IMG/VR virus record: IMGVR_UViG_3300011116_000925
Span: 1-64,000 of that record
DNA length: 64,000 nt
Source: a virus
Direction: 5' to 3' (one strand)
Shown: positions 1 through 64,000 of the stretch, piece after piece
How the letters are laid out: the number at the start of each line of letters is the position of its first letter
Position numbering within the stretch: position 1 is the stretch's first letter
Made by a program: the position numbers and the translations under genes
The notes under the pieces: model-generated
Told to the model about the DNA's origin: nothing
The model's database searches: none
What the model saw: only the letters and a program-made list of their open reading frames with translations

Positions 1-957
1 AAAGAAATTAGTATGTTCTGCATAATTCTGTAAATCCATAAATGAGAAATTATTCTTTCCATTAAATCTATAATTGATACCAAGACGAATCAATCTTTGA
101 TCTGCACAATATTTTAAAGATTCTAACATATCTGATTTACTTAATCCAGCAACACCTAGTTCTAATACATCATCAGAGAATTGCAATTCACAATCAATTG
201 CTTCTGTTAACATTTCAATAATCTGTTTTTCCAAATTACTATCCCATAATTCTGGATATTGTTGTCTGACTACGTCTATAATTTCCATTGCAACATTCAT
301 ATGCATTGTTTCATCTCTAAAAATCCAATTCGTTGCACTTGCCAAACCATGCAACAATCCCTTACTTCTTAGAAAATAGACATATGCAAAGGCTGCCATA
401 AAGAATAAACCCTCAATTGCACTTGCGAATGCGATCAAATTTAATAAAAATTTACGTTTCTTTTCATCAGTATCACATTGATCAATGGTTGAAATATCAG
501 ATATCCATTTAAAACAAAAATCAGCTTTCCTTTTTATACTTGGAATATTGTTGATAGCATCAAATGCCTTGAACCTATCCAGGTCGTCTGGCAGATAATT
601 ATCTAAAAGCGTAAGGTATGCTTGAACATGCAAGGCTTCTTCAAATATTTGCCTGCTATAATACATTCTAACTTCTGGACTGTTAATATGTTTATATAAA
701 TTTAATACCAAATTATTTCCAACAACACTGTCACCAGTTGCAAAAAATGCAATTAATCTTCCAACAACATGTTTTTCACTATTGGTTAATTTATCTCTAA
801 TATCTGCCACATCAGTATTAAAACTTATTTCCTCAACAGTCCATGTATTTTTTAATGCCTGTAAATAGGCCTGATAAAACTGAGGATATTTCATTGGTCG
901 TAAGGTTAATGAAAATCCTGGATTTAGGATACCATCTTGATTGTTAATTATTGGCAT
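1..957 (-). CDS. nrdB: Ribonucleotide reductase class Ia beta subunit (partial)
   Basis: Radical-generating small subunit that pairs with NrdA to make dNTPs. The 319 visible codons keep the diiron ligand pattern: Asp74 (TGDSVVG), Glu105 and His108 (EALH) and a second ExxH pair in RDETMH. Tyr112, four residues after His108, sits where E. coli NrdB carries its radical tyrosine. The ATG overlaps the last 10 bases of nrdA (ACATGCCAATAA), so the two are translationally coupled. The C-terminus runs off the left edge of the window. Assignment is firm. Confidence 0.96.
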   Translation of the reverse strand, partial: MPIINNQDGILNPGFSLTLRPMKYPQFYQAYLQALKNTWTVEEISFNTDVADIRDKLTNSEKHVVGRLIAFFATGDSVVGNNLVLNLYKHINSPEVRMYYSRQIFEEALHVQAYLTLLDNYLPDDLDRFKAFDAINNIPSIKRKADFCFKWISDISTIDQCDTDEKKRKFLLNLIAFASAIEGLFFMAAFAYVYFLRSKGLLHGLASATNWIFRDETMHMNVAMEIIDVVRQQYPELWDSNLEKQIIEMLTEAIDCELQFSDDVLELGVAGLSKSDMLESLKYCADQRLIRLGINYRFNGKNNFSFMDLQNYAEHTNFF

Positions 958-1760
958 GTCTCACACACCTCAGGATTTTCTAGATTTAAAATCTCGGTAG
1001 AAGAATTATTAGAAATTATTTTTTGAATACGGCTTGCGGGTTTGCTTCGTAAATAATATGTGGTCTTAATTCCATTTTTCCAAGCATAAAAATACATACT
1101 TCCCATTTTTTCTAATTCTGGCTGTGCCATAAATAAATTCAAACTCTGACTCTGATCAATAAATGCTCCTCGAGCAACGGCCTGATCTATTATAGATTTT
1201 TGCTTCACTTCCCAAACTGTTTTATACAATTCTTTAATTTCTAACGGAATAGATGCAATATTTTGAATACTACCTTCCTCCATTTTAATCATATCCAACA
1301 TATCTTGATTCCATAATCCTAATTTTTTAAGATCTGCAACAAGGTATTGATTGGTAGTAATAAATTCACCACTCAAAGTTTCTCTTTTGAATATATTACT
1401 AATCTGTGGTTCAATACATTCCGTAGAACCACAAATTTGCCCAATAGTTGCTGTTGGTGCAATAGCAATTAATAAACTATTCCGTAGTCCATATTTTTTA
1501 ATTTCAACTTTTAATTCATCCCATCGATTCTTGTCATGTAATTCAATACCTGGACAGAAATCAAATTGTAACTTACCATTGCCAGCATGTGTTTTTTTAA
1601 ACAAGGAATGAGCTCCATGTTCTTTTGCCAATTCCATACTAGTTTTTAATGCCCAATAATAAATTTCTTCTTGTATATTTGCTGCTAATGTTCTTGCTCT
1701 ATCACTTTCAAATGGTACACGAAGTTTAAATAATAAATCTTGCCATCCCATTATTCCCAA
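948..1760 (-). CDS. nrdA: Ribonucleotide reductase alpha subunit, C-terminal part
   Basis: Catalytic domain C-terminal half. It carries the tyrosine pair for radical transfer (TTYYLRSKPASR) and ends in the redox-active tail CETCQ. It is in the same frame as the N-terminal part, separated only by an amber codon and 16 sense codons (PIPEAHNSNKKW and on) that are themselves conserved NrdA sequence. If translated separately it could restart at TTG 1760 or ATG 1751, each with weak purine-rich sequence upstream. It may instead be made by amber readthrough. Closest in style to T4 and eukaryotic NrdA (RRM1). Confidence 0.9.
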   Translation of the reverse strand: MGIMGWQDLLFKLRVPFESDRARTLAANIQEEIYYWALKTSMELAKEHGAHSLFKKTHAGNGKLQFDFCPGIELHDKNRWDELKVEIKKYGLRNSLLIAIAPTATIGQICGSTECIEPQISNIFKRETLSGEFITTNQYLVADLKKLGLWNQDMLDMIKMEEGSIQNIASIPLEIKELYKTVWEVKQKSIIDQAVARGAFIDQSQSLNLFMAQPELEKMGSMYFYAWKNGIKTTYYLRSKPASRIQKIISNNSSTEILNLENPEVCETCQ

Positions 1761-1808
1761 TCCTATTGGTCTCCATTTTTTATTACTATTGTGTGCTTCT
1801 GGAATAGG

Positions 1809-3356
1809 CTACAAATTCTTATCTATAACCTTATCTAGAACTTTAATTGCAATAGGAACATTCTTTTTAATTTTGTTTAAATCAACTTTTCCATCTTTTG
1901 TAATATATCTACTTAGATTTAAACTACCTAAATTGCAAACTGCGACCTCACCATTATTTAAAATTTCTAATTCATTTTTTTCAACATTATAATTTACAAC
2001 TCTACTGTGATTAAGTATTTCTCCAGTATAATCCTTTGCCTTGATGGTCATAGGACTTCCAGTAAAAGTTGGTTCTATAATTTCTGTACAAAGATTGGAA
2101 CTTTTTACCACATGGCCATCTACAGCACTATTGCATCGCATATTACAGGTATCCTTAAATGTGATCCAGCCATTACCAGTTTCTGCTAAAGTTTTCATCA
2201 TTTTAGCATAAACCTTACGAGCACTAATCTGTGATACATATTTTTTTTCCAATTCTAATTCAATGTAATGTTTTTCAAATGCATCACCATATAAATCAAC
2301 TAATTCTGGATAAGAACCTGGATCAAATAAGCTCCAGATACCATCTTCTTCGACTCTCTTCATGAATAAATCAGGAATCCAATTAGCTAAATTTAAATTA
2401 TATGCTCTCTTTTCTCTATCTCCAGTATTATCTCTAAGTTCTAAAAATTCCATGATATCTGGATGCCATGTATCTAAATATATCGCGGCGGCCCCTTTTC
2501 GTTTACCACCTTGATTTACGGCAGACACACTTGAACTTAAAGTATGAAGCCAAGGTACAATCCCATTACTTTTTCCATTTGTTCCCTTGATGAGACTTCC
2601 ACTGCTTCTAATTCTACTTGCACTCAATCCAATACCACCTGCCCATTTACTTAATAATGCAACATCACTATATCTTTTATAGATATCTTGTAAATTGTCT
2701 GCTGGACTATCTAAAAGATAACAACTACTCATCTGACTATGTCTAGTTCCACTATTAAATAATGTTGGTGTTGATGTCATATATTCTAAACTACTAAGCA
2801 AATTGTAGAATTCAATGGTTTCATTGACATCATTACTTAATCCACATGCAACTCTCATCAAGAAAAATTGTGGCATTTCCATAACTTTCCTTGTTACTGG
2901 ATGTTTCAACAGATATCTATCATATACTGTTTTAATTCCATTATATTCAAATAAATCATTGCGATCATATTTTATGGCCGAATTTAATTTTCTTTTATTT
3001 TCATTCACAAAAAACAAGCATTCATCACTAATTAATCCTTGTGCATGACATGATGATATACTCTGACTGAAGTTAGCAATATCTTGACGTTCTAATTCTT
3101 TCTGAATAATTCTCATCATTAATCTAGTTGCTACCTTACTATACGATGGATCAATTGCGATAAAATTAACTGCCGTTTGAATACTAAGTAAGTCCAATTC
3201 TTCAGTGCTCACTCCGTCATATAAACCTCCAACAGTTTTAATTGCAATCTGATATGGTTCAACGCCAACCAATCCATCACAAGCATGTTGAATACTCTTA
3301 GTGATCTTATCAAGATTGACTTCTTCCAAACGGCCGTCGCGTTTACATACTTTCAT
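1809..3356 (-). CDS. nrdA: Ribonucleotide reductase alpha subunit, N-terminal part, ends at in-frame TAG
   Basis: Begins with an ATP-cone (residues 1 to about 90, MKVCKRDGRLEEV), giving allosteric activity control. The catalytic cysteines are visible: the first of the redox pair in SQMSSC, the thiyl-radical cysteine in SSNLCTEI (N-x-C-x-E pattern) and the partner in VAVCNLGS. The frame stops with TAG after VIDKNL, where RRM1-type enzymes read INYYPVPEA, so the amber replaces a conserved Tyr. The start has AAGGA upstream. It is an interrupted or split nrdA rather than a shorter enzyme family. Confidence 0.92.
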   Translation of the reverse strand: MKVCKRDGRLEEVNLDKITKSIQHACDGLVGVEPYQIAIKTVGGLYDGVSTEELDLLSIQTAVNFIAIDPSYSKVATRLMMRIIQKELERQDIANFSQSISSCHAQGLISDECLFFVNENKRKLNSAIKYDRNDLFEYNGIKTVYDRYLLKHPVTRKVMEMPQFFLMRVACGLSNDVNETIEFYNLLSSLEYMTSTPTLFNSGTRHSQMSSCYLLDSPADNLQDIYKRYSDVALLSKWAGGIGLSASRIRSSGSLIKGTNGKSNGIVPWLHTLSSSVSAVNQGGKRKGAAAIYLDTWHPDIMEFLELRDNTGDREKRAYNLNLANWIPDLFMKRVEEDGIWSLFDPGSYPELVDLYGDAFEKHYIELELEKKYVSQISARKVYAKMMKTLAETGNGWITFKDTCNMRCNSAVDGHVVKSSNLCTEIIEPTFTGSPMTIKAKDYTGEILNHSRVVNYNVEKNELEILNNGEVAVCNLGSLNLSRYITKDGKVDLNKIKKNVPIAIKVLDKVIDKNL

Positions 3357-3377
3357 TACTTTTTCCTTATATTAGTT

Positions 3378-3827
3378 TTACTTAGTTTTATTGAATAGAT
3401 CAATAAAATTGTATTCCCTGATTAATTTAGATGATTGTGGTATCAATTTATTGGAAATTGATTGATTAAAATGATAATTTAATACTAATCCAAGATCATC
3501 AAGTTCAACCAAAAAATAATAAGAACTCTGTTCTATATCTTTGTAACATCGTAAAAATAAATTTTGATTCTTCCAATCTTTGATCATAATCAATGTCCAA
3601 GATATTCCCAATGCTTTGGTAAAACTGTCATAATTATCTTGAATAATTAATTCCCATGGAGTTGGCCATTCATTTGGTTCATTAAAATCATAGTATGTTG
3701 ATCCAAGATGACATAATTTCCATAAATCTAAAGTATTCTGAATTTGATTTTCAATGGTTTGATTTTCTTGAATCTGCCTGAATTTTCTCCAAGCAGACAA
3801 ACGTGCATTACCTTTTTCAGACCACAT
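3378..3827 (-). CDS. Conserved phage protein of unknown function
   Basis: A 149-residue soluble protein with no signal or membrane segment. It has a tryptophan-rich middle (NEWPTPWELI) reminiscent of small unassigned proteins found near tail genes of other T4-like phages. It lies between the tailspike and nrdA with 3 bp to the tailspike stop, so it is probably in the same transcript. No domain recognised. Confidence 0.75.
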   Translation of the reverse strand: MWSEKGNARLSAWRKFRQIQENQTIENQIQNTLDLWKLCHLGSTYYDFNEPNEWPTPWELIIQDNYDSFTKALGISWTLIMIKDWKNQNLFLRCYKDIEQSSYYFLVELDDLGLVLNYHFNQSISNKLIPQSSKLIREYNFIDLFNKTK

Positions 3828-3830
3828 AAT

Positions 3831-5432
3831 TTATCTCATAACATTAATTTGATAATCCATTACAGCTGGAAATCCAGTATTCGTAGTGGTGAATGTTAGT
3901 TGATAATTAGTACCTGTTGTGGCTGCAATATCAAATATTATACCAACATCGCCTCCTGATTCTACAAAATCATCAGATAATTGTAATCCCGTGGAACTTG
4001 CTGCGACGGTCAGTGTTCCCGTTCTAATTAAATTATTTCTAAATATTCGATAATTAATTTGTAAATTATTCCAATATAGATAATCACGGATGATGTCAGT
4101 TGTGGTAGTTGATGAATTATCTGGCATTTGTAATGTTCCACTAATTTGGTTTTGCCATCTATTTAGAAAAATACCATTGTTAGGACTGAAGCTCATACTT
4201 TCAGATCCTAATAAATCAACCTGGGCCACTAAATCATGCGAATCTGCTCTTCTGCTGAAATCACCAATGCTTAAATTACCTGCGTTTGAAAATGATATGA
4301 TAGGAAAATTGAATCCACCAATTCCTCCGTTAGTATTACCAACATCTCCAAAATAGTTGTTCGCACTTACTACTGAGCTAACATATTGAAATGTTTTTAT
4401 GGCTGTTGCATATACTAAATCAAAATAACTATTGGTTATTTTATAACTACATGGACCATTTGATTGGGTTCCAGAACCAGTTAAATTTTCACCAACATAA
4501 GATATGCCATAACACATTTCAAATCTGCAATTATCAAAATTTGTGTTTTCTAAATCATAATCCAATCTATTAACATATTCAAATCCATAAAATTGACATT
4601 TTGAAAATGAAATATCTCGTGATACATTCCCTAATGTACTTGTTATCTGTAACGCCTGGGCGCCATAATTTCCACCATTTCCTGTTACCCAAACATTATA
4701 AAATTTACAATTATCAACCTGTAATCCAGATACAGATCTAATTTGAAATAGGTCTAATAATTTATTGATGGACTGAAATTTAAATCCTGACACATAGTTA
4801 TTAGCAGGAAATGTTGCACCATTTGTTCCCATATTACCATCAACTTGTTGCAAACTATCCGCACAACTTATTAGATATTGAAGGGAAATATTTGAAGTAG
4901 TGATGATTGAACTATCAGAACCTTCTCCGATTATCTTTGCATTTCTAGGTAATTTAATATATGTGGAATTTATTAAATATGTTCCAGCTGGAAAAAATAA
5001 TACCTTATTATTATTTCCGGTATTATCATGACAATACAATTGAAATAATGCTCTATTAATAGCGATACTGTCATCCGTGACGCCATCACCTAAGGCACCA
5101 AAAGCCTTAACACTGACATAATCATCTAATCTTTGTTGAATTGATCTGTGAACAGGATGCATCGCATCCGTTCCAGTAGTCAACGTAATCGTACTATTTC
5201 CTTGATAGGTATACAACGGTAAGCTATCTAGTAAATCAGCAACACTCCATTCAGTTAAAATTTCAGTATTATTTGGGCTTGTATATGCCGGAGGTGCTCC
5301 AGCATCAACCGTTCCATTACCTATATAAAGACGCCTGGAATCAATTGCCCAACCAAGTTCACCTGGTGCTAGTTGTGGTAATTCTTCCTGAAGTCCCTGT
5401 CTGTGTTGTATTCGACTAATTGATACGATCAT
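3831..5432 (-). CDS. Tailspike or tail fibre with pectate-lyase-like beta-helix
   Basis: Receptor-binding or depolymerase-type tail protein of 533 residues. Residues about 10-45 match the Mtd-type N-terminal domain (GELGWAIDSRRLYIGNGT), which trimerises and attaches to the baseplate. Residues about 107-130 hold the pectate-lyase superfamily start (KAFGALGDGVTDDSIAINRA), followed by Asn/Gly/Ser-rich repeats typical of a right-handed beta-helix. The C-terminal 60 residues look like a small beta domain. It overlaps the nuclease gene upstream by 4 bp (ATGA). A glycan target is inferred from the fold only. Confidence 0.85.
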   Translation of the reverse strand: MIVSISRIQHRQGLQEELPQLAPGELGWAIDSRRLYIGNGTVDAGAPPAYTSPNNTEILTEWSVADLLDSLPLYTYQGNSTITLTTGTDAMHPVHRSIQQRLDDYVSVKAFGALGDGVTDDSIAINRALFQLYCHDNTGNNNKVLFFPAGTYLINSTYIKLPRNAKIIGEGSDSSIITTSNISLQYLISCADSLQQVDGNMGTNGATFPANNYVSGFKFQSINKLLDLFQIRSVSGLQVDNCKFYNVWVTGNGGNYGAQALQITSTLGNVSRDISFSKCQFYGFEYVNRLDYDLENTNFDNCRFEMCYGISYVGENLTGSGTQSNGPCSYKITNSYFDLVYATAIKTFQYVSSVVSANNYFGDVGNTNGGIGGFNFPIISFSNAGNLSIGDFSRRADSHDLVAQVDLLGSESMSFSPNNGIFLNRWQNQISGTLQMPDNSSTTTTDIIRDYLYWNNLQINYRIFRNNLIRTGTLTVAASSTGLQLSDDFVESGGDVGIIFDIAATTGTNYQLTFTTTNTGFPAVMDYQINVMR

Positions 5433-6139
5433 TGTTCAGTATTTATATTGTCTTCATCCCAAGAATGGTGGTTTAAATAATATTGTTCTAATCTTTTATA
5501 CCATAAGGTTTTATATTTGTCATATTCTAATCCTTCAATAACAAATTCTTGAAAATCTAGGGCTCTAGTACATACTAAAATTACACCTGAATTAATTTTA
5601 GTATGATGTGTTTCATTATGAGCCTCTGCATAGGCGACAACCTGATAACAATAATCTTCGATCCATTCTCTTTTTTTATTTTTATTGGATTGTTTAAAAT
5701 CTACAATCGATTCTTTATTATTGTATATACCAACACAATCTGTAGTTCCTGCATAAAGTTTACTATGATATAAATTTACTTCATTGCCCCATAATTCATT
5801 GAATTTTAGTTTCAATGAATTATCTATTATGACATTAGCCATATCATATCCAATTCTATGAACTAGATTCCCTGTTGGCTTTCTATCTTCAAATTTTAGA
5901 TATTTTTCCAAACTTTTATGCATTGCGGTTCCAACACCAGCAGCATCTTTTGAAATCTGTATTGCCTTTTGTTCTCCAATTCTATTTTTCCAAACCTGCA
6001 GATATGCTTTATCTGAAGTGGCATCAAGAATAGTTGTGACCGAAGGCAATTTATCACCTAAAGGCGATGTATAATATCTAATTTTTCCATCTGTGCGAGC
6101 TAAAGGAACATAATTTATTTGATTGTTTATAATATGCAT
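5429..6139 (-). CDS. PD-(D/E)XK exonuclease, RecB/Cas4-like
   Basis: Probable metal-dependent DNA exonuclease. The motif order fits RecB-like nucleases: GVGTAMH around His74, Glu120 (NEVNLY), Asp134 (GTTDCVG), Asp147-x-Lys149 (IVDFKQ) and the QxxxY motif (YQVVAYAEA, Gln166 and Tyr170). No helicase part is fused. It is coupled to the tailspike gene by an ATGA overlap although its job is likely in DNA recombination or degradation. A TATAAT box 7 bp before the ATG suggests its own promoter. Confidence 0.82.
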   Translation of the reverse strand: MHIINNQINYVPLARTDGKIRYYTSPLGDKLPSVTTILDATSDKAYLQVWKNRIGEQKAIQISKDAAGVGTAMHKSLEKYLKFEDRKPTGNLVHRIGYDMANVIIDNSLKLKFNELWGNEVNLYHSKLYAGTTDCVGIYNNKESIVDFKQSNKNKKREWIEDYCYQVVAYAEAHNETHHTKINSGVILVCTRALDFQEFVIEGLEYDKYKTLWYKRLEQYYLNHHSWDEDNINTEQ

Positions 6140-6184
6140 TCATATAATTATAACAAGTGATCGTATCAGACGCCATATAAATCT

Positions 6185-6487
6185 TTAATATTTAAATCTT
6201 TTTGGTTTCTTTTTTATAATTTTTGTATCTGGAATTTTAGCCGGCATTGTTATATGATATGAATTTTGAGTTGCTTTTAATTCTGGATTGGATACCAAAA
6301 TATTATCTGCAAATTGTTCAATATTATCCTTGGATATCGAACCAAATTCTTGTTTCACTAATTCTAAATCAACGGATATAACATATGATTTTTCAATAGT
6401 TACGACTGCAGAATTATTAGAATTTCCTTGTTTCCAAATTTTCTTTGAAATATTTTCTTCTTTTAAAATATCAATAAAATGTCGCAT
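6185..6487 (-). CDS. Small phage protein, unknown
   Basis: A 100-residue protein with a basic C-terminus (IIKKKPKRFKY). Its N-terminus (MRHFIDILKEE) is of the amphipathic type seen in the capsid-targeting candidates of this genome, but the residue after LKE is Glu, so it is a poor match. It ends 1 bp from the next gene and belongs to the run of late-type genes. No domain recognised. Confidence 0.7.
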   Translation of the reverse strand: MRHFIDILKEENISKKIWKQGNSNNSAVVTIEKSYVISVDLELVKQEFGSISKDNIEQFADNILVSNPELKATQNSYHITMPAKIPDTKIIKKKPKRFKY

Positions 6488-6488
6488 A

Positions 6489-6857
6489 TTACCAATTCAC
6501 AGACCAATAGAAAATTGTATTCGATGTCCCAGTACTAGTTATTCTTGAAATTTCATAATTTAGACCTGTGAAATAACTAATTACTTCATCCATTTGTGAC
6601 TTCTTAACAGCATCAACTATATTACCTTGCCATACATTATAAAAGGAAGCGGCGGTTGAATCATCATTTGTCATTGGACTACCAGTTATGGTAGTTCCAT
6701 TAATTGATACCGTGGTATTGTGTTTAATTTGAGATGTAAACTGATTACTAGAAATTGCAGATAATATAGATAGTTCAATAATTGCAATCTGACCCGTAAT
6801 TAACGATTGGTTTTCAGATAATAATCTTGCATTCGTTGCAGTTAAAAATATTGCCAT
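6489..6857 (-). CDS. Probable small virion protein
   Basis: A 122-residue protein rich in Ser, Thr, Ile and Asn, with little charge, of the kind found in head or tail accessory proteins. It shares a base with the stop of the acidic protein upstream (TAATG coupling at 6857-6859) and is followed 1 bp later by the next gene. No known domain. Confidence 0.7.
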   Translation of the reverse strand: MAIFLTATNARLLSENQSLITGQIAIIELSILSAISSNQFTSQIKHNTTVSINGTTITGSPMTNDDSTAASFYNVWQGNIVDAVKKSQMDEVISYFTGLNYEISRITSTGTSNTIFYWSVNW

Positions 6858-7321
6858 TAACTTCTTCTCTTAGTAGCATTTGCCGCCATTTTGGCAACCC
6901 TATCTTTTCCATTAGATTTCTTTGCCATATCACTAACTCTGTCTTCAATATTATCTTCTTCGTGTTCAGCATCTGAATCATCAGATTGTTCTTCGTCTGA
7001 TTCTGGATTATTTTCATCCGTTGGTAATCCATTATCTGGATTATTAGGATCTGTTATTGAATTTTGATCATCCTTGTCTTCGTCTTCATCACCTAATGTA
7101 ATTTCTTCCTTATTAAAATCCTTGATTATATGTTTCAAACTATGATCATTATCAATCAATTCTTTCAATCCATCATAACTGAATAAAATATGTTGTTTCT
7201 TCAATAAATTTATTAAAGCATCAACCTTTATGATATTATGATCATCAGACAAACTTTTTAAAAACAGTAAATTAGATTTAACTGCTGCCGCTAATTGATT
7301 ATCAAATTCAAAAATTCTCAT
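6857..7321 (-). CDS. Acidic, low-complexity virion or scaffold-type protein
   Basis: A 154-residue protein with a helical N-terminal half and an Asp/Glu/Asn-rich low-complexity stretch (about residues 75-130), then a basic tail (ATKRRS). Such composition is common in prohead core proteins. It is directly coupled to the gene on each side. Function inferred from composition and neighbourhood only. Confidence 0.68.
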   Translation of the reverse strand: MRIFEFDNQLAAAVKSNLLFLKSLSDDHNIIKVDALINLLKKQHILFSYDGLKELIDNDHSLKHIIKDFNKEEITLGDEDEDKDDQNSITDPNNPDNGLPTDENNPESDEEQSDDSDAEHEEDNIEDRVSDMAKKSNGKDRVAKMAANATKRRS

Positions 7322-7324
7322 GTA

Positions 7325-8389
7325 TTACCTTGATAGACGCCCAAGGAATCTATTGCTTTCTAAAATTTTATTTTTCTTGAATTCTCGACTTTCTCTTTTT
7401 TCTCGACCTAAATTACTTCCCATATCTGATCCATTATTCATATCAGATTCAGGTGATGGCCCAGGCATTTCTTCTGCATTGCTTGGATCCACGGGTAGTT
7501 CTGTATTTTCTGCATCCGGTGTTGCACCTGGTAATTCTGGAGTTACTTGACCAGTTAATCCTAAAGCAGCATTATCTAATTCTGTTCTAGCATTAGTTAA
7601 TGTATCTATTGCATTAGTCAATGTCGTACCTGCATTGTTTATAAAGTTAGAAGATGATTCTTGGCCAAATTCATCTCTCATCTTATCTGACAATGCAACT
7701 AGATCCTCAACCTTCATTTTACTTAGGTCTTCAACCATTCCTTGAACGCGATCAACCATATCCTTGACCGCCATAACAAGCTGTGCTTTTTCCATTTCAC
7801 CTTCAAATAATGACATAGATTCATTGATGCCAGAAGCTGATGATGCTTGTTTATCTAACATCTGCAATCTACGTGCATAGCCAGAACCTCCTTGCATGAT
7901 ATCCAATAAAATTTCTATTAATGGTTTAAACCCATGCATTAGATTACTTGGAACAGAATGTCCTTCGGATGCTAATCTAATCGCTTGTTTGGCCTTAGAT
8001 AAATTTTCTGCACCGACCAATTTTAATAATGCTGAACTCTGTCTACCAGTTAATGCTGATTCCATAGAAATCGTCTTTGTTTTTTCATTTTGAATTGATT
8101 TATTAGATTTCATTGGATTTTTTCTAACCTTTTTAACTACTACTTCATTTAATCTTAATTCTATAGCTTCTAATAATGCTAGTTGTTCTAAATATTCAGA
8201 ATTACGATGACCACTATTAAATGGCATTGTAAGTTCCATTTTTTTATGTGATTTGGTAATATTTTCCCGTAAATTCCTAAGCTGATCAGTAGATAATTGA
8301 TTTAAATTAAGCCTTATGTCAAAATTATCAATTAACAATTTACTAATACGTGAACTATTATAACGGCTGCCAAGATCATCGAGTTTCAT
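7325..8389 (-). CDS. Virion-associated helical protein
   Basis: Begins at ATG 8389 (MKLDDLGSRYN), preceded by GAGG at good spacing; a TTG four codons upstream is less likely. The 354 residues are mostly helical, with a Pro/Glu/Asp/Asn-rich linker (about 270-330) and a basic C-terminus. Two stretches, INE-S and ILE-S, resemble gp21-type prohead protease sites, so it may be processed in the head. A GATAAATA late box lies in its leader. Conserved-looking but no named family. Confidence 0.72.
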   Translation of the reverse strand: MKLDDLGSRYNSSRISKLLIDNFDIRLNLNQLSTDQLRNLRENITKSHKKMELTMPFNSGHRNSEYLEQLALLEAIELRLNEVVVKKVRKNPMKSNKSIQNEKTKTISMESALTGRQSSALLKLVGAENLSKAKQAIRLASEGHSVPSNLMHGFKPLIEILLDIMQGGSGYARRLQMLDKQASSASGINESMSLFEGEMEKAQLVMAVKDMVDRVQGMVEDLSKMKVEDLVALSDKMRDEFGQESSSNFINNAGTTLTNAIDTLTNARTELDNAALGLTGQVTPELPGATPDAENTELPVDPSNAEEMPGPSPESDMNNGSDMGSNLGREKRESREFKKNKILESNRFLGRLSR

Positions 8390-8412
8390 ATGATTCCTCA
8401 AAATATATATTC

Positions 8413-8420
8413 TATTTATC
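8413..8420 (-). promoter_or_regulatory. Late promoter box GATAAATA
   Basis: One mismatch to the T4 late box TATAAATA. It overlaps the stop codon of the upstream gene and is followed by a leader with GAGG before the ATG at 8389. Confidence 0.5.
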
Positions 8421-8883
8421 TAACATCCCATTTATTTAATTGATTTAATTCTATTAAATTTCTGGAAAATGACTGCTGACAATGATCAATTCTGTTATTA
8501 TAAAATTGTTGCCTGTCATAGTTTATTGACTTATTTCTTTTTATGGTAAAAATTAATGATTCATAGCTATATTTTTCTAACTTCCTATCATAATCTAAAA
8601 TTCTATTCCATACCATAGTATTTGGTCGTAATCCATGATGTATATATTTTGATAATATCATTGCGGTATAGATAAAATGTAATTTAATTCTTATATCATT
8701 TTTAGGATCATTAACTAAAATGATATTATCATATTTTCGTATAATCGTATTGCCAACTGCAATTGTATTTTGATCTAATCGTATAGGTAATCCTCTAGCT
8801 TTAAATTGTAATAAATTTTGTTTTACAAATTTATCTATCTTGTTTATCTTGAGGTTGTAGGGTATAGTACAATCCATTATCAT
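8416..8883 (-). CDS. Hypothetical phage protein
   Basis: A basic protein of about 155 residues (MIMDCTIPYNLK). Starts are possible at GTG 8904 and ATG 8883 or 8877; all overlap the end of the preceding gene by tens of bases, and I chose the first ATG. The middle has a hydrophobic helix (FIYTAMILSKYI). It is placed among late virion-type genes. No recognised domain. Confidence 0.62.
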   Translation of the reverse strand: MIMDCTIPYNLKINKIDKFVKQNLLQFKARGLPIRLDQNTIAVGNTIIRKYDNIILVNDPKNDIRIKLHFIYTAMILSKYIHHGLRPNTMVWNRILDYDRKLEKYSYESLIFTIKRNKSINYDRQQFYNNRIDHCQQSFSRNLIELNQLNKWDVR

Positions 8884-9061
8884 CTTTCTTTCGTTTGAAG
8901 ACACTCTTAATTACTAATTGATTTGCAATATGTGATTGTTCTTCTGAAATGTCTTTTTTATATAATTTTTGATTATTGGCACCTTCCAATATTTCTATCA
9001 TTGCTTCTTCTGCCAAATTTATATATATTCTAATTCCAGAATTAATTTTCCTAAATTTCAT
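8831..9061 (-). CDS. Small hypothetical protein
   Basis: A 76-residue protein with mixed charge. Its ATG lies 1 bp past the TAG of the glycine-rich protein upstream (AAATAGAATG), so translation is coupled. Its 3' end overlaps the next gene. No domain recognised. Confidence 0.65.
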   Translation of the reverse strand: MKFRKINSGIRIYINLAEEAMIEILEGANNQKLYKKDISEEQSHIANQLVIKSVFKRKKDDNGLYYTLQPQDKQDR

Positions 9062-9062
9062 T

Positions 9063-9524
9063 CTATTTCAATCCTAGTTTTTTCTTGGTAGTTGTGATAG
9101 TTGTGTTTGGATCATTCGGATCCATTTGTAATGTAATATTTGTTCCGTCAGATTTAATTACCTTGGATGGACCAATATTTGGAACTTCAATAGTATCTCC
9201 GACTTTTGTTGGCATTGGTTGATTCTTATTAGGGTTATCTGTTGTTTGTGGTGGTGGTTTAATTCCTGTGGAGGATCCAGAAGATTGAATTGCTGATGAT
9301 GTTGTTGATTGCCCAGTTGGAACAGTTTTACCAATTTTGTTTGTCATAATCTGCGCCATATTACTGGCTCCCTTGCCGACACCAGAACCAAGAGTTTTAG
9401 TAGTTTTACCTGCAATATTTAAAATATTTTTAGCTCCAGTCCCCAATCCTTTTGCTGCCATACCTAACATATTGCCAAAGCCTGTTGCTGGATTAACCTC
9501 TATGATGAATTCTTTGGCTCTCAT
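9063..9524 (-). CDS. Glycine-rich protein with capsid-targeting-like N-terminus
   Basis: A 153-residue protein beginning MRAKEFIIEVNPATG, very close in form to the T4 internal-protein targeting peptide MKTYQEFIAE; cleavage after IIE would leave VNPATG. A Gly/Ala/Lys-rich amphipathic region follows (residues 12-75), then a Ser/Thr/Pro/Gln linker and a small basic C-terminal domain. This suggests a packaged internal head protein. It ends in TAG, one of few amber stops here. Coupled to the gene upstream by a 32 bp overlap. Confidence 0.7.
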   Translation of the reverse strand: MRAKEFIIEVNPATGFGNMLGMAAKGLGTGAKNILNIAGKTTKTLGSGVGKGASNMAQIMTNKIGKTVPTGQSTTSSAIQSSGSSTGIKPPPQTTDNPNKNQPMPTKVGDTIEVPNIGPSKVIKSDGTNITLQMDPNDPNTTITTTKKKLGLK

Positions 9525-9711
9525 TAGTATTATCCTTTGCTAAATCAATTTTAATATTCTGTAATCTAAGTTCTGATATCCTATGTGATCCTCCTAATCC
9601 ACCTAATGCTGCTGAAACATAAAATTCATATACAGGATCATCTGATGACAATACACATTCTGGTTCTGGACCACTCATAAAATCTTTACTCGTTATTCTG
9701 TATTGTTTCAT
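9493..9711 (-). CDS. Small late protein, leaderless start
   Basis: Starts at ATG 9711 (MKQYRITSKDF). An upstream in-frame ATG at 9756 is rejected because it would read through a terminator hairpin. CATAAATA sits 4 bp before the ATG, so the late mRNA would begin at or next to the start codon. The 72-residue product resembles small virion accessory proteins but has no named domain. Confidence 0.7.
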   Translation of the reverse strand: MKQYRITSKDFMSGPEPECVLSSDDPVYEFYVSAALGGLGGSHRISELRLQNIKIDLAKDNTNESQRIHHRG

Positions 9712-9715
9712 GCTA

Positions 9716-9723
9716 TATTTATG
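9716..9723 (-). promoter_or_regulatory. Late promoter box CATAAATA
   Basis: T4-like late box with a 4 bp spacer (TAGC) to the ATG at 9711. It lies just after a factor-independent terminator, so the two separate transcription units. Confidence 0.65.
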
Positions 9724-9753
9724 AAAAAAGGACAATGTAAAATTGTCCTTTTT
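9724..9753 (-). terminator. Rho-independent terminator
   Basis: Perfect 12 bp stem (AAAAAGGACAAT and its complement) with a 5-base loop, ending in a run of T on the minus strand. It lies just after the stop of the gene at 9777. Confidence 0.88.
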
Positions 9754-9776
9754 CAATATTAATATGGTCAGTTAGA

Positions 9777-10196
9777 TTAAGATACTGATCCAAATTTTGT
9801 AAATGTCGTTACTGCGGTGCTACCCCAGTTTGCTGTGGTCTTCCCCAAAGAATTTGCTGCGGTATATGCGTCATTTATAGTCTTTTCTAAACTTCCTGTA
9901 CGTGCATTATCCGTAAATGCTGCACTTACTAATCCTGCAGGACCACTTAGAAGAAAGCTCTTACGAGTATCTGAATCGTATAGATCACCTTCAGCGATAA
10001 TTACTGCTCCGAATTGCATAATTGCAAGACGAACAAGTTCTAAACCACCCAATGCTGTTGTATAACTGTCACCTGTTTCTGCACTCATATCTACGTTAAA
10101 ATCACATTCAACGAATACTAATTCTCGACCTTCAATCTGCCAATTGGAAGCATAATTAAAATAATTACGATTTACCTTTGCTAATGCATCTGCCAT
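9777..10196 (-). CDS. Probable virion structural protein
   Basis: A 139-residue protein (MADALAKVNRNYFNYAS) with a beta-rich core (GRELVFVECDFNVD) and an Ala/Thr/Ser-rich C-terminus. It has strong AGGAG, an upstream late box and its own terminator, the arrangement expected of an abundant late protein such as a head decoration or tail protein. Exact role not recognised. Confidence 0.72.
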   Translation of the reverse strand: MADALAKVNRNYFNYASNWQIEGRELVFVECDFNVDMSAETGDSYTTALGGLELVRLAIMQFGAVIIAEGDLYDSDTRKSFLLSGPAGLVSAAFTDNARTGSLEKTINDAYTAANSLGKTTANWGSTAVTTFTKFGSVS

Positions 10197-10235
10197 TTTA
10201 TTCTCCTAATAAATTGCTCTTAAAGAGCTTAATAT

Positions 10236-10243
10236 TATTTATG
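10236..10243 (-). promoter_or_regulatory. Late promoter box CATAAATA
   Basis: Late box in the gap before the gene at 10196. The leader that follows holds a small GCTCTTTAAGAGC palindrome and AGGAG before the ATG. Confidence 0.6.
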
Positions 10244-10246
10244 TCT

Positions 10247-10999
10247 TTAATGATTTTTGTCTCTTACGAGAGCATGGCCTAGTGCTATACCACCAATGGC
10301 CGCCGCAGTACCAATAGCAACTCCTTTAGCAATTTTGGCTAGAGTGGATCCAGATTTATGTGGAAACTTTCCAGTTTCTGGATTTACTACATTTTTTAAT
10401 TCATAATTTTGATGTTTAGAAACTTTTTCCAATTCATGTAGGATATCACTGGTTCCCATATGACGCAAAGCCATCAATAATCTAGTTGCTGCTAATTTCC
10501 TTTCTGTTGGAAATAATCTATGCCAGTCACTAGCTAACCGTCGCATAGCACTATAGTCAGAATTAGTATTATATAAACTTTTATCTAATTTAAACAAAAA
10601 ATCACGATCCTGATCTTCATGTAATTCACCAGTTGCTACATGTCTTAAATATGCTTTAATTTGTAATAATGGCAAATGAATTCTAGCAGCCAATGTGTCA
10701 TTACTTGGATGTTTTCTAAGCTTTGATAAATTTATTTCACTTAGATCACTTAATATGGCCAATAAATTATATAGATCGGTGCAACTACTTCTAAACCCTC
10801 TAAAATCATTATATGCTAAAGTTTTGCGGGCATAAGATTGTGCAAAATACATAGTTTCTTTTTCATGCTTTAAGATATTCAATGCACATATGATCAACAA
10901 ACAATATCTAGCGGCCTGTTCAACATCCATTTTTTCTAAACTAGCCTTTTTAGTAAAAAATAATCCCTCATTAATATTATTGATAAATTCGGCTTTCAT
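10247..10999 (-). CDS. Helical virion-type protein with C-terminal hydrophobic segment
   Basis: A 250-residue, largely helical protein. The N-terminus MKAEFINNINEGLFF contains INE-G, a good gp21-type cleavage site at residue 11. The C-terminus carries one Gly/Ala-rich hydrophobic segment (about residues 222-243), which could cross a membrane. Overlaps the gene upstream by ATGA. It may be an internal or injected head protein; this is inference. Confidence 0.68.
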   Translation of the reverse strand: MKAEFINNINEGLFFTKKASLEKMDVEQAARYCLLIICALNILKHEKETMYFAQSYARKTLAYNDFRGFRSSCTDLYNLLAILSDLSEINLSKLRKHPSNDTLAARIHLPLLQIKAYLRHVATGELHEDQDRDFLFKLDKSLYNTNSDYSAMRRLASDWHRLFPTERKLAATRLLMALRHMGTSDILHELEKVSKHQNYELKNVVNPETGKFPHKSGSTLAKIAKGVAIGTAAAIGGIALGHALVRDKNH

Positions 11000-11280
11000 T
11001 TATTTTTACCTTCGACAATAACCAAATGTTTTTCTTGTTTGATCTTAGAAATCCCTCGTTCAAATTTAGAATAATCTTTTCCTTTTATAGCTAGAATAAA
11101 TCTACGTTCCAATTCATCTGCAAGATCTGGATCAAAACTTTCTCTGATTAAACCAAGAACATTAATAGCACTCTTAATAGCATGGCTGGCTCTACTTTCA
11201 ATAATTTCTTCCTTTTGACTTATTCGGAATACATCATCAAATTCTTCAAGAAGACTACGTGTGGTCTTATGTATTGACAT
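10996..11280 (-). CDS. Small helical protein
   Basis: A 94-residue charged, helical protein. It contains IIE-S and IRE-S, both possible prohead protease sites. A late box overlaps the gp41 stop just upstream, and the gene couples to the next by ATGA. No known family. Confidence 0.68.
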   Translation of the reverse strand: MSIHKTTRSLLEEFDDVFRISQKEEIIESRASHAIKSAINVLGLIRESFDPDLADELERRFILAIKGKDYSKFERGISKIKQEKHLVIVEGKNK

Positions 11281-11288
11281 CGTATGGA

Positions 11289-11296
11289 TATTTATT
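11289..11296 (-). promoter_or_regulatory. Late promoter box AATAAATA
   Basis: The box contains the TAA stop codon of gp41, so the early replication genes end exactly where the late unit begins. The ATG follows 8 bp later. Confidence 0.55.
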
Positions 11297-12713
11297 GTTT
11301 CTGGTCTGGTATCTTACGCATTGAATTCAAATAATCTCTCAATTTATTACCCTGTACTTGTGTTGCCTTAGGAACGAATGATGTTAAGTGATCATCATTA
11401 CCGTTCGATGTCACTATTTTAGATTTAGTCTTCAATTCATCATATATATTTCTACTTTCTAATGATGTTCCTTGTTCAGTCTGCAATGCATCTGTGATTC
11501 TTAATGTTTCAATATTAAAATCAAGGTCTACCTTACTTCCAACACCACTACTACTACGAGTCTTTAAGAATTGTATTTGATATCGTCCTCGTTCTCTCAT
11601 TCCTCTACTAGTGAATATACCAAACACATTATCAGCTGTTTGGATCTTACTCAATCCACCTGCGATATGACTGTGATCAAATTCAACTTCTTCGATACTT
11701 GCGCGATTTAATTGACTCGCTGTGACCAATAGATATTTGTGTTCTTTTGCCAAATTTCTTAATTCTTCACTAACGTATTTGTCCTTAATAAAAAGATCAC
11801 TAGGGCTAACTCGTTTATTATTAGGTAACATTAAATCCAAATAATCAACTAATATAGCATCAGGCTTCACTCCTCGTTGTATTTGAAATTCTTTTAGATA
11901 TGCTCGTAAGTCATTTGTTGTACTTTGTGCTGGCATCTCCTTAACTTGTAATATGCCAGATTTCTTACCAGCCATCGTGACTTTAATTTCAATATCATCA
12001 ATATTTTTAAAAATTTCTCTCGTACTCACTCCAGTGAGCATACTGTCTATTCGCATCGAGGTTAGTTCTTTACTTAATTCTAATGTAAAATAAATTACAT
12101 TCAATCCAGCCAATGCCCATGACAATGACAAATTTTGTAAAAATAAACTTTTTCCTGCACCTGACCCACCAGCAAAAATATTAAGTTCACCACGATTGAA
12201 TCCACCATATAATTTATGATCTAGGTTTTGCCAACCTGTACTTACCTGACCATTGCTATCTTTGATAGATAACAATCTTTTTCTAGGATCATCAAAATAA
12301 TTAATTCCTAGATCTCGAGTTAAAGCTATTTGTGTGGCCGCCTTAATTTTTTCCTCTACAATTCCGTATTCTCCTTTTTCAAGAAGATCTGCACTTTCTA
12401 AAATTGCCTTTTCTAAAGCCTTATGCCTACAGAATAATTCAAATTCATCAACCAACCAATTATAATGTTCTTCTTGTAATCCATCTGCAGGTATCAATTC
12501 GATATGAGTTGCAGCCTTAATTTGTCTGATATCTGGTAATGTTTTGTATTGATCAGTATAATCACCAATAAACTTGGCTGTTTCTCTAAGATTCTTATCA
12601 AAATAAAGATGACTAAAAATATTCTGACATCGAATAAATGATTCAGAATGAGCCAGAAACATTTCAAGAAATAGTTTCTGCATATCATAACTATATGATT
12701 TAGATTTATCCAT
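11292..12713 (-). CDS. 41: Replicative DNA helicase, T4 gp41-like
   Basis: Hexameric 5'-3' DnaB-family helicase that unwinds the fork and recruits primase. Walker A is GGSGAGKS (residues 182-189). The RecA-like core continues with YFTLELSKEL, the Walker B region (ILVDYLDLM) and a loop TASQLNR. Length 473 is the same size as T4 gp41 (475). It overlaps primase by 8 bp, the same order as a helicase-primase pair would favour. Confidence 0.95.
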   Translation of the reverse strand: MDKSKSYSYDMQKLFLEMFLAHSESFIRCQNIFSHLYFDKNLRETAKFIGDYTDQYKTLPDIRQIKAATHIELIPADGLQEEHYNWLVDEFELFCRHKALEKAILESADLLEKGEYGIVEEKIKAATQIALTRDLGINYFDDPRKRLLSIKDSNGQVSTGWQNLDHKLYGGFNRGELNIFAGGSGAGKSLFLQNLSLSWALAGLNVIYFTLELSKELTSMRIDSMLTGVSTREIFKNIDDIEIKVTMAGKKSGILQVKEMPAQSTTNDLRAYLKEFQIQRGVKPDAILVDYLDLMLPNNKRVSPSDLFIKDKYVSEELRNLAKEHKYLLVTASQLNRASIEEVEFDHSHIAGGLSKIQTADNVFGIFTSRGMRERGRYQIQFLKTRSSSGVGSKVDLDFNIETLRITDALQTEQGTSLESRNIYDELKTKSKIVTSNGNDDHLTSFVPKATQVQGNKLRDYLNSMRKIPDQKQ

Positions 12714-13698
12714 GATTCATATTCATCCGAATCTTAATTTTACTCGTTGTTGCATATTCAATGATTAATTTTAATGTGACTAATTTCCCAAGATCCTTGA
12801 CCGCCATACTGACATCTTTGGCTGACCAAGGTGGAATACTAATTTTCCAACCTGCATCCAGTGCATCTTCTATCATTTTATATCCCATCGAATCCTTATC
12901 TGGAACTAGTATTTTTTCTGTTTGTAATTGATTTATCAATTCTATACGTTGTTTCGTTAATTCAGATCCTAATAATGCTAATCCATCAATTGCAATTGCA
13001 TCTAGTGGTCCTTCTGTGATAATAGTTCTAGCCCAAGATGAATCTTGATGATCAAATCCATATACATAATTATTAGAATTTTGATTATAATATTTTGGTG
13101 TTCTTCCATCTATTGTTCGGCTTGTGAATCCAACGATGGATCCTTTATATGTATAAGGAATAATTACACTCCTATTCATTAACATATATGTATTGGGTGT
13201 CCAATAAAATCGTGAATCTAATATATTATAGCCTCTATTTTGTAGATATTTTTTAACCGTATTATAATCAACAAAATCACATCCTGCTTCTTCCCATTCT
13301 TTCATTGAGAATGAATGTTCTGGTAAATCATACTGTTGAAAGGTAGTCTTAATTTTAAATTCTATATTTTCAAGATCATTAATTTTTCCATCTTTTGATC
13401 TTAATGCTTCAAACACAAAACTGTGAATGGTATTATCTGGAACGCCTGCCCATTGAAATAGATTTCGTAATTTAAAACCAAAAGCCCCACCAATCCTATA
13501 TCCAGTTTTAAATTGACAATTAAAACATTTATATGTGAAACTATTTTCTGTGATCAATAATCCACCGCGCCCGCGACGATCTGAAGTTTCTCCATTATGT
13601 TGACAACATATGGCATTGAAACTTCGCCATCCATTTTGATTCATTTTGATCTTGGATCTAATATGACTCAGAAATACTTGTTCCAGTATAGAAATCAT
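12706..13698 (-). CDS. 61: DNA primase, T4 gp61-like
   Basis: Makes RNA primers for lagging-strand synthesis with gp41. An N-terminal zinc motif uses Cys31, Cys32 or His34 with Cys58 and Cys61 (YKCFNCQFK). The TOPRIM domain follows with IITEGPLDAIAI and the acidic VPDKDS motif. At 330 residues it is close to T4 gp61 (342). Coupled to the helicase gene. Confidence 0.93.
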   Translation of the reverse strand: MISILEQVFLSHIRSKIKMNQNGWRSFNAICCQHNGETSDRRGRGGLLITENSFTYKCFNCQFKTGYRIGGAFGFKLRNLFQWAGVPDNTIHSFVFEALRSKDGKINDLENIEFKIKTTFQQYDLPEHSFSMKEWEEAGCDFVDYNTVKKYLQNRGYNILDSRFYWTPNTYMLMNRSVIIPYTYKGSIVGFTSRTIDGRTPKYYNQNSNNYVYGFDHQDSSWARTIITEGPLDAIAIDGLALLGSELTKQRIELINQLQTEKILVPDKDSMGYKMIEDALDAGWKISIPPWSAKDVSMAVKDLGKLVTLKLIIEYATTSKIKIRMNMNHG

Positions 13699-13729
13699 AT
13701 GTTATGATAGCAGGAATGAATTGATATGT

Positions 13730-14557
13730 CTAATAACGATATAAGACTTTATCAACAGTGCCATCATTTAAATCTTGATCTGGCATATATAGAATTTGCA
13801 ATCTTCGAAAAATTCCATAAAAATTATAATATTGAACACCAGTAAAATTTTCCAATTCAATTATTGGTGTATTTTGACCATATAATGTGATTGGAAAATA
13901 TGTATTCACTGTTGGCATAACATCATTTGCTAAGCTTCCAACAACTTGAAATCCTCCAGTATAATCTGTTCCATAAATTGCAATTGTATGTAATGCAATA
14001 TTTCCATTACTAGTAGGATGAGCATCTAAACTTCCACTTGTATATACACTAGTATATCCATCAACATAACTTGTTGATCCAACAAATGGTTCAAATGTTG
14101 TAATTATTTGACTAGAAACAAATCCACCAAAATTGCCATCTATGATTTCAACATATGCACTGGTTTCATAATTAAATCCAGTATAAAGAGGTAATTTACT
14201 CAATGTTTCATCTAGGAATGAAATGTTATAACTATAATATTTGATATCTAAATTCATACTATCACTGTCCAATAATGTTAGTGTGCATTGACCTGTGGCA
14301 GATCCATCAGTAATAAATCTGGTTAATATTAAATTACCAGTTTCTCTATCAATCATATCAAATTGTAATGTTTTACCTAATAAATTTACTGGTTTTTGAT
14401 CCTGATTTTGAATCGTAAACCTGTATTGATTCGTTACACCTTTGTTAATTTTCATTAATCTACTATAGATCATTGCATATCCTGTACCTGGTAATTCACT
14501 TAGAGTCAATACCAAATTCAACTTATTGGGATAATGGTAATGTATAAGTGGCTGCAT
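13730..14557 (-). CDS. Tail or baseplate protein with BppU-like N-terminal domain
   Basis: A beta-rich 275-residue protein. Residues about 40-110 have the pattern of baseplate upper protein N-terminal domains (NQYRFTIQNQDQKPVNLLGKT), an immunoglobulin-like fold. The ATG is 5 bp after a perfect TATAAATA late box. It ends with TAG. A virion role is well supported by promoter and composition; the exact location in the tail is not. Confidence 0.68.
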   Translation of the reverse strand: MQPLIHYHYPNKLNLVLTLSELPGTGYAMIYSRLMKINKGVTNQYRFTIQNQDQKPVNLLGKTLQFDMIDRETGNLILTRFITDGSATGQCTLTLLDSDSMNLDIKYYSYNISFLDETLSKLPLYTGFNYETSAYVEIIDGNFGGFVSSQIITTFEPFVGSTSYVDGYTSVYTSGSLDAHPTSNGNIALHTIAIYGTDYTGGFQVVGSLANDVMPTVNTYFPITLYGQNTPIIELENFTGVQYYNFYGIFRRLQILYMPDQDLNDGTVDKVLYRY

Positions 14558-14562
14558 CAAAA

Positions 14563-14570
14563 TATTTATA
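14563..14570 (-). promoter_or_regulatory. Late promoter TATAAATA (perfect T4 box)
   Basis: Exact match to the T4 gp55-dependent late box. The spacer to the ATG is 5 bp (TTTTG), so the transcript should start at the initiation codon. Confidence 0.75.
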
Positions 14571-14627
14571 TAACCATGTCAAATTGTATAAGTAAATTGA
14601 ACATGGTTTGGATGTATTAAATTTGAT

Positions 14628-14999
14628 ATGAATGATTTTAAAGAATTAATTGAAAAATTTCCCTTTATAACAATTGCTAAAGTTAGTGAAAATGAATACA
14701 TTGGAATAGTTCAAAACAGAGATAATCATGTTACCAGTTTTTATGATTTTAATCTGATAAAATCTATTGAAATGAAGAAGAAATTCCTAGAATTAGGCGA
14801 TACATGGTGGTGGGAATCAAATAGACAAATACCCATTAATATATTCTTAAAACAAGACTTTGCTATTTTTAGGGTAATTTTAAAAACATTTATTAGTAAA
14901 GAATTTAGTATTATTAGTGGCCCATGTGTGAGCTTAACAGAACTCAATAACAAACGAAGTAAAAGACGATCAATTCAATTGGTTAAGAAACTTTCTTAA
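14628..14999 (+). CDS. Conserved small protein of T4-like phages, unknown
   Basis: A 123-residue protein (MNDFKELIEKFPFITIA) on the plus strand. The central TWWWESNRQIPINIF stretch looks like a strongly conserved core seen in unassigned proteins of marine T4-like phages. Its TAA overlaps the 3' end of the first ADP-ribosyltransferase-like gene, tail to tail. Function unknown. Confidence 0.78.
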   Translation: MNDFKELIEKFPFITIAKVSENEYIGIVQNRDNHVTSFYDFNLIKSIEMKKKFLELGDTWWWESNRQIPINIFLKQDFAIFRVILKTFISKEFSIISGPCVSLTELNNKRSKRRSIQLVKKLS

Positions 15000-15801
15000 A
15001 TTCATCCTTTAATTTGATGACCATATCCATCGTCAAACCATAACAAGGTGCAGAAAACCATATTTCATGGTTACCTCCTGGTATTGATTCAGTTGGCCAA
15101 CTAATTGTGGTAAATTTATTGGATATTGGATCATAAGTTTGTTCCATCATTTTTATTGCATCAAAATTGAATGCAGAAAATTCATTGTAATTATATTTGT
15201 GTCCGTAATTCCTATAAGTTCTTATCTTATCACGAAATTCAATATCTTCAAATTTTAAATTGATCTGTTTTAGTGAATTTAAAAATGAATTGGAATCAGT
15301 TGGATTATCACATTCACACATCGAAAACAAATTCGTTAAAAGATTATTAATTCGAGTTGGCCTATGATGGAAACTATTCCACATATCATCTGCAGAACAT
15401 ATTCCCACTGTTGTTTCTTTTGTTGGAATCATTAAAAAATTCTTGCCATATCCAGCAGATATGTGTTCATTTGTTGAACAAATAAAACTCTTACTTCGTT
15501 TTGGATAATTTTTCCATCGAGGATCTATATCATCAATCCACCACGTATAATAATTGTGAGTATTAGCACTGGTTCTGATTGATGCTTTAGTAGGATTCAA
15601 ATAAATTAATGGACTATTAGAAAATTCAGTCATATTGAATCCTCTAAACATCTGTTTCTTCTCATCAAACAACGCTGCTTTTATAAATTTATTATGTGGA
15701 TGTGTTTCATCTTTTAAAATTTTTATAAAATTATCAAGTTTCTTATTTTTAGCAAATTCATCACCTGGCCAGCTTTCATTTATAAATTCATTATATCTCA
15801 T
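14983..15801 (-). CDS. ADP-ribosyltransferase-like protein, paralogue A
   Basis: First of three tandem paralogues (272 residues). The N-terminus MRYNEFINE-SWPGDE matches a T4 capsid-targeting peptide with an INE-S cleavage site. A transferase-like order follows: Arg53 in MFRGF, the KRSKSFICST block (residues 101-110) in the position of an ART S-T-S motif, then SAGYGKNFLMIP, and Glu246 in HEIWFSAPCYG. This fits an R-S-E type mono-ADP-ribosyltransferase, but no search was run. It overlaps the next copy by ATGA. Probably late, packaged and injected (inference). Confidence 0.72.
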   Translation of the reverse strand: MRYNEFINESWPGDEFAKNKKLDNFIKILKDETHPHNKFIKAALFDEKKQMFRGFNMTEFSNSPLIYLNPTKASIRTSANTHNYYTWWIDDIDPRWKNYPKRSKSFICSTNEHISAGYGKNFLMIPTKETTVGICSADDMWNSFHHRPTRINNLLTNLFSMCECDNPTDSNSFLNSLKQINLKFEDIEFRDKIRTYRNYGHKYNYNEFSAFNFDAIKMMEQTYDPISNKFTTISWPTESIPGGNHEIWFSAPCYGLTMDMVIKLKDEFKKVS

Positions 15802-16613
15802 ATTAATTTACCTTTTGGAAAATCCATAGCTTCCAATTGTTCAACCATTCCATAATGAATAGCATAACATGGAGCAGAAAACCATATTTCCTTACCATAA
15901 TTAATATTAATATTTGGCCATTCTTGTACCGAAAACCCAACTCTATTGGGATCAAAAATTGCATCCAATGTTTTAAAAATATCATAACCCTTAAGGGCCA
16001 ACAATTCCACAAAATCATTTTGGATGGTAATTTTTTTTCTAAATGTCGGATCTCGCAATGAACCATTTAATAATTGTAATGTATGCACAAAATCTTGAAG
16101 TGATTTTATTTTACTCCACATTACCATTTGAAATGATTCTTCAAATAATCTGTTTAATTCCGAATTGATATGATTTGGTTCAAATCTTCCAAAACTATCC
16201 CAAAAATCATATTTAGGACAAATTCCTATGGTTGTCTTTATCTGTGGTATCATAAGATAAGGTGCTCCATAATCAGCAGCGGTATCTAAATTATTGGTAC
16301 AAATAAAGCTTTTACTTCTTTTTGGATATTCATTCCATTTTTTGCTTATTCCATCAATCCACCAAGTGTAATAATTATCTGTATTTGCACTGGTTCTTTC
16401 TCGTGCATCTGATATATTTAAATGATAAATTCGTGGTTGTCTTTCATTACCAAATCCTCTCCAGATTCTCTTTGATGGATGTATTCCTAATTTAATTAGA
16501 TCAAATAAAGGAGAATTTGTATTTTGTAGTTCTTTATAAAATGTATTTAGATCAAGATCATGAGTATGTTCATCACCTGGCCAACTTTCCTTAAAAATTT
16601 CATTAGCTCTCAT
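15798..16613 (-). CDS. ADP-ribosyltransferase-like protein, paralogue B
   Basis: Second copy, 271 residues. The start is ATG 16613 (MRANEIFKESWPG); longer in-frame extensions upstream would lie inside paralogue C and lack homology. Equivalent motifs are RIWRGF, RSKSFICT and KEIWFSAPCYA. The cleavage-like site is FKE-S, with Phe instead of Ile/Leu. It begins inside the last codons of paralogue C (16603-16613) and ends in ATGA with paralogue A, so all three come from one mRNA. Confidence 0.72.
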   Translation of the reverse strand: MRANEIFKESWPGDEHTHDLDLNTFYKELQNTNSPLFDLIKLGIHPSKRIWRGFGNERQPRIYHLNISDARERTSANTDNYYTWWIDGISKKWNEYPKRSKSFICTNNLDTAADYGAPYLMIPQIKTTIGICPKYDFWDSFGRFEPNHINSELNRLFEESFQMVMWSKIKSLQDFVHTLQLLNGSLRDPTFRKKITIQNDFVELLALKGYDIFKTLDAIFDPNRVGFSVQEWPNININYGKEIWFSAPCYAIHYGMVEQLEAMDFPKGKLI

Positions 16614-17421
16614 TGTCATTTCCAAATCGTAATTTATCCATAATATCTTTGTGAATAGCATAACATGGAAAAGAAAACCAAATTTCATTATATTTTGGTA
16701 ATTTTATATTTGGCCATTTCATTGTACGAAATTTAAATTTAATTGGATCATAGATATAATCCATTGCCTTAAAAATATCAAATTGATTCTTTTTTAGAAT
16801 TAGATAAAAATCTGAATGATGATATAAATTATTATTCAACCGTATTATATTCTTTTTATCCAATAACATTGTATTCATAGATTTTAAAGTTTGAATAAAT
16901 TTTTCTTTAGATGTTAAGTCTAAATTCAATCCTAATGCTTCTAAAATTTCATTAAGATTACGATTAAGACCATCTGGACAATATTCCTTAAAACTACTCC
17001 AAAAATCATCATCTGGACATATTCCTATTGCAGTTGATTTGATCGGAATTAATTGAAAAACTTCTCCATATCCACCTGCAATATCTGGATTAGATCCACA
17101 GATAAAACTTTGACTTCTCTTAGGATAATCTTTCCATTTTTTACTCACATGATCTATCCACCATGTATAGTAATTGTCTGTATTTGCACTTTTTCTCACT
17201 GGTGCAGTAGATGGATCAATGTAATATACACCAATTTTATTTAAACCCGAAAAACCTCGATAAATTTGTCTACCAGATATTGATCCATTTTTAACAATTT
17301 TTGATTCAATAGATTTGGGATTTTTAAGGGCGCCGTAAAAATTTTTTAAATTCATAGATTGAACAATGGATTTCTTAGAACCAGGCCAACTTCCGCCTTC
17401 AAATAATTCATATGATCGCAT
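16603..17421 (-). CDS. ADP-ribosyltransferase-like protein, paralogue C
   Basis: Promoter-proximal copy, 272 residues. N-terminus MRSYELFE-GGSWPG gives an LFE-G site. Motifs are QIYRGF, the shared block SANTDNYYTWWID, KRSQSFICGS, then IGICPDDDFW, and NEIWFSFPCYA near the C-terminus. The ATG is 4 bp after AATAAATA, so the operon is read as leaderless late mRNA. Copies differ widely outside the motifs, which suggests different targets rather than dosage. Confidence 0.72.
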   Translation of the reverse strand: MRSYELFEGGSWPGSKKSIVQSMNLKNFYGALKNPKSIESKIVKNGSISGRQIYRGFSGLNKIGVYYIDPSTAPVRKSANTDNYYTWWIDHVSKKWKDYPKRSQSFICGSNPDIAGGYGEVFQLIPIKSTAIGICPDDDFWSSFKEYCPDGLNRNLNEILEALGLNLDLTSKEKFIQTLKSMNTMLLDKKNIIRLNNNLYHHSDFYLILKKNQFDIFKAMDYIYDPIKFKFRTMKWPNIKLPKYNEIWFSFPCYAIHKDIMDKLRFGNDNES

Positions 17422-17424
17422 TAA

Positions 17425-18006
17425 TTATTTATTGTTTGATGCCTGATATTCCATGAAATTTAATTTCATAACAACTAACATTGCATATGCAATTGCATGA
17501 CTCTTTTTCCAATAATAACTATTGTCCATAGGTTTAACCCATACATCATCTAATATTTGATTCCAAGGTTTGTTTAGCAAGTATCTTTTTGCTGGTCTAA
17601 TGATTGACAATACTGCGGCCAATTGTTCAATTGAACGTGGATTAAGTTTTTTTACCAGAGCATAATGATCTGCTATATGTGGTAGACTTTTAACAATTTC
17701 TTTGATTTGCAACAGATCCCAATTTGGTTCTTTGTGTATTAGTTTATCTCGTAATTCTATGGAATCAATTCCTTGATAGGTTGTGTTATTCAACAAATCT
17801 AACTTAAAATATCCTAATTTTTCTGCAGTTTCATAATCTATGCTAGATAGATTCATATGATCTGTTGGTATATCTTGAACATAAATTCCAGTATTATGTT
17901 TTACTCGTATACCATGTTGAATCATACTTGCATTCTTATGTTCTAAATGAACTAATGCTAGGTCACGATTTATTAAGTCTATGTCAATGTCAGGTAATTT
18001 ATTCAT
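17425..18006 (-). CDS. Miniature DnaE-like (Pol III alpha) palm protein
   Basis: Only 193 residues, yet it follows DnaE block by block: PDIDID (Asp6, Asp8, as in the E. coli DnaE D401/D403 motif), KHNTGIYV (DnaE KHAGGVVI), YFKLDLL with Asp70 (DnaE KFDFLG, D555), a LIALVALFRP-like LAAVLSIIRPAKR, and KKSHAIAYAM (DnaE FNKSHAAAYA). PHP, thumb, tau- and clamp-binding parts are absent. Similar short proteins occur in T4-like phages. Whether it polymerises is unknown. Coupled to the zinc-finger gene upstream by TAATG. Confidence 0.8.
   Translation of the reverse strand: MNKLPDIDIDLINRDLALVHLEHKNASMIQHGIRVKHNTGIYVQDIPTDHMNLSSIDYETAEKLGYFKLDLLNNTTYQGIDSIELRDKLIHKEPNWDLLQIKEIVKSLPHIADHYALVKKLNPRSIEQLAAVLSIIRPAKRYLLNKPWNQILDDVWVKPMDNSYYWKKSHAIAYAMLVVMKLNFMEYQASNNK
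17426..17433 (-). promoter_or_regulatory. Late promoter box AATAAATA of the ART-like operon
   Basis: Spacer of 4 bp (ATTA) to the ATG at 17421. It overlaps the stop of the mini-DnaE gene. Confidence 0.65.
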
Positions 18007-18668
18007 TATAATTGAGCCATAGTGATTACATTCTTAACATATTCAACATCATCTGGCAAGCGTTTAAATTTCATGGACCAATATTGTGGATCAATTATAT
18101 TATTGATATAAATTAATTGTTCGTCATTAAGTCGACCTAGAGTTGATAGACCAGAATTGGAATTTAAAATCAACCAAGGACTAATCCGTCCATTAAAAAT
18201 GTCATTCACAAAAAGATTTAAGGATATTTCTTGGAAATATTCTGACAAAAATCTTTGATTATTATCAGCCCATAATTGCATATGTTCAAGACTTCTTTTA
18301 ACTGCGAGATCTATATTTTCGGACCTAATGTAATCTTTGATCCATAATGCATAAACATCATCTCGTATCCAATCTGATAATTTTACTTCATTTTTAATCA
18401 ACCACAAAGAATATGCTTCTGGGTCAATATTTCTAGAATTTAGACAATACCTACCAAATTTAGTAAATGCAGTATAATAACTACTTTTGTCAAATTCATC
18501 TATAGTTCGTTCCATTTTCATAGAATTGTAAAATAATTTAAATGCACAAAAAGCAATCATAACATATCTATCACCACGTTGAAGAAATCGTCTTTTTGGT
18601 TCACATACATGTTTAATTGTCGTTCTTTCATTTGTAAATTCCTTATGACAATGATCACATTTATACAT
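18006..18668 (-). CDS. Zinc-finger protein conserved in T4-like phages
   Basis: Start placed at ATG 18668 (MYKCDHCHKEF), because the zinc finger then lies at the N-terminus as expected; an upstream extension overlaps the next gene. Cys4, Cys7, His20 and Cys22 (CDHCHKEF, KHVCEPKRR) can bind zinc. The 220-residue body is helical (SSYYTAFTKFGRYC). The constant pairing with the mini-DnaE suggests a joint DNA role (inference). Confidence 0.75.
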   Translation of the reverse strand: MYKCDHCHKEFTNERTTIKHVCEPKRRFLQRGDRYVMIAFCAFKLFYNSMKMERTIDEFDKSSYYTAFTKFGRYCLNSRNIDPEAYSLWLIKNEVKLSDWIRDDVYALWIKDYIRSENIDLAVKRSLEHMQLWADNNQRFLSEYFQEISLNLFVNDIFNGRISPWLILNSNSGLSTLGRLNDEQLIYINNIIDPQYWSMKFKRLPDDVEYVKNVITMAQL

Positions 18669-19128
18669 CTTGTAGTTTTTTAACCATATCCTTTTCTTCA
18701 CCACGTTCAATGGCAAGATTTAACACATATTCTTTTCCAAATATTCTTATCTGAGCTTTCAAATCATCTATCTTAGCATCTGGATATATCTTCATTAGAT
18801 AATTTAAATGTTGATCTTTTTTTGAATCACGTTTGATATATTCAAATCTATGTCGCTCTCCAAGGCCACAGCTTGCCAATAATCTCCAAGTTAATCCTGG
18901 ATGTTTTGTACTCAATGACCACAGATTCGTATTCACGACCTGGTTAATTTTCATAAGATAATATTTCTTATGATCATCATCTCCTTGACTAGCACTCATC
19001 CATCTCATCAAAACACTAGGTGCAAATCCCTTTTTTTCATCATCAGACAATTCATCATATTGATTTATCTTATGCATTGCCAAATAATTAAGAGCTTTAA
19101 ATAAATCTAATTTATATACCTTTGCCAT
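18661..19128 (-). CDS. Conserved hypothetical protein (possible replication accessory)
   Basis: A 155-residue helical protein with a conserved-looking core (APSVLMRWMSASQGDD, TWRLLASCGLGERHR). Position beside replication genes and the general shape recall small clamp-loader subunits of T4-like phages, but similarity to gp62 is too weak to assert. It starts just after the TAA of the small gene upstream. Confidence 0.7.
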   Translation of the reverse strand: MAKVYKLDLFKALNYLAMHKINQYDELSDDEKKGFAPSVLMRWMSASQGDDDHKKYYLMKINQVVNTNLWSLSTKHPGLTWRLLASCGLGERHRFEYIKRDSKKDQHLNYLMKIYPDAKIDDLKAQIRIFGKEYVLNLAIERGEEKDMVKKLQDV

Positions 19129-19368
19129 TTATTCTCCAGGATTATTTGGTGGTGAAAATTTTAATAACCATAAACTTTCTTCTTCTGGGCTATTAAATTT
19201 TAATCTAAATCTGAATCGTTGATGATTTACATCATAATATTCTTCCACTATATATTCACCAGGATATCGCTTTTGCATCTCTTCTAATCCATTTTGTGGT
19301 AATCTTGAGTGCCCTATGATGTTCTGTGATAGATGCAACCAATTTAAATACCATTGCCATTCAGACAT
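19129..19368 (-). CDS. Small protein of the FxLRW family
   Basis: 79 residues from the ATG in TAATG (MSEWQWYLNWLHL). It ends with ESLWLLKFSPP, a divergent form of the C-terminal motif shared by about ten small proteins here. The next gene upstream ends in the same TAATG, so translation is coupled. Function unknown. Confidence 0.68.
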   Translation of the reverse strand: MSEWQWYLNWLHLSQNIIGHSRLPQNGLEEMQKRYPGEYIVEEYYDVNHQRFRFRLKFNSPEEESLWLLKFSPPNNPGE

Positions 19369-19625
19369 TATTTCCACCTAAGTATAAACATGCTTATTAT
19401 ATGCTCTTCAATTTTATCTGTAAATTCAATTTCACAGTAATTCACCTCAAAAGTTTTAGGATCATATGTTATCCAACATGCCCATCCTAATCCTTCATAT
19501 GGATTACAGAATTCATGTAATCGCTGACCAACATTTTCTTCCAACCATGAAATCAATAAATTATGTTCACCTGGATAAGAATTTTTATCAGATAATAATT
19601 TAATAGGATCGACCTCCATCAACAT
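19368..19625 (-). CDS. Small protein of the FxLRW family
   Basis: 85 residues (MLMEVDPIKLL), ending ISMFILRWK. The start is the ATG in TAATG formed with the stop of the upstream copy. It shows the family layout: an N-terminal helix, a central W/C-rich segment (GLGWACWITYD) and a beta strand plus helix closing on FILRW. Confidence 0.7.
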   Translation of the reverse strand: MLMEVDPIKLLSDKNSYPGEHNLLISWLEENVGQRLHEFCNPYEGLGWACWITYDPKTFEVNYCEIEFTDKIEEHIISMFILRWK

Positions 19626-19876
19626 TATGACCATTTCAAAATAAAATGTGTATAATCTGCATGATTATCAAATATAACTTGATGTGGCGCATCAGAATTT
19701 ATGTCAGACAATTTTACAAATGCGTTAAATTCGATTTTTAATCTAGTGGTAATAGCCAAAAAATATTCCTTAGAACTATCAATATCATTAATTGATTTTT
19801 CTTGATCTTTTTCAAAATTTTGCCAATAAATTGGACACTTAGAAAGTTCTCTTTCTAAATAGATAATATATTCCAT
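19625..19876 (-). CDS. Small protein of the FxLRW family
   Basis: 83 residues (MEYIIYLEREL), ending YTHFILKWS. TAATG coupling with the copy upstream fixes the start. Shares a KLSDxN/CLDxN stretch and an RLKIEFNAF/RLRDEFNAI stretch with that copy, so these two are the closest pair. Confidence 0.7.
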   Translation of the reverse strand: MEYIIYLERELSKCPIYWQNFEKDQEKSINDIDSSKEYFLAITTRLKIEFNAFVKLSDINSDAPHQVIFDNHADYTHFILKWS

Positions 19877-20139
19877 TAAGACCATCGTAATATAAAATAA
19901 GACATTGATTCTGTTGAATCAAACGTAACGGTTTTATATATTAAATTCTCATCGAGACATATGATTGCATTAAATTCGTCCCTTAAACGAATCCTGCTAT
20001 ATTCTGTTATACTTATATGTTTATCTAATTCTGTATTAGATGACATCCATAATTCTTCAGTGTCAATTACAAACCGTTGCCAAAATTTTGGACATCGTGA
20101 CAAAATATATGGAAATGTTAGTATCAATGCATTAGTCAT
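19876..20139 (-). CDS. Small protein of the FxLRW family
   Basis: Start at ATG 20139 (MTNALILTFP) gives 87 residues, matching its relatives; an upstream TTG is less likely. Ends MSYFILRWS. Close relative of the next gene (shared RLxxEFNA core). Function unknown. Confidence 0.68.
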   Translation of the reverse strand: MTNALILTFPYILSRCPKFWQRFVIDTEELWMSSNTELDKHISITEYSRIRLRDEFNAIICLDENLIYKTVTFDSTESMSYFILRWS

Positions 20140-20159
20140 AATGCATAATATTAACAAAA

Positions 20160-20660
20160 TTACCAAACTTTTTCTATTTTAATCACTTCACTTAATCGAC
20201 TAATTTCTCTAACAAAAAACGCACATACACTTTCTGGCTTATCATCCAGTGGAACGGCCAACAATTGACCCAATTTCAATTTTGGAAAATACCATTTAAT
20301 ATCTGGATATACATCCAATATTTCAACTTCAGAAAAATGTGGTTTAAATCCACTGAATGGATTAAAAACAAACCCACTAAATCCACGTTCATTTAAACTT
20401 GTTATTGGAATTACTTCTAAATCACCTACTTCGGGATCTCCAATCAATATACACCAATCCCTTGGCATCTTAATGACATTTTTTCCTATTTTTAAAACTA
20501 CCGCAGGTTCATTAAAACTTTCTATGAACACCAATGGCATAAAAAAATAATCTGGATTATCTGGATCACTATTATCTAATACACAAAATCTTAAATCATC
20601 AATTCGTTCTGGTAATTTATTTAATTCAAAAACTGAATTATCTTCACGTAATATTCTCAT
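20160..20660 (-). CDS. Conserved protein next to UvsW, unknown
   Basis: A 166-residue beta-rich protein with blocks typical of an unassigned family beside uvsW in T4-like phages: FESFNEPAVVLKIG, DWCILIGDPEVGDLEVIPI, GFVFNPFSGFKP. It overlaps uvsW by ATGA, so the pair is co-translated. A role in the same recombination or fork-repair process is inferred from synteny. Confidence 0.78.
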   Translation of the reverse strand: MRILREDNSVFELNKLPERIDDLRFCVLDNSDPDNPDYFFMPLVFIESFNEPAVVLKIGKNVIKMPRDWCILIGDPEVGDLEVIPITSLNERGFSGFVFNPFSGFKPHFSEVEILDVYPDIKWYFPKLKLGQLLAVPLDDKPESVCAFFVREISRLSEVIKIEKVW

Positions 20661-22102
20661 AATGGGACCTTTGTAATAGTAAAATTGTATGAGGCTTCTT
20701 TATAAAAAACCTTTCGCTTGGTTAGATGTCGTTTAGCATATTTACAGGTGCTTGTGATATCAAAAATCTGAACGAAATCTTTATCCGCTGCTTTTCTTAA
20801 TCCTCTACCTATACTCTGAATCACCCTGACAAAACTCTTTCCTGGTTCAACCAATACCAAATTAAAAATTCTAGGAATATTAATTCCAACTGCGGCTATG
20901 CCATACGTACATATGATAACCTTATTGTCAACCGATGCTACTTCATTATAATGTTCTTGTCTGAGATCACTCTTGCTTATTCCACTAAGAAAAATACTTC
21001 CTTGAATCATAGATGATAGAGTTTTTCCAGCTTCGAGTCGATCAACTAAAACTAATGTATTACCATCTATATTTGCATTTTTAATTAATGATGCGATCTT
21101 TTCTAATCGTTCATTGTTAGTCATAAGATATTTCAATTCTTCTTGATAGTTCCTAAATTCAACATCATCTTCAAGTTGCATTATTTGCACATGACAATTA
21201 GCCAGAACTCCTTTATCCTGCAATACTGATGCGCCTATTCTATGAACTACCTTTCCCAATGTTGTTCTTATAATAATAAAATCATATGGTTCCTTTGGAA
21301 TTGTGCCAGTTAATCCCCATCTTAATGGGATATTGGCAAATGGTCCTGACAACATAGATTTTAAAACATCTGCCTTAGCAGAATGAACCTCATCAACTAT
21401 AATGCATATTTGATCTTTTAATAAAATATCTGAATTTATTTGATTTTCTGATTTATCTAATTTGAATAGATTGTTTAAACTTTGCCAGGTACAAATAGTA
21501 TGTTTCTTATCTAATTGCTTTGTATCACCAAAATATACACCTACATCTAATCCAATATTCGTATAATCTTGAAATGTCTGTCGAACCAGATCTTTATTGG
21601 GTACAATTACAATAGTTCGTCCATACTGTTCACAACTCTTACTTAATGTCGCAGTGATGATAGTTTTTCCTGATCCAGTTGCTATTTCCTGTAAACAATG
21701 TGGAGTTGTTAAGAATTTATTGATAATCTCAACTTGATAATCACGTAAAATTATTGGTTGTCCTGAAAACACGTGATCTTTAGGCCATAATATATTACCA
21801 AGGCTATTTTCAGTAATTTCAGCGAATACAAAATTTCTATTAAACCTATGATCTTCCAATTCTATGTCATATCCATCATCAACAATAATTGGAACAATTT
21901 CTTCTAATAGATTTACATAGGTTCTACCACCTAAATCAAAGTAACTTGTTTTTCCATTCCAGCGACCCAATCGAACACTAGGCAAAAATCTAGCATGTGG
22001 AATAATTACTTCAAATTTCTTTTGTAATTTTCTTCGACATTGAATTTCTAAACCTTCAATCTTACAGTTAACTTCATCTTTAATTATGATTTTACATTTC
22101 AT
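20657..22102 (-). CDS. uvsW: UvsW-type SF2 ATP-dependent helicase
   Basis: Branch-migrating helicase of recombination-dependent replication. Walker A ATGSGKT (141-147), VIVPNKDLVRQ (motif Ia), IIVDEVHSAK (motif II), GLTGTIPK (motif III) and a C-terminal helicase domain ending in QSIGRGLRKA (motif VI). 481 residues against 503 in T4 UvsW. An N-terminal domain of about 110 residues precedes the core as in T4. It has a host-type promoter and AAGG just before the ATG. Confidence 0.95.
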   Translation of the reverse strand: MKCKIIIKDEVNCKIEGLEIQCRRKLQKKFEVIIPHARFLPSVRLGRWNGKTSYFDLGGRTYVNLLEEIVPIIVDDGYDIELEDHRFNRNFVFAEITENSLGNILWPKDHVFSGQPIILRDYQVEIINKFLTTPHCLQEIATGSGKTIITATLSKSCEQYGRTIVIVPNKDLVRQTFQDYTNIGLDVGVYFGDTKQLDKKHTICTWQSLNNLFKLDKSENQINSDILLKDQICIIVDEVHSAKADVLKSMLSGPFANIPLRWGLTGTIPKEPYDFIIIRTTLGKVVHRIGASVLQDKGVLANCHVQIMQLEDDVEFRNYQEELKYLMTNNERLEKIASLIKNANIDGNTLVLVDRLEAGKTLSSMIQGSIFLSGISKSDLRQEHYNEVASVDNKVIICTYGIAAVGINIPRIFNLVLVEPGKSFVRVIQSIGRGLRKAADKDFVQIFDITSTCKYAKRHLTKRKVFYKEASYNFTITKVPL

Positions 22103-22110
22103 CTACCTTA

Positions 22111-22139
22111 TATTTAATACATAGTAGTCCAAATGTCAA
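22111..22139 (-). promoter_or_regulatory. Host-type early promoter for uvsW
   Basis: TTGACA, 17 bp, TAAATA, then 8 bp (TAAGGTAG) to the ATG. The very short leader still carries AAGG. Confidence 0.6.
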
Positions 22140-22142
22140 TAA

Positions 22143-22349
22143 TCACAAAGGAATACTTCTAAGTTTGATCCAGACAAATTCATTCATATCAACAGGATCT
22201 AATATCGATCCGGTGCGACGTTTTATATATGATACTTCAGATGATGTTTCCTTCCATATCGTCATAGCAAGATATCGAATTGTCATTGGTAATCGATCAA
22301 ATAACATCAATATTGTATCATCTGAAATTTTTATATAAAATGTTTCCAT
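22143..22349 (-). CDS. Small hypothetical protein
   Basis: A 68-residue protein (METFYIKISDDTILM) ending FVWIKLRSIPL. It starts directly after the stop of the gene upstream. It could be a worn member of the neighbouring small-protein family but lacks a clear FxLRW end. Confidence 0.62.
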   Translation of the reverse strand: METFYIKISDDTILMLFDRLPMTIRYLAMTIWKETSSEVSYIKRRTGSILDPVDMNEFVWIKLRSIPL

Positions 22350-22679
22350 TTATCCTTCGTAATTTTTTATCCAATCAATTAAATGCCCATATGCTATTGC
22401 AAATAATGTCATCATTTCTTGATTTTTAAAAAATACCACACATCTATGTTCATGTTCAACCATGAAGCTATTAAAATACCATTCTCCTGCATCACTAAAT
22501 GTGTAGGTCGATCTCACACCAATGGGATATGTTCCAACAGTATTTTTACACCAACCATTAATTTCTCGGGTCAAATCATAGGATATTGGTGATATTAAAA
22601 CGGCTAGTGACCAATTATCCTTGATCATTTTCTTCAAATTTAAGTTCTTTTCATCATATTCATCAAAATTATGTGCCAT
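22350..22679 (-). CDS. Small protein, divergent FxLRW-type
   Basis: 109 residues with INGWCKNTVGTYP (the W-C helix of the family) and a C-terminal MTLFAIAYGHLIDW. Overlaps the next copy by 11 bp. Function unknown. Confidence 0.66.
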   Translation of the reverse strand: MAHNFDEYDEKNLNLKKMIKDNWSLAVLISPISYDLTREINGWCKNTVGTYPIGVRSTYTFSDAGEWYFNSFMVEHEHRCVVFFKNQEMMTLFAIAYGHLIDWIKNYEG

Positions 22680-22908
22680 TATTAGATGGTACCATTAAAT
22701 TGTTTGACCATCGTAATATAAAATGCATTAGATCATCCTCCTTTTCAAAGAAAAATTTATTACCAATGATTCCGAATTTATGAGTGATGTGATCTTCACA
22801 CCATTTTATATAATGATCTCTACCTGATTGAGTGGTTACCATCACTGCTGGCCAACCAAATTCAATCATTTGTAATAATTCCTCAAGACGTTTAACACGT
22901 ATTACCAT
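22669..22908 (-). CDS. Small protein of the FxLRW family
   Basis: 79 residues with KWCEDHITHKFG, KFFFEKEDDLMHFILRW in the right order: helix with W-C, FG turn, strand and final helix. This copy shows the family pattern most clearly. ATGGTAA overlap couples it to the gene upstream. Confidence 0.7.
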   Translation of the reverse strand: MVIRVKRLEELLQMIEFGWPAVMVTTQSGRDHYIKWCEDHITHKFGIIGNKFFFEKEDDLMHFILRWSNNLMVPSNNGT

Positions 22909-23183
22909 GGTTCTATATCATTTTCTAATGAATCTAACATCCAGACATTTGCAAATAACAAAAGATGATCATCGGTGATAAACCAAAATTTATCACCGGC
23001 CCATGTATATCTGTTTTTTCCAAATATAGATATACACCAATCATGAATATGTGGCCAGTTGTGAATTCCAAACCAACCAAGATAGATATAGGGATAATTA
23101 GATTGCTCTAACATATCCCTATTATATCCCAGAAATACTGGTTCTAAATCATGTATTTGGTCTATGGGCAATAATTCTGACAT
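22902..23183 (-). CDS. Small protein, divergent FxLRW-type
   Basis: 93 residues with IHDWCISIFGKNRYTW and DKFWFITDDHLLLFANVW, the same W-C/FG/strand/helix order but without the final LRW. It overlaps the end of the promoter-proximal gene by 35 bp. Confidence 0.68.
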   Translation of the reverse strand: MSELLPIDQIHDLEPVFLGYNRDMLEQSNYPYIYLGWFGIHNWPHIHDWCISIFGKNRYTWAGDKFWFITDDHLLLFANVWMLDSLENDIEPW

Positions 23184-23925
23184 AATTGAGTTTCGTCATC
23201 TTTATAGGACCATGTTCACTTTCCCAATTGGTATATTCTCTGACATTTCCAGAAATATTCATCATGCAATTTTCAACCAATTGCTGTGATCCCCACCAAC
23301 TAATCATATTATTATGGTAATTGGCAATATTGAAATATTTGTAGTGTTTGATATTCATCCTACTACGAATGATTAGAACATTATCCAATTCAATTGTACT
23401 ACCAATCTCAAAAGAAAGATGAGTACCATCAATCATCCTTAAGACATTATTTTTCGCTTCCTTATCTTTAAGGGCTCGATTATAATTCATTGCAAGACTA
23501 GCAATTACAGAAAAATGAGGCTGTGGCCTTCCCTTTATTGTATTCAATTGCACTGCCTCAGCAACCATACATTCAAAATTATTCAGATCTCTGGTTAGAG
23601 CAATCATCGTATAACGAGTATTATGTTCTCGCATTCGTCGCCCAATTTCAATATCGTCAGAAGTAATTTCCTCGGTACCATCCAGAAGGCGAAGCATTCG
23701 AACCTTATTCATAATTTGATCAGGCTTAGTTTGTTCATATGCCTTAATATATCGAAAGCCATTTAAACGAAAGGCGGCCCAACTGGCGGCCCAAACCATT
23801 TCTGCAGGATATTCTTTTGAGACTAAGGACATATCCATATTTAGACTAATCAATTGTTGTTTAAAATCAATTCGTGCCTTTTGGGCTCGATATTGATCAC
23901 CATATTGATATGTGTTACTGTTCAT
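23149..23925 (-). CDS. Early protein of unknown function
   Basis: A 258-residue soluble protein with many Arg, Met and aromatic residues. The region MVWAASWAAFRLNGF and the C-terminal YTNWESEHGPIKM stand out, but I recognise no domain. It is the first gene of an early operon: TTGACA-16-TATACT lies 6 bp before its ATG and there is no room for a Shine-Dalgarno, so its mRNA should be leaderless. Confidence 0.75.
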   Translation of the reverse strand: MNSNTYQYGDQYRAQKARIDFKQQLISLNMDMSLVSKEYPAEMVWAASWAAFRLNGFRYIKAYEQTKPDQIMNKVRMLRLLDGTEEITSDDIEIGRRMREHNTRYTMIALTRDLNNFECMVAEAVQLNTIKGRPQPHFSVIASLAMNYNRALKDKEAKNNVLRMIDGTHLSFEIGSTIELDNVLIIRSRMNIKHYKYFNIANYHNNMISWWGSQQLVENCMMNISGNVREYTNWESEHGPIKMTKLNYVRIIAHRPNT

Positions 23926-23931
23926 AGTATC

Positions 23932-23959
23932 AGTATAACTGAATTTAATTACCTGTCAA
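23932..23959 (-). promoter_or_regulatory. Consensus host-type promoter, leaderless
   Basis: TTGACA, 16 bp, TATACT, then GATACT and the ATG. It is the best sigma70-like promoter in the window. Confidence 0.78.
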
Positions 23960-23973
23960 TCCTATATTTGATA

Positions 23974-24255
23974 TCATTTATTATTTAAAATATTCCAAAC
24001 TTCCTTTTTGGTGCATCTTTTAATAACTACCTTTTTCAAGAAATCTATTTCATCCAACCAAATTATAAATGCAATGGGCACCCAAATCAATCCACCAATA
24101 CATCCAAATAATATAGAAAACAATAAATCTTTAACTAAGATATCACGTTCTTTTCTCATGGCTATAATTATGGTCGTTATTCCTGTTGGTGACCATATCA
24201 GAAGCCAAAATATTAAAATTTGGTAATACCACGAAAAATTGTCAATAGGCCACAT
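23974..24255 (-). CDS. Two-TM membrane protein
   Basis: 93 residues with hydrophobic segments at about 12-34 and 46-68 (LLFSILFGCIGGLIWVPIAF) and a basic C-terminal tail. First in downstream order it is the last of three tandem two-helix proteins sharing the second-segment pattern S-[LI]-[LF]-x-[GF]-x-[IF]-G. A superinfection-immunity role like T4 Imm is possible but only from topology. Confidence 0.68.
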   Translation of the reverse strand: MWPIDNFSWYYQILIFWLLIWSPTGITTIIIAMRKERDILVKDLLFSILFGCIGGLIWVPIAFIIWLDEIDFLKKVVIKRCTKKEVWNILNNK

Positions 24256-24260
24256 TTATT

Positions 24261-24473
24261 TTATTTTTCTCTCTTGGTAAACAAAATGTGATTGATACTC
24301 GTTGGCATGAATCTAATTAAAAACAATACTAGGGATAATGGACCAAAAACTCCAATCAAAATTGAATAAACACAATGTCGATATGTGACGTCCATATCAT
24401 ATCGTAAATCAAATAGATAAAATCCTATTCCACAGACATACCATATAATAAAAATAATCCAATCAATATCCAT
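24261..24473 (-). CDS. Two-TM membrane protein
   Basis: 70 residues: segment 1 WIIFIIWYVCGIGFYLF, segment 2 SILIGVFGPLSLVLFLI, then a short basic tail (FTKREK). Overlaps the upstream member by 11 bp. Same plan as its two neighbours. Confidence 0.68.
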   Translation of the reverse strand: MDIDWIIFIIWYVCGIGFYLFDLRYDMDVTYRHCVYSILIGVFGPLSLVLFLIRFMPTSINHILFTKREK

Positions 24474-24732
24474 TTTTATTTTCCTGCTCCAACCTAATTA
24501 AAAATTCTTTTAACTTTCCATCATGAAGATTATTAATGACATAATCTCTCATATTAAGATTGTATCCATGTAAGAATTGTTCCATCAACCATAATGGTCC
24601 AAAAAATGACAACAATGGTAGATTCATAAAATCTAAAATACCATACAACTGGTATTTCATCATTTGCATAATTGATCCAATCATGCCTAAAATATACCAG
24701 CAAATACAAAACAATAAAAATAAATTCATCAA
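24463..24732 (-). CDS. Two-TM membrane protein
   Basis: 89 residues: segment 1 LFLLFCICWYILGMIG, segment 2 LPLLSFFGPLWLMEQFL, then a charged helical tail. Shares the FGPL motif with the neighbour. The gene follows the long hairpin after the RlaP-like gene. Confidence 0.68.
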   Translation of the reverse strand: MMNLFLLFCICWYILGMIGSIMQMMKYQLYGILDFMNLPLLSFFGPLWLMEQFLHGYNLNMRDYVINNLHDGKLKEFLIRLEQENKNGY

Positions 24733-24743
24733 TGTATCCTAGG

Positions 24744-24783
24744 TAGTTGAAAGTTATAAAATATCATTTATAACTTTCAACTA
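24744..24783 (-). repeat. 17 bp perfect inverted repeat (hairpin)
   Basis: TAGTTGAAAGTTATAAA and its exact complement around a 6-base loop. It contains the last codons and the TGA of the RlaP-like gene and lies just before a membrane-protein gene. It lacks the GC core and T-run of a terminator, so RNA processing or 3' protection is an alternative. Confidence 0.75.
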
Positions 24784-25648
24784 ATTCACTAAGTTCTCGA
24801 ATTAATTGATCCAATTGTGGAACTCTAACAATTGCCGTTGATAGATTACCATAATGAGATTCTAAACATTCCATCAACAGATTTTTAATATCTGATTCTA
24901 CTGGACCATGTTGTAATGTGCTCTTTGCATACAATTCTTCAAGAATTTTTTCTTTAGATTGGAAATAATTATCCAACATTTCAAATGTCCATTCACCACG
25001 GCGAATGCTTTTCAATTGTTCTCTATTGCGTTGAATATCCAGATCATGTTCTGTAAGAATTTGTTCAACTTCGTTCAGTAAACGAACGATATGATATGCA
25101 AATTTTAGATCATAACCAAATTGTTTGATACTAGCATCTCTTTTTGGATTAGTTGCATTACTCTTATTTTTAATCTTATGAAGTTGAGCATAAGCATAAC
25201 CCTTAAATTTATGCCAACATCCCTTATGTAGGAAAATTTTTCGCTGTTCTCTAATTCGTTCTGCAATTTGAGTGCTGTGAATCACACAATTTCTAGGCAC
25301 AAATAAACTATCCAACATATTTGGATTGTTATCCATGCAAAGTTGGAAATATTTTACAATTCCGTAAATAGAAAAATCATATTCTACATTTGAACTCGTA
25401 TCAATAATATGATGTTCAGACCATACGTCAAATTTTTGAATCTGACGACCAAATCCTGCAATTTCACCAGCTAGGTGTGGGAATACCAATTCCTTAGGAG
25501 GAATACAAATACCATATACGTCTCTGTCACTATCATCGTTATTCACACCATAGGCTTGGCTGCCCATAATTACCATCATAACGGTATTATTAGGCAGCCA
25601 CTGTGGCGGATGAATTACATTCTGTTTGGATAGATGATCTAAAATCAT
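24764..25648 (-). CDS. RlaP/YcgL-type nucleotidyltransferase
   Basis: Nucleotidyltransferase of the family named for RNA-repair operons. The motif GSQAYGVNNDDSDRDVYGI (GS then D-x-D) is the catalytic signature, near residue 30, with a third acidic residue in VEYDF. A helical region follows (KFKGYAYAQLHK). Start taken at ATG 25648 (MILDHLSKQ), 6 bp after a TATACT box; eight codons further upstream lie in the promoter. Known family members are linked to RNA end repair; the substrate here is unknown. Confidence 0.85.
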   Translation of the reverse strand: MILDHLSKQNVIHPPQWLPNNTVMMVIMGSQAYGVNNDDSDRDVYGICIPPKELVFPHLAGEIAGFGRQIQKFDVWSEHHIIDTSSNVEYDFSIYGIVKYFQLCMDNNPNMLDSLFVPRNCVIHSTQIAERIREQRKIFLHKGCWHKFKGYAYAQLHKIKNKSNATNPKRDASIKQFGYDLKFAYHIVRLLNEVEQILTEHDLDIQRNREQLKSIRRGEWTFEMLDNYFQSKEKILEELYAKSTLQHGPVESDIKNLLMECLESHYGNLSTAIVRVPQLDQLIRELSELVESYK

Positions 25649-25654
25649 AGTATT

Positions 25655-25682
25655 AGTATAACAGTTCTGCAATCTTGGTCAA
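25655..25682 (-). promoter_or_regulatory. Host-type promoter, leaderless
   Basis: TTGACC, 16 bp, TATACT, then AATACT and the ATG. Nearly identical in layout to the promoter at 23932. Confidence 0.75.
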
Positions 25683-25704
25683 GTTACAGATTGAAGAAAA
25701 GTTA

Positions 25705-26262
25705 TTATTCAGAAACACTATTCAAGTCTGGTGGTAATCCCAAATCATTGTTTAATTTATTATACAAAGGAGCTGGAAGAGCACCCATTTTACCATTCAT
25801 TACCTGATCTACCAAAGACGCGAGTTCTGGCCATGATTCCTTAACCTTTGTCGGACTTCTGTTGACAATTCGACTGATAATCTGATGTTGAATAACTCGA
25901 ATTTCTTCATTCTTGGCACGTAATTCTTCACCATATTTCATCATTGATTCAAATTCTTCATTTGTTACTGGAACTCGTTCTCCACCATACGATCGACTTT
26001 GAGCAATTGGAATCATTCTGAATCCAAGATCAATTGTTCCCGTTCTTCCATCTTCCGCAACAACATAAACCATAGATTGTTGACTCAGATAATTCCCAGA
26101 AGGAGTATCAAGCATAGCACGAATATCCTCAGGAACTCTCATTAGAAGCAAATCAGCAAATTTATTCGTGTGTGTTTCCTTGTAAGATTTTGCAGCTGGA
26201 ACCAATTTGACTTGTAGAGCCAAATTAGCGATATCTCCGGCATCTTGTCGATTAATTTTCAT
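25705..26262 (-). CDS. Hypothetical protein (weak Nmad5-like N-terminus)
   Basis: Start at ATG 26262 (MKINRQDAGDIAN) with AGGA upstream. 185 residues, helical N-terminus, a beta-rich middle (SMVYVVAEDGRTG) and a helical C-terminal half. The N-terminal region recalls Nmad5, a domain tied to nucleotide modification in phages, but the match is by eye and weak. Confidence 0.68.
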   Translation of the reverse strand: MKINRQDAGDIANLALQVKLVPAAKSYKETHTNKFADLLLMRVPEDIRAMLDTPSGNYLSQQSMVYVVAEDGRTGTIDLGFRMIPIAQSRSYGGERVPVTNEEFESMMKYGEELRAKNEEIRVIQHQIISRIVNRSPTKVKESWPELASLVDQVMNGKMGALPAPLYNKLNNDLGLPPDLNSVSE

Positions 26263-26278
26263 AATATTTTTTCCTAAG

Positions 26279-26698
26279 TTATGGTGATACAATGGCAATA
26301 TGACGTGGAATAACGGTATTGTTTTTTGTTTGACCAGCTGATTCAGAAGTTGTCGTCATTGGTACCGCATTGAACAATGTTTCAAGGATCTTCTTCTCTC
26401 GCTCCATTTTATGAGTCTGTAGAAAGGTCATTAGATCCATATTTGGAGCAGACGGAAGCAATCGCATTTCATTTTCAGAATTAAGATAATAAGCATTTAT
26501 GGTAATTCCTCGAAGTGAATTCACCTTATCAATATAATATTGATCTCGCCTAAACCATCTAGATGCACCATCTACCAAATCCTTGGCTCGATATTTGGCT
26601 GTAACCAGACTAATGTAGTGCGGAGTAGCAACAAATCCCTTATTACTATAATTAAATTTTCCTGTGCCATCTGCAATCAAATAAAAATTCTTACTCAT
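26279..26698 (-). CDS. Hypothetical protein
   Basis: A 139-residue basic protein (MSKNFYLIADGTGKFNY) with a strand-rich N-terminal half. Overlaps the gene upstream by ATGA and is followed by the Nmad5-like candidate, so it belongs to a compact early operon. No domain recognised. Confidence 0.68.
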   Translation of the reverse strand: MSKNFYLIADGTGKFNYSNKGFVATPHYISLVTAKYRAKDLVDGASRWFRRDQYYIDKVNSLRGITINAYYLNSENEMRLLPSAPNMDLMTFLQTHKMEREKKILETLFNAVPMTTTSESAGQTKNNTVIPRHIAIVSP

Positions 26699-26889
26699 TC
26701 CTTCTCTCCTTCAATTTTAAGAAACAATTCAATAGCTTGATCTGGATAATAGGCGCCATGAATCATTATGGCTTCCGTTATTTCCATATCTGTAAGATGT
26801 AGATCTCTACCTTGGGATGCCTTAAATGAATCCCGCAAATATCCACACATCACAATATCATCGTTTGATAGATTTCTATGTGATGACAT
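26695..26889 (-). CDS. Small hypothetical protein
   Basis: 64 residues from ATG 26889 (MSSHRNLSNDD); a start further upstream would sit deep in the preceding gene. It overlaps that gene's last 14 bases, including its TAG stop. Helical, acidic C-terminus. Confidence 0.65.
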   Translation of the reverse strand: MSSHRNLSNDDIVMCGYLRDSFKASQGRDLHLTDMEITEAIMIHGAYYPDQAIELFLKIEGEKE

Positions 26890-27121
26890 AATCAATTGCT
26901 TCCTTTTTAGTTTTAAATGGACCATATACTCTAACGAATTCATCCGCAATACTATTGAATATCATTAGATCACCACCTTTAAGGAATCTAAAAGGAATTG
27001 GTTCACGATCTATTGCAAAACCAAGGTAATATCTAAAAGATACATATGATGGTTTATTCTGATATTTTTCATATTCAGTTTGAATAAACCTATGTAGTTC
27101 TAGTCCAGATTTAATTTTCAT
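26876..27121 (-). CDS. Small hypothetical protein
   Basis: 81 residues (MKIKSGLELHRFIQ) ending in a TAG within the next gene. The tail KTKKEAIDYV suggests a small alpha/beta fold. No family recognised. Confidence 0.66.
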   Translation of the reverse strand: MKIKSGLELHRFIQTEYEKYQNKPSYVSFRYYLGFAIDREPIPFRFLKGGDLMIFNSIADEFVRVYGPFKTKKEAIDYVIT

Positions 27122-27124
27122 TAA

Positions 27125-27433
27125 TTAAATCATATCTGCATTTGTATATACAAATGCCCAAAAAAACCAACCAATATTCCCACGTGGATCTTTCAGTTGG
27201 AATTGTTTTCCACATTCACGACGAATCTTTACCTTTGATACCACTTCCATAATATCACCAGGATTAGCAACTGAAGAAGTTTGCCAACCAATTAACTTAC
27301 CACTAGTATTGGTAATCATTTCTCCTGCACTATTGGTGCCACCAGTGATATATGGTTCCTGTCGCTTATCCAAGAACAACATTTGTCGCATCTTGATCTT
27401 AGCACCAGGAACCATTAGAGTTCTCTTCAACAT
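27125..27433 (-). CDS. Small hypothetical protein
   Basis: 102 residues, basic, beta-rich, with a Trp/Phe cluster near the end (GNIGWFFWAFVY). Overlaps the gene upstream by 7 bp. No family recognised. Confidence 0.66.
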   Translation of the reverse strand: MLKRTLMVPGAKIKMRQMLFLDKRQEPYITGGTNSAGEMITNTSGKLIGWQTSSVANPGDIMEVVSKVKIRRECGKQFQLKDPRGNIGWFFWAFVYTNADMI

Positions 27434-27804
27434 AATTCTGAATCTTCTTCTTTCAATTCTTTCAATTGGATTTCAAGTTCTTTAATTTTTTTCTGCCGAG
27501 TCTTTCTGATTAGGGCAGTTTGTGCAGTAATGGGAGTAATGCAAGTTTTTTCAATAAATCCACCATCACCCCAAAACCAAAAATTATCCATTGTGACAGC
27601 AACTTCAATAATGTGTTGAAGTTTGCCTTCAAATACTCCTAAAAATTTATGATTTGCTGCAATATGATTTTCAACCGTTTGATCTTCACTCCAAACAATC
27701 CACAAGCCCATTTCATTGGGCTTGTGTTTCTTCATAAGGGTCTTGTATGCTTTACCCTTTTTGAAAAGCTGAAGTTTATTCTGAAGGTTGAAAGTATTAT
27801 TCAT
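27427..27804 (-). CDS. Hypothetical protein with C-terminal coiled coil
   Basis: 125 residues. The C-terminal third (RQKKIKELEIQLKELKEE) is a short coiled coil. A 10 bp inverted repeat lies inside the reading frame at 27701-27726. The ATG is formed by TAATG with the small membrane gene upstream. Confidence 0.68.
   Translation of the reverse strand: MNNTFNLQNKLQLFKKGKAYKTLMKKHKPNEMGLWIVWSEDQTVENHIAANHKFLGVFEGKLQHIIEVAVTMDNFWFWGDGGFIEKTCITPITAQTALIRKTRQKKIKELEIQLKELKEEDSELC
27701..27726 (-). repeat. Inverted repeat inside a coding region
   Basis: CACAAGCCCA and TGGGCTTGTG around a 6-base loop, unusually GC-rich for the surroundings. Confidence 0.6.
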
Positions 27805-27914
27805 TAGAATAATCGAGTGACCCTGTCCAGTGTCACCAGGGTCATCATAACAACCCCACTAACACCAAAAGTCATAACAAGATTGGTAGCAAAGTTCATA
27901 AGAACGAAACTCAT
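27804..27914 (-). CDS. 36-residue hydrophobic peptide
   Basis: Short frame starting MSFVLMNFATNLVMTF with a strong AGGAG 8 bp upstream of the ATG. One continuous hydrophobic segment (about residues 2-28) and a short charged tail (LDRVTRLF). Its TAA forms TAATG with the next gene and it begins 12 bp after the AAA+ gene, so the spacing is that of a real operon member. It is likely a small inner-membrane peptide. Confidence 0.7.
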   Translation of the reverse strand: MSFVLMNFATNLVMTFGVSGVVMMTLVTLDRVTRLF

Positions 27915-27926
27915 TTTTATTTCTCC

Positions 27927-28973
27927 TTACTTCATCACAGTGATTTCAGCAATACGCTTCCAACGATCCGGCTCAGTCTTGTACACATCAGCAATCTTCT
28001 GAACCGTACGCAAAGACAATTCACGGAGCCGACCAAGATTAGCGAACATGAAATCCACAATTTGATCGACCGCGGTAGGATCAGTGAATTCGTACGAATC
28101 GAGCATACCATCCTGTACAATCTGTCGAATTCGAAGCATCTTCTCTCGAGTGCTATGAATCGTCAGATCGATATAATGACTCCGCGATTCGAGAGCCTCG
28201 AGATGGCCTCGAATCTTCTTGCTGCGAACGTGATCAAAATTCACATTCGTGATGAAAATTGCAGAGCCCTTGAACTCGAAGCGGTTAGGTACGCCCTCCT
28301 GACGGAGCAGTCGACTGTCACTATTCCAGCTGATGAACCTCTTGGCGCTGGTATCGAGTGCAGCCTTCAAAATGTTCAGCGCAATCTCGTCGAACAGGAT
28401 GCTATCACAATCGTCGAAAGCCAGGACACAACCAGGTTCACTATATTCGAACAGCTTAGCATAGAGACCCAGAGCACTCATGCTGCCCTTGACAATCTCA
28501 TACTTGACCTTGGTCTGTGCAATAACATCGAACATGCCCGAACGCTGGAGCACCTGTTCGACGCCAAAGCTCTTGCCGATGCCCGGAGGACCCGAGACGA
28601 TCATCGATCGAACCGAACCATTCACGGCACCCTGGGTCATTACATCCAGAATCTCGAAGCGCTCACGGACTCGTTCGATGATCTGTTCATCGGTTTCCTC
28701 GACCTTCGGTTTCACATCAGGGACTTCAGTAGTTGATACCACGGTCGTATGCAGCGAATCGAGCATGTTGACAGTAGCAGGAATAATGTATTCCTTCTTC
28801 GCGACCTTCACTCGAATGTTCTTGTTTTCGTATTCACCAGGAAGATCATCATTGGACTTAACGGTCACAAAACCGCCCTTCGTACCAACTTGAAAATCCT
28901 TGACCAATTCAAAGGTCATTCCCGACACATCAATGCCTCGGAACGTCCCTTTAGTGATTGTAACGTAGCTCAT
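27927..28973 (-). CDS. AAA+ ATPase, GC-rich gene
   Basis: 348 residues. Walker A GPPGIGKS (128-135), Walker B CVLAFDDCDSILFDE with sensor-like IFITNVNF and an arginine-rich region (LEALESRSHYI). An N-terminal domain of about 100 residues precedes the ATPase. Phage homologues are often called ATPases of replication or DNA handling; gp44 clamp loader is not supported. The gene is about half GC, far above its neighbours, with different codon choice, which points to recent transfer. Confidence 0.82.
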   Translation of the reverse strand: MSYVTITKGTFRGIDVSGMTFELVKDFQVGTKGGFVTVKSNDDLPGEYENKNIRVKVAKKEYIIPATVNMLDSLHTTVVSTTEVPDVKPKVEETDEQIIERVRERFEILDVMTQGAVNGSVRSMIVSGPPGIGKSFGVEQVLQRSGMFDVIAQTKVKYEIVKGSMSALGLYAKLFEYSEPGCVLAFDDCDSILFDEIALNILKAALDTSAKRFISWNSDSRLLRQEGVPNRFEFKGSAIFITNVNFDHVRSKKIRGHLEALESRSHYIDLTIHSTREKMLRIRQIVQDGMLDSYEFTDPTAVDQIVDFMFANLGRLRELSLRTVQKIADVYKTEPDRWKRIAEITVMK

Positions 28974-29091
28974 TTAACCTCAACAATTAGTTGTTAACTG
29001 CTTACTTAATTATAATAACAAATCTTAGGAAAAACACAAGCAAATAATAGAGTAATATTAATGCGTTATCAACCTATTTTGAGTAATTTTA

Positions 29092-29331
29092 TTACTTAGA
29101 TTTGTCAATGATTTCAAACATGGTCGGAAGCACTCCAGTCATTTCTGATGCACTCCCACTGGTAATACGTATCTCCTTGAATTCACTACATAATACCGAT
29201 GTCATATTCATGTAACTATCATAAGTTCCATGCTTACGACTAATGGTTATATAGATTCTACCATTACGATTAGCTTGCCTAAAACGTATACCTGGATGAT
29301 TTTTACGTGCCTGTCCCAAATCTAGGGTCAT
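29092..29331 (-). CDS. Small hypothetical protein
   Basis: 79 residues (MTLDLGQARKNHPG), basic N-terminus, beta-rich middle. Overlaps the partner upstream by ATGA. The 118 bp between it and the AAA+ gene contain an inverted TAACAACTAATTGTTG stretch and a TATAAT-like box. Confidence 0.65.
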   Translation of the reverse strand: MTLDLGQARKNHPGIRFRQANRNGRIYITISRKHGTYDSYMNMTSVLCSEFKEIRITSGSASEMTGVLPTMFEIIDKSK

Positions 29332-29588
29332 TCAGTGTCCTTAATAATAGTAAGCATATCAGGGAGTGGTCCATATGGATACCCTATACGGCTCTCTAAA
29401 TCAGATTTCCGTTCTATGCGTTGAATACCCAAAAAATATCGACCAATTTGAATACCCCATAATCGAGTGATTTCTCTTGACACATTCTCAGGTAGAGCCC
29501 GCCTTCGGATGATTGTACCAGGGGTGTACAACCAATTTTCGATTGTAATACCTACCCGATTTCTCAACTTACCCGAGTAAATTCTCAT
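29328..29588 (-). CDS. Small hypothetical protein
   Basis: Start at ATG 29588 (MRIYSGKLRNRVG), 6 bp after a weak TAGCAT box. 86 residues, Arg-rich. It couples to the next gene and shares the closing Pro-Met-Phe/Leu-x-Ile-Ile motif (PTMFEIID, PDMLTIIK), so the two may be distant paralogues. Confidence 0.65.
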   Translation of the reverse strand: MRIYSGKLRNRVGITIENWLYTPGTIIRRRALPENVSREITRLWGIQIGRYFLGIQRIERKSDLESRIGYPYGPLPDMLTIIKDTE

Positions 29589-29594
29589 ATTCAA

Positions 29595-29622
29595 ATGCTA
29601 ACAGAATTCATTCAATTGTCAA
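29595..29622 (-). promoter_or_regulatory. Host-type promoter, leaderless
   Basis: TTGACA, 16 bp, TAGCAT, then TTGAAT and the ATG. It is back to back with the plus-strand promoter for the receiver-like gene. Confidence 0.55.
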
Positions 29623-29634
29623 CCATTAAAAGTA

Positions 29635-29662
29635 TTGTTTTTATAATAAAATATGTTACTAT
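29635..29662 (+). promoter_or_regulatory. Host-type promoter, leaderless
   Basis: TTGTTT, 16 bp, TACTAT, then AACACA and the ATG at 29669. Confidence 0.5.
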
Positions 29663-29668
29663 AACACA

Positions 29669-29977
29669 ATGTATAAGATGTACCTCGATGATCTTAGGAA
29701 TCCAAAAAATAATGGATTTATAATTGTCAGAAGCTTCAATGAAGCAGTGCAATATGTACAGACCCATGGATTTCCATCATATGTAAGCTTTGATCATGAT
29801 TTAGGTGATCACGCAGAAAAAACAGGATATGATTTTGCCAAATATTTGGTGGATCTTGACCTAAATGGTATTATGAAAATGCCAGATAATTTTGATTTCA
29901 ATGTACACAGTGCTAATCCGGTTGGAGCTACCAATATCAAAAACTACATGGAGAATTATCTTCGTTACCGAGATTAA
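29669..29977 (+). CDS. Cyclic-phosphate-processing receiver-like (cREC) protein
   Basis: 102 residues matching the stand-alone receiver-like family: MYLDDLRNPK (acidic pair), VSFDHDLGDHAE (central Asp cluster), TGYDFAKYLVDLDL, and VHSANPVGATNIKNYM. Comparative work by others links this family to RNA systems that handle 2',3'-cyclic phosphate ends. Together with the RlaP-like gene it points to RNA end processing. Activity not shown by sequence alone. Confidence 0.8.
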   Translation: MYKMYLDDLRNPKNNGFIIVRSFNEAVQYVQTHGFPSYVSFDHDLGDHAEKTGYDFAKYLVDLDLNGIMKMPDNFDFNVHSANPVGATNIKNYMENYLRYRD

Positions 29978-29985
29978 ATATCTAT

Positions 29986-30576
29986 ATGGTAACATTGGTT
30001 TATATTCATGGAGCTAATGCAACTGGAAACAGTTGGAATTATTTAAGAAGTAAAATAAAAGCAACCAATGAATATATCTTAGAATATTCAAGTTCAGTAA
30101 GATTTGAACAAAATTTTCAGAATATGATTAAATCTACTGAAAATTTAAATAGAGTATATCTAATTGGTCATAGTCTTGGTGGCATATATGCATATTATCT
30201 AGCCAATAAAATGCAAGGCAGATGTTTAGGTGGAATGAGTATTTCAACACCATTTGGTGGTATAAAATCTGCTTATCTACTTGGCTTCATTTTCCCATTT
30301 TATGCATTATTCCAAGATATAAAACCAACAAGTAAAGTTATTTCTCACATTTCCAATATCAAAAATATCAAAAATTGGACACAAGTAATAACTCACAAAG
30401 ATTTTAGTCCATTACTTAGAAATAATAATGACGGTGTGGTGACCGTTGCTAGTCAACATAAAATCAACTGTGAAAAAATTACAATGAATTTTAGCCACAA
30501 TGAAATCCTGCAAAGTTCATCACTTGCAGGATTGATCATTAATAAAAGTGGTTTAAATTTAAATTCACAAATTTAA
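29986..30576 (+). CDS. Alpha/beta hydrolase, lipase-like
   Basis: 196 residues with an oxyanion HGANATG near the start, nucleophile GHSLGG and acid/base candidates in NDGVVTV and FSHNEIL, giving a complete Ser-Asp-His set. No signal peptide. A cytoplasmic esterase or lipase is likely; a late membrane or lysis role is speculative. It follows the cREC gene after 8 bp, so the two form a short plus-strand operon. Confidence 0.8.
   Translation: MVTLVYIHGANATGNSWNYLRSKIKATNEYILEYSSSVRFEQNFQNMIKSTENLNRVYLIGHSLGGIYAYYLANKMQGRCLGGMSISTPFGGIKSAYLLGFIFPFYALFQDIKPTSKVISHISNIKNIKNWTQVITHKDFSPLLRNNNDGVVTVASQHKINCEKITMNFSHNEILQSSSLAGLIINKSGLNLNSQI
30504..30533 (+). repeat. 10 bp inverted repeat near gene end
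   Basis: AATCCTGCAA and TTGCAGGATT around a 10-base loop within the last codons of the hydrolase gene, near the converging gene end. No T-run. Confidence 0.5.
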
Positions 30577-31031
30577 TCAGCCTGTCGAACAAAATAGTGA
30601 ATTCGTTCTGCAGCATTTCCAAAATATTCTCTGCAACAATTTACTACTTCATTGACATCATATGGTTTGCAACTAAAACAATCAAAATAATAAGAACCTA
30701 ATCCAGTATTCTTGGGATCATATTCAACAAAATGAACACATATATTTGACGTTTCTATCAATTGCATAGCAGTAATGCCTAGTTTATTACCACTTCCAAA
30801 TCGAACGATTTGAGGTTCTCCATATGGTACCATATCGATACGAGTTACCAAATCTTTGATAAAGGCATAAATTAAATCAGGATCACTAATCTTTTTAATA
30901 TCTGCGCCGCCTGCATCAATTGATAGATGATATCCCCAATATGGGGAATTGTCGTCAGTTGTGTTCATTACATAAAATCCCTTTCTAGGCTTCTTAGATC
31001 TATTTATAAGTTCTTTTGATGAAAGAATCAA
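30573..31031 (-). CDS. speD: S-adenosylmethionine decarboxylase-like (SpeD)
   Basis: 152 residues with the SpeD layout: WGYHLSIDAGGAD, FGSGNKLGITAMQL, TSNICVHFVEYD (the serine here sits where the enzyme cuts itself to make the pyruvoyl group), and YYFDCFSCKPYD. Standard enzymes read SH in place of SN, so activity needs testing. It makes decarboxylated SAM for spermidine. It lies about 1 kb from the agmatinase gene in the same direction. Confidence 0.78.
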   Translation of the reverse strand: MILSSKELINRSKKPRKGFYVMNTTDDNSPYWGYHLSIDAGGADIKKISDPDLIYAFIKDLVTRIDMVPYGEPQIVRFGSGNKLGITAMQLIETSNICVHFVEYDPKNTGLGSYYFDCFSCKPYDVNEVVNCCREYFGNAAERIHYFVRQAD

Positions 31032-31038
31032 TTTCTTT

Positions 31039-31557
31039 CTAATCGTATATTTTAGGAAATCCTACTATCATTTTTCGTTTTTTTGTTCCCATTATTTCAC
31101 GATAATAATGATATCCATCATCATCCAATTCAATTTTTTTCCCAGGCAATAATAACTTAACATAAGTATTGGATACTGGTTTAGCACCTAATTTAATAAA
31201 ATGATCTTCCATTTTATCACTAACTTCAGACCATGTTGTTTTCATAGATAAGTCTTGTTTTGATAATAAGTGGAAATCCCTAGTTCCCTGTTTTGTCTGA
31301 TTTGTACCACTTGCTATTCCTTTTCTACCAAATGAATCTTTATAAATGCGGAATGCAGTAATATGATCACCACGCTTAATTATTTTCCAAATTCCAGAAT
31401 CATAGATTAATTCTTTTTTATCTTTCGCACCCTTATATCCACCAACATATGAATATGATTTAGATAGCATATCCCATATTTGATCTACATATTCTTGTTT
31501 TGCATCTGGATCAATGAGATTTAATACTCTTTCCAGAAGCATAATATCAGCTTTCAT
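31039..31557 (-). CDS. Hypothetical protein, possible GNAT-type
   Basis: 172 residues with conserved-looking blocks VLNLIDPDAKQEYVDQIW, KKELIYDSGIWKIIK, HITAFRIYKDSFGRKGIA and DDGYHYYREI. The order is suggestive of an acetyltransferase-like fold but no pyrophosphate loop is convincing. It directly follows the ART-like gene (3 bp), so they may work together. Confidence 0.7.
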   Translation of the reverse strand: MKADIMLLERVLNLIDPDAKQEYVDQIWDMLSKSYSYVGGYKGAKDKKELIYDSGIWKIIKRGDHITAFRIYKDSFGRKGIASGTNQTKQGTRDFHLLSKQDLSMKTTWSEVSDKMEDHFIKLGAKPVSNTYVKLLLPGKKIELDDDGYHYYREIMGTKKRKMIVGFPKIYD

Positions 31558-31560
31558 TTT

Positions 31561-32103
31561 TCATTTCCTCACATATCCATAGCCAACAATGAAATTAGGT
31601 GGAATTATTTTTGGATACCGAATTTCTGTTCTAGCATAATATTCAACATCTGACATTCCACCATCTATCACTAATTTTTGATATTCTTCTTTATCACTAA
31701 GCCTTTTTGCAATTTCAGTCATTGCTCCTCTCATTGGAGCCATTTTATGTAAAAAATCACTCTGTGGAATTTTAATTACAAAAGTAACACGTTCATGATT
31801 GGGTACATGTAATACTTTTGCACCAACACTTCTAAAAGTTTTTAATCGAAATTGTGTTTCTCCACCTGCTCCACTCATACTTGCATATCCATGTGCTGTA
31901 TTTGGTTCTAATGCCAATGAAACCCAACCAGCAGTATAGCCTTCTAAAGGAGCAGATAATCCATTTTTTAAAACACTATCAATATTTCGCTCATGTGTTC
32001 CATGATAAAATATCACAGGATCAGAATCTAACCACCAACCTATTTTTGTAAATCTAGCAATTTGTAATGGCTCAGTTGATTCAAATATCTCATAAAATCG
32101 CAT
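31561..32103 (-). CDS. ADP-ribosyltransferase-like protein, H-Y-E type
   Basis: 180 residues. N-terminus MRFYEIFE-STEP fits a capsid-targeting peptide with an IFE-S site. The body reads as a PARP/Tpt1-like transferase: His34 in FYHGTHE, IDSVLKNGLS, VSLALEPNTAHGYASMS with Tyr73, and Glu160 in TEIRYP. A late box 4 bp before the ATG marks it as a late, likely virion, gene. Tpt1-like phosphotransferase is the main alternative. No close similarity to the R-S-E paralogues. Confidence 0.75.
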   Translation of the reverse strand: MRFYEIFESTEPLQIARFTKIGWWLDSDPVIFYHGTHERNIDSVLKNGLSAPLEGYTAGWVSLALEPNTAHGYASMSGAGGETQFRLKTFRSVGAKVLHVPNHERVTFVIKIPQSDFLHKMAPMRGAMTEIAKRLSDKEEYQKLVIDGGMSDVEYYARTEIRYPKIIPPNFIVGYGYVRK

Positions 32104-32106
32104 TCA

Positions 32107-33069
32107 TTATTTATTTTTATTCTTAATCAATTTAAATGAACTCTGCATCTGACAGACCCATGACCATGCTAATGTTGCTGCTGCCAATGATGTAATATTA
32201 TTGACATCATATGATGGAGCTACTTCAACAAAATCTGCCCCTATCCAATCTAAGAATAAATTTTCAATTAAATACTTTGCCTGCAATGTTGTCAATCCAC
32301 CTATTTCTGGTGTGCCAGTGCCTGGAGCATATGCTGGATCTAGGCAATCAATATCAAAGGTTAGATAACATTTTTTATTCCCGACCACATTTCTAATTTG
32401 ATCAACAATAGAATCAATATTTCTTTTTATAAAATCAATAGGTGTGATCACGGTTCCACCTTCGTTTGAAAAATAATCACCTGATTTTAAATCTGCTGGA
32501 CTGCGTATTCCAATTTGTACACTCTTAGATGCATCAACGAAACCTTCTTGTATCGCATTGTACATCCAAGTTCCATGTCCATAATATCCTGAACCATGCT
32601 TAAACCAAGTATCACAATGCGCATCAAAATGAACTACACTGATAGGAAATTCATATTCATTCCACAATGAATATCCAATTCCTCTAAGAATTCCTCGAGT
32701 AATGCTATGATCACCACCAAAAATTAATGGAATATTTTTATTAGGCACTAAAATTGTTTGAATATATGATTGAATTTTATCATGACATTCTGATACCTCG
32801 AATGCGTTATTAATAGCGAGGTCACCCGAATCCCAAATATGATTATAATCAACCATATTATGGAATGTCGGGTGACATCCATCAGTAAGCATAAGGCTTG
32901 CTTCACGAATGGCTGCCGGACCTTGCCTTGCTCCTGATCTAAATGTTGTCGCTGCATCATATGGAATTCCCAATACCTGGATAGAATTCCTTTGTTCAAT
33001 ATTTCCTGATTTTAGAAAAGTTCGTATACCATGCATTGGCATGATATCTAGATCTTTATGAATCAACAT
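32107..33069 (-). CDS. speB: Agmatinase (ureohydrolase family)
   Basis: 320 residues with the full two-manganese site: GGDHSI, DAHCDTW, and DIDCLDPAYAPGTGTPE. The RSGARQGPAAIR loop and the TGTPEIGG end favour agmatinase over arginase. It converts agmatine to putrescine and urea. Full length and intact. The gene ends within the late box of the ART-like gene. Confidence 0.93.
   Translation of the reverse strand: MLIHKDLDIMPMHGIRTFLKSGNIEQRNSIQVLGIPYDAATTFRSGARQGPAAIREASLMLTDGCHPTFHNMVDYNHIWDSGDLAINNAFEVSECHDKIQSYIQTILVPNKNIPLIFGGDHSITRGILRGIGYSLWNEYEFPISVVHFDAHCDTWFKHGSGYYGHGTWMYNAIQEGFVDASKSVQIGIRSPADLKSGDYFSNEGGTVITPIDFIKRNIDSIVDQIRNVVGNKKCYLTFDIDCLDPAYAPGTGTPEIGGLTTLQAKYLIENLFLDWIGADFVEVAPSYDVNNITSLAAATLAWSWVCQMQSSFKLIKNKNK
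32108..32115 (-). promoter_or_regulatory. Late promoter box AATAAATA
   Basis: 4 bp spacer (ATGA) to the ATG at 32103. Overlaps the agmatinase stop codon. Confidence 0.62.
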
Positions 33070-33311
33070 ACTACGGTCTTTACCATAGTAATATATTTTC
33101 CTAATATTAATTTTAAATTATTATTATGTTGAATAAATTCAACATAATATTTGGTACTACAATTAGCACTGCAAAATGGATATAATATTTCATCTTTAAC
33201 AAAATAATAAGTTGGTTCATTTGCCACATGAGCTGTTAACATTCCATCATCATTAGATGACCAATTTCGATGTAATAAACAATTTAATCCACAGGTAGTA
33301 CAATTATACAC
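33063..33311 (-). CDS. Small zinc-binding protein
   Basis: 82 residues. Cysteines at the start (CTTCGLNC) and in the middle (PFCSANC) form a CxxC/CxxxC zinc site. Overlaps the agmatinase gene by 7 bp and the gene upstream by 8 bp. No family recognised. Confidence 0.68.
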   Translation of the reverse strand: MYNCTTCGLNCLLHRNWSSNDDGMLTAHVANEPTYYFVKDEILYPFCSANCSTKYYVEFIQHNNNLKLILGKYITMVKTVVC

Positions 33312-33573
33312 GACAGCTCATCAAAGTTTGTACATATCCACGTAGAGCATGAATAGTAAGATAATCAATATTGGTCATTTCTTTTTCTTGCCCTTTATAT
33401 TTTTCTAAAAGTTGTGATAACATCATTCCAAAATATAAGGCATCATCACCTCGGAAAAATATTCCTGGCCAATCATTATTGATTATTAAGGCTCCACTCT
33501 CAATCCTATCACCATGTTCCTTGATATGAAATGGATCTGGTATTTTACTTAAATCTGCTGTAATTTCTTGCAT
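33304..33573 (-). CDS. Small hypothetical protein
   Basis: 89 residues from the ATG in TGATG (MQEITADLSKIPD), formed with the stop of the gene upstream. The motif GALIINNDWPGIFFRGDDA recalls small proteins of other T4-like phages. Helical C-terminus. Confidence 0.67.
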   Translation of the reverse strand: MQEITADLSKIPDPFHIKEHGDRIESGALIINNDWPGIFFRGDDALYFGMMLSQLLEKYKGQEKEMTNIDYLTIHALRGYVQTLMSCRV

Positions 33574-33878
33574 CAATGACTCAACACATTTACCAATAAA
33601 TTAATAATTTCAGAATCTGATTTTGATGATACAAAACCTAATGATTTCTTTTTATTTAAGAATGATTTCAATTTGCGTGAAACTCCTTCTTCATTATATT
33701 TAGCTTCAACCATGTCTCGACGTATGATATATCGGCCTTCGCTATGTAACCAACAATATATCCCAAGATTAAAATCAACTAATTCACCAAGATAATAAAC
33801 ATATGTGCTATTTTCAACAGGAATTGGATAATCAACCATCAAACTCATTGATCGCTCTTTACAATCAATATTGTTCAT
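33573..33878 (-). CDS. Small hypothetical protein
   Basis: 101 residues (MNNIDCKERSMSLMV). Beta-rich N-terminal half and helical C-terminal half (NEEGVSRKLKSFLNKKKS). No family recognised. Confidence 0.67.
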   Translation of the reverse strand: MNNIDCKERSMSLMVDYPIPVENSTYVYYLGELVDFNLGIYCWLHSEGRYIIRRDMVEAKYNEEGVSRKLKSFLNKKKSLGFVSSKSDSEIINLLVNVLSH

Positions 33879-33880
33879 AT

Positions 33881-34501
33881 TTAATATCCTTCGTCTTCAG
33901 TATGATCTAAGTTTATTGATGGTTCTTTTTTAATGATTTCGGCAACCACCATATTGTCCATTTTATAACCCTTAAGAGAATATTTAAACCATCTCTTAAC
34001 GAAATCTGAATTTGTCTTGCCTTCTAGTACCAATTTCTTTTCAATGATCTGTTGATGAGTATTTGGTCCAAAATAAAATGTAGATCCATCATATCCAACC
34101 TTACATACACCGAAATCAAATGTATTAAAAATTTCATCATAGGATTTTAAAAATTCTCGAATAATTATCTGTATTTTACCTGATCCAGATTGAAATGTCA
34201 ATGCATTGTCAGTTTGAATTATCATATGCATGCCATATTTGTTTTCTAATCTAAATTTAAAATATTTTAAGGCTTCTTCGGATTCAACCCAAAAATCAAA
34301 ATCATTGATAGAATCATAACTTTTATCTAAATACAAAGATAAAGCTCCACCACCACAAAAGAATATTCCATGTTTTCTTAGATTTGGTAAATCAGATATT
34401 AAATCTCCTGGAAATCTATTAGAAGGTTTTATTGATGACCCAAATGATACTTCTTCAATGGATAAAGTATTTGTAGCTCTAGGTATACCAAACCAACTCA
34501 T
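33881..34501 (-). CDS. Nucleotidyltransferase-like protein
   Basis: 206 residues starting MSWFGIPRAT (TAATG coupling). The motif CGGGALSLYL followed by NDFDFWV gives the GG...DxD signature, with a possible third acidic residue in FDFGVCK. A stand-alone transferase of the pol-beta superfamily; substrate unknown. Second transferase of this kind in the window after the RlaP-like gene. Confidence 0.76.
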   Translation of the reverse strand: MSWFGIPRATNTLSIEEVSFGSSIKPSNRFPGDLISDLPNLRKHGIFFCGGGALSLYLDKSYDSINDFDFWVESEEALKYFKFRLENKYGMHMIIQTDNALTFQSGSGKIQIIIREFLKSYDEIFNTFDFGVCKVGYDGSTFYFGPNTHQQIIEKKLVLEGKTNSDFVKRWFKYSLKGYKMDNMVVAEIIKKEPSINLDHTEDEGY

Positions 34502-35313
34502 TATGTCCACAATCCTTCTCTAATTTTGACTAATCTAATCAACATTTCTTCATCTTCCTTCATATGTTGATTATCAAGATCATTCACCTTTTGTAGAATA
34601 TTTTTTTGTTCTTGTTGTTCTTCATCTGTAAGTTGCATACTGTTTATCCAGAAACCATCCTTCTTTAAATGTTTCATTTTTTCACAATATGCAGACCACC
34701 CTGATTCATCCATTGAATCTTGACGCAATGGTCGTATCTGTGTCCACCATAGATATAATTCTTCGATTTCTTTTGCTCTAATTGCTTGATCAGTTAGGGT
34801 TCCATATATAGAATCAGATGGTTTATAGCCCATGCTTTCATCATTCGTGAGTCCCTTTTCCCATCGAAGATGATCTAATCCAGCATCTCGATTTCTATAA
34901 TTTTTAATTCTAAATAATCCATTGCTAAAGAATGGGAGGGAATATTTCTTCTTAGCTGATTCATCAAATACCATTGTCTTCCATGACAATTCAATTTCAA
35001 CATAATCTTTCAACAAGCTAAAACATGAATGTAGTATCCTATCACTAGTATCATAATATCCAGGTTTTAAACCAGTATCTACCATATGATATCTGTCAAA
35101 TAAACGATGTCTAATATAGTTTTTGCAATCCATATAACCATTACGAATTGGATATGTGATATCATTAATTTTATCCCAAATTTCTTCTGTGACAAAATAT
35201 GCCCATGGCCTAGATGTTTTCAATTTATTTTCCCAATTATCCCATTCTTCTAATGACAGATATTCTGGTTTTTCAACCTTCATTCTAGCACGTAAATAAT
35301 CTTGAATATTCAT
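34501..35313 (-). CDS. Conserved phage protein, unknown
   Basis: 270 residues from ATG 35313 (MNIQDYLRARMKV). Conserved-looking blocks LDHLRWEKGL, TLTDQAIRAKEIEELYLWW and IRPLRQDSMDESGW occur in an unassigned family of many large phages. Charged, helical, no membrane segment. Function unknown. Confidence 0.76.
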   Translation of the reverse strand: MNIQDYLRARMKVEKPEYLSLEEWDNWENKLKTSRPWAYFVTEEIWDKINDITYPIRNGYMDCKNYIRHRLFDRYHMVDTGLKPGYYDTSDRILHSCFSLLKDYVEIELSWKTMVFDESAKKKYSLPFFSNGLFRIKNYRNRDAGLDHLRWEKGLTNDESMGYKPSDSIYGTLTDQAIRAKEIEELYLWWTQIRPLRQDSMDESGWSAYCEKMKHLKKDGFWINSMQLTDEEQQEQKNILQKVNDLDNQHMKEDEEMLIRLVKIREGLWT

Positions 35314-35666
35314 TCTATATAAACCCACATGTTCTTTTTGTATTTTCTTAGATAACCTAGAAATAAATGATTTCCATTATCAATCTTAACTCGCTTAATA
35401 TAATCCTTAGGAGGCATTTGATCTGCATAAGGATCAACAATTATATGATTAGATTGCTTTACAATAATCATTCCCATAGAACAACTATTTAAAATTGCCA
35501 CTCGATCACCAACCTTTGGTCGAGTCGTTTGATGTATCCATCCAGTTGATATAAAATCAAATCCAATATTAGAATTAGTCCACTCGGGAAAATCTTCTAA
35601 TTTCTTTTCTAAATATATTCTTCCATAGATAATATTCTTTAATATCGTTAAAATGGAATTAAACAT
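35310..35666 (-). CDS. Small hypothetical protein with barrel-like core
   Basis: 118 residues from ATG 35666 (MFNSILTILK). The core GDRVAILNSCSMGMIIV has the look of a small beta-barrel. ATGA overlap with the next gene. Confidence 0.66.
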   Translation of the reverse strand: MFNSILTILKNIIYGRIYLEKKLEDFPEWTNSNIGFDFISTGWIHQTTRPKVGDRVAILNSCSMGMIIVKQSNHIIVDPYADQMPPKDYIKRVKIDNGNHLFLGYLRKYKKNMWVYIE

Positions 35667-35680
35667 CAATTACAACACTA

Positions 35681-35917
35681 TTAGGTAGCCTTCTTACGTC
35701 TAACAAGAAATTCTGGCATTCTTGGCCACCCATCTGCATAGAAAAATTTAGGATCAAATTTTGGAATATTATCCTTTTTCTTTTTAGAAGGTTCATTTTT
35801 GGTTTTTATTTTTTTGATTTCAGATACTTCAGCGGCGCCCAATTCTTTTGCCACTATTGCTGGATCAACTTTTTTAGTAGTTGATTCCTTAATTTTAACC
35901 TTAGATTTATTGCCCAT
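35681..35917 (-). CDS. Small Lys-rich protein
   Basis: 78 residues, about one third Lys, with IKE-S near the N-terminus and a C-terminal ADGWPRMPEFLVRRKK. Low complexity; nucleic-acid binding is possible. Confidence 0.62.
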   Translation of the reverse strand: MGNKSKVKIKESTTKKVDPAIVAKELGAAEVSEIKKIKTKNEPSKKKKDNIPKFDPKFFYADGWPRMPEFLVRRKKAT

Positions 35918-35919
35918 AA

Positions 35920-36117
35920 TTAATTCCGAATTGATATATGTTTTAGATTTCGAGCTTTAGATCTTAGATTAAGGTGTGGTTGCCCAGTTCTTCGATTAAT
36001 ATTTGCTGCAATTCCATTAAATTGAGTACCTAATCGAGATAATTGCCTCACTGCTCTTTTGGCCAATTCTAATGCTCGTTCCTTAGTATTTCGTTTGGTT
36101 GTTTGTTTCTTATACAT
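35920..36117 (-). CDS. Small Arg/Lys-rich protein
   Basis: 65 strongly basic residues (MYKKQTTKRNTKERA) with a helical first half; may bind nucleic acid. First gene after a host-type promoter, so early and leaderless. Function unknown. Confidence 0.65.
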   Translation of the reverse strand: MYKKQTTKRNTKERALELAKRAVRQLSRLGTQFNGIAANINRRTGQPHLNLRSKARNLKHISIRN

Positions 36118-36123
36118 TATTAG

Positions 36124-36152
36124 AGTTTATATGATTGATCAATCTAGGTCAA
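36124..36152 (-). promoter_or_regulatory. Host-type promoter, leaderless
   Basis: TTGACC, 17 bp, TAAACT, then CTAATA and the ATG at 36117. Confidence 0.65.
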
Positions 36153-36164
36153 TCAATAAATTGG

Positions 36165-36623
36165 TCATAACCTAAAATCTTCCTGTCCGGCAATCTTTAG
36201 TTTTATAACATTGTTAATTTGGAAACCCTTAATATCAAGGGTTTTAATAATACCCTGCCATTTATTTCTCATTAATGCTACTTCATTAATCAATTCTTGG
36301 TATATGACAACTTCATCGTCACCATCTGCATATTTCTCAGCATCTCTACTAGTCAATAACCGATTATATCCCTCTAAATATTTTCTAAATATTCCAATTT
36401 TCTTTTTATTCATTATAATGTTTAAATGTTCAAGAATGGCTTCAATTTCCTGAAGCTGTGAAAATCTTTGTTCTACGATACCAGGAAGATCACGGCTCAA
36501 TTTTTCAACTGAGCCGGATATCCTAACCTCTAGTTTGGCTTGTAAATATTCTGATTCATACCAATCTAATGCATTTGGAATTTCAGATAAATTAGATTTG
36601 ACTTTATTAAACCAAATTGCCAT
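36165..36623 (-). CDS. uvsY: UvsY-like recombination mediator
   Basis: 152 residues, all helical. The middle reads KKIGIFRKYLEGYNRLLTSR followed by DGDDEVV, and the C-terminal half has RNKWQGIIKTLDIKGFQINN, the pattern of UvsY-like mediators. UvsY loads UvsX on gp32-coated DNA. The uvsX gene is two positions upstream. Length is slightly above T4 UvsY (137). Confidence 0.78.
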   Translation of the reverse strand: MAIWFNKVKSNLSEIPNALDWYESEYLQAKLEVRISGSVEKLSRDLPGIVEQRFSQLQEIEAILEHLNIIMNKKKIGIFRKYLEGYNRLLTSRDAEKYADGDDEVVIYQELINEVALMRNKWQGIIKTLDIKGFQINNVIKLKIAGQEDFRL

Positions 36624-36853
36624 TATTCCTCAATTTCTTCCTCTTCATCATCAACTTCTAACGCTCTAGCTATTGATACGCTTAAGACTGAATCATTTCT
36701 AGCCAATTCCATTAGATCTTCATCACTCATATTATTACCCAGCAACCATTCTATATAGGCATCAGCGACTAGATTCTTTTCTTTAGGTTGAATACTAATA
36801 GCAAAAATATCCCATAATTCTAATGCAATATCTGCATCTAATATCACATGCAT
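36623..36853 (-). CDS. Small acidic protein between uvsX and uvsY
   Basis: 76 residues (MHVILDADIALELWD) with a very acidic tail. Shares bases with both neighbours (TAATG type), so it is made with them. Probably a recombination accessory by position; no domain. Confidence 0.72.
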   Translation of the reverse strand: MHVILDADIALELWDIFAISIQPKEKNLVADAYIEWLLGNNMSDEDLMELARNDSVLSVSIARALEVDDEEEEIEE

Positions 36854-37914
36854 TATTCTTCCTCACTAACTTCTGATATAATTTCTAAAATTTGGCCCGA
36901 TATAAATTCCCAATCTAACATGATCTTCATTAATATATCATCGGAATATGCCTTTTTGAATCCAATAAATTCTTCACCATTACTAAATTTAATCTTATAG
37001 CGATTTCCTTCACGAATGAAAACATTTTTAGATTCCAACATTTCCCACATTCCACTAAATGGATTCATCCCTTCATCCCAAGGAATCTTAATCTGAACAC
37101 TTTCAAATGGTTTATTATATCTAGTTTTCATAACCTTACATGCTGCTCTGATACCTCGAACATCAGTAACTTTATTTCCATCAGAATCTTCCTTAAGCTT
37201 CAATTTTCTCATTGCTACTACAATTGAACTAGCATAAATGAACCCCTGGCCGCCACTGATCTTGTCATCAGGATCAAACATGTCTTGGCTCGCATATGTA
37301 TGATTTGTGGCAACTAATCCTACGTTGAAATTGCCAAACATGTTAACACAATTTCGTATTAATGCTGTCAGTGCCTTAGGTTTTCGACCCATATCACCTT
37401 TAAGTTCACCACGGTCGAATTGATCAATATCTGTTTGTGTCAATAACATACCTAAACTATCAACAATGAATAATACCTTTGGTCTCTTGTCTTCGGGAGT
37501 TGCTCTATATTCCTTCATAAAATCTGAAATCAACTTTGCAACCTCATCAATCATACTTACACTAGCTTTGATGAGTTTATCTTCATTGGTATCAACACCT
37601 AAGGCCTGTAGCCAATTTTCATCCAATGCATTTTCTGAATCAATGATTATAGGAAGCCATCCCTTAAGTTGAGCTTCTCTAGCTAAATTTCCAGAACAAA
37701 TGAAACTCTTTCCACTACCACTTTCTCCCGCAAACATGGTAACTTTTCCCATTGGAACGCCCTTAAAAAAATCACCACTTATTCTATAATTTAATACATA
37801 ATTTCCTGTACTGATCCAATCGGTTGGATCATTAAATCCTAATGCCATATTAGGCACTGCTTTAGTCAAACTTTTTCTAAATTTTGAAATGTCGAACGCT
37901 TTGGTCATGATCAT
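36853..37914 (-). CDS. uvsX: UvsX recombinase (RecA-like)
   Basis: Strand-exchange protein of recombination and repair. Walker A GESGSGKS (63-70), Walker B VLFIVDSLGMLL, DNA-binding loop regions and ATNHTYASQDMFD. 353 residues (T4 UvsX 391). ATGs at 37914 and 37908 are both near AAGGAAG; the first is used. An intergenic hairpin separates it from gp32. Confidence 0.95.
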   Translation of the reverse strand: MIMTKAFDISKFRKSLTKAVPNMALGFNDPTDWISTGNYVLNYRISGDFFKGVPMGKVTMFAGESGSGKSFICSGNLAREAQLKGWLPIIIDSENALDENWLQALGVDTNEDKLIKASVSMIDEVAKLISDFMKEYRATPEDKRPKVLFIVDSLGMLLTQTDIDQFDRGELKGDMGRKPKALTALIRNCVNMFGNFNVGLVATNHTYASQDMFDPDDKISGGQGFIYASSIVVAMRKLKLKEDSDGNKVTDVRGIRAACKVMKTRYNKPFESVQIKIPWDEGMNPFSGMWEMLESKNVFIREGNRYKIKFSNGEEFIGFKKAYSDDILMKIMLDWEFISGQILEIISEVSEEE

Positions 37915-37940
37915 TCTTCCTTATTAATATAAATTAGTAG

Positions 37941-37973
37941 TAATAGTGAATTGATGACATCAATTCACTATTA
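37941..37973 (-). repeat. Intergenic hairpin between gp32 and uvsX
   Basis: Perfect 15 bp stem (TAATAGTGAATTGAT) with a 3-base loop. AT-rich, no long T-run, so partial termination or RNA processing is possible. Confidence 0.7.
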
Positions 37974-37980
37974 TTCATTT

Positions 37981-38979
37981 TTAAGATTTTGGTTGACGAT
38001 CTCGAATCATCTTTAATATATCTTCAGCTCGTGCGCCGCCAGGTTTCTTTGTTTCGATAACCTGAGATATGGGAGTCGTCTGTTCTGCAGAATTTTTATT
38101 TTCCACAATACGAACTTCTGGTTTAACAACATTTGAAGTTACGTTTGTTGTAATTAAATCTGCATCATCAGTTTCTGCAGTAGAATTAGTCTTTCGATCA
38201 TATGATTTATAAAACATCCCAAATTTATCTGAATCAAAATTATCACCATTTACACTTGATTCAAACATTTCTTTAATAAGCTTTAATTCATCAGTTGTTG
38301 GTTTCTTTGGAAGAAAATCCTTAAGATTAAAGAGTCCAAATTTTTCAATAGCTTCTAATTCTTGATCATTAAGAGGACGTTCTCGACGTGCCCAGGTGCT
38401 TGTACCATAATCAGCATATTGTCCTTTAGAACCTTTGATAATTCTAAAATCCAATCCACGTTTAATATCAGTTGGAAGTTCTTCCATCTCAGGATCCATC
38501 AATGCTCCCTTAATAACATTGAAAATCTGAGGATTAATAACCAACCTACGAATTGGATTTTCGGGAATAACTTCTTCTTTCATAGGACTATCTACTATAA
38601 AGCCTTGAAAAATATAACTACGCTTTTTCCAATACTTTCTTCCCATATCTTCAAGACTCTTATCCTTGAACCAATTTCGTACTTCAGCTAAGATAGGACA
38701 AGTTTCTCTCCACATCTCCATACAAGGAACTTGAACAGTAATAGACTTACTGTCGTCTTGACCCTTAATACCACGAAAAGGTAATTTAATCATATTTCTT
38801 TCAACCCAGAAAAATGAATTTGTGGTATCTTTGTCTGCCAAAAATCTAACGGTTGCGGTGCTGTTATCTGGAATATTCCAATGTGCATATACACTGGTAT
38901 CTGTGGAAGCACCTGTTCCACTTTTTCCTTTTTCAGATTCTGCCTTAAGCTTTGCTCTAATTTCTAATAATGTTGCCAT
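37981..38979 (-). CDS. 32: Single-stranded DNA-binding protein gp32
   Basis: 332 residues in the order of T4 gp32: basic N-terminus for cooperative binding (MATLLEIRAKLKAESEK), an OB-fold core with WVERNMIKLPFRGI, a partial zinc motif (VPCMEMWRETCP), and a variable acidic/polar C-terminal region. T4 gp32 coordinates replication and recombination and represses its own translation; the repeated leader here may serve that. Confidence 0.93.
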   Translation of the reverse strand: MATLLEIRAKLKAESEKGKSGTGASTDTSVYAHWNIPDNSTATVRFLADKDTTNSFFWVERNMIKLPFRGIKGQDDSKSITVQVPCMEMWRETCPILAEVRNWFKDKSLEDMGRKYWKKRSYIFQGFIVDSPMKEEVIPENPIRRLVINPQIFNVIKGALMDPEMEELPTDIKRGLDFRIIKGSKGQYADYGTSTWARRERPLNDQELEAIEKFGLFNLKDFLPKKPTTDELKLIKEMFESSVNGDNFDSDKFGMFYKSYDRKTNSTAETDDADLITTNVTSNVVKPEVRIVENKNSAEQTTPISQVIETKKPGGARAEDILKMIRDRQPKS

Positions 38980-39021
38980 AATGTTTCTCCTATAAATTTT
39001 GCCATAATGCTTGCCATAATG
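38973..39021 (-). repeat. Three copies of the gp32 initiation sequence
   Basis: CATTATGGCAA occurs at the real start (38973-38983) and again at 38999-39009 and 39011-39021. The upstream copies open an 18-codon frame that overlaps the gp32 start. Confidence 0.7.
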
Positions 39022-39033
39022 TATCTAATAAAA

Positions 39034-39061
39034 AATGCATTACAAGTTACTATAATGCATT
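39034..39061 (-). terminator. Terminator-like hairpin in the gp32 leader
   Basis: 9 bp stem (AATGCATTA), 10-base loop, followed by six T on the minus strand. It lies between a late box and the gp32 start, so it could end upstream transcripts or attenuate. Confidence 0.55.
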
Positions 39062-39063
39062 TC

Positions 39064-39071
39064 TATTTATG
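39064..39071 (-). promoter_or_regulatory. Late promoter box CATAAATA upstream of gp32
   Basis: Late box 85 bp before the gp32 ATG, after the stop of the large head protein. Confidence 0.5.
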
Positions 39072-39107
39072 TCGTCTATATTATAATATTAAAATCTGTA
39101 AGATTGA

Positions 39108-42100
39108 TTATGGTTTTACTCCAGTCTGTAAAGCTTTGGCAGCAGCCATCAATCTTGTTTTGTCTACGAAGTTTTTAGTTGCATCCATCTTATTGGTCAA
39201 TACCTTAGACAAATCCTCAAGACTCATATTATTAATGTCTGATAAACTTGGTCCACCCATTGAGGAAGTACCCATTGAAGACATTGATGGCATCGAATCT
39301 GATGATGAATATCCTGTTGCATTGTTTCCACCATATCCATCTCGACCCATCAATACGGCCATTTTGTAAATCAATTGATTTACAGTTTTCTTATCTTCTT
39401 TCATTGCACTAGGTGCAACTCGACGAACAACTGGTCTCAATGGTTTCTGATTCATAGTCATTGGTCTAATTGCAGGACCTGTTGTTCTTGGAACATTAGA
39501 TGTCTGTTGTGTGGTCGCAGTAGGTGGTTGTGGTTGACCACGTTGAGGAGGCATTGTAGGTGCAAGTTGTGGTTGAGCTGACGCCTGTTGTTGACTAGGC
39601 ATAGATGTGTCTCCAACACCAGGTGACATAGAATTCATCATATTCAACGCTGAATTAAAATCATTTGTCATTTTATCAACTGGATATCCCATTCTAGATC
39701 CCCAATTTCTTAGAGCAGTGATTGCTTCTGGACTATCAATTTTTATATTGGCCTTTCCCAGAGCTTTCATAAAATCAACATAAATTTTATTTGCGTGTTG
39801 ATTTGTTTCTTTTTCTCCAGCAATCTGTGCCTGTTTTCCACGAGCCATTGGACCAAGAGCATTCCATGCTTTTCCCCTAGCCCAAGTACCTAAGTTTTTA
39901 CCTACACCAACAGGTGCTTCACTTAGATTTTTTTTTTGCTTTTTTCGAGATTCAGACATTCCTTTACTTGAAGCGGACATCGCTAATTGTACCTGTTTCA
40001 ATGCATTAGTTAGATGTATTGATAAATTCTTAGGCAAACTTGGAATTGTTTCCCTAATTTTATTATAAACATCTGTTAATATATCCGAATCAGACATTCC
40101 TTCATGAATTGCATTTGGTTCAATTTGTTGATTAGAAGTTGTTGAACCTGCTAGTTCTAATGCTTTGTGAATTTCCTGTAGTGCCTTCATTAAATATTGA
40201 GATATATGTCTTGGTAAACTTGGAATTGTTTCCCTAATCTTGTTATACACATCATTCAATATTTCAGAATCAGACATGCCCTCAGACATTGTTGCTTTTT
40301 CCGTTGGACCCGAAGATGCTTTAACCACATTAATTGCCTGTAACATTGCTTGCATTGCCTGATTCATGTGTTCAGATGCAACCTTTGGCATACTAGGAAT
40401 AGCTTCTCTAATTACATTATAAATTTCACCTAAGATAGTAAGATCTGGTCTTCCTTCATTAATTTGTTTAGATTCAGTAACTTTAGATAAAGACTTCAAT
40501 TCTTTTTTAAGTTTGGCTAGATCTTGTTTCCAATAACGATCATACATATCAGTACCACTGGCTCCGCCATACCAACCTTGATCAGATTCAAGCTTCTTAA
40601 TCTTTCGTTCCAGTGATGCTTTCTTATCAGTATTTTCTAAGGCCTTTTCTTTGCTAGGTTTATTCACGATACGACCATGAGCTGTCATTTCCTTACCACG
40701 AGGAATACCTTTAAATTTAGTAGAATTTTTCTTGATAGCTTCATCTACTGTTTGAACTTCTTTTTCTTTTCGTTTGTCAATCTTCTTTCCTGTTTTATCA
40801 TTTTTCTTTTCTTTTGATAATCTTCTCTTTGTTTCCTCAGTTTCTTTTTTTGTTGACGCTGCTGATTTTCTTGCCTCGTTAACATGTTCTTTATTTTCCC
40901 TATAATCTTTATCGCCCTTATGACCTACAAGCTTGTAAGTTTCATCATGTCCTGCTTTATATGCTTCTATTTCAGATTTATCAGTTAAACTAACTCGTCT
41001 TCCATCTATGATTTTATGTGGGTTTTCTCTACGACCATACCATGCATCTGCACCACCTCTATCAAATGGTCCACCATGTGTTCTATCATATTTAGAATTT
41101 TGTCCATCATCTTCATTTTCTTCTTGAGTCTGTTCTTTTCCAGGCATTATTTTTTCAAGTTCATTTTGAGCCATGCTTCCAATTTTTGCTCCAGTCATTG
41201 CACCAGCTGGAGTTTTTGTTAATGCTCCGCCTGCAACTGCTCCTAATGCTGCTCCTGTAAATCCTTCTGTAATTCTAATTCCGTCTTTTCTTAATGCTTT
41301 GCGAGTAGTATTTTCAAGTATTCTAATTAAATTGTGAGTTTTCAACCATTCAATAATTACCGGCCTTGCATCGTCTTCTGCATTTCGCTCCGCTAGATCA
41401 CTCAACATGAATGATAGTTTTTCATCTTCTATTAAACCAATTAAACTACCAATAGCATTAATGCCATCTTCACCAAGATTAATCTTCGTTTGCATCAATT
41501 CATTGAATTTCTTTTTTTGATCCATACTAGTTGGACTAACATTAACTCCCTCGGTAATTAATCGAGCCCAATCCTTAAAGCTTTCCATATATTTTGTAGG
41601 TGAATTATTTTCTTCTATATCTCCCTTGAATGCGCCTAAGGTATCAGCATTTACAAATGCCTGAACCAATGCTAATGCTCTTTTATATTCAGGACTTGCC
41701 TTTTCTTTTGCAAATGCCATTCTATTATGATGATCATCTAACATATCACTCATACGACTCATAAAATTAGATATTTCTTCATTTTTACCGGAAAATTCAG
41801 ATGCCACATCACTTGCTTTACGAGCAAGTTTACTTGCTCCTTCTGGAGTTCCAATGTCAGTTGACATAGATACTACCAATTTAGGATCAAGTTTTTTAGA
41901 AACCATAACTTGTTTTAGGTAATTCATAACGGCAACCATATTACCAAATACACCTCCTTCTTGATCACGTTCTTTTTCCTGCAGTAAGGCACCAATCAAT
42001 GGCAATGTATCTGACAAACTTTCGTCAAACGACTTAACCGTAAATGTATTCTTTAACATTTGTATCCTATCATCATTAAGTTGTAATTCTGGAGTTGATT

Positions 42101-42953
42101 GCATACTAGCAGACATCTGTCCATATGTCTTTGAGTTGCTCAATTGTTGCAAAATATTCTTAGCATCAATGATATTTTTAGAAACCACATCTAAAATTGT
42201 TGCCGTGCTTTCATTTACCAATCCATTATTCTTAGCATATCTTTGGAATTTCTGTAATTTAGATATCCTACCAGCCCATTCTAAAATTCTTTGGCCAACA
42301 ACATCGTGCATCGTACCACTATTAACCATATGCCGCGCCATTGCACGGCCAGCCCATAGATTATTAACTGGTAATCTAAATCTTTCACCTTGACCATTTT
42401 CAAGATAAATTGATTTTATTGCTCTAGTTCTACTTCCCTTGATATTTTCATCAATTGGTTTCATATGTTTTACAATAAGTTTAATATTATCCAACTTTTG
42501 GTAGCTACTTCGAGATGAACCAAACATAGGGTTCAATGCCTCACTAATTCCATTCATCGCAAGTTCCTTTTCTTTTGATAATTCCAAATTATCTTGTTTG
42601 CTGTCATCAATCGCCTTAGTGAAATCATCTCCAGTAACCCTATTAATCGTAAATCTCACATCTGGTCTCATATCAGCAACACGTTTCAATCGCATTATAA
42701 ATTTTTTATAGATCCCTCGAGATCTATCATCCATATTATCTTCCATATTCGGAGTTACCAATACAAGTAGATTATTAGGATTCAGGATACTTATTGACAT
42801 TTTACCATATGAAAAATATGGAAAACTAATTACTTTTGCAGTTTCTCGGTCTGTTGTTGGCTGCCCATTTTCATCAGTCATAGTCACACTAGTAGGATCT
42901 ATGGAATTAACTACTTCATAGATATCTTTTATGATTCCAGTATCAGCTTGCAT
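39108..42953 (-). CDS. Large internal head-type polyprotein with protease-like sites
   Basis: 1281 residues. After an N-terminal domain of about 400 helical residues there are many [ILMV]-x-E sites followed by Gly, Ala or Ser: ISE-A, VNE-S, ITE-G (twice), VNE-A, INE-G, MSE-G, IHE-G, LSE-A. These match the gp21 prohead protease rule. A Gly/Ala hydrophobic stretch follows one ITE-G site; a Lys/Glu-rich part, three repeats of about 50 residues and a Pro/Gln/Ser-rich tail complete it. Late box 4 bp before the ATG. Likely packaged and processed; exact role unknown. Confidence 0.78.
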   Translation of the reverse strand: MQADTGIIKDIYEVVNSIDPTSVTMTDENGQPTTDRETAKVISFPYFSYGKMSISILNPNNLLVLVTPNMEDNMDDRSRGIYKKFIMRLKRVADMRPDVRFTINRVTGDDFTKAIDDSKQDNLELSKEKELAMNGISEALNPMFGSSRSSYQKLDNIKLIVKHMKPIDENIKGSRTRAIKSIYLENGQGERFRLPVNNLWAGRAMARHMVNSGTMHDVVGQRILEWAGRISKLQKFQRYAKNNGLVNESTATILDVVSKNIIDAKNILQQLSNSKTYGQMSASMQSTPELQLNDDRIQMLKNTFTVKSFDESLSDTLPLIGALLQEKERDQEGGVFGNMVAVMNYLKQVMVSKKLDPKLVVSMSTDIGTPEGASKLARKASDVASEFSGKNEEISNFMSRMSDMLDDHHNRMAFAKEKASPEYKRALALVQAFVNADTLGAFKGDIEENNSPTKYMESFKDWARLITEGVNVSPTSMDQKKKFNELMQTKINLGEDGINAIGSLIGLIEDEKLSFMLSDLAERNAEDDARPVIIEWLKTHNLIRILENTTRKALRKDGIRITEGFTGAALGAVAGGALTKTPAGAMTGAKIGSMAQNELEKIMPGKEQTQEENEDDGQNSKYDRTHGGPFDRGGADAWYGRRENPHKIIDGRRVSLTDKSEIEAYKAGHDETYKLVGHKGDKDYRENKEHVNEARKSAASTKKETEETKRRLSKEKKNDKTGKKIDKRKEKEVQTVDEAIKKNSTKFKGIPRGKEMTAHGRIVNKPSKEKALENTDKKASLERKIKKLESDQGWYGGASGTDMYDRYWKQDLAKLKKELKSLSKVTESKQINEGRPDLTILGEIYNVIREAIPSMPKVASEHMNQAMQAMLQAINVVKASSGPTEKATMSEGMSDSEILNDVYNKIRETIPSLPRHISQYLMKALQEIHKALELAGSTTSNQQIEPNAIHEGMSDSDILTDVYNKIRETIPSLPKNLSIHLTNALKQVQLAMSASSKGMSESRKKQKKNLSEAPVGVGKNLGTWARGKAWNALGPMARGKQAQIAGEKETNQHANKIYVDFMKALGKANIKIDSPEAITALRNWGSRMGYPVDKMTNDFNSALNMMNSMSPGVGDTSMPSQQQASAQPQLAPTMPPQRGQPQPPTATTQQTSNVPRTTGPAIRPMTMNQKPLRPVVRRVAPSAMKEDKKTVNQLIYKMAVLMGRDGYGGNNATGYSSSDSMPSMSSMGTSSMGGPSLSDINNMSLEDLSKVLTNKMDATKNFVDKTRLMAAAKALQTGVKP
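39955..40467 (-). repeat. Three protein-level tandem repeats
   Basis: Each unit starts after an [IM]-x-E site with G-[RM]-x-D, then ILxxxYNxIRExIPSxP and a helical QAxQ/AL-rich end. Units 2 and 3 are nearly identical over IRETIPSLP. Together they span residues of about 830-1000 of the large head protein. Confidence 0.72.
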
Positions 42954-42957
42954 CTTA

Positions 42958-42965
42958 TATTTAGT
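42958..42965 (-). promoter_or_regulatory. Late promoter box ACTAAATA
   Basis: Spacer of 4 bp (TAAG) to the ATG at 42953. A C replaces the first T of the core. Confidence 0.55.
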
Positions 42966-42978
42966 CTATTTAAATATT

Positions 42979-44550
42979 CTATCTGAGTACATAGAAAGGT
43001 AATGGAACCTGTTTTTCTATTTCAAATTTCTCTGAAAATTGATTATAAATGCGTTCATCATAACTACTGATATATTGTCCCATTCTAATATTCAACAAGG
43101 TGGCAAGAACCAAATCATCATGTTCACCAATCTTTGCTTTATATGATCCACCTATTGCAATAAATGTTTTAAATTCACTTATCAGAGCTTTGCTATTAAT
43201 TTTAATTCTATCAGATTCAATTAATGTTTTAATTTTACTACAGGCTGAAATTTTAGATTTTTGCGTGGTCGTAAATCCTTTTCTATGTCTTCGAGTATTT
43301 CCCATTTTGGCTGGTTCAGTTAAAAATGTGCCTGGTATATTCTCTTCACCCATTTCTTCAATAACGATTAATGCTGCTTCACCTATTGTATTATTTTCAA
43401 TACTCCAATATATTGGTGCATCATCACCCGCACAATCACGAATAAACAAATTTATTTCTTTGAGTATCTTGATTTGATTTGTAATAACCGTTCTATTATG
43501 TTGCCATTCTGCCACTTGTTCTAATGATGGCAATTCAAATACTTGAATCGCAGCGGAATCTCCACCTGTGCCTAAACTAGGATCCAAACTAGTTAGGTAT
43601 GTATTTCCAGAAGAAGGTAATTTAAACCATCGAACCTGTCCTTGTTTTTGTATAGGTTCTTTTCCTTGCATGTTTGCTAATTTTATTGGATTAATCAAGA
43701 GTTCATCATCTTGAATAAATTCTAAAGCATGTTCTCGTCTAAATTTTTCATCACCAATTCTACTTCTTTCTTCATTAGCCCATGCTTCATCTCTGTCAGG
43801 ATGTGATTTCCAATCACATTTAAATGCTCTAAATCCATTAACTCCCAATTCTTTTTTATTTCCATATTCATCATATGTTCTATTTGCTTCTTTCCAAATT
43901 ACAGCAAATGTATCTTCATCACTATTAGGAGTTGATGTAATAATAGCTTTTCCACCTGTACTAAGAGTTGGACTGATACTGGTCCAAAATTCAGCAGCGA
44001 TACTTGGTCTGACATAGGAAAATTCATCACAATAGAGTAAACTAATAGCAAGACCTCGTCCAGTTGTTTCTGTTGTGGTCGTACTTATTATTCTACTTCC
44101 ATTTATGAATGTAATACTTCCTTTATTATAATCTAATGCTGCATCTCGAATATGATTTGGCACGTTTTCATATGCAAATCGCACTCGATTCATAATTTCT
44201 TGAGAACCACTATATTTGTGGGCAGCGATCAAGATCGTACTATCCGGAATGAACATAGCATACCATAACAAATATGCGGCAGCACAGGTCGTTTTTCCTA
44301 ATTGCCTTCCAAGTAGGTTTATGCTAAATCTGTAATTATGATAGGTATGAACCAAATCCAATTGATATTGGTATGGTTCCAATAATAATCTACCCTTTAC
44401 AGGATGTTGAATATATACGAAATTCTTCATAAAATATACTGGTCCATCTACTGGATCAGCACATTTCATTAATTCCTCTTCTTCTTGTTCTGTATATCGT
44501 ACTTGTGTTGATATGGTTTTAATAAACGTATTTTTGTTATAAGTTGACAT
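42979..44550 (-). CDS. 17: Terminase large subunit, T4 gp17
   Basis: DNA packaging motor and headful nuclease, 523 residues. ATPase: GRQLGKTT (81-88) and LLYCDEFSYV (Walker B). RNase-H-like nuclease: first Asp in TSLDPSLGTGGDS, Glu in WSIENNTIGEAA, last Asp pair in GEHDDLVLA. Shorter than T4 gp17 (610) mainly at the N-terminus. Followed by the large head protein in transcript order. Confidence 0.96.
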   Translation of the reverse strand: MSTYNKNTFIKTISTQVRYTEQEEEELMKCADPVDGPVYFMKNFVYIQHPVKGRLLLEPYQYQLDLVHTYHNYRFSINLLGRQLGKTTCAAAYLLWYAMFIPDSTILIAAHKYSGSQEIMNRVRFAYENVPNHIRDAALDYNKGSITFINGSRIISTTTTETTGRGLAISLLYCDEFSYVRPSIAAEFWTSISPTLSTGGKAIITSTPNSDEDTFAVIWKEANRTYDEYGNKKELGVNGFRAFKCDWKSHPDRDEAWANEERSRIGDEKFRREHALEFIQDDELLINPIKLANMQGKEPIQKQGQVRWFKLPSSGNTYLTSLDPSLGTGGDSAAIQVFELPSLEQVAEWQHNRTVITNQIKILKEINLFIRDCAGDDAPIYWSIENNTIGEAALIVIEEMGEENIPGTFLTEPAKMGNTRRHRKGFTTTQKSKISACSKIKTLIESDRIKINSKALISEFKTFIAIGGSYKAKIGEHDDLVLATLLNIRMGQYISSYDERIYNQFSEKFEIEKQVPLPFYVLR

Positions 44551-44598
44551 GTATGTAATATACTTATATTATTAAATTAATAAGATTAGTATAAATTC

Positions 44599-44626
44599 TT
44601 GACTTTACAGATAGATATGTTAAATA
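44599..44626 (+). promoter_or_regulatory. Host-type promoter, leaderless
   Basis: TTGACT, 16 bp, TAAATA, then TAATAT and the ATG of the HNH gene. Confidence 0.55.
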
Positions 44627-44632
44627 TAATAT

Positions 44633-45163
44633 ATGAGTGACACACTTCTCCTGAACAAGGACTTTCGTCCTTTAAGCGTATTCCCTCTGAGTGTACTCAA
44701 TTGGAAGACCGCAATCAAATTGATGTTTTTGGATCGAATCAATGTAATCCATTCACATGAAAATTGGAATGTTCATAGTCCTAGTATGACCTTGCCAGTT
44801 CCAAGTGTGGCTGTCACAAAAGAATTCTTCACCATTAAACATGGAATCAAACTTACTAGGAAGAACATTTACATCAGAGATAACTGGCAATGCCAATATT
44901 GTTCTGATGTGTTTGATGACAAGGATCTAAGTATTGATCATGTGCTACCACGTAGCAAGGGTGGCAAAAACGAATGGACTAATCTTGTGACCAGTTGCAA
45001 TACCTGTAATTGGGACAAGGGAAGTAAAATCATTAAACCAATTCGAATGCCATATAAACCTGATTATTTTAGTATGGTCAGTAATTTGGATCTAAATAAT
45101 GTTACAATTAAAGATCCCAGATGGCTAGATTATCTTAAGGCAGGAATGGGAAAGGCAGCTTAA
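44633..45163 (+). CDS. HNH endonuclease
   Basis: 176 residues. The HNH core is complete: CQYCSDVF, LSIDHVLPRSKGGKNEWTN and TSCNTCNWDKG (two CxxC zinc pairs around the DH and N). It stands alone on the plus strand between the terminase and the head genes, with its own promoter and terminator, as mobile or packaging-linked nucleases do. Its TAA is inside the terminator loop. Confidence 0.9.
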   Translation: MSDTLLLNKDFRPLSVFPLSVLNWKTAIKLMFLDRINVIHSHENWNVHSPSMTLPVPSVAVTKEFFTIKHGIKLTRKNIYIRDNWQCQYCSDVFDDKDLSIDHVLPRSKGGKNEWTNLVTSCNTCNWDKGSKIIKPIRMPYKPDYFSMVSNLDLNNVTIKDPRWLDYLKAGMGKAA

Positions 45164-45173
45164 AGCTGCCTTT
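45151..45173 (+). terminator. Rho-independent terminator after HNH gene
   Basis: AAAGGCAGC, 5-base loop, GCTGCCTTT and more T. Ends the HNH transcript and faces the oncoming minus-strand gene. Confidence 0.85.
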
Positions 45174-45181
45174 TTCATGTC

Positions 45182-46141
45182 TTAGTCGCCTCGCATATTT
45201 GCAAGTTCGTGATCTTCTTGACCTCGTACCGCATGAAATGGTCTAAAATATTCCTTTAGGTCTGCTGGATCTAAGAAATATTCGTGGTCATCAAACATAT
45301 CACCATAAATGCCACTATCGGCGTAATCCCTAATTCCTTGAGCAAAACTCTTAATTTTAATTATACCACTATCTGAAGCCATCATTATATTTGGCTTTCT
45401 AACGTCCATCAAATAGCTATATGAACCACCTTTAAACCAAGCCTTACCTTTGAAATACATTTTCAAAGTTTTAATGATATCATTATTAAATTCTGCTATA
45501 TCTTCATCTGTATGAACTGGCTTTCGCATCACTTCATTGAATTGATCCATTTCGAATATTTCAATATAATCATTTTTATAATTATTATATTTTGTTTCTA
45601 ATTTGTTTGTATCAATACTTTCCTTGATGTTTGATTTTTTACGTTTTGACAATTCTTTTCTAACATTTCGAAGATAAGAAGCAAAAGCTTCTCCTAAATC
45701 TGTATCGTCTTTATATTTGTTCCAAACCTTTTGCAATTTTTCTGTAGTCATCAATGCAATTTTAGATTTCTCTGCACTTTCACCTAAGCGATTATCACCA
45801 CCATCTTTTCCTCTAGAATTTAATCTCTGTAAATTTCTTTTAAGAGCAAATTCTGAATTTGTTTGTTGTGAGGCTGTCATTTCATCTGGTTCATTTGCAT
45901 AATCTTCACCAAATTCTACTTCATGTTTTATTTCTGGTTCAGCAACTGCGACCACTTCTGTTCCAGTATCCAATTTATTTGATGCCATAGAATCAATTTC
46001 TGGTCCTTGATTAGGGACACCACTTAAACGCAATAATGCCATGACTTCATCTGAATATGGAGTATTGAGATTGATATTACTGGTAGATCCATCAGAATTA
46101 GTTTTACTAATTGACAATGAATATGTTTTTTTGTCTTCCAT
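45182..46141 (-). CDS. Virion or prohead-associated protein
   Basis: 319 residues. A flexible acidic first half (Ser/Asn/Glu-rich) with SDEVMALLRLSGVPNQGPEI, then a charged helical region containing IKE-S, a possible protease site, then a folded C-terminal part (KGKAWFKGGSYSYLMDVRKP). Related proteins of unknown role sit near head genes in marine T4-like phages. Precise function unknown. Confidence 0.73.
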   Translation of the reverse strand: MEDKKTYSLSISKTNSDGSTSNINLNTPYSDEVMALLRLSGVPNQGPEIDSMASNKLDTGTEVVAVAEPEIKHEVEFGEDYANEPDEMTASQQTNSEFALKRNLQRLNSRGKDGGDNRLGESAEKSKIALMTTEKLQKVWNKYKDDTDLGEAFASYLRNVRKELSKRKKSNIKESIDTNKLETKYNNYKNDYIEIFEMDQFNEVMRKPVHTDEDIAEFNNDIIKTLKMYFKGKAWFKGGSYSYLMDVRKPNIMMASDSGIIKIKSFAQGIRDYADSGIYGDMFDDHEYFLDPADLKEYFRPFHAVRGQEDHELANMRGD

Positions 46142-46150
46142 AATTATTCC

Positions 46151-46819
46151 TTATCTAACCTTCAATCCTTTAGGATTTCTTGGATCTGGTAATTTATTTT
46201 GTATGCTGCCAATTGGACTTGCTGTTCCACCTTTATCTAATTCTTTAATTGGCATTTCTGGTTTAATGTCACCAGCAGCATACTTATTCATATTTCGATT
46301 CTTAATTCCTTCTTTAACCTTAGCAACTAATTTTTTATTATATTCATCTCCATAATAATCAATTGTGGTTATTTTTGGTGCATCTTTATATTCACTATCC
46401 ATCAATCGGCTCTTGGCCATTTTTTCTTCAGGAGTTAATTTTTTTGAAGATTCTAAATCTTCACGATTTCTAACTAAATTATCTTGATCTAATTCACCTG
46501 GATGATCTGGACCAATTACTCTTACTTCATTCATTGGAATTCGTAACGAATCACTTACAAATTGTTCTAATATTTGATGTGTTACTGGATAACTGCAAAC
46601 TCCATCCATAATCCATAATTCAGTATTTGTTAAATTAGTAAAATCCATAGGCTTTGCTTGAATAATAGTTTTCTTTGGTTCGGTGAGTGATTTCAATCCA
46701 AATTTTACCATACTTTTTTCAAGCAATGATATCATGTCTGATGTAGGTTCTATGGCTAATTTGAGTCTGAATTTATATTCTTTCTCGCTTTCCATCAAGT
46801 ATTTTGTGAAATTTTTCAT
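46151..46819 (-). CDS. Internal head-type protein with capsid-targeting-like N-terminus
   Basis: 222 residues. MKNFTKYLME-SEKE has the form of the T4 internal-protein leader with an LME-S site. A KLAIEPTSDM-type alpha/beta part follows, then a flexible Lys/Asp-rich C-terminus (GSIQNKLPDPRNPKG). It lies between the probable small terminase and another head protein. Packaged role inferred. Confidence 0.72.
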   Translation of the reverse strand: MKNFTKYLMESEKEYKFRLKLAIEPTSDMISLLEKSMVKFGLKSLTEPKKTIIQAKPMDFTNLTNTELWIMDGVCSYPVTHQILEQFVSDSLRIPMNEVRVIGPDHPGELDQDNLVRNREDLESSKKLTPEEKMAKSRLMDSEYKDAPKITTIDYYGDEYNKKLVAKVKEGIKNRNMNKYAAGDIKPEMPIKELDKGGTASPIGSIQNKLPDPRNPKGLKVR

Positions 46820-46838
46820 ATATTTTCAATCCTATATC

Positions 46839-47324
46839 TTATTTAGTAAATCTTGATTCCTTATTAGCCTTTAATAAAGCATTACGATCTAATATCCGTG
46901 CCTGTCCAGGAATAGAAGTATCAACTGTATTAATTAATTGTTCTTGAATATCAATTCTCTTCTTTTTAATCTGTAGATCAATGATTCTTAATTTTTTATC
47001 ATTCTTATGGATTTGTAGATCAATAGCATTTCTCAACATTTGTGTCGCCACTTCAAATATTTTACCACTAAATCTAGCTTCTAGATTATTTCCTAGTTCC
47101 ATTAAATCATGATAACTTTGTTTCGCAGTTTCAATTAATTCATTAATATCGCTATCATCAGTTAATCCGTTGATTTGTCTTAATGCAGCATCTATTTTAT
47201 CTCGAACTTCGTCTGGCATATCTGTCATAGACATTATATCTAACATAGTTTTTTCAGTCGATTTTGATATTGAATTAGATTCCATTGGATCTAGATCAAA
47301 TACTTCTTCTAAATGTCGAGTCAT
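46839..47324 (-). CDS. 16: Probable terminase small subunit, gp16-like
   Basis: 161 residues, mostly helical, with a central long helix pair (RFSGKIFEVATQMLRNAIDL, KNDKKLRIIDLQIKKKRID) like the gp16 coiled coil, and flexible ends. Size equals T4 gp16 (164). It lies two genes plus the HNH insertion upstream of gp17. The assignment rests on shape, size and place. Confidence 0.68.
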   Translation of the reverse strand: MTRHLEEVFDLDPMESNSISKSTEKTMLDIMSMTDMPDEVRDKIDAALRQINGLTDDSDINELIETAKQSYHDLMELGNNLEARFSGKIFEVATQMLRNAIDLQIHKNDKKLRIIDLQIKKKRIDIQEQLINTVDTSIPGQARILDRNALLKANKESRFTK

Positions 47325-47331
47325 AATTTAC

Positions 47332-47763
47332 TTATTTCTTAGTATTTTTAAAAAGATCATGTTCAGTCAATATTCTAAATGTGATATTATTTTGTTTGCA
47401 CCAACTTTGAGCAGCTTTCCATTTTGCTTCATTTATTATGGCATGCATTTTATTAATATTACTTCTGCCTGCATTCTCTAGAGTAGTTTGTGAACTTGGT
47501 TTTATTTCAATCAATTCACAGATCTGTTCCTGATTTTTATTTTTATATATAATTAAAAAATCAGGAACATAAGTTGTCTTTTTATTTGTAGTCGGATTTA
47601 TATATGGAATTCGTAGTGGTTCACTTGCCCATTTAATCACACTATTATTTTCATCAAGAAATTTCATAAAATGACCTTCCCAACTACTTCTAAACCTAGG
47701 TTTGTTATTTCCAATATATTTGTGTTGGTTTTTAATTTTATAAAAACCCTGAGCCCATTTCAT
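47332..47763 (-). CDS. 4: Head completion protein gp4-like (TnsA-like nuclease fold)
   Basis: 143 residues. FRSSWEGHFMKFLDEN, IKWASEPLRIPY, TYVPDFLIIY and ICELIEIKPSSQT give the Glu-Asp-ExK order of a TnsA-type nuclease. The end WKAAQSWCKQNNITFRILTE is shared with gp4 of T4-like phages, which finishes heads before tail joining. Shares TAATG with the upstream gene. Confidence 0.88.
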   Translation of the reverse strand: MKWAQGFYKIKNQHKYIGNNKPRFRSSWEGHFMKFLDENNSVIKWASEPLRIPYINPTTNKKTTYVPDFLIIYKNKNQEQICELIEIKPSSQTTLENAGRSNINKMHAIINEAKWKAAQSWCKQNNITFRILTEHDLFKNTKK

Positions 47764-48143
47764 TATTCAACCAACATATGTTCTACCAATGTATTTGTGG
47801 TCGTAGAAATTCTAAAACCAATATAACTATTTTTTGTTCTAGATCTGTTTAATAACTGTGCTGTTTGATAATTCAATTGCAGTCCATTGGGAGTATATAA
47901 ACTTTTTGCCAATTGAAAACTGTTTATTCCAGCGACCTTAGCTTCTGCCAATATACTGAATGTTAGAGTATATGTACTCACATCATCTAAACGTAATGAT
48001 TTAAATAACCCATAGACCATACCAAATTCATTTGTATCAAAACTAAATGTTTGATTATAAAATCCATTATAAAAACTCAGAGTTATGTTTGGATTAGTAG
48101 GTGGTAAATTTGTTACTGGATAATTTACGGTTGTCGAAGACAT
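47763..48143 (-). CDS. Small virion protein, leaderless late
   Basis: 126 residues, beta-rich, polar (NYPVTNLPPTNPNITLSF), with an N-terminal proline stretch. AATAAATA is 4 bp before the ATG. It lies between the tube-type gene and gp4, so it is a tail or baseplate part; no family recognised. Confidence 0.72.
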   Translation of the reverse strand: MSSTTVNYPVTNLPPTNPNITLSFYNGFYNQTFSFDTNEFGMVYGLFKSLRLDDVSTYTLTFSILAEAKVAGINSFQLAKSLYTPNGLQLNYQTAQLLNRSRTKNSYIGFRISTTTNTLVEHMLVE

Positions 48144-48147
48144 ATAA

Positions 48148-48155
48148 TATTTATT
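48148..48155 (-). promoter_or_regulatory. Late promoter box AATAAATA
   Basis: Spacer TTAT to the ATG at 48143. Confidence 0.62.
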
Positions 48156-48157
48156 TG

Positions 48158-49258
48158 TTATTCACTTGCTGGTGAAGAAGGTGGACTAGACGGTGAATTT
48201 CCACCACCAGATCCAGAACCAGATCCACCACTGAAAAATGCGCTTCCAATACCTACTGCTGCAATTCCTGCTCCTATTATAGGCAACGAAGATGCGGCGC
48301 CACCTAATGGATTGGTAATTTGTTGATTAAATTGTGGACCTGTAAACAATCCACCTGTATTAGCATTGAAAATATTATTATTGTTGGGTACTTTATTAGT
48401 CAATGGGCTTGGCGTTTTATCATAAATTAAATCAGCAAATCCAGGTGGAGTTCCCTTTTGAATATAACCAGTAGCATAGAGAACTCCACTGTAGCCAAAT
48501 GTAATACTAATATCTCTAGGATCAGCACTGGCTGCTTCCATTTCACCACTTTGCATAGACATAATCCAAGGATTCATAATACTATGCATGGTAAACATAC
48601 CCTTACTAAAATTGTAAAAATCAATTGCTAAAAAGAAATCTTTAAGAGTTCGTGTTTGAAATCCCCAATTATTATAATTTCGCACATCTTTAATTACATC
48701 TGGTGCGTATCCAGTTTTTCTCGGCACATTCGGATCACCATAAAAATACTTATAGTAGTTATTCCATAAATTAATTACGGTATTATTACTATCATCATGA
48801 AATACTATTGTTACAGGATCATATTTAATTCCAGTGAACACTGGAACCTTTTTATTGTATTGATTTTTTTCATCAGAAATCAAAGTAAATTTCGGAAGAT
48901 CAACATGCTTTGCTAATGTACCAAGCTGTCTAACTCGTATACCTTCAGAAGGGTCCCCAAATAAATTATTCAATAATCTATTTGGTGTATTCATAACATC
49001 AGTGATGGTGTTCAATACGCCCTGTATTTGACCTAATATATTATTTCCAAATCCATTGTTAGAACTATTTTGTTTTAATTCATTTATATTCTTCATTACA
49101 CTTGGATTAGGTCGAACCAAGACTGAATATAAATGCTTATGCTTTGGGACTAGTTGATAATAATTGTCAACGAATACTCTAGCAGCATGTTGATAATCCC
49201 GGAGACCGACATTCGGATCTATTGTGCCGGCCCCCCAAAAAGTATCTCCAAAAGCCAT
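48158..49258 (-). CDS. Baseplate-tail tube protein, gp54/gp48-like
   Basis: 366 residues. A tube-like fold is indicated by KYDPVTIVFHDDSNNTVINL and a following W-N-x-YY pattern, as in gp54 of T4 (GREYDPLVISF). An insertion-rich loop (residues 60-110) and a Gly/Ser/Pro tail (after 330) extend it. It begins 6 bp after gp19 in the transcript, so it probably starts tube assembly. gp54 and gp48 cannot be told apart here. Confidence 0.78.
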   Translation of the reverse strand: MAFGDTFWGAGTIDPNVGLRDYQHAARVFVDNYYQLVPKHKHLYSVLVRPNPSVMKNINELKQNSSNNGFGNNILGQIQGVLNTITDVMNTPNRLLNNLFGDPSEGIRVRQLGTLAKHVDLPKFTLISDEKNQYNKKVPVFTGIKYDPVTIVFHDDSNNTVINLWNNYYKYFYGDPNVPRKTGYAPDVIKDVRNYNNWGFQTRTLKDFFLAIDFYNFSKGMFTMHSIMNPWIMSMQSGEMEAASADPRDISITFGYSGVLYATGYIQKGTPPGFADLIYDKTPSPLTNKVPNNNNIFNANTGGLFTGPQFNQQITNPLGGAASSLPIIGAGIAAVGIGSAFFSGGSGSGSGGGNSPSSPPSSPASE

Positions 49259-49264
49259 AAATTA

Positions 49265-49882
49265 TTAACCTGTTGATCCAGTTCCTACCGTACGAGTTAC
49301 CGCAGTACCAATTCCAGTTCCTACTGGAGTCTGTAGAGCATTATCAAATTGCACTGTTAATGAAATTGTTGCTGGTTCATTGCTTCCATAATTTAATTCA
49401 TTATAATTAGCTTCAGTAACATAACATCCATACAATTCCCATGTTTCTAAGGTATTTACGGTATCTGCACCGTTACCACCATCAAGAATTTCAATATGAG
49501 ACTGAAATTTATAATCAATACCACTTGCGGCACTAGCCTGTTCTGCAAAATCAAATTGTTTCTGTAATTGTTCACCAACTAAACGAGCAACATTATTTGT
49601 TACTTCATCCTTAACCTGAATGGTTATTGGATTCCAGGTATGTTTTCCAGCAATATTAATTTTACTGTTATAAACATCTAAAACAATGTTTTCAAACGTA
49701 ACCTGTGGACGGGTAACATCCATAATCTGTTTTGTTAATTCAGTACTTGGTTGTGTTACACCAAAACCAATAAAAGTTACTCTGAATCGATATTTTAACT
49801 TCGGCATCAAGAGACCTTGAGCACTAGCACTCTGATCACTGCTCAATGGGACTGACATTTTTGTCAAACTTGCAACTGCCAT
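49265..49882 (-). CDS. 19: Tail tube protein gp19
   Basis: 205 residues; T4 gp19 has 163. LKYRFRVTFIGFG near residue 30 and WELYGCYVTEANYNELNYGS with ISLTVQFDNA near the end are the usual tube-protein strands. Strong AGGAG and a late box upstream, and a terminator between it and gp18, fit high expression. Confidence 0.92.
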   Translation of the reverse strand: MAVASLTKMSVPLSSDQSASAQGLLMPKLKYRFRVTFIGFGVTQPSTELTKQIMDVTRPQVTFENIVLDVYNSKINIAGKHTWNPITIQVKDEVTNNVARLVGEQLQKQFDFAEQASAASGIDYKFQSHIEILDGGNGADTVNTLETWELYGCYVTEANYNELNYGSNEPATISLTVQFDNALQTPVGTGIGTAVTRTVGTGSTG

Positions 49883-49911
49883 TTATTTCTCCTCAATAAA
49901 GTTCATATAAT

Positions 49912-49919
49912 TATTTATT
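49912..49919 (-). promoter_or_regulatory. Late promoter box AATAAATA for gp19
   Basis: Leader of about 29 bp with GAGGAG before the ATG at 49882. Confidence 0.62.
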
Positions 49920-49972
49920 GAAATAGATATTAAATCATTAAGTATATTGTTAATTCAATACCATAAGACATG

Positions 49973-49998
49973 GAAAAAGGTCCTGTAGGACCTTTTTC
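49973..49998 (-). terminator. Rho-independent terminator after gp18
   Basis: Perfect 11 bp stem GAAAAAGGTCC, loop of 4, ending in TTTTTC on the minus strand. Confidence 0.9.
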
Positions 49999-50008
49999 AT
50001 TTATCAAA

Positions 50009-53000
50009 TTATACCGCTTGAGCGCCATGTATTGTTCCAGTTGCCTTTAAGCGTATTGGAATGTAGATAAATTCGACTGCTCTAACTGGTTCAATGGCTA
50101 TATCTACCCAAAGTTCATTTCTATCAATTCTTGTTGGTGTATTATTACTCTCATCACAGACAACCAAGAAATCATATAATCCTCGTCGTGTTGTTAGATC
50201 ATTCATCATTCGATCAATGACACCTTTGATTTCACTTCTAGTGATTTTATCATTAGGTTCAAATATAAACGGACGACTTATAATATCTAGCTGCCTACGA
50301 AGATAAACAACCAACCTAGCTACGTTTACTCGATCTTCAGAAGTTTGTATTGCACTTAGTGTCTTCTGACCCATTGCAACTAAACCACTTCCTGGAATAA
50401 ACAACAATGGATTAATTTTAGAAGTATATAATGAATCTTCCTGTCCAGCAGTTAATCCAACTGGCTTAAATTCTCCATCTGTACTACTAACATATCCAAC
50501 ATTAACTAAGTTAGACAATATTCCTCGACGTAATCCTGCTGGCGCAAACCACTGTTCACCAACAGCATCATTATATGCAAATGTTCTCAACATTGCATGG
50601 CTTGCTGGTACCGCTACATTTGCTCCACTCAAACTAGTTGCATATCCATTAGGATAATATATAGAACTATATGTATAGGATATCGTCAATCCATCTTCAC
50701 CAGTTTCTGCAGCATTATTAGAATTATTGACCCAATTTAGAATATTAGTGGTGCTATTATCCAATCTCATTGGAGTTTCACCAATGATAAATGCTGTTTC
50801 TTTACGATCTATATTTAGATTTACTAGGTCCGGCATCAATTCAGGATATCCAGGAGCAGCAATTAAATTAAAGAACTTACTAGGATCTCTAATTTCATAA
50901 CTTGCATTTACTGCCGCTGCCAAAGCCTGTACAACACTGGCTCTCTGTGCCTTTCTAGCTCCATATAATGATCCATTGGCTTTCGTTCCACTATGTAATA
51001 CCCAACGATCCTGCCATTCTGGAAGATCATCACTCATTCTGGTATTTCCATCAGGATAATCATTTGGATTCAACAATGATGGTTTATATTGTCTAACTAC
51101 CATTCCACTAATACGAGTATTAAACAATAACATACCTCGTGGATACAATGTTGGATCTGGAGCATCCGGATCTAAATAATCAGATACCAATAAATCTGCT
51201 GGCAACACACTACCAGTTGTTTCACCAGTAGAATTTACTCTGGCATCATGAAATAGTATTCCTTGCATGGATGTTTGATCAGTATCATCTAATAAATTCC
51301 AATTTAGGCCATCATAACGATAAATTCTAGGATAATTATCCAAATCTGATGTATCCAACCATAAATCATTTGATACTAAACTTGTGTTATCGCTCTGTGT
51401 GGATGGTTTACTTGCTGCAACAATCACACCACCTGGATCTGTTGTAGCATTTGCAGATATATTCTTATATCCTACCCATGTCGTTCCATTATGTTGCATT
51501 ATATCAATTGAACTGATATTTGTATCATACCATAATGTATTTGCATCTGGATTGCTCGTAGGAGTTGCTGCACTTGCTTCATATGAAAGCAATGACCAAT
51601 TACTATAAGTTCCCGCATCAATTCCTGCTGCTGCCAATGGATTTCCAGTTCCTTCTGCCAACACAATTTCATCACCAATTGAATTTCTTATTTCAATTGC
51701 ACCTGATGTCAATACAATTGCTGTGACATGTGAAACATTGGCAGCACTGACTGCTGTCACGAAATCTGCTGCTGTGTTTCCTCCAATAGTCACTGTTGAT
51801 CCATTTAATGTAAATGTATGTCCAGATGTTACTGAAGGACTAGTATCAGTTCCAGTAACTGCATTAGGAACATTTCCTTCCCAATATTTTATTTTGAAAC
51901 TTCCCGTTGAATCATTTGAAACGTCATAATCAACATAAATTACACCAGTAACTATATTACTAGCGTCTCCAGATCCTTCATATGCGGTAATTGCCGCTGC
52001 ATTATTTGCATACAACGGAGCCTGCATTGTCACCCACGAACCAGCCACGCTATCATATTTCTTAACCACAAATTTTCCACCTAGATTTGGTGATGTAGTT
52101 TTAATCCACAAGCTACCATCTGGTCTTGGACTTGAATCTGTAGAAAAATATTGTGGAATCTGTGTATGAGTTGCATAAGTTAAAATTGGCTTACGATAAG
52201 TTTTAGCAGTAATATGAAGTTGAGTTAACAAACCTCCGTTACTTCCACCACCTATTACAACATCAAGGCTTTCACTATAAATTTCTAATTTATTGTTTAC
52301 AACTGCCGCAGTAATACCTGCTGTACTTAAAGTAGAATTAAGATTAATTACTGAAACTAATCCTGAGCTCAATGACGTTCCTGTCGTTGTAATTGTTGTT
52401 CCATTGATAACCAGATCAACTGCACTCGTTATGGTTGATACCGTAGCAGTGCTTTTGACTGTAGCCCATTTTGATCTCCAGTCATTGCTTCCAACTTGAT
52501 ACCAAGCGTTATCAGATGCTTTGTAAAATACTTTATTATCAGTTGAAGTTGTATTAATTGCATAACTTCCAATAGTTCCATAACTTCCAATAGGAGTTCC
52601 AGTGTCAATATAACTGGAATCTGTAATTAATAACGGTACCTTATTTTTAAATACTTGATTTGCGGCATCCCATTCAAAAATTCCAAACAAACTGTTTGAT
52701 AAATCAAACCAATAAGTCCCATTTACTGGAATTCCCACTGGAGCAGATGCTGATCCAGCTAATTGTGCTAAATCTATATCTGCTCGCTGAATATATGCAC
52801 TGTTACTCAATCCTAAGTAACTATATGCTGCAAATAATCCATATTCACTAACTTCACTGCCTTGAACCACGGTATTAAAACCATCTACTTGAAAAGTTGG
52901 AATTCCAAATGTTTCAGTAAGTTCTCTCTGGCTACCAATTTTATAAAGCTTAGTTGCATTCGCTGGTAATGTACCTTGTGCAAGGCTACTACCACTTGCC

Positions 53001-53116
53001 GCAGTTTTATTTGCAGATGTTGCAACTAGAATATAAGGTATCGTGCCTGGTTCTCCAGGTACGTAGACAGAATCGTCTATAACTGTAATTTGTGTTCCTG
53101 GACTCAATAATGCCAT
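50009..53116 (-). CDS. 18: Tail sheath protein gp18 (long form)
   Basis: 1035 residues from ATG 53116 (MALLSPGTQITVIDDS, like T4 MTLLSPGIEL), with AGGAG 10 bp upstream. The C-terminal sheath domain is clear (EQWFAPAGLRRG, ILFI-type FIPGSGLVAMGQKTL, RREL-type RRQLDIISRPFIFEPN). T4 gp18 has 659 residues; here the middle carries extra modules with repeats of the type LW-[IY/LD]-x-T and GxxW. These likely decorate the outside of the tail. Confidence 0.93.
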   Translation of the reverse strand: MALLSPGTQITVIDDSVYVPGEPGTIPYILVATSANKTAASGSSLAQGTLPANATKLYKIGSQRELTETFGIPTFQVDGFNTVVQGSEVSEYGLFAAYSYLGLSNSAYIQRADIDLAQLAGSASAPVGIPVNGTYWFDLSNSLFGIFEWDAANQVFKNKVPLLITDSSYIDTGTPIGSYGTIGSYAINTTSTDNKVFYKASDNAWYQVGSNDWRSKWATVKSTATVSTITSAVDLVINGTTITTTGTSLSSGLVSVINLNSTLSTAGITAAVVNNKLEIYSESLDVVIGGGSNGGLLTQLHITAKTYRKPILTYATHTQIPQYFSTDSSPRPDGSLWIKTTSPNLGGKFVVKKYDSVAGSWVTMQAPLYANNAAAITAYEGSGDASNIVTGVIYVDYDVSNDSTGSFKIKYWEGNVPNAVTGTDTSPSVTSGHTFTLNGSTVTIGGNTAADFVTAVSAANVSHVTAIVLTSGAIEIRNSIGDEIVLAEGTGNPLAAAGIDAGTYSNWSLLSYEASAATPTSNPDANTLWYDTNISSIDIMQHNGTTWVGYKNISANATTDPGGVIVAASKPSTQSDNTSLVSNDLWLDTSDLDNYPRIYRYDGLNWNLLDDTDQTSMQGILFHDARVNSTGETTGSVLPADLLVSDYLDPDAPDPTLYPRGMLLFNTRISGMVVRQYKPSLLNPNDYPDGNTRMSDDLPEWQDRWVLHSGTKANGSLYGARKAQRASVVQALAAAVNASYEIRDPSKFFNLIAAPGYPELMPDLVNLNIDRKETAFIIGETPMRLDNSTTNILNWVNNSNNAAETGEDGLTISYTYSSIYYPNGYATSLSGANVAVPASHAMLRTFAYNDAVGEQWFAPAGLRRGILSNLVNVGYVSSTDGEFKPVGLTAGQEDSLYTSKINPLLFIPGSGLVAMGQKTLSAIQTSEDRVNVARLVVYLRRQLDIISRPFIFEPNDKITRSEIKGVIDRMMNDLTTRRGLYDFLVVCDESNNTPTRIDRNELWVDIAIEPVRAVEFIYIPIRLKATGTIHGAQAV

Positions 53117-53144
53117 CGTATTAAAACTCCTAATAGTATATTGA

Positions 53145-53152
53145 TATTTAGC
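53145..53152 (-). promoter_or_regulatory. Late promoter box GCTAAATA for gp18
   Basis: CTAAATA variant with a 28 bp leader including AGGAG. Confidence 0.45.
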
Positions 53153-53220
53153 TAAACCCATCAATTTAACTCTTCTTAAGTTATTTTCTATGACCTTTAA
53201 AAAAGATATTAAATAAGAGT

Positions 53221-53556
53221 ATGAGACCTAAATGTTTAATCTGTAATAATCCCAAGGCAATAAATTATAGAAAAAACAATAAAACCTATTACAGAAAAAC
53301 ATGTAATAGATGTATGGTCAATTCAGACAAAAAGAAACCTCTTCATTGGGAACGAAGCGGTTATAAGAAAAAATTAATATGTGATAGATGTGGATATAGA
53401 GCTAAAAATTTAATTCAACTTGATGTCTTTCATATTGATGGCGATTTACGCAATTGTAAGATAGGAAATCTTAAAACAATTTGTGCAAATTGTCAACGAG
53501 TATTTGGAACCATAGAACATTCATGGAAAACTGGTGATTTAATTCCTGATATGTGA
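53221..53556 (+). CDS. Small HNH-like zinc protein
   Basis: 111 residues with three cysteine pairs (CLICNN, CNRCMV, CDRCGYRA) and LDVFHIDGDLRNCKIGNLKT followed by CANC, an HNH-type nuclease core with the order H-D-N-C-C. Alone on the plus strand between gp18 and gp1, so it may be a mobile nuclease. Activity unproved. Confidence 0.78.
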   Translation: MRPKCLICNNPKAINYRKNNKTYYRKTCNRCMVNSDKKKPLHWERSGYKKKLICDRCGYRAKNLIQLDVFHIDGDLRNCKIGNLKTICANCQRVFGTIEHSWKTGDLIPDM

Positions 53557-54174
53557 TAACATGATTTGATCGATAGATGAATGCAAATCTGATATGGTTT
53601 TGTTATTTTCAATGTGATATTTGTGTGGATGAATTATCCATTCATATTCACTAGCATGTACTTCTGGATAATATAATGTCATATGCCGTCGTAAATCCTT
53701 TATATCATCATATTCCAAAGTTGCCCATTCTGGATCTGGACCGCGACGAACACGTATTGTGGCTCCTCCTAATTTTTCGATCATATTGATCTCATTTTGA
53801 AATCTACAATCACTCATGACAAATTTACCATGAATCTCACCTAATAGATCATATTCTAAACTCGCAATCCAGATATCATCATGAAATCCTCGACGAGCTA
53901 CTTCTGTCCCCCATTTTTGTAACGCGATTCGTGGTGAAAATCCTGGCATATTCAATCTTTTTGCCCACCAGGTATCTTCTTGTTCTCTCCAATCTCGGCT
54001 TTCTTTAGAATCACCTTCTAATAATTTTCTAGGCCAATGAAAAATATGAGATACTGCATCTTTTAATGGATCTGCAAAACTCACTTGTTTATAATTATAA
54101 TTATCAACTAGATATTTGGCCACGGTGTCTTTACCACTGCCAATATATCCAACAATACCAAATATTTGAAGCAT
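53539..54174 (-). CDS. 1: Deoxynucleoside monophosphate kinase, gp1-like
   Basis: 211 residues with P-loop GYIGSGKDT (9-17), QVSFADPLKDAV and a lid-like RVRRG. LQKWGTEVAR and DCRFQNEINMI match dNMP kinases, which feed dNTP synthesis with NrdAB. Leaderless host-type promoter (TATAAT 6 bp before the ATG), so early. Confidence 0.88.
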   Translation of the reverse strand: MLQIFGIVGYIGSGKDTVAKYLVDNYNYKQVSFADPLKDAVSHIFHWPRKLLEGDSKESRDWREQEDTWWAKRLNMPGFSPRIALQKWGTEVARRGFHDDIWIASLEYDLLGEIHGKFVMSDCRFQNEINMIEKLGGATIRVRRGPDPEWATLEYDDIKDLRRHMTLYYPEVHASEYEWIIHPHKYHIENNKTISDLHSSIDQIMLSHIRN

Positions 54175-54180
54175 ACTGGT

Positions 54181-54210
54181 ATTATACTGATTAGACTTCA
54201 GTCTTGTCTA
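54181..54210 (-). promoter_or_regulatory. Host-type promoter, leaderless
   Basis: TAGACA, 18 bp, perfect TATAAT, then ACCAGT and the ATG of gp1. Confidence 0.62.
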
Positions 54211-54215
54211 TATTT

Positions 54216-54695
54216 TTATGGATGTAATAGTAATTTTGAAAACAAATTTTTGAATTGAGGATTGTTTGCATCACCTAAATACCATGCAACCGTAAGCTCT
54301 GGTCTCACACATGCTACCTGTTTTGCATTGATATACTTTCCATCAAATCCAGGAATCTTACAGAATTTAAAGAATTCAAATTCATCAGCATTCATAATAA
54401 ACGGATAAGATGGATCAATAATTTCATCATACAGAAAATCTAAATCTTTGGCTAAATTTGCAAAAATTTTGATCTGTTTAATATCTGCATGTTCAGCAGC
54501 AAGTGTAATTGTGGTGTTAAAATTAGATGCGCCTTGGGAATTTCCTAGACTAAGATATTTCTTAACCAATGGATGTTTGGCATATTTGGTACCCATTTGG
54601 AATCCAGCATGATGCGCTTGGGCCATTCCTTTTCCTGAATTCATACTTTGTAAATCAGTTCTAACCAAAATATAGGCCACAATATTTTCAACCAA
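54216..54695 (-). CDS. Peptidyl-tRNA hydrolase 2-like protein
   Basis: 159 residues. LVRTDLQSMNSGKGMAQA and HHAGFQMG match the Pth2 N-terminal motif (VVRxDLxMxxGKxAAQxxHA) with its Lys and His. Start is TTG 54695, 7 bp after AGGAG, since no ATG is better placed. It could rescue peptidyl-tRNAs; some Pth2-like proteins have other roles. Confidence 0.75.
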   Translation of the reverse strand: MVENIVAYILVRTDLQSMNSGKGMAQAHHAGFQMGTKYAKHPLVKKYLSLGNSQGASNFNTTITLAAEHADIKQIKIFANLAKDLDFLYDEIIDPSYPFIMNADEFEFFKFCKIPGFDGKYINAKQVACVRPELTVAWYLGDANNPQFKNLFSKLLLHP

Positions 54696-54747
54696 ATTGT
54701 ATCTCCTCTATATGGATAGTAACATAATTTAGAATTAATACAACAAA

Positions 54748-55185
54748 TTATTTAGGCAATGGAGTCATAATTCGTCTACGGACATCATCCAATTTTCGTT
54801 CAGCTTCTTTGACATCTCTTTCATATAGATTTAATTGATCTAACATTGAATCTGGAATCGTAGTATTTTGATTTCTTAAAATTTCAATTTGATGTTGAAT
54901 TTTGTTCCATTTATCAGCTTGTTCATTTCTAACATGTTGATAAAAAGACAATTCTATATAATTAATATGATTCATAGTCTTTAGAACTTCACTATAGAAT
55001 GCTAATCTGGGAAGATTCAAATTATCCCATTGTGATATCACGGTAAAAATACTGGCTACCGCTGCCGCAATACTTCCTATCATAATTATTTTGCTTTTAA
55101 AATACTCAAAAGCTCTAACTAATGGAGTCTTAATTATTTCATCTGTAGGATTTTCTGATTTCTTTCTATGTCTAGTTGTTGGCAT
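54748..55185 (-). CDS. Membrane-anchored coiled-coil protein
   Basis: 145 residues from ATG 55185. Basic start, one transmembrane segment (about residues 32-52, IIMIGSIAAAVASIFTVI), then a long coiled coil (QHQIEILRNQN, ERDVKEAERKLDD). The layout recalls Rz-type spanins, but there is no companion lipoprotein, so this is only a suggestion. Confidence 0.68.
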   Translation of the reverse strand: MPTTRHRKKSENPTDEIIKTPLVRAFEYFKSKIIMIGSIAAAVASIFTVISQWDNLNLPRLAFYSEVLKTMNHINYIELSFYQHVRNEQADKWNKIQHQIEILRNQNTTIPDSMLDQLNLYERDVKEAERKLDDVRRRIMTPLPK

Positions 55186-55189
55186 CAAA

Positions 55190-55939
55190 TTAACCTATCA
55201 CGAAGGTTAGTGGTTTTGAACCTTCCGCATATTTGTGTAGTTCATCTTCCATACGTTCAATCAATGCCTGGCCTTCAGCCTTTAAAGCCGTTCCATTTAA
55301 TGTGGTACCACCTTGTGGTCCAGGAGTGCTTCCAAATTTTTCTCTAGCTTCTCCTATCATTATCTTTGCAATTCCTAATGAATAATCCTTGATCCAAGGA
55401 GATGCATATATATCCTGTAATATGGTTTCATCTGGGCGATAATTATCTAACCATAATAATACATTTTCAAGTGCATGTATATTTCTATTGATTACTAGTT
55501 TTTTAGTCTGTGAATCATATGTGAATACAATATTTCCACCAAACATTCTGCCAACCAACTTTGTATATTGAACAAACATATCATATGTAGCTAATCCACC
55601 TATTCTACCACCCTGTAACAAATACAAATTACTATAAGCAGATGAAAATGGATCAAAATTAGTTGACCCTTGACCAGAGGCCATTCCTCCCCATGATCGT
55701 CTATAAATCGCTCTAACATTCATAATGAGTGGATCAAGAACATATAGGTTTTGATTTGGTTGTAAATCTAAAAACCCATAACTTTCTTCCATACTATTTG
55801 AACTGAGCTGACGATATTTACTTATAGCTTTACCTAAGGCAACTTCATAATGAATTGGATCTAATTCCACCTCCACCATTCCACCACCTAGCATTGCTTT
55901 TACATAATCATAGACATCTTTTTTTAAATCTATAGCCAT
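55190..55939 (-). CDS. 13: Neck protein gp13
   Basis: 249 residues from ATG 55939 (MAIDLKKDVYDYV), which is 4 bp after ACTAAATA; a GTG 12 codons upstream is the alternative. The body follows T4 gp13: MVEVELDPIHYEVALGKAIS, NVRAIYRRSW, and the closing WIKDYSLGIAKIMIGEAREK with GxLNG and ERMEDEL. It joins head to tail together with gp14. Confidence 0.9.
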   Translation of the reverse strand: MAIDLKKDVYDYVKAMLGGGMVEVELDPIHYEVALGKAISKYRQLSSNSMEESYGFLDLQPNQNLYVLDPLIMNVRAIYRRSWGGMASGQGSTNFDPFSSAYSNLYLLQGGRIGGLATYDMFVQYTKLVGRMFGGNIVFTYDSQTKKLVINRNIHALENVLLWLDNYRPDETILQDIYASPWIKDYSLGIAKIMIGEAREKFGSTPGPQGGTTLNGTALKAEGQALIERMEDELHKYAEGSKPLTFVIG

Positions 55940-55943
55940 ATCA

Positions 55944-55951
55944 TATTTAGT
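55944..55951 (-). promoter_or_regulatory. Late promoter box ACTAAATA for gp13
   Basis: Spacer TGAT to the ATG at 55939. The box contains the stop of the upstream gene. Confidence 0.55.
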
Positions 55952-56267
55952 ATGGTCGTAAATTTTCTCTATCACTATATTTGATGTCTATGAATAACGA
56001 ATCAATTTCATATATCATACCATTGACTCGTTTCTTAAACGAGATATAATTATATTCATCATTCAACTGAAATCCACCAATAGGTGGTATCCATACTCTA
56101 GATTTAGTTGATTCATTATTTGATTCCATGGGAATTTCATTTTCAAACCAACCAGTTCTCCAAACACCTTGATAATTTATCAAGTAAGTTTTGGTATTAA
56201 AATCTATAAGTTTCGCAAATTCTTCATAATGATCTGGTAATTTAATTTCTTTTAAATTTACCTCCAT
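55947..56267 (-). CDS. Small protein, family of three tandem copies (copy 3)
   Basis: 106 residues. KTYLINYQGVWRTGWF aligns with the YxLRTxDxxxVxxFKMDF core of the two upstream genes, and a GGFQL block follows. Most diverged copy. Overlaps the middle copy by 10 bp. Confidence 0.66.
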   Translation of the reverse strand: MEVNLKEIKLPDHYEEFAKLIDFNTKTYLINYQGVWRTGWFENEIPMESNNESTKSRVWIPPIGGFQLNDEYNYISFKKRVNGMIYEIDSLFIDIKYSDRENLRPY

Positions 56268-56608
56268 CTACGTGAACCCATACCACTATCATAATCAGAA
56301 TATCCAGATTTGATAGCAGAAAATAGATCATCTAGCTCGTAAATGTCTAAAATTTTGGATAAATCTGAATCAGATCTGAGTTTCGTAGATACATAGGTGA
56401 TTGGAGTGATCATTTGAAAAAATCCCTCATAGAAATCCATCTTAAATTGAACCACTGCAGGTCCATCCTTAGTTCTAAGGAAATAGACTTTTTTCATATC
56501 AACCATTTTAAGCAATTCTAATAGAGTATCAGGCTTTTTAAGTTTATGGAGTGTTAGGAAATCTCCAGAATTTGACGGTTCGTTATCATCTTCATCAATA
56601 TGTGACAT
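56258..56608 (-). CDS. Small protein, family of three tandem copies (copy 2)
   Basis: 116 residues. The core VYFLRTKDGPAVVQFKMDFY and GFFQM match copy 1. A charged, Ser/Asp-rich N- and C-terminus surround it. TAATG overlap with copy 1. Confidence 0.67.
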   Translation of the reverse strand: MSHIDEDDNEPSNSGDFLTLHKLKKPDTLLELLKMVDMKKVYFLRTKDGPAVVQFKMDFYEGFFQMITPITYVSTKLRSDSDLSKILDIYELDDLFSAIKSGYSDYDSGMGSRRWR

Positions 56609-56889
56609 TACAAATCCTCCGATTTCTTAATTGAATACAACGTGTCATCAATAATAAAGGCACAAGAAATAGATTTCAAATCAGATTCATATCTAATTCT
56701 CCAAAGGTCTCCATTGCTTTCCATAAAACCAAATAGACCACTAGAAAAATCCATCTTAAATTTTCCAACTCTCCATCGGTCACCTGTTCGAAGAAGATAT
56801 GTTGTTCCTACTTCAAATCCTCGAAAACAGTCAAGCAAAGTTTCTCCGAGTACCACTGGTTTAAATCTAAAAAGATCACTATTATTCAT
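56608..56889 (-). CDS. Small protein, family of three tandem copies (copy 1)
   Basis: 93 residues. Core TYLLRTGDRWRVGKFKMDFS then GLFGFM and a final strand FIIDDTLYSIKKSE. The beta-strand pattern suggests a small barrel. Shares TAATG with the long gene upstream. Function unknown. Confidence 0.67.
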   Translation of the reverse strand: MNNSDLFRFKPVVLGETLLDCFRGFEVGTTYLLRTGDRWRVGKFKMDFSSGLFGFMESNGDLWRIRYESDLKSISCAFIIDDTLYSIKKSEDL

Positions 56890-57992
56890 TATTTAAATGC
56901 CTTCAGAATTAGGGTTTCTAGTGTCAGACGACCTCGACATTTTTGTTCAGTTGCCTTGATTGCCTTAATTTCTTTTTCTGCCTGTGTAAACTTATTATGA
57001 GTTCTAATAACTTTAAGTTGCTGATCAGGCTTTCGAAGTGTTTTCCTAAAACTAACATTAGGATCAAAATCCTGAATTTTAGTTCCCTTAATTGTCAATA
57101 CTCCACCGACCTTAGCCATATAGACTTCGATCTTTCGATATTTGACATTATATACGAGAACAGATGTTGAACCCACAATTTCAACTGGATTAATACCAAC
57201 CACATTGAGTTTATCATCTCGGCTCAGATATTTTACCTTTCGAACCAATTCAGATGCAGTCTTAACCTTCTTCTTTCGTGCAGGACGACCAGCCTTAGTA
57301 TTGGCCTTAAGATTATCGAGCTCACTTAACAAAGAAACATACCATTCCTTTGCCAATCTAATTCTCTTTCTATTCCAGTTTGAATAAGATTCTGTGACTT
57401 GATCATCCTTTCCAATCAATTCCAATTCATCTAGATGTCTCTTGTAATAATTCTTAACTACGTTAGTATGAATAGCCGATTGACGAAGAAGCTGTCCAGG
57501 ATTATCCCATTTCTCTACATCAATCATATCATCCAAAGTTGCAATAAGATTATCGGTGGCTGTTTTCATTCTTTCACCAGGACTGATCTTCTTTTCTGAT
57601 TTCAAAATTTCTACAGAAGTTGGATCATTCAAATAACTGGTCGTAATATCATCCCAACGAACCTTATATCTTTCAATTGTGTCCTTGCTTAGATTTGCGC
57701 CCCCCATCCAAATCCAGGCAATTTTTCCAACATTCAAAAATGCCGTATCCTTGATGCCAGAATATCCTTCATGTGGCAAATTAAACATTTTTGCGGCATC
57801 CAAAGCAAATCTCTTTAGATCCTTAGTATCAAATACTGCATTTGCCCAATTCAAAGCCTCACCAAATTTTGATTCGTAATCTGTTCGAGTACAATCAATT
57901 TCTGCCAATAGTGGTTCATTCCCATATGCTTTGATAATATCAGCAGCATATCGAATCTTTCGACCAGTATTTGATTTCTTTCCGCGAGCCAT
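56889..57992 (-). CDS. Conserved basic phage protein, unknown
   Basis: 367 residues, Lys/Arg-rich, helical first two thirds (KIRYAADIIKAYGNEP) and a beta-rich end with KVGGVLTIKGTKIQDF. GRPARKKKV near residue 240 is a basic linker. The length and charge suggest nucleic-acid binding. Somewhat richer in GC than neighbours. Head of the group of small genes that follows. Confidence 0.73.
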   Translation of the reverse strand: MARGKKSNTGRKIRYAADIIKAYGNEPLLAEIDCTRTDYESKFGEALNWANAVFDTKDLKRFALDAAKMFNLPHEGYSGIKDTAFLNVGKIAWIWMGGANLSKDTIERYKVRWDDITTSYLNDPTSVEILKSEKKISPGERMKTATDNLIATLDDMIDVEKWDNPGQLLRQSAIHTNVVKNYYKRHLDELELIGKDDQVTESYSNWNRKRIRLAKEWYVSLLSELDNLKANTKAGRPARKKKVKTASELVRKVKYLSRDDKLNVVGINPVEIVGSTSVLVYNVKYRKIEVYMAKVGGVLTIKGTKIQDFDPNVSFRKTLRKPDQQLKVIRTHNKFTQAEKEIKAIKATEQKCRGRLTLETLILKAFK

Positions 57993-58301
57993 TTAATATT
58001 CCTTTATAATTCCATGACCATGATATTGCGTGGTTCGTTGCACGCCACATGACGTATAATAATTAGCTACCACATCATTCCATCTGAGTACAAAAAAAGT
58101 ATATGCTGTTTCATTTAAAAAATCAACACGAAATTTATCAGTAGGTTTTGGATGTCTCCATTTCACACTATATTCAGATAAATCATAGGTATCAATTAAC
58201 CATTTATTCATTCTACGCATTATTTGATTGGCTCCATTTTTATCTTGCCAACATGCATAGAAATAATATGAATAGGTATATTTTGGAATATTAAATTTCA
58301 T
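57993..58301 (-). CDS. Small protein of the FxLRW family
   Basis: 102 residues: MNKWLIDTYDLSEY, FRVDFLNETAYTFFVLRWND, then an additional tail. Same order of helix, strand and final helix as the genes near 19-23 kb. ATGA coupling with the copy upstream. Confidence 0.68.
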   Translation of the reverse strand: MKFNIPKYTYSYYFYACWQDKNGANQIMRRMNKWLIDTYDLSEYSVKWRHPKPTDKFRVDFLNETAYTFFVLRWNDVVANYYTSCGVQRTTQYHGHGIIKEY

Positions 58302-58567
58302 TTTATGCTTGTGAATTTATCATGCCATGCCAATAGAAACATAGATAGGTATTCTTGTGATTTGAACCTAAAGCAATCTACAATATACCACTCAGAATTT
58401 ATTTTTGTTTCAGTTGCAATAGAATGAATTCGAGTCTTAAATCCATAATTGCCAAATTGTTTCAAACACCAATTTTCTGCAGCAATTAATGTATATGTGA
58501 AATTTGTATTACCATATGAAAAATATCCAAATGGGACCTTAAGGTTATATCCAAATCGATATTTCAT
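58298..58567 (-). CDS. Small protein of the FxLRW family
   Basis: 89 residues: AENWCLKQFGNYGFK, CFRFKSQEYLSMFLLAWHD. W-C and FG are in place. ATGA coupling with the copy upstream. Function unknown. Confidence 0.7.
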   Translation of the reverse strand: MKYRFGYNLKVPFGYFSYGNTNFTYTLIAAENWCLKQFGNYGFKTRIHSIATETKINSEWYIVDCFRFKSQEYLSMFLLAWHDKFTSIK

Positions 58568-58806
58568 TCTGAAAATGCTCGCAGTTTTTCATTCCAAGCC
58601 AAAATGAACATTCCCATATCTCGTTCATGCCTAAATGTAAAAATTGCATTTAAGAAAAAATCTGGATGTCCGTATGAAAAATTCTTAATGCCAAAATTTC
58701 TGCCACACCATTTGTTTGCATCAATACACATCTTTCTAAATTCTGATTGTAAAGAATGTTTGGCATAACTCAATGAAAATTGAATCATATTTTGGTACAG
58801 CTTCAT
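58564..58806 (-). CDS. Small protein of the FxLRW family
   Basis: Start at ATG 58806 (MKLYQNMIQF), 8 bp after a TATTAT box; a TTG upstream lies in the promoter. 80 residues with NKWCGRNFGIKNF and FTFRHERDMGMFILAW. First of three coupled copies. Confidence 0.68.
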   Translation of the reverse strand: MKLYQNMIQFSLSYAKHSLQSEFRKMCIDANKWCGRNFGIKNFSYGHPDFFLNAIFTFRHERDMGMFILAWNEKLRAFSE

Positions 58807-58810
58807 ATAT

Positions 58811-58842
58811 ACCAATAATAACACAATATTATTATTGGTCAA
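58811..58842 (-). promoter_or_regulatory. Host-type promoter with operator-like inverted repeat
   Basis: TTGACC, 16 bp, TATTAT. The spacer and boxes carry a 10 bp inverted repeat (ACCAATAATA and TATTATTGGT), so a regulator may bind here. Confidence 0.5.
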
Positions 58843-58862
58843 TCACTACTTTGGATAAATTA

Positions 58863-59549
58863 CTATAATTTGGGCAATTTATCAGATGTTGGCCAATCAT
58901 AGTTCTTTTGGAACCTACGTATTGTTGACTTGAAATCATTTCTAAGAGTGTATCCAGATTGATTCATTTGGGTTTCATAATAATGATACAATTTTTCAAC
59001 CATACTTATATCAGACACCGTAACTAATCTTGGCCTAACTATTGATGGAGACTTCTTTCTAGTAACCACATATCCCAAATTCCAAGCAATTTGAATCTTT
59101 TCTTTTTGAGTTTTGATTTTTGATTTATTATAATACCATCCATCAGAAGTTGACATTAACGGCGTCCCAGTTGCATTATACATATGAACATTAACATAAT
59201 GATTGCGCTTCACTGGATTATATTCATCAATTGAATAAACTGAATCACCTGAACCAAATGATTCTTGTAACGATTTAAATAATTTTAAAGTTTTAATTTT
59301 ATCATCAGTGATCATAATCCATGATGAACCATGGTTTGATATTATCAATAATTCAGCAAATAAATTCATTTGTGATATGATTTGGGATACTAAATTTTTA
59401 TGTATTCGCCTAGCAACTTTACCTAAAGAAAAATTTGTTAAGATATGTGCATCTCGTTCATCTTGTGATAAATTGCTTCGATGAAGACCAATCTTAGCCT
59501 TTTTATATGCCAATAATTGTTCTAAATCTTCCTTATTAATATTAATCAT
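58863..59549 (-). CDS. Early protein of unknown function
   Basis: 228 residues, basic, with HGSSWIMITDDKIKTLKLF in the middle and a helical C-terminus (RRFQKNYDWPTSDK). No known domain. Host-type promoter 7 bp before the ATG; the gene faces away from gp14. Confidence 0.7.
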   Translation of the reverse strand: MININKEDLEQLLAYKKAKIGLHRSNLSQDERDAHILTNFSLGKVARRIHKNLVSQIISQMNLFAELLIISNHGSSWIMITDDKIKTLKLFKSLQESFGSGDSVYSIDEYNPVKRNHYVNVHMYNATGTPLMSTSDGWYYNKSKIKTQKEKIQIAWNLGYVVTRKKSPSIVRPRLVTVSDISMVEKLYHYYETQMNQSGYTLRNDFKSTIRRFQKNYDWPTSDKLPKL

Positions 59550-59556
59550 TGTTATT

Positions 59557-59584
59557 AATATACAACATTGAGTAATGATAGCAA
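59557..59584 (-). promoter_or_regulatory. Host-type promoter, leaderless
   Basis: TTGCTA, 16 bp, TATATT, 7 bp to the ATG at 59549. It overlaps the plus-strand late box of gp14. Confidence 0.5.
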
Positions 59585-59590
59585 TAAATA
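59583..59590 (+). promoter_or_regulatory. Late promoter box AATAAATA for gp14
   Basis: Spacer AAGT to the ATG at 59595. It starts within 2 bp of the minus-strand early promoter. Confidence 0.62.
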
Positions 59591-59594
59591 AAGT

Positions 59595-60938
59595 ATGCCC
59601 AAAATAAGTCTATGGCAAAAAAATAAAAACTTAGATTACCAATTTTTTGATAGAAATATTCGTGAAATGTTTCATATTGGTGGGACAGATTTCTATATCC
59701 ATAAATATCTGGGTCCTGGTACGAACTCCACATCAAATGATCCGAGCCAACCCAACTATAATTCAAATGGTGCTCTAAATATTCAAGATTTATTATTTCT
59801 AGAAAACAGAGATCGTAAATATGATCCTGATATTTTTGAATTACGTGGATCATATACAATCACAGATATAGATTTCAATTTAACACAATTTGGAATTATG
59901 TTATCCAATGATGCAATTGTAATAACATTTCATATCAATGAAACCATTGAACGTCTTGGTAGAAAAATACTTAGTGGAGATGTTTTAGAAGTGCCACATC
60001 TTAAAGATGATTGGAGTCTTGATCTAACACAATCTGAAAGCCTTCGTAAATTTTATGTTGTGGATGACGTCGCTCCTGCATCTGAAGGATATAGCCCAAC
60101 ATGGTGGCCTCATTTGTATAGAGTAAAAGCAAAACCTATAACTGATAGTCAGGAATATAAAGATATTCTACAACAACCAACTGGAGGATTAAATCCTAAT
60201 GGTACTGATACAACATTAGCAGATTTAATTGGGACACATAATACAAATACTAATATCAATAATGCCATAATAGCTAAAGCTGAAGCAGATGCTCCATTGA
60301 GTGGTTATCAAACACAACAATTTTTTGTGATCCCAACAACAACAGATGGCGTGGTTAGTACAAATGCTTCCTTTTTATTATCAGGAAGTATTGGAAATAT
60401 TATTAAGGTAGATTCTACTGAGAATATTACTAGAGGTATGTTAGTAAAATCTGCTGGTATGCTTCCTATGACTTTGGAAGTTGATGAAATTATTGATGGC
60501 CAAACTATAAAGCTGAATGATGTTGTTACAAATTATCCTTTGAATAATAGTTTCATACGATTTGTAACAAGTACCTTGGGATGGTCAAGTGATGTATTAA
60601 CTGCAAAAACAAATGGATGGACTGCTGGATATTTGACTGGAGATGGTATTCCTCCAAATGGCTACGTGGCAACCCATGGTACATCATTTTCGGATTCACC
60701 TACAGAAGGAGAATTTTTCCTTAGAACTGATTACTATCCTAATCGACTATTTCGATTCGATGGTGCCACTTGGAGAGCAATTGAAAGCAATGTTAAAATG
60801 ACCATGACCAATAATAACATTAGAAATACACAGAAATCTGGATTTATAAACAATCAGAAAACAAACACATTTGATGGTCAAGTTGTGAATGAACGACAGA
60901 GTTTGAGCCAGGTTCTTAAACCTAAAGCTGATTTTTAA
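59595..60938 (+). CDS. 14: Neck protein gp14-like (enlarged)
   Basis: 447 residues. The first 200 follow gp14: GGTDFYIHKYLGP near the start, RKYDPDIFELRG, FGIMLSNDAIVITFHINE, SGDVLEVPHLKDDWSL, and a final WWPHLYRVKAKPITD. T4 gp14 has 256 residues, so about 190 C-terminal residues are extra and contain a GEFFLRTDYYPNRLFRFDGA module like the sheath insertions. Followed directly by gp15 in the same direction. Confidence 0.75.
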   Translation: MPKISLWQKNKNLDYQFFDRNIREMFHIGGTDFYIHKYLGPGTNSTSNDPSQPNYNSNGALNIQDLLFLENRDRKYDPDIFELRGSYTITDIDFNLTQFGIMLSNDAIVITFHINETIERLGRKILSGDVLEVPHLKDDWSLDLTQSESLRKFYVVDDVAPASEGYSPTWWPHLYRVKAKPITDSQEYKDILQQPTGGLNPNGTDTTLADLIGTHNTNTNINNAIIAKAEADAPLSGYQTQQFFVIPTTTDGVVSTNASFLLSGSIGNIIKVDSTENITRGMLVKSAGMLPMTLEVDEIIDGQTIKLNDVVTNYPLNNSFIRFVTSTLGWSSDVLTAKTNGWTAGYLTGDGIPPNGYVATHGTSFSDSPTEGEFFLRTDYYPNRLFRFDGATWRAIESNVKMTMTNNNIRNTQKSGFINNQKTNTFDGQVVNERQSLSQVLKPKADF

Positions 60939-60964
60939 TTTTTAAGATTATTTGGAGAAATTTA

Positions 60965-62326
60965 ATTCAATATTTTTATGACGGCCAAGTTCGCAGATAC
61001 ATAGCTCAATTTATTAGATTGTTAAGCAATGTAGGATATAAATCTGGAATCGATATCAATGGAAATGATGTCATAGTAGGTGTTCCTATAAAATATGCAG
61101 AAACTAGTAAACAAGCAAGTCTAATTCTAGTTAACAACAGTCAGAATGCTGTTCTTACTGCTCCTGCCATTGCCTGTTACATCACAGAAATGACATACAA
61201 TCGAGAACGTATGCAAGAACCAAATCATATTGATAAAATTCATGTTAGGGAACGGCAATTCGATAATGAAACAAATTCATATACGACGAATCAAGGACAG
61301 GGATACACGGTTGAGAGACATATGCCTGTTCCGTTTGATTTAATTGTCAATGCAGATTTATGGACAACCAGTACTGATCAAAAATTGCAAATCTTAGAAC
61401 AATTATTAGTGTGGTTTAATCCAAGTTTTGAGATACAAACTAATAATAATTTTATAGATTGGACTAGTTTAAGCTTAGTTGAACTAACAAATTTAACCTT
61501 TAGTAATAGAAGTATTCCAATTAATGATGATACATATGATGTAGCCACAATGACATTTACTATACCAATCTGGTTGAGTCCACCTGTGAAACTAAAGAAA
61601 CTAGGGGTGATACAAACAATTTTTGCTAACATTTATGATGACTCTGGAATGATGAATGATGATATCATTAGTGGTGTATTAATGAGCAGACAATATATTA
61701 CACCAACAAATTTTGGATTATTAATTTTAGATGGAAAAGCTAAACTTACTGCTCCTAGTGATGTTGTTACAAATTCAAATGACTCATTAACAATTCCCAC
61801 TAAATTGGGTACCGTATTAGATTGGCATAGACTCGTAAATCTATATGGTGAAATCAAAGATGGTATTAGTCTTCTACGACTAACTACTGATGAAGGAAAT
61901 GATATCATTGGCACTGTTTCGATAGATCCAGATAATGTTGATATACTAAATTTTGTAATTGATCCAGACACCATTCCAACTAATACACTAACAGCAATTA
62001 ATGCAATAATAAATCCATTAACCAAAGGACCTAATTCTGGTTTACCAACCGCAACAATTGGCCAACGATATCTTCTTGTTGATGATATTGGTAATGATAA
62101 TAATCAATATCCAGCATCTTCTTGGGGAAATATTATTGCAAAAACAAATGATATTATAGAATATGATGGATCTAATTGGATTGTAAGCTTTAATGCAGAA
62201 ACTACCAATTCAATCGCATATGTTACTAATGCATTTACTAACATACAATATAAATGGTCCGGAACACAATGGGTGAAATCATATGAGGGATCATGGGCTC
62301 CTGGTCTGTGGACATTGGTTCTATAA
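60965..62326 (+). CDS. 15: Tail terminator / sheath stabiliser gp15-like, AUU start
   Basis: 453 residues if read from ATT 60965. The stretch QYFYDGQVRRYIAQF upstream of the first TTG matches the T4 gp15 start (FGYFYNSSFRRY), so the TTG at 61019 is too late. No ATG, GTG or TTG lies in frame; ATT 60965 follows GGAGA by 6 bp. The body has IVGVPIKYAETSKQ, RHMPVPFDLIV, QILEQLLVWFNPSF and WLSPPVKLKKLGVI, as in gp15. The C-terminal part is an extra module with an SNWI/SGTQW pattern. Confidence 0.82.
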   Translation: MQYFYDGQVRRYIAQFIRLLSNVGYKSGIDINGNDVIVGVPIKYAETSKQASLILVNNSQNAVLTAPAIACYITEMTYNRERMQEPNHIDKIHVRERQFDNETNSYTTNQGQGYTVERHMPVPFDLIVNADLWTTSTDQKLQILEQLLVWFNPSFEIQTNNNFIDWTSLSLVELTNLTFSNRSIPINDDTYDVATMTFTIPIWLSPPVKLKKLGVIQTIFANIYDDSGMMNDDIISGVLMSRQYITPTNFGLLILDGKAKLTAPSDVVTNSNDSLTIPTKLGTVLDWHRLVNLYGEIKDGISLLRLTTDEGNDIIGTVSIDPDNVDILNFVIDPDTIPTNTLTAINAIINPLTKGPNSGLPTATIGQRYLLVDDIGNDNNQYPASSWGNIIAKTNDIIEYDGSNWIVSFNAETTNSIAYVTNAFTNIQYKWSGTQWVKSYEGSWAPGLWTLVL

Positions 62327-62361
62327 CTTAATTTAGATGAATTATTATCATAATTATATGT

Positions 62362-62823
62362 ATGACAAGTTATGCAAGTGGTGGAATTTTCTATAATATC
62401 AATACTAATAAATTTTTATTTTTACTTAGAGGAGATAGTAGTTTCAAGAATAAATGGGGTATAGTTGGTGGTAAACGAGATAATTATGAATCAGATATAG
62501 ATACCATATTGCGTGAAACTAGAGAAGAAATTGGATTTCTACCTTATATCAGAAGTATAGAAGAAATTGATCAATTTATTAGTGATGACAAAAAATTTCA
62601 ATATTCTACATATTTTATTGTCGTTAATGATGAATTTAAACCAATATTAAACAGAGAACATTATGGATACGCTTGGGTTCGACTAAATTGTTGGCCCAAA
62701 CCATTACATCCTGGATTACACAAAACTTTGTCAAAAGAAATTGTACAAATGATAATTTCTAAAAAAATTACAGAATATTTTATATTCAATTCTACATCAA
62801 CAAATGCCAAGGATCAGGACTAA
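62362..62823 (+). CDS. Nudix hydrolase
   Basis: 153 residues with a perfect Nudix box: GKRDNYESDIDTIL then RETREEIGF (G-x5-E-x7-RE-x2-EE-x-G). It hydrolyses a nucleoside diphosphate-linked substrate; targets in phages include NAD-related compounds, ADP-ribose and RNA caps, which would pair with the ART-like genes, though this is inference. It is downstream of gp15 in the same direction. Confidence 0.9.
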   Translation: MTSYASGGIFYNINTNKFLFLLRGDSSFKNKWGIVGGKRDNYESDIDTILRETREEIGFLPYIRSIEEIDQFISDDKKFQYSTYFIVVNDEFKPILNREHYGYAWVRLNCWPKPLHPGLHKTLSKEIVQMIISKKITEYFIFNSTSTNAKDQD

Positions 62824-63373
62824 ATCTTAAACTAAGTGCCCATCTATCTTCTGAAGAATAATTCTCAACCTTATGTGGTACTTTGACATTCAAAATCGTA
62901 GGTTTGTCTAATACGAAACTATCTAGGTATGTAAGATATCGTTGATCATATCCTGTATAAGATCCTCCACCATTAAATAATTCATCTTCTTTTCCAGATA
63001 CCTTAGATTCAAAAAAGAATGTTTTACTTTGTTCGCAATTTTTCATTGGCCAATTTAACGCCAAATCCTCTAATGTATGATCAGTATGAGCCATATTTCT
63101 TTTATGAATTGGAACTTTATCAAATGGTAGCGCACATATTACGGCGGCATATGTTAAATCTAGATTAAATTTTTTAAATACGTCAGTTAAAATATTAGAA
63201 TGCAATACATGTTCGTGATTTATTCTAGAAAAAAATCTATAAATCTTTCCATTTCTATCTCTAACAACAGGCGAATATGATTTCACATAATCAAATAATT
63301 TAATTGCAATTGCTCCGTCGGGATCTAAATCAAATTTCTTAAATAATGGAATTTTATTTTGTTGGAGTGACAC
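62792..63373 (-). CDS. 2-oxoglutarate/Fe(II) oxygenase-like protein
   Basis: 193 residues. A jelly-roll oxygenase pattern is visible: AHTDHTLEDLALNWP with the H-x-D, FFFESKVSG, KPTILNVKVPHKVENYS with the distal His and RWALSLRF with an Arg for 2OG. Phages carry several such hydroxylases; substrate unknown. The ends overlap both neighbours, tail to tail with Nudix. Confidence 0.72.
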   Translation of the reverse strand: MSLQQNKIPLFKKFDLDPDGAIAIKLFDYVKSYSPVVRDRNGKIYRFFSRINHEHVLHSNILTDVFKKFNLDLTYAAVICALPFDKVPIHKRNMAHTDHTLEDLALNWPMKNCEQSKTFFFESKVSGKEDELFNGGGSYTGYDQRYLTYLDSFVLDKPTILNVKVPHKVENYSSEDRWALSLRFSPDPWHLLM

Positions 63374-63956
63374 GAGTTACTTTCATTTCATATGGATATA
63401 TCGTTTTTAAAACATATTTGGTATACAGTGGATTTTTAGAATTTTCATTTTTAGGAACAATTTCCATTGTTTCTATTGTTGCTGTCTTTCCAAGTATTTC
63501 TAGGGTTGGTTTTAACCAAGGAGTCCAAGTCATTGACGTTGGTGCAGAACTAAAAATATAATCAACATAAAAAAATTCATTAAATCCCATCATTGATACA
63601 TCAATTACTGCTTGGCTTATAGGTAAATTTTTTGCTCTTGGCTTTTTGATATTTTTATTTGAAAATGTTGCCAACCATGAAATTGCATTCAATTCCTTAT
63701 CCCACCATTTTTGAAAATGTGTGAATGCCAATAATTCATTTGCTTCATTGTATGATCCATAAAAAAAATTAATATCATTATCTGCAAGTCTTAATTTAGT
63801 ATAATAATCCCATTGACCAGTATCGACTGTTTCTGTTGGAGGAATTGGATATCCATTGGGAATTGATACCAATGGATATCCATGATAAGTTGTTGTGCTA
63901 TCACGAACCAATTTCATACTGTCGAAATCATCAGATGTCAGTCTACATATTGTCAT
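63354..63956 (-). CDS. Hypothetical protein, possibly GNAT-like
   Basis: 200 residues (MTICRLTSDDFDSM). The FYGSYNEANELLAFTHFQKW stretch, with a later ISQAVIDVSMMGFN, looks like strand-and-helix order of an acetyltransferase, but the CoA loop is not evident. A weak host-type promoter lies 4 bp upstream of the ATG. Overlaps the oxygenase gene by 20 bp. Confidence 0.65.
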   Translation of the reverse strand: MTICRLTSDDFDSMKLVRDSTTTYHGYPLVSIPNGYPIPPTETVDTGQWDYYTKLRLADNDINFFYGSYNEANELLAFTHFQKWWDKELNAISWLATFSNKNIKKPRAKNLPISQAVIDVSMMGFNEFFYVDYIFSSAPTSMTWTPWLKPTLEILGKTATIETMEIVPKNENSKNPLYTKYVLKTIYPYEMKVTRVTPTK

Positions 63957-63960
63957 TTTC

Positions 63961-63988
63961 GTATTAACGTAATAAACGCTCCCTTCAA
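63961..63988 (-). promoter_or_regulatory. Possible host-type promoter
   Basis: TTGAAG, 16 bp, TAATAC, then GAAA and the ATG at 63956. The remaining bases to the window end show no gene. Confidence 0.4.
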
Positions 63989-64000
63989 ATCATTTATCCA

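What the first reader, a model, noticed from the sequence alone, without database searches (positions are those of the whole stretch)
14983..17433. Tandem triplet of ADP-ribosyltransferase-like proteins with a capsid-targeting N-terminus and a late promoter
Seen: three coupled paralogues of 271-272 residues. Each starts MRxxE(F/I/L)..E followed by S or G (INE-S, FKE-S, LFE-G), the same form as the T4 internal-protein leader MKTYQEFIAE cut by gp21. Each has YRGF-like Arg, a SANTxNYYTWWID block, an SFIC(S/T) block and an EIWFS glutamate, in the order of R-S-E ADP-ribosyltransferases. A late box lies 4 bp before the first ATG. Inference: packaged, trimmed, injected effectors, like T4 Alt but smaller, without sequence likeness to Alt, and diversified.
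Basis: partly seen in the sequence, partly recalled or inferred. Interest (0 to 1): 0.92.

Follow-up and report, generated by a model that had tools for sequence, protein, structure and literature searches.

The report
Amplified jumbo-phage family of packaged effectors
Three side-by-side genes in a giant phage belong to a large, unnamed, phage-only protein family that is probably loaded into the virus head by a short address tag and injected into the bacterium; their chemistry resembles, but is not proven to be, that of ADP-ribosylating enzymes.

Summary
Three overlapping paralogues (272, 271, 272 aa; 38-41% identical) lie at 14983-17421 (-). [quoted passage not shown] It was not found in scans of 84,980 species genomes.

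The packaging half of the reading is well supported. The leaders end in the T4 prohead-protease motif (L/I-x-E), and leader type follows the phage rather than the protein. The contig encodes a T4-type protease, portal and major capsid protein. In other phages the genes sit beside head and tail genes. The Atu_ph07 array (CDS 53-63) lies inside a published virion-protein cluster (CDS 31-76), though its individual detection was not readable here.

The ADP-ribosyltransferase half is not established. R, S and E occur in the right order and are nearly invariant, and profile comparison with T4 ModA/B beats every decoy. But two confident models (pLDDT 90 and 93) match no solved fold, further invariant Arg residues are unexplained, and the Q/E before the catalytic Glu is missing.

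Best reading: amplified, packaged, injected effectors, probably enzymes, ART-like at best.

The parts
16603..17421 (-). Copy A, first gene of the run, 272 aa, MRSYELFE|GGSWPG...
   Evidence: phrog_12810 E 1.6e-37
15798..16613 (-). Copy B, 271 aa, MRANEIFKE|SWPG...
   Evidence: (phrog_12810 E 2.8e-39)
14983..15801 (-). Copy C, 272 aa, MRYNEFINE|SWPG...
   Evidence: (phrog_12810 E 3.3e-34)
17398..17421 (-). Putative capsid-targeting leader of copy A (MRSYELFE)
   Evidence: L/I-x-E placement test; a short helix (3-8) then residues 9-13 at pLDDT < 50, then a confident domain
16587..16613 (-). Putative capsid-targeting leader of copy B (MRANEIFKE)
   Evidence: sequence
15775..15801 (-). Putative capsid-targeting leader of copy C (MRYNEFINE)
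   Evidence: sequence
17426..17433 (-). Late-promoter-like box AATAAATA, 4 nt before the ATG of copy A; overlaps the end of the upstream gene
31561..32103 (-). Unrelated protein with the same leader type (MRFYEIFE|S) and a YHGT motif; AATAAATA 4 nt before its ATG
   Evidence: homologue in L074 carries the L074 phage's own leader type MITFKQYLRE
46151..46819 (-). Head/virion structural protein (phrog_14802) with leader MKNFTKYLME|S
10247..10999 (-). Conserved neighbour, homologue of Atu_ph07 CDS 64, which flanks the Atu_ph07 array
   Evidence: 29% identity, E 2e-24
13730..14557 (-). Virion structural protein next to copy C (phrog_14467), TATAAATA 5 nt before its ATG

Best explanation
The three genes make late proteins that are sorted into the phage head by an 8-9-residue N-terminal leader, cut after L/I/F-x-E by the phage's T4-type (S77) prohead protease, stored with the DNA and ejected into the host on infection. 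There the roughly 260-residue domain acts as a probable enzyme on host targets, to take over the cell or disarm a defence. Tandem duplication and divergence give each phage lineage its own set, as with the arms-race diversified internal proteins of T-even phages. Shown here: paralogy, phage-only distribution in the scans made, leader and its motif, protease and head genes on the same contig, head/tail-gene neighbourhood in relatives, location of the homologous array in the virion-protein cluster of Atu_ph07, near-invariant R/S/E and two invariant Arg in both subfamilies. Inferred: packaging, cleavage and ejection of these exact proteins, enzymatic activity, host targets. The most likely single chemistry is NAD+-dependent ADP-ribosylation, but I put that step alone at about 0.4; the confidence below is for the packaged, injected effector.
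For: Leader: L/I-x-E at residues 4-14 in 32/48 window-like members against 8, 13, 0, 1 in later windows, and E[ILFV] in 79/108 members of the other subfamily against 33, 19, 15, 19; T4 gp21 cuts after L/I-x-E and 10 residues suffice for targeting (PMC9026906). Leader type follows the phage: the window's 31561-32103 protein and its L074 homologue are 38% identical in the body, but one starts MRFYEIFES and the other MITFKQYLRE, like the family members of their own phages; 17 unrelated genes share >=5/9 leader residues with family members of their own locus, against a mean of 5.8 (max 14) with those of another locus. Machinery: S77 protease E 1.3e-23, Gp23 E 5e-97, Portal_T4 E 6e-106 on the contig. 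Neighbourhood: 34/75 viral loci hold homologues of the window's head/tail genes; in L028 a family gene starts 91 nt after the major capsid gene. Virion: Atu_ph07 array = CDS 53-63; 29 proteins of CDS 31-76 were found in the virion by MS (PMC6102473). Enzyme: R76, R102, D139, E246 invariant in 41 relatives, R65/R91 invariant and E172 44/45 in the compact subfamily. ART hint: profile match to T4 ModA/B at the equivalent motifs, 5.6% and 16.7%, against <=1.7% for 26 decoy families; the known-ART pair ModA/B-Alt gives only 36%.
Against: Leader counts over all genes of the window's contig exceed shuffles only modestly (8 against mean 2.8, max 9), and in Atu_ph07 leader-like N-termini occur outside virion clusters too. 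Leader conservation within a locus is not higher than body conservation in every locus (15 of 25; start-codon errors affect this). ART: no fold match in PDB for two confident models, none of the listed viral matches is named as an ART, no Q/E two residues before the Glu, R55 is replaced (Lys or Gly) in 4 of 41 relatives, and the chain ends in a helix soon after the Glu where Alt and ModB sequences continue.
Confidence: 0.68

Rival explanations
1. Packaged effectors of a new fold with chemistry other than ADP-ribosylation: the invariant Arg/Asp/Glu set binds and cleaves or transfers another phosphorylated substrate (nucleotide, nucleic acid or a defence second messenger), and the R-S-E order is coincidental. 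(A variant of the best explanation that differs only in the chemistry.)
For: Two independent confident models without any PDB match; the two most strictly conserved Arg (R76, R102) and D139 are not part of the R-S-E set, and the YRG Arg is less conserved than they are; no Pfam, NCBIfam or PADLOC family.
Against: Motif order and spacing (YRG; SxFxCT...A..YG then a strand; E-hydrophobic-hydrophobic) fit R-S-E ARTs, and profile similarity to ModA/B exceeds all decoys. Foldseek can miss very divergent ARTs, and no positive control could be run.
Confidence: 0.4
2. They are injected binding proteins or inhibitors without catalysis, like T4 IPI*, each copy blocking a different host defence; the invariant residues hold the fold.
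For: Strong diversification, tandem amplification and lineage-specific copies resemble the T-even internal proteins (PMC3012670).
Against: Charged Arg and Glu residues that stay invariant while overall identity falls to 16-45% point to an active site; a diversified binder would not need them.
Confidence: 0.2
3. They are not packaged: they are late cytoplasmic enzymes, and the N-terminus is an ordinary start of the fold.
For: No direct virion evidence for a named member; leader-like N-termini also occur in genes outside virion clusters in Atu_ph07.
Against: Leader motif placement, phage-specific leader shared with unrelated proteins, low-confidence hinge after the leader, head-gene adjacency, location in the virion cluster.
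Confidence: 0.17
4. They are structural core or scaffold components of the large head rather than effectors.
For: Leader, late box, head-gene neighbourhood.
Against: Copy number varies widely between phages (3 here, 11 in Atu_ph07), and some members are fused to zeta-toxin-like kinase domains, unlike essential core proteins.
Confidence: 0.1

Closest known systems
T4 internal proteins IPI, IPII, IPIII with capsid-targeting sequence
   Same: Short N-terminal leader ending in the gp21 L/I-x-E site, T4-type protease and core genes in the genome, diversified bodies behind a conserved leader type (PMC9026906, PMC3012670).
   Different: Bodies are larger (about 190-300 aa), one homologous domain amplified in tandem up to 11 times, with near-invariant enzyme-like residues; T4 IPs are small basic proteins.
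T4 Alt, ModA and ModB (R-S-E ADP-ribosyltransferases)
   Same: R, S, E order; Alt is packaged and trimmed; weak profile match to ModA/B at equivalent motifs.
   Different: No similarity to Alt (0.5-1%), no Q/E-x-E, no fold match, extra invariant Arg residues (and Asp in the window-like subfamily), chain ends in a helix soon after the Glu.
PHROG families phrog_12810 and phrog_11975
   Same: The window copies and all 41 aligned relatives match phrog_12810.
   Different: These PHROGs carry no function; nothing in the papers read describes the family, its leader or its arrays.
Atu_ph07 CDS 53-63 (AUZ94865-AUZ94875)
   Same: Homologous tandem array, leaders M[KR]WxQLxE, next to a homologue of the window's 10247-10999 gene and near the replicative helicase.
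   Different: Eleven genes of two subfamilies, with fusions (zeta-toxin-like kinase in CDS 53, two family domains in CDS 54, weak GNAT match in CDS 63).

Membership tests
R-S-E ADP-ribosyltransferases | Arg on the first core strand (YRG type) | tested here: met
   R55 in 37/41 window-like and R46 in 43/45 compact members, on predicted strands 54-57 and 45-48
R-S-E ADP-ribosyltransferases | Ser at the start of the following core strand (STS type) | tested here: met
   S105 in 40/41, S94 in 41/45, just before predicted strands 106-109 and 95-98
R-S-E ADP-ribosyltransferases | Catalytic Glu opening a late strand | tested here: met
   E246 41/41, E172 44/45, just before or at the start of predicted strands 246-249 and 173-176
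R-S-E ADP-ribosyltransferases | Q/E two residues before the catalytic Glu (ARTT loop) | tested here: not met
   YNE, GKE and NHE in the window copies; mostly N, G, D or K in relatives
R-S-E ADP-ribosyltransferases | ART fold | tested here: inconclusive
   No PDB match at E < 0.3 for two confident models; the significant viral matches appear to be the family itself. No positive control or coordinate superposition could be run
R-S-E ADP-ribosyltransferases | Profile similarity to known ARTs | tested here: inconclusive
   ModA/B 5.6% and 16.7%, decoys <=1.7%, known-ART control 36%; Alt 0.5-1%
R-S-E ADP-ribosyltransferases | NAD+-dependent transfer | not testable with these tools
   needs purified protein
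T4-type leader-bearing internal head proteins | N-terminal leader of about 10 residues ending in L/I-x-E | tested here: met
   Copies A and C fit strictly, copy B has F-x-E; 32/48 relatives, well above later windows
T4-type leader-bearing internal head proteins | T4-type prohead protease in the same genome | tested here: met
   Peptidase_S77 E 1.3e-23 at contig 82498-83133
T4-type leader-bearing internal head proteins | Late expression | tested here: inconclusive
   Late-type box with one mismatch 4 nt before copy A, in an enriched class; no transcript data
T4-type leader-bearing internal head proteins | Present in the virion, leader removed | tested here: inconclusive
   Homologous Atu_ph07 array lies in the MS-defined virion cluster CDS 31-76; individual proteins and N-termini not readable
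T4-type leader-bearing internal head proteins | Ejected into the host | not testable with these tools
   needs an infection experiment
Alt family | Sequence homology to Alt | tested here: not met
   hhalign 0.5-1.0% with up to 38 Alt sequences

The most novel reading that the evidence does not exclude
A phage-only superfamily of packaged enzymes with a fold not in the PDB, amplified to as many as eleven tandem copies per virus and fused to other effector domains, forms the injected takeover or anti-defence arsenal of T4-related jumbo phages; a short phage-specific leader is a swappable address tag that sorts unrelated proteins into the head.
Probability: 0.4. Interest if true: 0.85.

Novelty: new variant of a known kind. 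Interest (0 to 1): 0.7.

Why it matters
Jumbo phages carry dozens of unexplained virion proteins. This family gives a large block of them a unity: one domain, many copies, one address tag. If right, it predicts which proteins each phage injects, lets foreign cargo be loaded into very large heads with a known tag, and offers many parallel enzymes whose targets may reveal host defences. It also makes a concrete question testable from published data: are Atu_ph07 gp53-gp63 in the virion list, and do their N-termini start after L/I-x-E?

Tried and rejected
Pfam, NCBIfam, PADLOC and PDB sequence searches with single proteins and profiles: nothing credible. Fold searches in PDB for both subfamilies: noise only. 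GTDB genome scans with both subfamilies: no relative; these rely on short peptide patterns, so distant members could be missed. Single-protein scan of IMG/VR found nothing and the first alignment was too divergent; alignments A2 and A3 worked. Leader identity against body identity within loci: too affected by wrong start codons to be decisive. A simple leader pattern over all genes gave only modest excess. Rejected: Alt homologue; chance leader; recent bacterial acquisition. The idea that the late box is meaningless because it lies too close to the ATG was rejected once the same distance was found at other genes.
Full report
What is there. The - strand holds three overlapping genes, copy A 16603-17421, copy B 15798-16613 and copy C 14983-15801. 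They are 38-41% identical, each other's closest relatives with local support 0.998, and open with MRSYELFEG, MRANEIFKES and MRYNEFINES.

The family. Each copy matches phrog_12810 (E 1e-34 to 1e-39), a PHROG of unknown function, and no Pfam family. tblastn finds relatives in Agrobacterium jumbo phage Atu_ph07, Salicola phage SCTP-2 and two uncultured huge phages. In Atu_ph07 eleven consecutive genes, AUZ94865-AUZ94875, are members of two subfamilies; a profile comparison joins the subfamilies (98.9%, E 2.8e-17). Two alignment-based scans of IMG/VR brought 75 loci, in which my own search found 253 member ORFs before removing duplicates, commonly 3 to 10 in a row. Two scans of 84,980 bacterial and archaeal species genomes found none. 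This is a phage family as far as these pattern-based scans can tell.

The leader. In T4 the first ten residues of an internal protein suffice for packaging, and gp21 cuts after L/I-x-E (PMC9026906). In the window-like subfamily L/I-x-E falls in residues 4-14 in 32 of 48 members, against 8, 13, 0 and 1 in the next four windows; in the other subfamily E[ILFV] is there in 79 of 108, against 33, 19, 15, 19. Leaders differ between phages (M[KR]WxQLxE in Atu_ph07, MITFKQFLxE in L074 and L059/L060, MKIYEIEAGE in L040) yet recur inside one phage, also on unrelated proteins. The clearest case is the window protein 31561-32103, MRFYEIFES..., and its L074 homologue, MITFKQYLRE...: 38% identical from residue 20 on, each with the leader type of its own phage. 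Over 758 unrelated genes, 17 share at least 5 of 9 leader residues with family members of their own locus, against 5.8 on average (maximum 14) with another locus. In the model of copy A the leader forms a short helix, and residues 9-13, right after the predicted cut, are the least confident segment before a confident domain.

Machinery and place. The same 88-kb contig encodes a T4-type prohead protease (Peptidase_S77), gp23-type capsid protein and gp20-type portal, and an independently recognised head protein with leader MKNFTKYLMES (46151-46819). In 34 of the 75 loci homologues of the window's head or tail genes lie within the fetched flanks. In L028 the order is portal, core protein, protease, scaffold, capsid protein, then two family genes beginning 91 nt later. 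Nine loci share parts of the window's own neighbourhood of helicase, primase and companions; the window gene 10247-10999 is homologous to Atu_ph07 CDS 64, next to the array there.

Virion evidence. Mass spectrometry found 131 virion proteins in Atu_ph07, most encoded in clusters CDS 31-76, 170-215 and 284-329; CDS 31-76 has 29 detected proteins of which only two had been predicted as structural (PMC6102473). CDS numbers start at AUZ94813 (clpX = gp2 and primase/helicase = gp70 agree), so the array is CDS 53-63.

Late box. AATAAATA ends 4 nt before the ATG of copy A. TATAAATA is rarer in the window than shuffles predict (3 against 15.7), and 14 of the 16 [TA]ATAAATA of the contig lie within 100 nt upstream of a gene, 8 of them within 10 nt. 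Of 17 near-box entries only one has a Shine-Dalgarno-like core, against 40 of 117 genes overall. T4 late transcription starts a few bases after the box (general knowledge), so these would be leaderless or nearly leaderless messages; that is inference.

Is it an ADP-ribosyltransferase? For: R, S and E are nearly invariant and in order, R on a strand, S and E at strand starts, and the context (YRG; S-x-F-x-C/T, then A..YG and a strand; E-hydrophobic) resembles R-S-E enzymes. Profile comparison to T4 ModA/B relatives gives 5.6% and 16.7%, landing on equivalent motifs and above all 26 decoy families (at most 1.7%), while two known ART families compared in the same way give only 36%. Against: confident AlphaFold2 models of copy A (pLDDT 89.7, pTM 0.86) and of a compact 196-residue relative (pLDDT 93.4, pTM 0.89) have no PDB match (best E 0.91 and 0.31), and the significant viral matches of copy A appear to be the family itself. 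R76 and R102 (and D139 in the window-like subfamily) are invariant without a role in the R-S-E scheme, the Q/E two residues before the Glu is missing, and the chain ends in a helix soon after the Glu, where Alt and ModB continue. No positive control could be run and the coordinates are not readable, so the fold test is recorded as inconclusive rather than failed. I put ART chemistry at about 0.4.

Mechanism. Late synthesis, sorting by the leader into the prohead core, cut by the S77 protease, ejection with the DNA, and enzymatic action on host targets, with tandem amplification providing several specificities. Fusions to zeta-toxin-like kinase domains in Atu_ph07 CDS 53 and L026 fit effectors better than structural proteins. 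The first three steps rest on strong circumstantial evidence, the last two on inference.

Relation to known work. The surveys of jumbo-phage conflict genes and of viral NAD/ADP-ribose systems (PMC7824862, PMC9503650) state that phage ARTs are often in packaging contexts; in the passages found by term search they name neither these Atu_ph07 proteins nor the array. The concept, packaged effectors with a T4-type tag, is known; the family, its amplification and its apparently unmatched fold are not described in what I could read.

Noticed in passing
contig 3831-80084, e.g. window 14563-14570, 17426-17433, 32108-32115: Late-type boxes ([TA]ATAAATA) sit 4-10 nt before start codons that mostly lack a Shine-Dalgarno sequence, and are otherwise rare: possible leaderless late mRNAs in a T4-related phage.
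   Followed up: partly
window 31561-32103 (-): 180-aa protein with YHGT motif, weak NCBIfam match to RNA 2'-phosphotransferase (E 0.012), leader MRFYEIFES and its own box; homologue in L074 324-830 with a different, phage-matching leader.
   Followed up: partly
contig 76098-77492 and 77543-78559 (L084 12098-14559): Nicotinamide phosphoribosyltransferase next to a cytidylyltransferase-like/Nudix fusion (NMN-adenylyltransferase type), a phage NAD+ synthesis pair, near the capsid genes.
   Followed up: no
L004 12479-14815, L026 7236-8714, L004 3707-4795: Family domain fused to zeta-toxin-like kinase domains, and once with a weak GNAT match.
   Followed up: partly
L028 9734-10675: Papain-type (C1) cysteine protease gene between family members downstream of the capsid gene.
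   Followed up: no
window 19129-20166, 22350-23183, 57993-58842 (-): Runs of small (about 80-100 aa) proteins with a shared C-terminal motif like FILRWS, apparently another dispersed paralogue family.
   Followed up: no
window 9063-9524 and 6185-6487 (-): Further proteins with leader-like N-termini (MRAKEFIIEV, MRHFIDILKEE), candidates for packaged proteins.
   Followed up: no
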